From the IMG/VR virus record IMGVR_UViG_3300030382_003232, positions 1 through 20,398 of that record: a DNA stretch of 20,398 nt. One strand, 5' to 3'. The notes below the pieces were generated by a model. The model saw nothing but the letters and a program-made list of their open reading frames with translations, made no database searches and was not told the DNA's origin. Source of the DNA: a virus. The translations under genes were made by a program, and so were the position numbers. Position 1 is the first letter of the stretch; each line of letters opens with the position of its first letter. This document shows, one piece after another, positions 1-20,398 of this stretch.

Positions 1-2377
1 CATCACTTGCGTTTACCTGAGATACTCCACTTTGTGGAAAAGTTATCACTTGACCACTTACTGATGCAGTTCCTGCTCCCCCTGCATCTGACCATGTTGG
101 AGTTATATTACTACCAAATGTGATATCATTTTTATCTTCAACTATAGCAACACTTCCATCGTTAGTTGCTGTTTCATCCAAAGCCCAATATGAGACTAAG
201 TCGTGGGTGACTGCTTTGAGAGAAACTTCATCAATCTCAAAGTATCTACCTGCTCCATTAACTTGATGAAATCTCAATTCACCACCATTAGCATCAGTAA
301 AATACATTGAATGTGAAATAGCATCACCAGTATTAGCAGGTAACTCCACAAGTAGATTACTTGCAGCGTTTGTATAAACAGGAAGTACATAATTTGCTCT
401 ATACTTAAATGTTAATTTATATAAAGTATCAGCAGTAACGATGCTATTTTGATAGATATTACTATGCCCACCATCATTTTCTACTCTTTGTGCATTCCCA
501 GTAAATCCATTGCCAGTTACTATTGTTGCAGTCTGTTCTCTAGTCCAACTATCAGCAGTTCCATCTCCATTAGTATCAGTCCAGTCTGTTTGCCCACTTG
601 CACCTCCATTAACAACTAACTCAGCACCCAAACTACTCTTCTCACCAGCAGTCAATTCTTCATAAGTCTTCTCCATTACAGATTGGATTTCTGCTTGGGC
701 TAATGCACCTTGCCATATACCTACTTGACAGATGTTGCCATCAAAGAATCTATCAGCTCCTGCTTCTCTTGCACCAATAGTAAAATTAACATCCTCATTG
801 TCAATTAGTCCACTTTCAGCATCGTCATCTTCTAAAACACCATTTATATATAATTTCTGTCTTGCCCCATCATAAGTTCCACAAATATGCATCCACTCCC
901 CAACAACCATATTGCTTGTAGATTCTGTTGATTTCCCGTGCCCACCAATGTACATATACCAATAGACTTTAGCATCACCTGTATCAAAATAAAGGTAGTA
1001 ATTCCTATTTGTTCCATCATCCCTACCAATAGGATTAACTTGGTCATTTACTGCATTTGCCTTCATCCAAGCAGAAATAGTAATAGCACCAGTAATATCT
1101 AAACTTGTATCATCACCACAATCTATATAATCATCATCTCCATCAAAACTCGCACTCCCACTTCCAATCGCATCTGCTTGAACTGTAGGTGCGTTATCTA
1201 TGGCTCTTGGGATTACTGGGGTGTCTCCACCATAGAGGTCTGTGTTTAAAGTAGCACCAACTATAGTCCCATCATTAGAACCTTTTAAGTCATTTATATT
1301 AACTTCTTTCAAAGAATAACTTGTTATATCAAAACTACTATTTGTCAATAGTGCGTAAATAGCAAGTTTTTCAACAGCAGGTGGTTTCAAAAGTAAAGTA
1401 TGTGTTCCATTACCATAGGTACTTTCACCACCTCCTGACACAGCAGCATCAGTATGGTCTTTTATTTCAATAATTGCCCCATCAGCAGGGTTAACATTAT
1501 CTAATGTAAATTCAAATTGATATACTTTATCTACTGCATATGTAGCTCCTCCTATATAATGAACTTTATCATCTCCAGAACCACCTGGAGCACTGAAAGT
1601 AAGCACACCATTACTAATAGACCAATTTGAACCTATATGCCAATCACTATCTTCAGTATCTAATAACTCACTCCCTAAAGAATCGGCTGCATCCAAAGCC
1701 CACCAACTCACAAGTCCATCTGTAAGTCTTGAAGATGTTGGTATTTCATCATACTGCTTATACATCACATTCTGAACTTCAGTAGCAGTTAAAACACGAT
1801 TCCAGATGGCTACATTTTTGATATATCCTTTCCACCCACGAGTACTCTTTTGAGCTCCGATAGTCCAATCCTCACTATCTCCCATATCCAAGTTACCACC
1901 AGTACTTGCTGTCCTTTCTAAATTTCCATTGATATATGCTTTAAAATTACCATCTGAGTGAGAGTGAGTACCAGCTATATGTATCCATTCATTCTCAGTA
2001 AAAGTTACAGTTGAAACTGTAGCATCATCCCATGCTCCGCTTCTCCTTGCATAAATAGCAATGTTAGCACTTCCATTAGATGAAACAATAAATCCCTTTT
2101 CCTCTTTTGATAACGCATCAAATCGGTCAGCCCCACCAGCAACATCAGTAGGTTTTACCCACATTGAAAAACTACCCTCAGTAAAGGTTAAATTAGTGGG
2201 GTCTCCTATATTAATATAATCATCACCATCAAAACTGGTAGAACCTGTGCCTACGAATTTAGTTTCTTCTGCAGGATGACCTTTATAAGGCATATACAGT
2301 TTTAGACCATTCTTAATATAACTAAGAAACACTCCTCCGCTTTTTTTAAGAGAGGTCCCTAATCCAAGTAATGGCAT
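1..2377 (-). CDS. LamG-domain tail/appendage protein, 3'-partial
   Basis: An open frame runs from ATG at 2377 to the window edge without a stop (792 codons), so the C-terminus is missing. I translated it by hand. It is modular: a LamG/concanavalin-like domain at about residues 25-210 (SFDGDDYI, WTIGAQ, GYIKNVAIWNR), a linker DGLVSWWALDAA (220-231), a jelly-roll-like segment (about 235-360), a second LamG (about 363-572: SFDGDDDYI, WMHICGTYDG, KLYINGVL, FTIGAR), a second jelly-roll-like segment (about 585-722), and the linker motif HDLVSYWALDET (725-736) opening a third unit. LamG folds usually bind carbohydrate, so an adsorption role on the virion surface is inferred. It follows the 130-aa gene after 3 bases and has only a weak SD, suggesting coupled translation. 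The LamG assignment is confident; the exact virion location is not. Confidence 0.85.
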   Translation of the reverse strand, partial: MPLLGLGTSLKKSGGVFLSYIKNGLKLYMPYKGHPAEETKFVGTGSTSFDGDDYINIGDPTNLTFTEGSFSMWVKPTDVAGGADRFDALSKEEKGFIVSSNGSANIAIYARRSGAWDDATVSTVTFTENEWIHIAGTHSHSDGNFKAYINGNLERTASTGGNLDMGDSEDWTIGAQKSTRGWKGYIKNVAIWNRVLTATEVQNVMYKQYDEIPTSSRLTDGLVSWWALDAADSLGSELLDTEDSDWHIGSNWSISNGVLTFSAPGGSGDDKVHYIGGATYAVDKVYQFEFTLDNVNPADGAIIEIKDHTDAAVSGGGESTYGNGTHTLLLKPPAVEKLAIYALLTNSSFDITSYSLKEVNINDLKGSNDGTIVGATLNTDLYGGDTPVIPRAIDNAPTVQADAIGSGSASFDGDDDYIDCGDDTSLDITGAITISAWMKANAVNDQVNPIGRDDGTNRNYYLYFDTGDAKVYWYMYIGGHGKSTESTSNMVVGEWMHICGTYDGARQKLYINGVLEDDDAESGLIDNEDVNFTIGAREAGADRFFDGNICQVGIWQGALAQAEIQSVMEKTYEELTAGEKSSLGAELVVNGGASGQTDWTDTNGDGTADSWTREQTATIVTGNGFTGNAQRVENDGGHSNIYQNSIVTADTLYKLTFKYRANYVLPVYTNAASNLLVELPANTGDAISHSMYFTDANGGELRFHQVNGAGRYFEIDEVSLKAVTHDLVSYWALDETATNDGSVAIVEDKNDITFGSNITPTWSDAGGAGTASVSGQVITFPQSGVSQVNASD

Positions 2378-2380
2378 TTA

Positions 2381-2773
2381 TCAGCCTATATAAGCTACAC
2401 AAGAACCAGAAGTAACATCAATTTCTGTCCATCTACCATAGATAGTCATTCCAGCAGGAAACTCAACTGAATCCACTACTTGTCCACCAGTACCCTGTGC
2501 AGATGTCTCAGCTGCATCATCCAAGTTATGAGCAGCAGTCTCAGTATTTATATACTTTGTTGCATCTTCTGCTATAAGACCTCCAATGCTATCAAAAGTA
2601 CAATCAGTAACCATTGTAATAGCTACAAACACCTGATTCAATGGAGGATTTATTTCATCTCCAATAGTAGTATATACTGACCCCACCTGCCCAAATGGAG
2701 CAAATGGATTCATGGCCCCTTGTCTAGTTTGAGACATAACTGCACCAGCGTGAGTTATTTTTAAGTCACTCAT
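2381..2773 (-). CDS. Hypothetical virion protein, 130 aa
   Basis: A small acidic protein with no family I recognise. It has no signal peptide and no membrane segment. The N-terminus (MSDLKITHAGAVMSQ) is followed by a Pro/Gly-rich stretch. The middle looks beta-rich (QVFVAITMVTDCTF), and it ends YGRWTEIDVTSGSCVAYIG, a pattern common in small beta-structured phage surface proteins. Its ATG overlaps the stop of the preceding 56-aa gene as ATGA, and its TGA lies 3 bases before the LamG gene, so it is inside the tail-appendage operon. A structural or fibre-associated role is inferred from position only. Confidence 0.7.
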   Translation of the reverse strand: MSDLKITHAGAVMSQTRQGAMNPFAPFGQVGSVYTTIGDEINPPLNQVFVAITMVTDCTFDSIGGLIAEDATKYINTETAAHNLDDAAETSAQGTGGQVVDSVEFPAGMTIYGRWTEIDVTSGSCVAYIG

Positions 2774-2940
2774 TTCTTCTCCTTATCTTTGATTTTATCC
2801 TCAGGCCCTTCTATATCTCGTAGACATTTCAGATATCCCAAGAGCTGATTATATTCCTCTGTTAATTTACTAATAAGCTGTGGTATCTCCATAACCCTTT
2901 TTTCTATGTCTTCCTTCTTTAAACCGTTATTATGAGGCAT
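2770..2940 (-). CDS. Small charged helical protein, 56 aa
   Basis: This short ORF starts at ATG 2940, with SD AGGA about 6 bases upstream. It ends in TGA overlapping the next ATG as ATGA, and its start overlaps the preceding 530-aa gene by 11 bases. The product is helical and charged: MPHNNGLKKEDIEKRV, then IPQLISKLTEEYNQLLGYL, then a Lys/Asp/Glu-rich tail ending KDKEKK. The heptad-like spacing of Leu/Ile suggests a short coiled coil. It fills what would otherwise be the only gap in this part of the operon. No family is recognised; a small accessory or chaperone-like protein for the fibre genes is a guess from position. Confidence 0.7.
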   Translation of the reverse strand: MPHNNGLKKEDIEKRVMEIPQLISKLTEEYNQLLGYLKCLRDIEGPEDKIKDKEKK

Positions 2941-4522
2941 TGTAATTCCTATAGTCTATTGAAAATTTAATTTTCTCTGTTTCACCAAATGGTTGATAAA
3001 AAATCTGAATCCTGTCACGAATAAACTTCTTAGTAGCTTTAACATCGTCAAAATCGGGATACGTCTCTATAGTAGGTGCAAGACTACTGCATCCCCAAAC
3101 GTCTACCTTTATACATAAACTCCAAAAAGTATTTGGATGTCCTACTAATCTAACTGGCCAATATTTATTTCGGTGACTGGTTTGTATTCCATTAGGATGT
3201 CCTTCTACTTGTAATGGATGCTCTCCCCATATCTTTATATTATAAGTAGGATTCATATATGTATTATTTCTTACTTCGCCAGTAGAGCCTTCACTCAAAT
3301 CTATTCCTACATTCCCAACATTCCCTTCTGCCCCAAAATCGTTTGACCATACATCACCACCACCCGGAGCTTCAGAATCATACATATGTATTCTTCCTAC
3401 CCAATCATAACCCTTTGGTCCTTTTCGGGAAAATATTCCAGTTTGGAAAACATTCTCATTTATTACAGCAGCTCCTGCACCAGTATGTTCTCCCGGCTTT
3501 TTAGGGCCCGCAACAGTAGTTGGAGTTTTACCATAAGTGACATGGTGCCCCGTATCTGAAGAAGAATCTTGCTGTTCAAAGTCATCATATCTTTCGTTAT
3601 AATCATCAATAATACCTGTTTCCACAATTGCAACTGCACCGGGAGGAGTAACAAACGGGTCTGGAAATTGATTCAAACTCATCTCAGGTCTTCGTACATG
3701 CCATTCTTTCCTCTTTGTAAAAGAGGTATAATAATTATAATGTCTTTTTTCGTCCCATTCATCATGAACATCTAAAGAATGGTCAGTTGCATGATTTGTC
3801 CAAGCTCCCCATCTTTGCAAACTGTCCGGGTCATGAACAGCGTCATGTTGATAAGCATTATTATGCCTTGATATTAACGAAGAGCGTACAAAGCTTTGGC
3901 ATCCATAATGGGTAAAGTAATCAGCCCATTCGTTATCATTACTACCACTAATCCCATAAAGGGTATCAATTTCTGCACCAGTATAGTATTTTCCAGCACC
4001 ACTATTATCATCTATTAATTCCTCGTCAAAATCTTGATTAGCAGTAAAAGAATATGGAATTACCCCATCCTCAGGCTCTTCTCCTTGAATGTGAAATCCA
4101 GCAGTTAAATGGTATAAAAAGACATCATAATCACCTAAAGACTGTCCCCAATCTTCTCTATTATAATGTGCTCCACCTCCCTGCTTAAACCCTTCTGGGC
4201 ATAAACGAGAAGCTTCCCTCAAGGTACTTACATCAGCCCCATCCCTATCTAGAAAAGTAGGTACTGCAGCCATATTAGGAAATGTTCCCGCTATCGACGA
4301 CCGAGGGTCAGCAGTCGGTAGTAAATCTGACCAATCTTCATGCATACGACTTACAATATCATCTTGAGGCTCTCCATTAATTGGATTATCAATATCAATA
4401 TTCCTAACCATTATAGTCAACAAACCAGATACTAAAACATCAGGTTCCATTTCGGCATAAGCCATAAATTCTATACCCTCTCCGGGTGCATTCCCAGAAC
4501 CGCCTCTTGATGGGTCTGGCAT
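2930..4522 (-). CDS. Hypothetical virion/tail protein, 530 aa
   Basis: A long ORF with an excellent SD (AAAGGAGGT, about 6 bases before ATG 4522), immediately after the 841-aa fibre-like gene. I recognise no domain. The N-terminus is Gly/Pro-rich (MPDPSRGGSGNAPGEG), followed by EFMAYAEMEPDVLVSGLLTI. The middle is unusually rich in Asp, His, Tyr and Trp (DDYNERYDDFEQQDSSSDTG; YFTHYGCQSFVRSS). The C-terminus appears globular and beta-rich (FWSLCIKVDVWGCSS; IQIFYQPFGETEKIKFSIDY). No signal peptide or membrane span is seen. Its place between the fibre-like gene and the LamG gene suggests a tail-spike or appendage component, possibly one that binds metal or sugar, but that is inference. Confidence 0.75.
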   Translation of the reverse strand: MPDPSRGGSGNAPGEGIEFMAYAEMEPDVLVSGLLTIMVRNIDIDNPINGEPQDDIVSRMHEDWSDLLPTADPRSSIAGTFPNMAAVPTFLDRDGADVSTLREASRLCPEGFKQGGGAHYNREDWGQSLGDYDVFLYHLTAGFHIQGEEPEDGVIPYSFTANQDFDEELIDDNSGAGKYYTGAEIDTLYGISGSNDNEWADYFTHYGCQSFVRSSLISRHNNAYQHDAVHDPDSLQRWGAWTNHATDHSLDVHDEWDEKRHYNYYTSFTKRKEWHVRRPEMSLNQFPDPFVTPPGAVAIVETGIIDDYNERYDDFEQQDSSSDTGHHVTYGKTPTTVAGPKKPGEHTGAGAAVINENVFQTGIFSRKGPKGYDWVGRIHMYDSEAPGGGDVWSNDFGAEGNVGNVGIDLSEGSTGEVRNNTYMNPTYNIKIWGEHPLQVEGHPNGIQTSHRNKYWPVRLVGHPNTFWSLCIKVDVWGCSSLAPTIETYPDFDDVKATKKFIRDRIQIFYQPFGETEKIKFSIDYRNYNAS

Positions 4523-4537
4523 TATAAACCTCCTTTA

Positions 4538-7063
4538 TTAGTCATATAAATATACGCCACCTGAAGCTGAATCTGGCTGCTCAGTTGCACACCCTATCCA
4601 AGCATAGTTTTGCCAATAATTTTCACTACTCGAAACTCCAAGATGTTGAAAACTCCCATCAACACCAGTCCCGTTCGTAGCTAATCCTTCGTTAGTTTGA
4701 GCCCTTAAACTATACTGGTCAAGAAAGTTTCCACTACCCCATAAAGTTGGATTATTAAAGTGGCTCTTGGGTGAAAAATGATTTACAAGATAACTATGCT
4801 TTATTTGCAACTCACCGCCTAACTCAGCAGTAGATGCAACAGTATCAGCTTTTATTTCAGAATGTCCTACACCATCATTCCATACAATACGTGTATTGTT
4901 ATTTGGAAAAAATAAAGTATCCTCATGAATTGTTTCAGCTTGGAAATGGGATATGTTGTCAACATTCAAGGTTGAATCTAAATCTGCTGCTCCTTGTACA
5001 TTTAAAGTCCCTGATATTGTAGTTGCAGGAGAATATAATAGTAGAGTAGCTGACCCAATAATAATACCATTTGTTGACATTTGTAATGTAGCATTCGTTC
5101 CGTTAGAAGTTAAATCACATGCCTGTCCACTATTTGTCATTGTAAGGGTATGCCCATTCTCCATATCTATATCACCATTTATAGAATAATCTCCAACATG
5201 AGTTACCTTTCCAGTAATATTCTCAGCAGTATAGATATTTACATACTTACCAGAAGTATCAAATCCTATATAATCAGTCCCTGAGATATTATCCCGAACT
5301 TTTAAAGAAACGCTTTCTGCAGTTTTTATATCCCAAACAGATGCTTGGTCAGTAGAATCTATATCAGTAGTTTTTAATACAACAGAGTTACTACCAGTTA
5401 AAATTAAATCAATCCCCGAGCTTACATCTAAAACTCGAGATGTTTCTATTGTAGGATTTCCCCCAGCTGATGATATCTTTAAAGAAGCAAGTAACTTTCC
5501 GATATATAATTCTTTCCAATTTAATGTAGATGTCCCTATTGTATAAACATCATCTGTCTTAGGAATATGGCTACCAATCCATTTCCCATTTATAGTGTGT
5601 TCTCCTGCACCTGCTGATAAGTTTAAATTAGTTGTTATCTCAACTGTCCCAGTTGTAGACATTAACTTTAAATCTCCTCTAGAAGTCTGTATCGCATTAG
5701 AAGCTACTGATGCTATATAAATATCGCCTACATTCATTGAATCAAAAGGATAGTCTACGTTCCCTACATAAGTTGTTCCCGGACCAGTTGAACCTCCTGC
5801 TACATTCGGTCTTATTCCTTCATATATAATACATGTTCCTACAAAGTGACCTACACCATCTAATTGCATATCGCCATCTATTTGTAAATTACGCCCTAAA
5901 TCAGTATCGCGTACTACAGCTAAATCTTGTCCTATATTTACATCAGTTCCAAAAAGCCCAGTAGTCGCAATGCTTAAGTTTGCATTTCCTGTTATTGTAC
6001 CAGCTGCAGTTAAGTAATCTCCAATAGTTGCATAATCTCCTACTATTAAGTGGTCTCCTACTAAAAGATGCTCGCCAAAGGACCCCCATCCAGAAGCAGC
6101 AAAATTTCCAGAACTATCAATTGTAACTGGACCTCCATCACCCATTGTAAATATTCCATCCAGATTAAAGTCGCCAGCTACTTGAAAGTCTACTGATAAA
6201 GCAACATCTGAGGTAAAAGTTACTATTCCATCTACAGTCAATAATCCCCCACTTACTATATTTGAAGTATTTGTGATATTATCACTAAAAAGCCAGTTCC
6301 AACGCTTCGCATCTGTCCCTAATGTTATTGTAGCAGGATTTGGTACTAAGCTTGTGAAAAATTCACCAGTAGCATAGATATTTGATTGCATCGTAGTATC
6401 CGCACCAAATACCGCATTACCGACTACATCTAATGCACCACCTACATCTAATGTAGTACCAAAGCTACCAGAACCAGTAATTGCTAAATTACCTAAACCA
6501 GTTATATTTCCAGTAATTGTAGCATATTCTGCTACAGTCATCCATCCCGCTACTGTGACGTCATCTGCAAGAACTAAATCTACTCCTACTGTATCAAAAT
6601 CTCCCAGAGGACATATAACCTCAGTACCCACAGTTAGTGTTTCTTCAACCTCTGCATCAGCTCCCATAGTCACATCTCCAACAAGTGATGATGCTCCACT
6701 CACTGCTAATGTCCCTTGTACATTCGTTACATCAGTAGTAGTTACACCCGAAACTGTCAAATCCCCTGATATCAATGCATCACTCTGTGACCAAGTATCA
6801 TTTACAAATGTAGTAGTTCCCCCATTAAAGGTTGTTGTGGCTAACATATTTAAGACTCCACCAGTCCTATGAGAAAGATTACTACCTGTAAACTCTAAAC
6901 TTCCTAGTACAGTCTTGGACTCGCTAATTAGAATACTGCTAGCAGTTCCCTCTCCATCCTGAAGTTCTTTTAAGGCTGTTGTTATACCCTCATTCAACCC
7001 TCCACTCATCTGGAGGATATCTTTATAGGTATTAGCAATTACTTGTCCAGTTAAGTCACTCAT
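4538..7063 (-). CDS. Tail fibre-like protein, 841 aa, beta-repeat rich
   Basis: The N-terminus (ANTYKDILQMSGGLNEGITT, then LQDGEGTASSILIS) resembles the conserved start of many environmental phage tail fibres (TYKDLLQ ... DGEGT.S.L.LS). The body is a long run of short beta-strand/turn repeats rich in Gly, Thr, Val and Asn (LTVSG, TITGN, LDVVGN, LQIDGD). Residues 333-351 show a strict six-residue period (LLVGDH, LIVGDY, ATIGDY). A motif with Gly-Thr and Trp (ITLGTDAKRWNWLF near 246; YTIGTSTLNWKELY near 515) occurs twice. This fits a trimeric beta-helical fibre. The last ~150 residues are less repetitive and end in a Trp/Tyr-rich globular tip; no Ser74-type auto-cleaving chaperone is evident. 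The ATG at 7063 directly follows the previous TAG, with SD GAGGT. Confidence 0.8.
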   Translation of the reverse strand: MSDLTGQVIANTYKDILQMSGGLNEGITTALKELQDGEGTASSILISESKTVLGSLEFTGSNLSHRTGGVLNMLATTTFNGGTTTFVNDTWSQSDALISGDLTVSGVTTTDVTNVQGTLAVSGASSLVGDVTMGADAEVEETLTVGTEVICPLGDFDTVGVDLVLADDVTVAGWMTVAEYATITGNITGLGNLAITGSGSFGTTLDVGGALDVVGNAVFGADTTMQSNIYATGEFFTSLVPNPATITLGTDAKRWNWLFSDNITNTSNIVSGGLLTVDGIVTFTSDVALSVDFQVAGDFNLDGIFTMGDGGPVTIDSSGNFAASGWGSFGEHLLVGDHLIVGDYATIGDYLTAAGTITGNANLSIATTGLFGTDVNIGQDLAVVRDTDLGRNLQIDGDMQLDGVGHFVGTCIIYEGIRPNVAGGSTGPGTTYVGNVDYPFDSMNVGDIYIASVASNAIQTSRGDLKLMSTTGTVEITTNLNLSAGAGEHTINGKWIGSHIPKTDDVYTIGTSTLNWKELYIGKLLASLKISSAGGNPTIETSRVLDVSSGIDLILTGSNSVVLKTTDIDSTDQASVWDIKTAESVSLKVRDNISGTDYIGFDTSGKYVNIYTAENITGKVTHVGDYSINGDIDMENGHTLTMTNSGQACDLTSNGTNATLQMSTNGIIIGSATLLLYSPATTISGTLNVQGAADLDSTLNVDNISHFQAETIHEDTLFFPNNNTRIVWNDGVGHSEIKADTVASTAELGGELQIKHSYLVNHFSPKSHFNNPTLWGSGNFLDQYSLRAQTNEGLATNGTGVDGSFQHLGVSSSENYWQNYAWIGCATEQPDSASGGVYLYD

Positions 7064-7468
7064 CTATACCTCAGTATATTCCGTTTCTGTACCCGTATAT
7101 TCTTTTAATGCTCTTATAGGTGGTTTTGGAAGTGATTCTGACAAACTGTCTTCTATAGAATCTGGTCTAGAATCTAAATAAATAGGACTATTGTCCCATA
7201 CTAACCACAGCGAACCTAAGGGTTTGTTCCAACCAACATCCCTAAAACTTACCGGGTGATTGAAATGTTGCCAGAATATTGAAGAAAGAGAGTCACTTGG
7301 GTCAGCTTCTCTCTGAACTTCTGGTTCTCCCTCAATCTCTGTAAATATTGCACCACTTGGATTAAAGGTATCCATAGAAGATATAAGTGGGGCTGACTCA
7401 GAAAAAGTCGTATTATTTTTTGCACCCTCAGTAAAAGAAGTAGACAGGGGCCGAGGTGCTTCTTTCAT
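7064..7468 (-). CDS. Hypothetical protein, 134 aa
   Basis: A small acidic protein of unknown family. It contains a Trp-rich centre (FWQHFNHPVSFRDVGWNKPL, then LWLVWDNSPIYL) flanked by low-complexity Ser/Glu/Pro ends. It is linked to both neighbours: its ATG overlaps the stop of the adaptor-like gene as TAATG, and its TAG abuts the ATG of the fibre-like gene. A tail-tip or fibre-attachment role is only suggested by this position. There is no membrane segment and no signal peptide. Confidence 0.65.
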   Translation of the reverse strand: MKEAPRPLSTSFTEGAKNNTTFSESAPLISSMDTFNPSGAIFTEIEGEPEVQREADPSDSLSSIFWQHFNHPVSFRDVGWNKPLGSLWLVWDNSPIYLDSRPDSIEDSLSESLPKPPIRALKEYTGTETEYTEV

Positions 7469-8130
7469 TAGAAGTCCTGTGGTATTATAGTAGAGGTAGT
7501 GCCTCTTCGGTTCTTAGTTGAGTATTTTTTACCTTCCATAACTTGTTCTTTAAAATTTGTCTTAAAATATTGTGCACTCGCAAGTCCTTCAGGACTCATC
7601 TCATAACCCTTCATTATAGCATAATCTACAATTGCCTCATGAAACTCTTCTGGAATAGAAGGACTTTCTGTTATACCTATTCCCGTTAAATTAGTAGGAG
7701 TTGCATCCCCAGTGCTTGCCAATATAGTTTCACCAGCATTTTGATTAACACCTTCTAATTGAAAATCAGCTCCAGAAACATTTTCTACTTGAGAGGTTAT
7801 TCCATTTAATGCGGCTACCGCAGCCCCACCAGCATCGTCTATCCATCCTGAAAGTGTAACATCCATTCCATCTAAAAAACTATGACTACTAGAAGTAAAT
7901 GTTAACTGTACACCTGCAGCAGGAGCATCACAAACTATACCAGTTGTTACTACTGAGCCAGTATCCACAAAATCTTCATCCAGCTTAACAACCATAAGAT
8001 TCACAGTTTCTACCCCTAATGGGCTATCATATATCTTATTCTCAGTAGGAGAATCGGATTTCTTTACGATAGCTATAGAGTCTCGCTCTACCCAATATCT
8101 ATGTTTTTGTGCTTCTGATTTTTCAGACAT
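7468..8130 (-). CDS. Head-tail adaptor-like protein, C-terminal part, 220 aa
   Basis: The C-terminal ~65 residues (PSIPEEFHEAIVDYAIMKGY ... YFKTNFKEQVMEGKK) match the closing helices of phage head-tail adaptors (pattern: IP..YH..IVDYA...AY). The N-terminus (KHRYWVERDSIAIVKK, then VNLMVVKLDEDFV) fits the beta strands that follow the N-terminal helices in the same family. Between them, about residues 57-148, is an inserted beta module (LTFTSSSHSFLDGMDVTLSG ... LNG ... VENVSGADFQLEGV) resembling the FCCH-like modules seen in phage structural proteins. The expected N-terminal helices are missing here and seem to be supplied by the preceding 87-aa gene, joined through a TAATG overlap. The adaptor would connect portal and tail. 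Assignment is by pattern, not alignment. Confidence 0.65.
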   Translation of the reverse strand: MSEKSEAQKHRYWVERDSIAIVKKSDSPTENKIYDSPLGVETVNLMVVKLDEDFVDTGSVVTTGIVCDAPAAGVQLTFTSSSHSFLDGMDVTLSGWIDDAGGAAVAALNGITSQVENVSGADFQLEGVNQNAGETILASTGDATPTNLTGIGITESPSIPEEFHEAIVDYAIMKGYEMSPEGLASAQYFKTNFKEQVMEGKKYSTKNRRGTTSTIIPQDF

Positions 8131-8393
8131 TAACTTAAATCCCTTAATTCAGGTCTACCAAGTAATCTTGGTATTGTATATCCTTTATAGTCAACACTAT
8201 TTACTTCTAGAATTTTTTCATCTAAAGCATACCACCTCTGGTCTGCTACTGTAGGAAAGGTAAAAACTGTCTTTAGAATTCTAGTCTGTCTACAAAAAGA
8301 ATCTAATCCCTGATTTAACCATATCCTAATTAAAGCCTCAGGAGTCCCAGTATGATGCCCCATAACCCTTTCAAGCATTTGCTTTTGGGTCAT
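8130..8393 (-). CDS. Head-tail adaptor-like protein, N-terminal part, 87 aa
   Basis: MTQKQMLERVMGHHTGTPEA is followed by LIRIWLNQGLDSFCRQTRIL, then TVFTFPTVADQRWYALDEKI and VNSVDYKGYTIPRL. This is the classic order of an adaptor N-terminus: two helices (the W.N.AL..I...T pattern), then strands with GQ..Y.LP and V...G. It stops at residue 87, just where a full-length adaptor would continue; the next gene begins with the missing strands in a different frame. Its TAA overlaps the next ATG (TAATG), with SD AAGGGA upstream. It overlaps the preceding gene in the same way. Either the adaptor is a two-chain protein, or a frame change joins them. The small size and tight coupling support two real genes. 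Confidence 0.65.
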   Translation of the reverse strand: MTQKQMLERVMGHHTGTPEALIRIWLNQGLDSFCRQTRILKTVFTFPTVADQRWYALDEKILEVNSVDYKGYTIPRLLGRPELRDLS

Positions 8394-8857
8394 TAAGTTT
8401 CCTTTCCTACTAAAATATCTATTTTACACACTTGACCTGCAGCTGATGACTTAATATCTACAGCATTACCATTTAATCCATTTGTTCTTAATAAAGTGGC
8501 ATCCCCTACTTTAGTCAATTTTAATTCTTCAGTAGAACCATCTAGCATAATTATACAATCGCAAGCTGGAGCATTAGCACCAGTGGCCTCAACAATCTTT
8601 ACTACTAAAAGGTCAACAGTGGCTCCTAATGTTAAAACAGTTAAAGCATCCAGACTTTGATTAGAAGTTGTAGTCTCAACTCCGAGTGCAGCAGCTACAT
8701 TATTTATACTAGCACCACAAAGAGCCGTTCCGCCACCTCCTATTGATTTGTCAATTTCTGAATGAATCGACTTAACTGTATTGTTTGTATCACTTAGCTC
8801 TACTTCTTCTATTGGTGTTGCTGAAACAGAATACTGAACTGAAACTGTTGTAGCCAT
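8393..8857 (-). CDS. Hypothetical structural protein, 154 aa
   Basis: It starts at ATG 8857 with a strong SD (AGGAGG) lying at the end of the 513-aa gene, and ends as TAATG into the 87-aa gene. The protein is Ala/Thr/Val-rich and beta-like: MATTVSVQYSVSATPIEEVE, then VKSIHSEIDKSIGGGGT, with CDCIIMLDGSTEELKLTKVG near 100-120. The second half reads like a simple beta-sandwich. There is no membrane span or signal peptide. It lies between the coiled-coil virion protein and the adaptor, so a head or neck surface protein is a reasonable inference. No family is recognised. Confidence 0.65.
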   Translation of the reverse strand: MATTVSVQYSVSATPIEEVELSDTNNTVKSIHSEIDKSIGGGGTALCGASINNVAAALGVETTTSNQSLDALTVLTLGATVDLLVVKIVEATGANAPACDCIIMLDGSTEELKLTKVGDATLLRTNGLNGNAVDIKSSAAGQVCKIDILVGKET

Positions 8858-8858
8858 T

Positions 8859-10400
8859 TTAACCTCCTATTAACATTTGTAGCATTTGTGCATATTGTTG
8901 TTGCAATCCTTGTAATTCTCCCATCAGTCCTGCATAACTTTGTTGGTGACTTGCCATGGTTGCCTGTTTTTCCTGAACTTCTGTACTCACCTGAGCACCA
9001 TAAGTTTGTACCTCTGCTGAATACTTTCCCATTTCTGACTGAAATAATTGCATATCAGCTTGAAATTGCTGTACACTATTCTGTAACTCAATCTGAACAT
9101 CTTTGCTCATATTAGCCTGCTGAACTCCAAAATCTGTTGTAAACTGTTGAGTTGCAACCTGCATATCTTTCTGAAAATTTTGTGTTGTCCTTTGTACATC
9201 CTCTTGAAATACAACCTGCTGTTCATTAAATACATTTAAATTATTCTGCATATCTGCTTGATATTTCTGAAGACCAAGTGATTCTTCACCCTGCCACTGT
9301 GTTAGTCTTGCCTGATTCTCCTGTACCCTTGTACCAACCTCAGCTTGATATTTCTGGAGGTCAGCAGAAAATATCTGTAGTTTATGAGTATCTTCATGCT
9401 GTTCTAATTGTGCATTTTGTATTGCTACTTGTAAATCAGCCTGAAATTCAGTATTTGCATCATTAAACTCCTGTACTCCAGATTGAAGACGAGCACTAAA
9501 CTCTTGAATTTTTGTTCCTATTGCCTGTACTCTTGCAGATAACATCTCTGCGTCTTCTTCATCAGTTATCCATTTTTCAATGTCAGCATAATCTAAAGAT
9601 GCCATTGGTGGAGGAGTAAATACTGGTACTGAACTTGGTACTTTAATTGAATGCTCTCCCATTATTGGAGCTACAGGCGGGACAGGATAGTCATGAGAAA
9701 TCCCAGTTAGGGTAGATATTGTAAAAGTTGGAGGTATAAAAGCAGGAGCACTCGCTGTGAGAGCTGCCATATCTGCTATATCAATAAATGGGCCTACCAA
9801 ATCTGCAACTTCAGCATTCGTATAACTAAATGTAGGAGCACTCGGTGTAGCAGGAACAACACTTATTATTACTAATGGAGTCATATTAGCAACCCTAAAC
9901 AAGTGTATCTGATTTATCCTACACTTTATAGCCGCTCCTAAAATAACTATACTTTCATATTGTATGGGTAATATTGTTCCAGAATCTACAGCCCCACTCC
10001 CTGTCCCATTAATTAATCCCGGAAAGGTAACATTCATCATTGTTCCAGTTGTCTCTACACCATTTGCTACAACAAATATTTTTCCAGCTTCTAAATAAAA
10101 GACAGGGTCTCGTGATGTAGCATACTTTATAGACCCAACATCCTTTACGGCTGCTACATTAACTCTTGGAACCTCTGTGGCTGCATAACCATCCTTATGA
10201 ACAGATATAACCTTTTCATTAGATATTGTTAAACCATCAGAAGAGATTTCTGTAGCCTCAGCCATTTTCCCTAACTTTTCAGGCGGTAGAAGCGTCAAGA
10301 ATTCACTGGCGGATGTTGTTAATGCATCCTCCATAAGAGAAGTGTCACTTATTGTGCCTACTAAATCTTGAACTCTTGAACCAAATGTTCCTAATGCCAT
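8859..10400 (-). CDS. Long coiled-coil virion protein, 513 aa
   Basis: The N-terminal ~265 residues appear globular, with a Pro/Ala-rich stretch at about 183-265 (VVPATPSAPTF; PVPPVAPIMGEH). From about 285 to the end it is an almost uninterrupted Gln-rich helix. Recurring motifs (FQADLQ, YQADMQ, FQEDVQ, FQKDMQ) place an aromatic or large hydrophobic residue at 369, 380, 391, 398, 409, 420 and 431, mostly 11 apart with one step of 7, so the coil is hendecad-based. It ends YAQMLQMLIGG. The ATG overlaps the stop of a 43-aa ORF as TAATG. Position between capsid and adaptor genes suggests an internal/ejection or neck protein; no enzymatic motif (lysozyme, protease) is seen. Function unknown. Confidence 0.75.
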   Translation of the reverse strand: MALGTFGSRVQDLVGTISDTSLMEDALTTSASEFLTLLPPEKLGKMAEATEISSDGLTISNEKVISVHKDGYAATEVPRVNVAAVKDVGSIKYATSRDPVFYLEAGKIFVVANGVETTGTMMNVTFPGLINGTGSGAVDSGTILPIQYESIVILGAAIKCRINQIHLFRVANMTPLVIISVVPATPSAPTFSYTNAEVADLVGPFIDIADMAALTASAPAFIPPTFTISTLTGISHDYPVPPVAPIMGEHSIKVPSSVPVFTPPPMASLDYADIEKWITDEEDAEMLSARVQAIGTKIQEFSARLQSGVQEFNDANTEFQADLQVAIQNAQLEQHEDTHKLQIFSADLQKYQAEVGTRVQENQARLTQWQGEESLGLQKYQADMQNNLNVFNEQQVVFQEDVQRTTQNFQKDMQVATQQFTTDFGVQQANMSKDVQIELQNSVQQFQADMQLFQSEMGKYSAEVQTYGAQVSTEVQEKQATMASHQQSYAGLMGELQGLQQQYAQMLQMLIGG

Positions 10401-10531
10401 TACTTCTTTTTATCCTTTTTTCGGTTATTGAATTTAACACCTTGAACAGGCTTTCCAATATCCGAACTGTAAACAACTCTTGTTTTTTTCTTTTTACTCA
10501 TAGTAGTCATGGGGGGTATCGAGCCCCCCAT
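10400..10531 (-). CDS. Small very basic protein, 43 aa
   Basis: ATG 10531 has SD AGGGA eight bases upstream. The product starts MGGSIPPMTTMSKKKKTRVV and ends in NNRKKDKKK, with basic residues clustered at both ends. Its TAA overlaps the 513-aa gene start as TAATG, the junction used repeatedly in this operon. Two in-frame ATGs further in (10510, 10501) could also be used but lack an SD. The start codon itself forms one base of a GC-rich hairpin (10509-10531). Function unknown; such basic peptides may bind nucleic acid. It would be missed by a length cut-off. Confidence 0.55.
   Translation of the reverse strand: MGGSIPPMTTMSKKKKTRVVYSSDIGKPVQGVKFNNRKKDKKK
10509..10531 (-). promoter_or_regulatory. 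GC-rich hairpin over the start of the 43-aa gene
   Basis: A perfect 8-bp inverted repeat (ATGGGGGG / CCCCCCAT) has a 7-base loop. On the minus-strand transcript the first ATG of the stem is the likely start of the 43-aa ORF. No T-run follows on either strand, so a standard intrinsic terminator is unlikely. It sits just after the capsid and decoration genes, where a stem could protect an RNA 3' end, slow transcription, or hide a start codon. Confidence 0.5.
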
Positions 10532-10578
10532 AACTTTAATCCCTATATGACGCTATTACCTCATCAATTTTAAGATTT

Positions 10579-11025
10579 TTAGGACGGGTCCTTACCAATT
10601 GCACCAGTAAAGTCTCCACTTGACATACCTACATTACCTTCATCGACAATACAAGTTAAGGTAATCGTATTAGCACTCTCATCTTCGGCTGCAAGCCACC
10701 CTATGTAATAATAAGGCATTGGATACGCATTTAAGTCCAATATATCTATATTATTACCTGTTGCAGTAATATCAGTAACCAATCCATCGGCTACTAATTC
10801 AACCTTCGAACCACCTGCTTCCCAAGCCCCATGTAACGATATGTCTAGATTAGCACCAGTCACAGCACTAGCATTTAAGATAACAGTTACTTTTTTTTCT
10901 GCCAGACTAGAGTCAAAGCTAAAAAAGTCAATTTCGCTACTATATCCTGTTGTTGCACTTGCTGGTAAAGTAGATGTTTCTTGATACACAGTTTTCCCAT
11001 TTGCACTTGTTTTAGTAAAAGCCAT
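10579..11025 (-). CDS. Probable head decoration protein, 148 aa
   Basis: This small Ala/Thr/Asp-rich, beta-patterned protein (MAFTKTSANGKTVYQETSTL; VTVILNASAVTGANLDISLH; PYYYIGWLAAEDESANTITL) follows the major capsid gene by 11 bases with a very strong SD (AAGGAGGT). High-expression signals and a place directly downstream of the capsid gene are typical of decoration proteins, which sit on the outside of the shell and stabilise it. No family is recognised from the sequence, and a minor head or tail protein is the alternative. No signal peptide or membrane segment is present. Confidence 0.6.
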   Translation of the reverse strand: MAFTKTSANGKTVYQETSTLPASATTGYSSEIDFFSFDSSLAEKKVTVILNASAVTGANLDISLHGAWEAGGSKVELVADGLVTDITATGNNIDILDLNAYPMPYYYIGWLAAEDESANTITLTCIVDEGNVGMSSGDFTGAIGKDPS

Positions 11026-11036
11026 TTTCTACCTCC

Positions 11037-12452
11037 TTAACTAAACTTCAATACAGCGTGTGTTTCAGGAAGAGTTACTTCTAAACCAGCTTCAGTAATA
11101 ATCTGGTCACGTCTTCCATCTTCATCGTTGTCTTGAATGTTCGTTTCAATAAAGGTGTCACGACTAATTCCATTACCTACCAATGGTCTGTAGGCAAGAT
11201 TCTTCATGTCCACAGCCATACAATAGTCTTCCCAAGGTCCGCGGAACAAAGGCTCAGCAACGAAGTGAAGATTACCATATATTGTATTTACCACTGTTAC
11301 GTTATGGCCGAATGAGCCCTTAATGTTCTGAACATCAAGCCTGTATTGTGAGCTCCCAACTGTGTTATTCAGGAATCCGCCATTCCCTATTTTATTCAGA
11401 TAGGTAATAACCTTTCTTGAAGATAAAACGAGTTTATTTCCGGAGTTTCCGCTCTCTGGTGCAAAGAAGTCTTCCATTGCATCTAAGAAAGCATCATATC
11501 CTGAACTGGCGTAGGTCATGTTATAGACCTTTCCATTAACTTCAGTGTAAGGAACTATTCCATGAGTATAACGTCTTATTCCGGCAGCCTCACTTGATGA
11601 ACCAGTAACACCTTCGGTGCCACCCGGGGCTCCACGTCCAAATAAGAACGCTTGCTCCATGTCCATTTTGTGTTCCATGAGTTTTTCAGTCCATACACGT
11701 TTGTACTCATTTGCAATCCCACGATAGACAGTTGCCTGTGAAGTGCCTGAAAAGAGATTCATTGCAGTTTTGAATATCTGACAATATCCTTCTCTATCAA
11801 ACAGAGCATCTTCCCAACCAAGCGGAGCTTTTGACCCCTCTGCCCATGCAGTACCAATTACCTGACCGGGGGCATCATCTGCGTGGTCATCGTCAGCACC
11901 TTTAGCGGAACCAATTAGCATAGCATCACCTGCAGTAATAGTCGTATCACCAGCAGTTGTGTCATGAACGATTTTCCCAGCCACTGAAGACGCACCTTCA
12001 CCTGTAAGAACAGTCATTCCTCCTGAATCACTATCTTTTATCCTGTAAACGAGTACTCCATCAGTTGACTTAACCGCAATTACCGCTCCCGGTATTATGA
12101 ATGGGCAATGCTGTCCAGCAGAGACCATCCCTTTGTCATCGTAACCACAATCAAAAACCATATCAACTGTAGTTACGGCACCTTCAGCCAAAACACCCTC
12201 TGCTGAGAGTGTACCTTTGACTGAAAAATTCCTTCGTTGCCATTGATGACGTTGTTCCAAGCTCTTAAACACCGGGTCATTGGTAGACTTTTTAGCTACC
12301 TTTGTTAGGTATGAAAAGAATGGAGACTGCTGTGGAGCAAGCTCTGAGATTCTCTCGCCAAATGCAAACATTCGACGATTATTATCAATTGAGATGCCCT
12401 GTACGCTCTCACCAAACGAAGGATTATATTTAGTTTGTCCAGCTTCTGGCAT
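11037..12452 (-). CDS. Major capsid protein, SU10/DUF5309-like, 471 aa
   Basis: The N-terminal arm contains MFAFGERISELAPQQSPFFS (29-48) followed by TNDPVFKSLEQRHQWQRRNF, resembling the SU10/DUF5309 group of HK97-fold capsid proteins (the F.ERI.EL.P..SPF ... W pattern). A helix at about 245-272 (ANEYKRVWTEKLMEHKMDME, then QAFLFGRG) also fits that family. Residues about 80-205 form a beta-rich insertion larger than usual (VIAVKSTDGVLVYRIKDS; TTITAGDAMLIGSA). It would build the icosahedral shell. The ATG at 12452 has a full AGGAGGT SD seven bases upstream, fitting a highly expressed product. Order is scaffold, capsid, decoration. The capsid role is confident from context and pattern; the family label is less certain. 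Confidence 0.85.
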   Translation of the reverse strand: MPEAGQTKYNPSFGESVQGISIDNNRRMFAFGERISELAPQQSPFFSYLTKVAKKSTNDPVFKSLEQRHQWQRRNFSVKGTLSAEGVLAEGAVTTVDMVFDCGYDDKGMVSAGQHCPFIIPGAVIAVKSTDGVLVYRIKDSDSGGMTVLTGEGASSVAGKIVHDTTAGDTTITAGDAMLIGSAKGADDDHADDAPGQVIGTAWAEGSKAPLGWEDALFDREGYCQIFKTAMNLFSGTSQATVYRGIANEYKRVWTEKLMEHKMDMEQAFLFGRGAPGGTEGVTGSSSEAAGIRRYTHGIVPYTEVNGKVYNMTYASSGYDAFLDAMEDFFAPESGNSGNKLVLSSRKVITYLNKIGNGGFLNNTVGSSQYRLDVQNIKGSFGHNVTVVNTIYGNLHFVAEPLFRGPWEDYCMAVDMKNLAYRPLVGNGISRDTFIETNIQDNDEDGRRDQIITEAGLEVTLPETHAVLKFS

Positions 12453-12487
12453 AACTAATACCTCCTATATTATCAATTTAACAGCCA

Positions 12488-13486
12488 TTACCAAGGATTG
12501 TTTTTGTTATAATCTTCGATAAGGCTATCCATTATTTGGTTTTCTGCAGACCCCTGCTGTGAGTTGCTTTGTCCGGATGCTACACCCATTGGGGCTGCTA
12601 CCTGTTGAGCTCGCTTAGTCTGTTCGAAAACAGGACTCCCTCCCTGAGGAGGAGCTGCTGGCCCACCGGTTCTGCCACCTTTTTCCATTTGGTATAACTT
12701 CCAGAGGTTATCGAGCGTTATAGAATCATCAGACGAGAATTTTTGGTAAAACTCACGCAGCTCTTCATCGGAAGCATTATATTCCTTCCTAACATGGTCT
12801 GCCATTTGGTTTAACTGATTATATTCTTGTCTCTGAGCTTCTTGCAGATTTTGCTGGTATTTCTGTTGTTCTATGAAATCCATCCTTTCTGCTCTTGAAA
12901 GTTCAGTCTGATATTGCGTATGCAATTGATTATACTCATCCATAGTGTCCCTCCACTGTTCCATGCTATCCATGTACTGAGCAGATTCACTCTGTGGGTC
13001 AGTATAAGCCTCTTCTCGATTGTAAGCTCTCGGCTTTTGGGGTCTCTCTGGTGGAGACGGAAAGTCGGTATTCTCTTTTTCCTGTGTCTGCTCCTGTGTT
13101 TGCTGAGTCTGCTGGTTCATGATGTTTAACTGGTTCTGCAGCAATTGATTTTGCTCTCGTACACTAGTTAAGTCATTCTTAGCCTTATCAGCCTGTGATT
13201 GCCAATACTGATAACGAACTTCTTCATTATCAGTTGTATTCACATCTTGAGGTTGCGGGGTTACAGGTTGAGTTTCATCCTCTGCAGGTGTACCCCTCAT
13301 ACTGTCTTGGGGGACTTGCAGTTTCTCTTCTCCTGTCGGAAATGCTTCCGACTGTTCGTCTACTTTCGTTCCGAACTGTACGACATCGTCTACAACGGGG
13401 TCTACTTTAGGGGCAAATTGTCCCAGTTCATTCCGGGGACGTCCTTGCTCTTCAGGTTGAGTATCCGTTAACTGTTGTTCTTCCAC
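12488..13486 (-). CDS. Probable capsid scaffolding protein, 332 aa
   Basis: This lies exactly between portal and major capsid genes, the usual scaffold position. The protein is hydrophilic and helical: an N-terminal disordered part with the motif GRPRNELGQFAPK (16-28), a Gln/Glu-rich coiled-coil region from about 88 to 240 (QNQLLQNQLNIMNQQTQQTQ), and a Gly/Pro/Ala linker before a short C-terminal helix (ENQIMDSLIEDYNKNNPW) that could bind capsid subunits. It starts at GTG 13486, chosen because SD AAAGGAG lies six bases upstream. Scaffolds guide shell assembly and leave or are cleaved before packaging. No protease gene is apparent, so release without cleavage is plausible but unproven. Confidence 0.75.
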   Translation of the reverse strand: MEEQQLTDTQPEEQGRPRNELGQFAPKVDPVVDDVVQFGTKVDEQSEAFPTGEEKLQVPQDSMRGTPAEDETQPVTPQPQDVNTTDNEEVRYQYWQSQADKAKNDLTSVREQNQLLQNQLNIMNQQTQQTQEQTQEKENTDFPSPPERPQKPRAYNREEAYTDPQSESAQYMDSMEQWRDTMDEYNQLHTQYQTELSRAERMDFIEQQKYQQNLQEAQRQEYNQLNQMADHVRKEYNASDEELREFYQKFSSDDSITLDNLWKLYQMEKGGRTGGPAAPPQGGSPVFEQTKRAQQVAAPMGVASGQSNSQQGSAENQIMDSLIEDYNKNNPW

Positions 13487-13510
13487 GATAATCTCCTTTG
13501 GTAGCTTCCT

Positions 13511-15676
13511 TTAGTTGGCCTTCTTGGAAGGTGTACTCTTTTTTGCTTCATCTTTGGAAGCCTCCCTGACTTCCTTCTTTATCTGGCCCATTGCGTCATC
13601 AAGGCGTTTCTCAAAGACTGTTCCAGCGGCTTTCGCCTTATTGGAGGTTGAGTCTAATCCAGCCTTAAATTTTTCTAATTCTGCCTTTTGTTTGGCATGG
13701 TAAGCTTCTCTCTCTCGAGTCTGAAGGTCACCTTGTAATTTTTTAATCGACTCTTGTGCCTGCTTAAGCTGTGTCTGTAGCTTCTGTATCAAGTCAGTCC
13801 TTTCTAAGACTCCCTCCATATCAAATACCTCTGTCTTTTTCAGAACTTCCATTTTGTCAATAATACCCTTTTCATAAGCATCCATATACATTTCAAGCTG
13901 AGCATATCTATTAGTTGGAAGAGTAGACCCGGTTACAACTATCACATCATACTTTCCAACGTCCAACCTGTGAATAACATTAGCCAATTGACCTTTGTCA
14001 TCATAAAGTTTTTTATTGATAGCAAACTTACTCATTGAGTTATTAGGTCTGAGTAGCCTAACATACTTCTCTTCCTTATAAAGTTGTTGCATCATAGGAA
14101 TAGCTATCTCCCCTACTCTCCTTAATCCAACCTCAATATCCATTAATTTGCTTTTCATCTTTCTTTGCCCAAATTCATCAAGACTAATCGTAGCCTTATA
14201 TGTATTAGGAGCAACCTGTGAGTTCCCCATCATCATTTCGTAGAGGCCTAATTGATGGTCTATGTCAGATTTAGCCGTTGTTTCGTTGGAGTAGAGTTCG
14301 TTCGGAAGGGGTGTTGGGGCTACTGGCACAGGTTGCCCTTGGTCGAAATCACACTCAATTGCTACACCGGGCTGAGCCCACTTCTCTTCAAACTCTTTCA
14401 TATCCATTGAACCAGCTGGTATGAGAATCTTAGTATTCGTACTTGTAGTAGCATGAGCGATAATTAAGGAACGAGTCTTATTGATATATTCCTGTAACCC
14501 TTTGACCATCCTAACATCAGATACAGGATATGGAGTCCTTGTATGCTGATTCATAAAAAACACTATAGGATACTTGTCAGTTGGCAAGAGCCTCTGATAC
14601 AGAAGCTTATCACCCATTATTACTGTTGTTTGAATTCTTTTTGTTGGGACAACTACTTCTTCTATCCTTCCCTGCTTTATAAGGTCGAATGCAGTAACTG
14701 TTTCAAGCTGGGGTGGCTCTGGAGGTAACACGCCTTTCTGTTCAGCCTGCTGTTCTTGTTGTGCATATTTCTTTACTACAGCATCAGCAACCGCTTTAGC
14801 CTGTTCTTCTTTTTCTAATATCTGACCATTGATAATCCAAAACTTTTTGTCAAGGAAAGCTGGCCAATTTGCTTCATCTAATAAATCTTCCTCCCCACTC
14901 CAGTCTAACTTTATTCTATGCATATTGACTACAACCTTAGAATACCTCTCATAACCTCTTACATACTCATTGTTTTTACCAAAAGTAACTCTCGTATCTG
15001 TCTCAGAAGTCTCTGGGAAAACAAGACCTATCTCATCTGTTCTGTCCGTAGTAGGTCTATCCGATTGCTGTGAATCTGTGGATGCATTCTTTATAGCCGC
15101 TTCATACATAGGATACAAACTCTCTGCCTGTTCCCTTGTAAATAGACGACTAACAATTATATTTTCAGCATCATCACAAAATCTATCCCTTGAATTAGGG
15201 TCAATATATATATCAAGTGGGTCAATATCATGTAGACAAACCTCTCCTTTTCCCATATCCATCATTGGGTCGATATAGACCTGCATAGCACCCATACCCA
15301 ATACATAGTAGTCATCGACTACATTCCTCAACACTTGGTCTCCATCGGAGATTTGCCAGATATATTCCAATAACCCATTTATTGCTTGAGCGGTCTTGTT
15401 ATCGCTATCCTCTCTTGGAGAAACCCTAAAAGAGGGTTTATTCGCTGTTATCATTGCCTTAGCAGATTCAACTGCTGGATGAATACGATTTATTACAATA
15501 GCTGCTTGACCTCTGCCCTCAAGAGTCTTTTTCTGTTCAGCAGTCCATTGACGACCCAATCTAAACTCTTTATCCTCCTGAGCCTGCTGCGCCCAAGTCT
15601 CCCTATTATTACTATAGGTTTTCCAGAGCTCAGTAGTCTCTTCTATATATTTACTATCTGTTTTCCCTTCAGCCAT
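13511..15676 (-). CDS. Portal protein, P22-type, 721 aa
   Basis: The length is near that of the P22 portal (about 725). The N-terminal region has W..AQ..DKEFRLGRQWTAEQ, then AAIVINRIHPAVESAKAMIT and NKPSFRVSP, the usual signature of large podovirus portals; YYVLGMGAMQVYIDP (about 122-136) and HDIDPLDIYIDPNSRDRF follow. A central helix-rich part and a C-terminal Lys/Glu/Gln coiled coil (about 630-700) correspond to stem and barrel regions. The dodecameric portal forms the DNA entry vertex and docks terminase. ATG 15676 overlaps the upstream TAA as TAATG, with AAGGGG as SD. The scaffold gene follows after 24 bases. No truncation is seen. Confidence 0.88.
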   Translation of the reverse strand: MAEGKTDSKYIEETTELWKTYSNNRETWAQQAQEDKEFRLGRQWTAEQKKTLEGRGQAAIVINRIHPAVESAKAMITANKPSFRVSPREDSDNKTAQAINGLLEYIWQISDGDQVLRNVVDDYYVLGMGAMQVYIDPMMDMGKGEVCLHDIDPLDIYIDPNSRDRFCDDAENIIVSRLFTREQAESLYPMYEAAIKNASTDSQQSDRPTTDRTDEIGLVFPETSETDTRVTFGKNNEYVRGYERYSKVVVNMHRIKLDWSGEEDLLDEANWPAFLDKKFWIINGQILEKEEQAKAVADAVVKKYAQQEQQAEQKGVLPPEPPQLETVTAFDLIKQGRIEEVVVPTKRIQTTVIMGDKLLYQRLLPTDKYPIVFFMNQHTRTPYPVSDVRMVKGLQEYINKTRSLIIAHATTSTNTKILIPAGSMDMKEFEEKWAQPGVAIECDFDQGQPVPVAPTPLPNELYSNETTAKSDIDHQLGLYEMMMGNSQVAPNTYKATISLDEFGQRKMKSKLMDIEVGLRRVGEIAIPMMQQLYKEEKYVRLLRPNNSMSKFAINKKLYDDKGQLANVIHRLDVGKYDVIVVTGSTLPTNRYAQLEMYMDAYEKGIIDKMEVLKKTEVFDMEGVLERTDLIQKLQTQLKQAQESIKKLQGDLQTREREAYHAKQKAELEKFKAGLDSTSNKAKAAGTVFEKRLDDAMGQIKKEVREASKDEAKKSTPSKKAN

Positions 15677-16269
15677 TAGTAATAAGCCCCTTGAGGTCGT
15701 GATTGACTATATTCGTCTCGTCCCGAACCTGTATTTGCTGCATTCTGTATATTAGAAGTTGTTGTTTGAGGGGCTCCTTCTGGAGATTGTCCAAAGCTCT
15801 TTAACATACTCCCTATTCCCTCTCCACCAGTAAAAGTATCCGAAAGTTCTCCTATCTTTGAAGTTACGTCTTCATCTGTCAGGTCCTCATTCATACCTTT
15901 CATAGCTTTTCCTAAGAGACCTCCTTGTTTGTTCCATTTCTGCATCTTCCCGAATACACCGGGCATACCCTCTGAACCACCAATATTAAGCAGCCCCTTC
16001 CCTTTTTTAAATTCTTCCTCAGGTATATCTGCTGGCCCAACACCGGGTGTCTCTTCAACATCGAGTGTAGGTGTTTGTACTGGAACAGTGGTTTTCTTTG
16101 CAGAAACATCTAGCTGCTCCTGTTCTTTATTAGGGTTCTCGTTGTAGAGTTCTTTATACTCTCCCTTATCTAAACCTAATTCAAAACCACCTTCCCCTTC
16201 AGGTTCAGGTCCAAAAGCATTATCCTGCCTTTCCTTCAGGTAATCGCCTATGCCAATCATGTTGCCCAT
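15676..16269 (-). CDS. Hypothetical protein between terminase and portal, 197 aa
   Basis: A Gly/Glu/Pro-rich, probably disordered protein: MGNMIGIGDYLKERQDNAFG, then PEPEGEGGFELGLDKGEYKE, a Thr/Pro/Val linker, a basic Gly segment (GKMQKWNKQGGLLGKAMKGM) and a Ser/Gln-rich tail ending SRPQGAYY. No domain is recognised. The start at ATG 16269 has a weak SD (AGAGA); ATG 16260 is an alternative. It ends in TAATG with the portal start, so the two are probably translated together. Position suggests a head-morphogenesis or minor capsid protein, but nothing in the sequence proves it. Confidence 0.65.
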   Translation of the reverse strand: MGNMIGIGDYLKERQDNAFGPEPEGEGGFELGLDKGEYKELYNENPNKEQEQLDVSAKKTTVPVQTPTLDVEETPGVGPADIPEEEFKKGKGLLNIGGSEGMPGVFGKMQKWNKQGGLLGKAMKGMNEDLTDEDVTSKIGELSDTFTGGEGIGSMLKSFGQSPEGAPQTTTSNIQNAANTGSGRDEYSQSRPQGAYY

Positions 16270-16311
16270 TACTTTCTCTTAGTTATAATCATTACTGAGT
16301 AAATTTAATCC

Positions 16312-17820
16312 TTACATAGTCAACCAATCAAGTATTTTTCTTTTCTTCTTCTTTACTGTTCCATCCAGACTTGTTCTCTTACATGGAAAGGCTTTATCCA
16401 AGGCAATCCAGACAGCATCCATTATATCATCATGCCTTCCCCTTGGATAACTTAAGAACTCTTTTTGTGCAGTTATATCCTCTGGTCTAAAGTAAAACTC
16501 TTTCTTAGCAAGTATAGGAACAAGACTTATTAAACGCTCTGATTTACGAGAGCGAGGCTTTACCCCAGTCTCTAAACCGGGTATGTATAGATTTTGTTCC
16601 AGCATTTGTTTACGGACTGCACTCCTTAAAGCTTCCTGATAAGCTGTAGTCTCTATCTTCATTCTGCGAGGTTTGTACTTTTTAAATGTCTTAATGATGA
16701 TGTCAGGCTGGAGAGCAGGGTCGAGCCGAGTACGGTAAATATCGAGTATATACTTATTGTTGTCGCTATCAACACCAATAGTAGCAATAACAAAATAGTC
16801 CGCACGAGCAGATAAACTACTTGCAGGGTCAATCCCGCAGTAGACTTCAATTGGTTTAACATCTTCTCCTTCTCCTGTCTCTTTAACTAAACATGGTTGT
16901 CCCATCCTCCGTTCAAATTCATAATGATGTAATTGTATATATTCAGGTTTAAATGGAGCATCATCAGGAGATTGGGCTATATTCATATATTCCTGATAGA
17001 ACCCATTTATATTCCCTACACTCTGAAACTCTTCCTTTATCTGTAGGATACGCTCTATTGGGAATCTCTGGGGCCAGATACTCTCTTCATCATCATTCCA
17101 GATACTGTACCAGAGCACTGCCCATGCTTTAGACTCTTTTGCCCAACAAAGAAAGCAGTCTTCACTAATTACTGTACCAATCATGACTATTCTACCATCA
17201 TCAGACAATGAAGGTATCACAGCCTCAGTCATCCACTTCCTATTCTTTACTCTTCCCTCAGGAGTAAAGGCATTCAGCTCAGACTCAAAGTCATCTACTA
17301 TAATAAGATTAGGTCGTGTGTCCCCCTCAATAAACCCTCTTACTCTTTGTCCAGTACCTACTGCTATAATCCTAGTACCATTAGCCAGTATAATATCAGA
17401 ATTTGTCCATCTCTTTGCAGTTCTTTGGGAAAAATCACCAAAGACAGTCTTAAACTTGTCAGAATGGTCAAGATGGTACTTTATCCTTGAAAGAAAGTTT
17501 ACACTCTGGGACTGTGATTCTGAGATAATAACGATAAATAAGTCTTCATCATCACTTTTAAAGGCTGCTCTATGAAGAGGAAGGAATAGTGAGACAGCTG
17601 TTGACTTAGCTGTTCCCCGAGGTGCTGCTATTAAAACTCGAGATATTGCCTTATTAGCTATGTGGCTATAGATTTCACCGTGGAAAGGTGGAGTAGTACG
17701 CTTAGCAGCAGTCGGGAAACAATATCTTCCGAATAGACCTATATTATTCTTTAACTTCTTTAGCGCTTGGAGCTTTTCGTAACGCTCCTCGTAATCATTT
17801 ACTACTGGTTTCTCCAGCAT
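16312..17820 (-). CDS. terL: Terminase large subunit (packaging ATPase and nuclease)
   Basis: All expected motifs are visible (numbered from ATG 17820). Walker A is APRGTAKST at 66-74, with K72. Walker B is LIIVDD at 172-177. A coupling-type segment MIGTVISEDC follows near 213. The RNase H-like nuclease has its acidic residues in CGIDPASS (D331), IETTAYQ (E390) and HDDIMDAVWIAL (D464/D465/D468). The length (502 aa) is normal. The enzyme powers DNA into the prohead through the portal and cuts the concatemer. I chose ATG 17820 because SD AGGT lies at good spacing; a TTG six bases upstream (17826) is the alternative. It overlaps the probable small subunit by 26 bases. No key residue is missing. 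Confidence 0.95.
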   Translation of the reverse strand: MLEKPVVNDYEERYEKLQALKKLKNNIGLFGRYCFPTAAKRTTPPFHGEIYSHIANKAISRVLIAAPRGTAKSTAVSLFLPLHRAAFKSDDEDLFIVIISESQSQSVNFLSRIKYHLDHSDKFKTVFGDFSQRTAKRWTNSDIILANGTRIIAVGTGQRVRGFIEGDTRPNLIIVDDFESELNAFTPEGRVKNRKWMTEAVIPSLSDDGRIVMIGTVISEDCFLCWAKESKAWAVLWYSIWNDDEESIWPQRFPIERILQIKEEFQSVGNINGFYQEYMNIAQSPDDAPFKPEYIQLHHYEFERRMGQPCLVKETGEGEDVKPIEVYCGIDPASSLSARADYFVIATIGVDSDNNKYILDIYRTRLDPALQPDIIIKTFKKYKPRRMKIETTAYQEALRSAVRKQMLEQNLYIPGLETGVKPRSRKSERLISLVPILAKKEFYFRPEDITAQKEFLSYPRGRHDDIMDAVWIALDKAFPCKRTSLDGTVKKKKRKILDWLTM

Positions 17821-18568
17821 CCTCAACTACCTGCGTAGCTATTAGTTTCTTTTCTTCCTCGCTTATCTCGTCAAGCATCTTCTTAGTGGATACAGCCTCT
17901 ATAGAAGTAGTGGTCTTGGTCAATGCCTTGTCCTTCATGCCATGCATATCCTGTAGATTCTCCACAGCTCGCATAATATTGGAAACATCCTTCTTACCCT
18001 TAGCCAACTCAATGGCATCTCCAAGTAGTTCCATTGTCCAGTCCGCTGTATAACCATGCTCATTCAGGAGCTTTTGTAATTCATCTCTTACCATATCTCT
18101 AAATACCTCAGTTTTCATTCTACGTTTCCAAGACATATGCATCTTATCAGTCAATGAACCCATAGCAAGGTCAATTGCCAAGTCTTTATTCATTGTCTGT
18201 GCGTAGCACATAGCAAGGTTTCTCATTTTTTCCTGCTTCTTTGCACCTGACAGATAAGGATTCCCCTTAAGAGTATGAGGAGTAATCCTCCCTTTAACAT
18301 TAAACTTTGTAGTAGGGTACTTTGGATTCCACATAAAATAACCCCAAGGCAAACGGAGATATACAGTATGAGCACCCCTGTCATTAGGATACTTTGTCCT
18401 TTTAATAACCTTAGCACAGAACCCATCATCAGATAAAGCCCAGTCACCAACCCTTGCATCTTTCCAGTGAACATACTCTTTACCCTGTTTATCCATTTCA
18501 TCCTGCTCATAAACCTCGTATTCAGTAGGAGCATCGTCACCGCGGTGCTTTATATTAACTGTAAACAT
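17795..18568 (-). CDS. terS: Probable terminase small subunit with N-terminal extra domain
   Basis: The C-terminal two thirds are helical and follow a terminase small subunit pattern: TEVFRDMVRDELQKLLNEHG (153-172), then WTMELLGDAIELAKGKKDVS and IMRAVENLQDMHGMKD, as in subunits that end with an 'A...K.D.S...RA...L..MHGM' helix pair. Residues about 31-95 look like a separate small beta domain with many aromatics (HWKDARVGDWALSDDGFCAK; TVYLRLPWGYFMW). The small subunit recognises the packaging site and regulates the large subunit. The gene directly precedes terL with overlap, the usual place, and its ATG abuts the endolysin TAG. The role rests on context plus pattern. The tail after 215 is disordered. 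Confidence 0.7.
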   Translation of the reverse strand: MFTVNIKHRGDDAPTEYEVYEQDEMDKQGKEYVHWKDARVGDWALSDDGFCAKVIKRTKYPNDRGAHTVYLRLPWGYFMWNPKYPTTKFNVKGRITPHTLKGNPYLSGAKKQEKMRNLAMCYAQTMNKDLAIDLAMGSLTDKMHMSWKRRMKTEVFRDMVRDELQKLLNEHGYTADWTMELLGDAIELAKGKKDVSNIMRAVENLQDMHGMKDKALTKTTTSIEAVSTKKMLDEISEEEKKLIATQVVEDAGETSSK

Positions 18569-18961
18569 CTACTCTCGAATCTCAAAATGAGGAAAATCAT
18601 CAAACTTATTATCGTTTACTTCCCAATTCTGGTTCCAGTCACCACCCCATCTTAGATTTATACCCATACTTTTGGCTATCCCGAGTACAAAGCCTGCAAA
18701 TAATGTGAACCTTTCCCTATCTGACCAATCAACAGGGTAAGGCACAACATCCACAGCATTGCTAGGAGAATTGTTATGACGACCCTTAGGAAATGTAACC
18801 TTTGTCTTCCCTTCTTTGTAAAGCGCATTCTGACGATTTTTGCCTCTATGACCTTCCAGTACAGAACAATCCACCGTCTTGATAACTTCATTGAATACCT
18901 CCTGTAATTCGTCCCTACAGGTTGATAATTGATTCGTTGACTTAGCTCCGAACTTAGGCAT
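18569..18961 (-). CDS. M15-family peptidoglycan endopeptidase (endolysin)
   Basis: The 130-residue protein fits the compact phage M15 (VanY-like / L-alanyl-D-glutamate) peptidases. VLEGHRGKNRQNALYKEGKT lies at 34-53. The zinc site is GRHNNSPSNAVDVVPYP, with H62 and D71, and the third ligand is H125 in FPHFEI; D108 in RWGGDW and E127 are candidate catalytic acids. There is no signal peptide, so release would need a holin, and none is seen in the window. It would cut peptide bonds in cell-wall stems at lysis, or act from the virion during entry. It lies between a basic protein gene and terS, an unusual place, because lysis genes are more often elsewhere. The start at ATG 18961 has AGGGGA upstream. 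Confidence 0.9.
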   Translation of the reverse strand: MPKFGAKSTNQLSTCRDELQEVFNEVIKTVDCSVLEGHRGKNRQNALYKEGKTKVTFPKGRHNNSPSNAVDVVPYPVDWSDRERFTLFAGFVLGIAKSMGINLRWGGDWNQNWEVNDNKFDDFPHFEIRE

Positions 18962-18963
18962 CT

Positions 18964-19386
18964 TTAATCATCCCCTAAGTCCCTATCCCTAGCTTTCCCA
19001 TATTTCCTATGGTAATCACTCGAAGGCTTCATTGGCTTCTTAATTTGGGTATTAGCCGTTGGTCTGCTCATTCTTTTTAACTTCTCCTGCTCACGAGTAG
19101 AGGTTCCCCTTGTTGCCTTTGCAATCTGTCTCTCTCTCCCACCACCTTTACCTTTAGGAGCCTGATAACCTTTCTTAGGTTTAACAGCTTTCCTCTTCAC
19201 AGACCTAGGACCTGCAGCTCTATTAGCTGCCTTAGCCGTATTACTCTGTGCCTTAGCCTTCGCTATGGTAGAAGTAGCCATTTTTCTTAATCCAGAAGAA
19301 TCAGTCCCCATCCTTATTGCTGTCTTCTTCATCTTAATAGAGCTCAAAGCTCCAGTAAGAATCCTCCTTGCTAAGCTAATAGTCAC
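18964..19386 (-). CDS. Very basic Lys/Arg/Ala-rich protein, about 140 aa
   Basis: I chose GTG 19386 as the start because SD GGAGG lies exactly five bases upstream; an in-frame TTG (19398) overlaps that SD and is less likely. The protein is strongly basic and low in complexity: TISLARRILTGALSSIKMKK, TIAKAKAQSNTAKAANRAAG, SVKRKAVKPKKGYQAPKGKG, and the end DYHRKYGKARDRDLGDD. Composition resembles histone-like tails or ribosomal-protein extensions, so nucleic-acid binding is plausible, but no domain is recognised. It overlaps the DUF305 gene end by 11 bases and precedes the endolysin by two bases, so it belongs to the same operon. Confidence 0.6.
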   Translation of the reverse strand: MTISLARRILTGALSSIKMKKTAIRMGTDSSGLRKMATSTIAKAKAQSNTAKAANRAAGPRSVKRKAVKPKKGYQAPKGKGGGRERQIAKATRGTSTREQEKLKRMSRPTANTQIKKPMKPSSDYHRKYGKARDRDLGDD

Positions 19387-19726
19387 GCTTTCCTCCAATT
19401 TTATGTAACTTTTTGTATTTATACAACCTTTTGAGCTTCTCCATAATCTCTATCTCTTTCCTCTGAGATTCTACTATCCCAACCAGAAGTTCGTGTAATT
19501 CCTGTGGAAGTTCTTCGTTCTCGTCTACCAGAGATTTCACCATCATTATAGCCCCTTTATGGTGAGGAATCATCTTAGTTAAAAAAGATAACTCATCCTT
19601 AACCATATGTTGGCTCATGTTCATATCAAATTCAGCCTTATCCTCAGCCGTTCTTTGGTAAAACTTGGGGGCTATTCTTTTGAAGAGCCTCTTTAGCTTA
19701 CCTGTTTGTATTTTTCCTCTTTTCAA
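19376..19726 (-). CDS. DUF305-type protein, 116 aa (start uncertain)
   Basis: Residues about 35-98 carry the DUF305 signature: MNMSQHMVKDELSFLTKMIP, then HHKGAIMMVKSL, then IVESQRKEIEIMEKLKRL. The motif MIPHH.GAI.M with a later Q..EI..M is diagnostic. Members of the family are small four-helix proteins rich in Met and His, some linked to copper binding; H40, M41, M52, H55, H56, M61, M62 and M95 are present here. Unlike many bacterial members there is no signal peptide, so the product should be cytoplasmic or virion-borne. The N-terminal ~34 residues are basic. The longest frame starts at TTG 19726 without a good SD; ATG at residue 35 (19624) is an alternative. It overlaps the upstream 63-aa ORF. 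Confidence 0.75.
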   Translation of the reverse strand: MKRGKIQTGKLKRLFKRIAPKFYQRTAEDKAEFDMNMSQHMVKDELSFLTKMIPHHKGAIMMVKSLVDENEELPQELHELLVGIVESQRKEIEIMEKLKRLYKYKKLHKIGGKRDY

Positions 19727-19889
19727 ACCAATCTTTTACATCAGTAAATAATTTAAGACGGTTCTCCCGGCTCCTGAATCCATTTATCTCAGCTAATGAC
19801 TTGTAAAGGTTTTGGTAATCTAACTTCCCACTAGAAGTTAGATATTTCTCGTCCCAATTACGAGTCGCAGACTTATAAAAAGTAGTTAT
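19698..19889 (-). CDS. 63-aa ORF with apparent ATA start
   Basis: Reading from 19889, the frame is TTFYKSATRNWDEKYLTSSG, then KLDYQNLYKSLAEINGFRSR, then LKLFTDVKDWFEKRKNTNR, ending in TAA. The composition is protein-like, helical and charged. The frame contains no ATG, GTG or TTG at all, and a TAA closes it two codons upstream of the ATA at 19889-19887. That ATA has an excellent SD (AGAGGT, 19895-19900) with a five-base spacer, exactly where a start codon should be. It may use AUA initiation, or carry an ATG-to-ATA change or sequencing error. It overlaps the DUF305 frame by 29 bases in the +1 frame. No family is recognised. Confidence 0.5.
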   Translation of the reverse strand: MTTFYKSATRNWDEKYLTSSGKLDYQNLYKSLAEINGFRSRENRLKLFTDVKDWFEKRKNTNR

Positions 19890-19894
19890 GTCTT

Positions 19895-19900
19895 ACCTCT
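19895..19900 (-). promoter_or_regulatory. Shine-Dalgarno of first late gene (AGAGGT)
   Basis: AGAGGT lies five bases before an ATA codon at 19889 that opens a 63-codon frame. It decides the likely start of that gene because no standard start codon exists in the frame. Confidence 0.5.
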
Positions 19901-20100
19901 ATAATTAATTAACTAAAAAAACACACCACAAGTTTACAATCTTTTTATTAGACATACCATCTTTATTATTATCGCTGTAAAAAAAATAATAGCTACACTT
20001 AGCTATGAGTGGCCACTCCTATTGAACTCCTCTTTAAAGTTTGGGTAAGCAATCCTAAATCCCAAAAATTATTCTAGAGTGGGTTTACCTGATATACATT
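19901..20100. other. AT-rich divergent intergenic region
   Basis: No supported gene is seen. GC is about 22% in 19,901-19,980. It carries T/A runs and lies directly upstream of the leftward late genes, so a late promoter would be expected here. I could not find a -10/-35 pair good enough to call. It contains the hexamer TAGCTA twice (19990-19995 and 20000-20005), separated by CACT, and a 12-bp palindrome at 20007-20018. A 16-codon frame (19905-19955) has a weak SD and is not called. Confidence 0.5.
20007..20018. promoter_or_regulatory. 12-bp perfect palindrome, operator-like
   Basis: GAGTGGCCACTC is a perfect palindrome between the divergent genes, next to a doubled TAGCTA. A dimeric regulator site is plausible but unproven; short palindromes also occur by chance. 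Confidence 0.3.
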
Positions 20101-20300
20101 GCATGGTACCCATGCGTTTTTCGCCCCGCGGGGGTCGAAGCCCGTTGAATTGGCATTCAACCAATTCGTTCCTCATGGGCTGGTTGACTACCAATGAACT
20201 CAACGCTCTTCGCCCCAGCTCTCGGGGCTCATCCGCTCACTCGTACCTCGCTCGCTCTCCCCCTCTCACCTCTGCGAGCAGATGTGATACATCATATCTG
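20101..20300 (+). ncRNA. GC-rich multi-hairpin element, possible structured RNA
   Basis: About 61% GC in 20,121-20,280, against 22% in nearby DNA, and no convincing ORF. Hairpins visible in order are: 20101-20115 (GCATGG/CCATGC, loop TAC); 20120-20139 (TTCGCCCC/GGGG-T-CGAA, one bulge); 20144-20161 (GTTGAAT/ATTCAAC), which competes with 20147-20167 (GAATTGG/CCAATTC); 20183-20204 (GTTGA/TCAAC); 20212-20228 (GCCCC/GGGGC); 20250-20279 (GCTCGC/GCGAGC, pyrimidine-rich 18-base loop); and 20279-20300. It precedes a rightward gene by 64 bases. It could be a leader RNA, a small RNA, a replication origin or a packaging site. The strand is assumed from the downstream gene; the stems also form on the other strand. 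Confidence 0.45.
20279..20300. promoter_or_regulatory. 22-bp near-palindrome upstream of rightward gene
   Basis: A dyad of nine paired positions (one G-T) encloses a four-base centre; arms begin CAGATGTGA and end TCATATCTG. It lies 64 bases before the rightward start codon. It may be a repressor operator or a final hairpin of the structured element. Confidence 0.35.
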
Positions 20301-20350
20301 TAAGCAAGGGAAGTACACAGCATCAAGCAAGTGTGAACCTATCTTAGAAT

Positions 20351-20356
20351 AAGGAG
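20351..20356 (+). promoter_or_regulatory. Shine-Dalgarno of rightward gene (AAGGAG)
   Basis: AAGGAG is eight bases before ATG 20365, a standard spacing. It supports the start of the gene cut by the right edge. Confidence 0.75.
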
Positions 20357-20364
20357 TGTTGATA

Positions 20365-20398
20365 ATGTCTGGTATTAAGAAAGTAGTTGTTACCTTAA
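20365..20398 (+). CDS. Start of rightward gene, 5' end only
   Basis: ATG 20365 has AAGGAG eight bases upstream and reads MSGIKKVVVTL before the window ends. Eleven residues are too few to assign a family. It is the only supported plus-strand gene and is divergent from the late cluster, so it may open a different (early or middle) transcription unit. Confidence 0.6.
   Translation, partial: MSGIKKVVVTL

Follow-up and report, generated by a model that had tools for sequence, protein, structure and literature searches.

A conserved promoter-like block and a folded leader ahead of the early operon in uncultured phages whose long relatives encode a predicted giant two-barrel RNA polymerase

Many phages use the host RNA polymerase early in infection. 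In phage N4, a T7-like virion RNA polymerase reads the early promoters, near which hairpins occur, and in phage HK022 the put RNAs fold just downstream of an early promoter. The closest known systems to the locus described here are gp66 of the crAss-like phage phi14:2 and gp96 and gp64 of the Thermus phage P23-45. A role in early gene transcription has been reported for the virion polymerase of phi14:2 (PMC7886860), and the virion polymerases of both phages are reported to be carried in the particle (PMC7886860, PMC10770324). P23-45 has a virion (gp96) and a non-virion (gp64) polymerase with promoter motifs of their own, and such polymerases are reported to share little sequence past the catalytic motif (PMC10770324). 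The P23-45 promoter motif is conserved among relatives with the virion polymerase and missing in those without it; 14 start sites with an AT-rich motif are found in that phage, whereas the genomes described below hold one strong block each, followed by a structured leader.

The window analysed here is the whole stretch of 20,398 nt that forms positions 1 to 20,398 of the IMG/VR virus record IMGVR_UViG_3300030382_003232. Near its right end lies an island with a GC content of 57% (20101-20300), against 24% at 19880-20000 and 39.5% in the whole window; the contrast had been described in a sequence-only reading of this DNA, whose figures of 61% and 22% are corrected by these values. That reading had also placed the island between divergent phage operons, and this was found to be the case. 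To the left, leftward genes for an endolysin, the terminase large subunit (TerL), a portal and a major head protein form the late operon. To the right, the early operon begins with a gene starting at 20365, which is cut by a scaffold gap (10 N at 20399-20408, the nearest gap, just beyond the window) and is whole (117 aa) in the relative L085. In the long relative G024, the early operon encodes a primase-helicase, a Sak4-like annealing protein (L155:1982-2842) and a Mu Gam-like end-protection protein (L154:18910-19461), and the early genes of G014 include a ThiF-family gene (L151:17620-18336). The first late gene of the window (19698-19889, minus strand) has an apparent ATA start a few nt after AGAGGT, and both this ATA start and the 63-aa product (ITTFYKSATRNW...) are conserved in L003 and L007. 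A perfect 12-bp palindrome between the operons, GAGTGGCCACTC (20007-20018), is kept in L003 to L005 and degraded in L007, and is possibly an operator. The features of the plus strand are as follows.

20064-20097, plus strand: promoter-like block AAAAATTATTC-TAGAGTGGGTTTACCT-GATATAC, 34 bp, gapless in relatives.
20098-20111, plus strand: putative RNA 5' end ATTGCATG, running into the conserved GTACCC (20106-20111), placed by the start of the closing helix in relatives.
20101-20115, plus strand: 5'-terminal hairpin GCATGG-TAC-CCATGC, then T5 (20117-20121), from the fold and a compensatory change in relatives.
20123-20228, plus strand: rod-like RNA stem with the conserved GTTGA (20144-20148), from the minimum-energy fold and comparison with L089.
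20259-20264, plus strand: CCCCCT, the window's form of the CCCCTK motif that follows the 3' strand of the closing helix in most relatives.
20280-20299, plus strand: second hairpin AGATGTGATACATCATATCT, from the fold, mostly kept in L003 and L004.
20351-20398, plus strand: AAGGAG ribosome binding site and ATG (20365) of the first early gene, from the sequence and L085.

The island is neither a coding fragment nor an assembly join. As had been claimed, no protein frame accounts for it: only overlapping frames of 74 and 52 aa cross it, and relatives have indels there. The region 19710-20398 has matches at 82-83% in three independent contigs (L003, L004 and L005). Relatives were collected as 80 viral loci via the terminase protein, with others added from scans with the block pattern, and the island recurred at the same place in ca. 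72 non-redundant uncultured viral sequences; the island alignment comprised 59 distinct islands. A single scan of genome contigs, made with a view to the host, yielded no relative.

The most conserved part of this locus is the block at 20064-20097. The sequence-only reading found the stems and missed the block, which lies just to the left of the 200 bases that it described; the block and the folding leader were left unseparated as two parts of the island. Across the 59 aligned relatives the block was gapless, with up to 2.2 bits of information per column and the consensus AAAAAT N5 TAGAATG N G N GTACG N GATATAC, and GTACCC was conserved ca. 8 nt past GATATAC. A matrix scan of five long genomes and the window found one strong site in each, the best scoring 35-66 bits and the next-best at most 3.1. 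A second, antisense copy was weak and confined to G017 (2.9, with a shuffled maximum of 0.7), where it lies inside the long leader on the plus strand of L146 (5890-5939), facing the opposite way; it is not general. The block is oriented into the early (replication) operon, the order and orientation of the element and the first early gene are constant among relatives, and the block is followed in most members, after 90-280 nt, by an ATG that has a Shine-Dalgarno-like site. Since the block lies in a divergent region, is single-copy, has rigid spacing and stands upstream of the first early gene, it is promoter-like, and judged from the sequence it is most likely the promoter of the early operon.

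A candidate enzyme for such a promoter is encoded by the long relatives. Unlike phi14:2, these relatives (contigs of ca. 40-55 kb) have an ORF of 2,900-3,700 aa. It carries GGADLDGD[KE] in each of the five genomes that were read, as do 26 of 27 homologues, and its ADLDGD agrees with the DxDxD catalytic motif of two-barrel polymerases. An AlphaFold2 model of a 941-residue core, built with 22 sequences, had a pLDDT of 84 and a pTM of 0.82. In Foldseek, the best match of this model was the phi14:2 virion RNA polymerase 6VR4 (E 1.1e-8), followed by QDE-1; VIA-align, in a comparison covering the modelled core only, gave Z 13.8 for QDE-1 and Z 12.2 over 643 residues for 6VR4. The predicted core matches both over nearly the whole 941 residues as two barrels in one chain, and the giant protein is thus predicted to be a single-chain two-barrel RNA polymerase. 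The single chain, the two-barrel fold and the DxDxD-type motif are shared with phi14:2 gp66, a match at the level of predicted structure; no sequence kinship with gp66 was detected in the PDB profile search or in the phi14:2 genome. Searched with the polymerase profile and with the block, the genomes of phi14:2 and P23-45 gave no sequence match. Likewise, the giant ORF had no match among PDB sequences in the profile search, its G024 copy had none in PHROGs and its G014 copy none in Pfam, and a 900-aa stretch of it had none in 50,697 phage records. The T7-like polymerase family PF00940 was found in 0 of 25 records, and none of 14 control genomes matched it either. G007 and G011 encode a second giant ORF of ca. 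2,900-3,100 aa without ADLDGD (L148:4821-13616; 3,121 aa in G011).

The giant polymerase and the block occur together. The polymerase was present in 23 of the 24 long contigs with TerL and/or the element, and the block pattern, for which as many as 3 mismatches were tolerated, was found in 22 of these 24; of 30 polymerase contigs, 21 had it. A few of these pattern matches appeared by eye to be due to chance, and a reversed control pattern hit 3 and 4 contigs. In G024 and G014 the polymerase gene lies in the late operon, and the block faces the opposite way, into the early operon. A late-operon product that serves the early operon must be carried by the virion, and from this gene order we infer that the giant polymerase is probably packaged, in which it would resemble the giant virion protein with polymerase of P23-45. 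The polymerase gene is absent from the window's own 20.7-kb record, which ends short of it; two scans for longer, polymerase-bearing contigs of the window's own clade found none, and the TerL tree places the window among polymerase-bearing lineages. With moderate confidence, the block is probably read by this giant polymerase. The link rests on association, and this leaves room for an early promoter at which the host polymerase starts, directed by an activator or by a sigma factor of host or phage origin, the giant enzyme acting elsewhere. Against this, the block contained no convincing -35/-10 pair: no sigma-70 elements at 16-18 bp were found in it, two weak matches were found in 19700-20398 where 1.5 were expected, and the invariant elements in the 59-island alignment have a spacing unlike that of sigma-70. 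Moreover, if the giant enzyme is a late product carried in the virion, the single copy of the block is the only strong site for it in the five genomes scanned. We consider reading by the host polymerase unlikely.

The second part of the island is the folded leader. Folding of both strands with shuffled controls, proposed as a check in the sequence-only reading, showed that 20060-20320 folds far better than its dinucleotide shuffles on the plus strand (-91.3 kcal/mol, z -5.4, 0 of 200 as good) and on the minus strand (z -4.1, 1 of 200 as good). The two mutually exclusive stems reported earlier, GTTGAATTGGCATTCAAC (20144-20161) and GAATTGGCATTCAACCAATTC (20147-20167), do exist; the minimum-energy fold uses neither as such and forms a separate hairpin at 20101-20115 and then a rod at 20123-20228, into which most stems are merged. 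TTCGCCCC, which had been said to recur nearly at 20209, is exact in both copies (20120 and 20209). Rfam 15 had no match in the window at gathering thresholds and none in 19900-20398 at E up to 10.

The leader of many relatives has a closing helix, formed between the 10 nt that follow GATATAC and a segment lying 45-140 nt downstream, in which the sequence is unconserved and the pairing is retained. When members were compared with mismatched, dissimilar partners, 27 of 70 reached a score expected in 7.2 (permutation p < 1e-4), and a repeat of the test with dissimilar partners gave z 5.3, with z -1.3 for a downstream control; an earlier test, in which similar partners were uncontrolled, was weak (10 of 72 at rank < 0.05). 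RNAalifold recovered the helix independently, with both sides changed at four pairs, and its wobble pairs (15 G.U vs 4 A.C) were as sense RNA would show. For the inner hairpin of the leader, p was 0.003. In the window's clade a short 5' hairpin takes the place of the closing helix; it is kept via a compensatory change from T-A to C-G in L089, which is also visible in L007. Over 36 consensus pairs including this hairpin, the window and L089 differed by four compensatory changes and two changes from G-C to G-U, and no pair was broken. The covarying pairs that had been suggested as a check are thus present in relatives, with compensatory changes keeping the base pairing. Mutual-information covariation on a MAFFT alignment was rejected, its signal being dominated by relatedness, and a pseudoknot between GGGG and the 3' CCCC motif, suggested by eye, was dropped. 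Since the closing helix starts 0-3 nt past GATATAC in relatives, transcription probably starts right after GATATAC.

Here the block precedes the large stems and the predicted enzyme is two-barrel, whereas the small hairpins of N4 lie within a promoter read by a T7-like enzyme. The earlier interpretation of the island as regulatory RNA held in part, as regards structured, competing stems ahead of a gene. Our guess is that the leader is a folded RNA shielding, processing or regulating the early message, and it is a candidate for a new RNA family. In roughly one relative in three, the leader folds weakly.

Stems other than the closing helix showed no sense-strand bias, and in the strongest inverted repeats of the leader A.C exceeded G.U (63 vs 32), as if the antisense strand folds; part of the structure may therefore function at the DNA level or in the opposite strand. 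These stems, together with the adjoining replication operon and the single copy per genome, would also suit a block and inverted repeats that are mainly a DNA element, namely a replication origin or the site of an initiator protein, with transcription secondary. However, the closing helix begins directly after GATATAC and prefers G.U over A.C, which is RNA-like, the arrangement of the element relative to the first early gene does not vary, and no iterons were found; such a DNA element appears improbable as the main explanation. Even less probable is an antitermination leader for the host polymerase like the put RNAs of HK022, which the hairpins directly downstream of an early promoter-like block and the conserved GTTGA and GTACCC recall, but leader length here varies widely, from ca. 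90 to 600 nt, the apical sequence is unconserved and relatives have a phage polymerase available. The origin or terminase recognition site offered in the sequence-only reading gained no positive support, the element being 2.2 kb from the terminase gene and internal in most long contigs, near the end in several.

We therefore favour, with fair but far from full confidence, an early-operon promoter for a giant virion-carried polymerase, followed by a folded leader. The block at 20064-20097 would be recognised as a promoter by the phage's giant polymerase and not by the host sigma-70 polymerase, the enzyme being made from the late operon and carried in the virion so as to act early. Transcription would start at or just past GATATAC and run rightwards, and the nascent RNA would fold from its first nucleotides, its 5' end being locked in a stem, which takes the form of a local hairpin in the window's clade and, in many relatives, of a long-range helix. 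Ahead of the first early gene's ribosome binding site, the RNA would form an extended rod that can switch in part. The folded 5' end would most likely protect or process the message, or act back on the polymerase.

Few lineages of polymerase-carrying phages are known, and their promoters are poorly mapped. A more far-reaching view, which we hold to be speculative and unlikely in its entirety, is that these phages are an unrecognised uncultured group in which giant virion polymerases of the two-barrel type go with a single compact promoter. The transcript of this promoter would take on a conserved fold, beginning with the very first nucleotide, and would thereby regulate the polymerase, for example as a cis-acting RNA for promoter escape or antitermination. 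With one promoter candidate per genome, ca. 72 natural variants and a predicted core of 941 residues, these phages provide a resource that makes promoter recognition by two-barrel virion polymerases testable in vitro.
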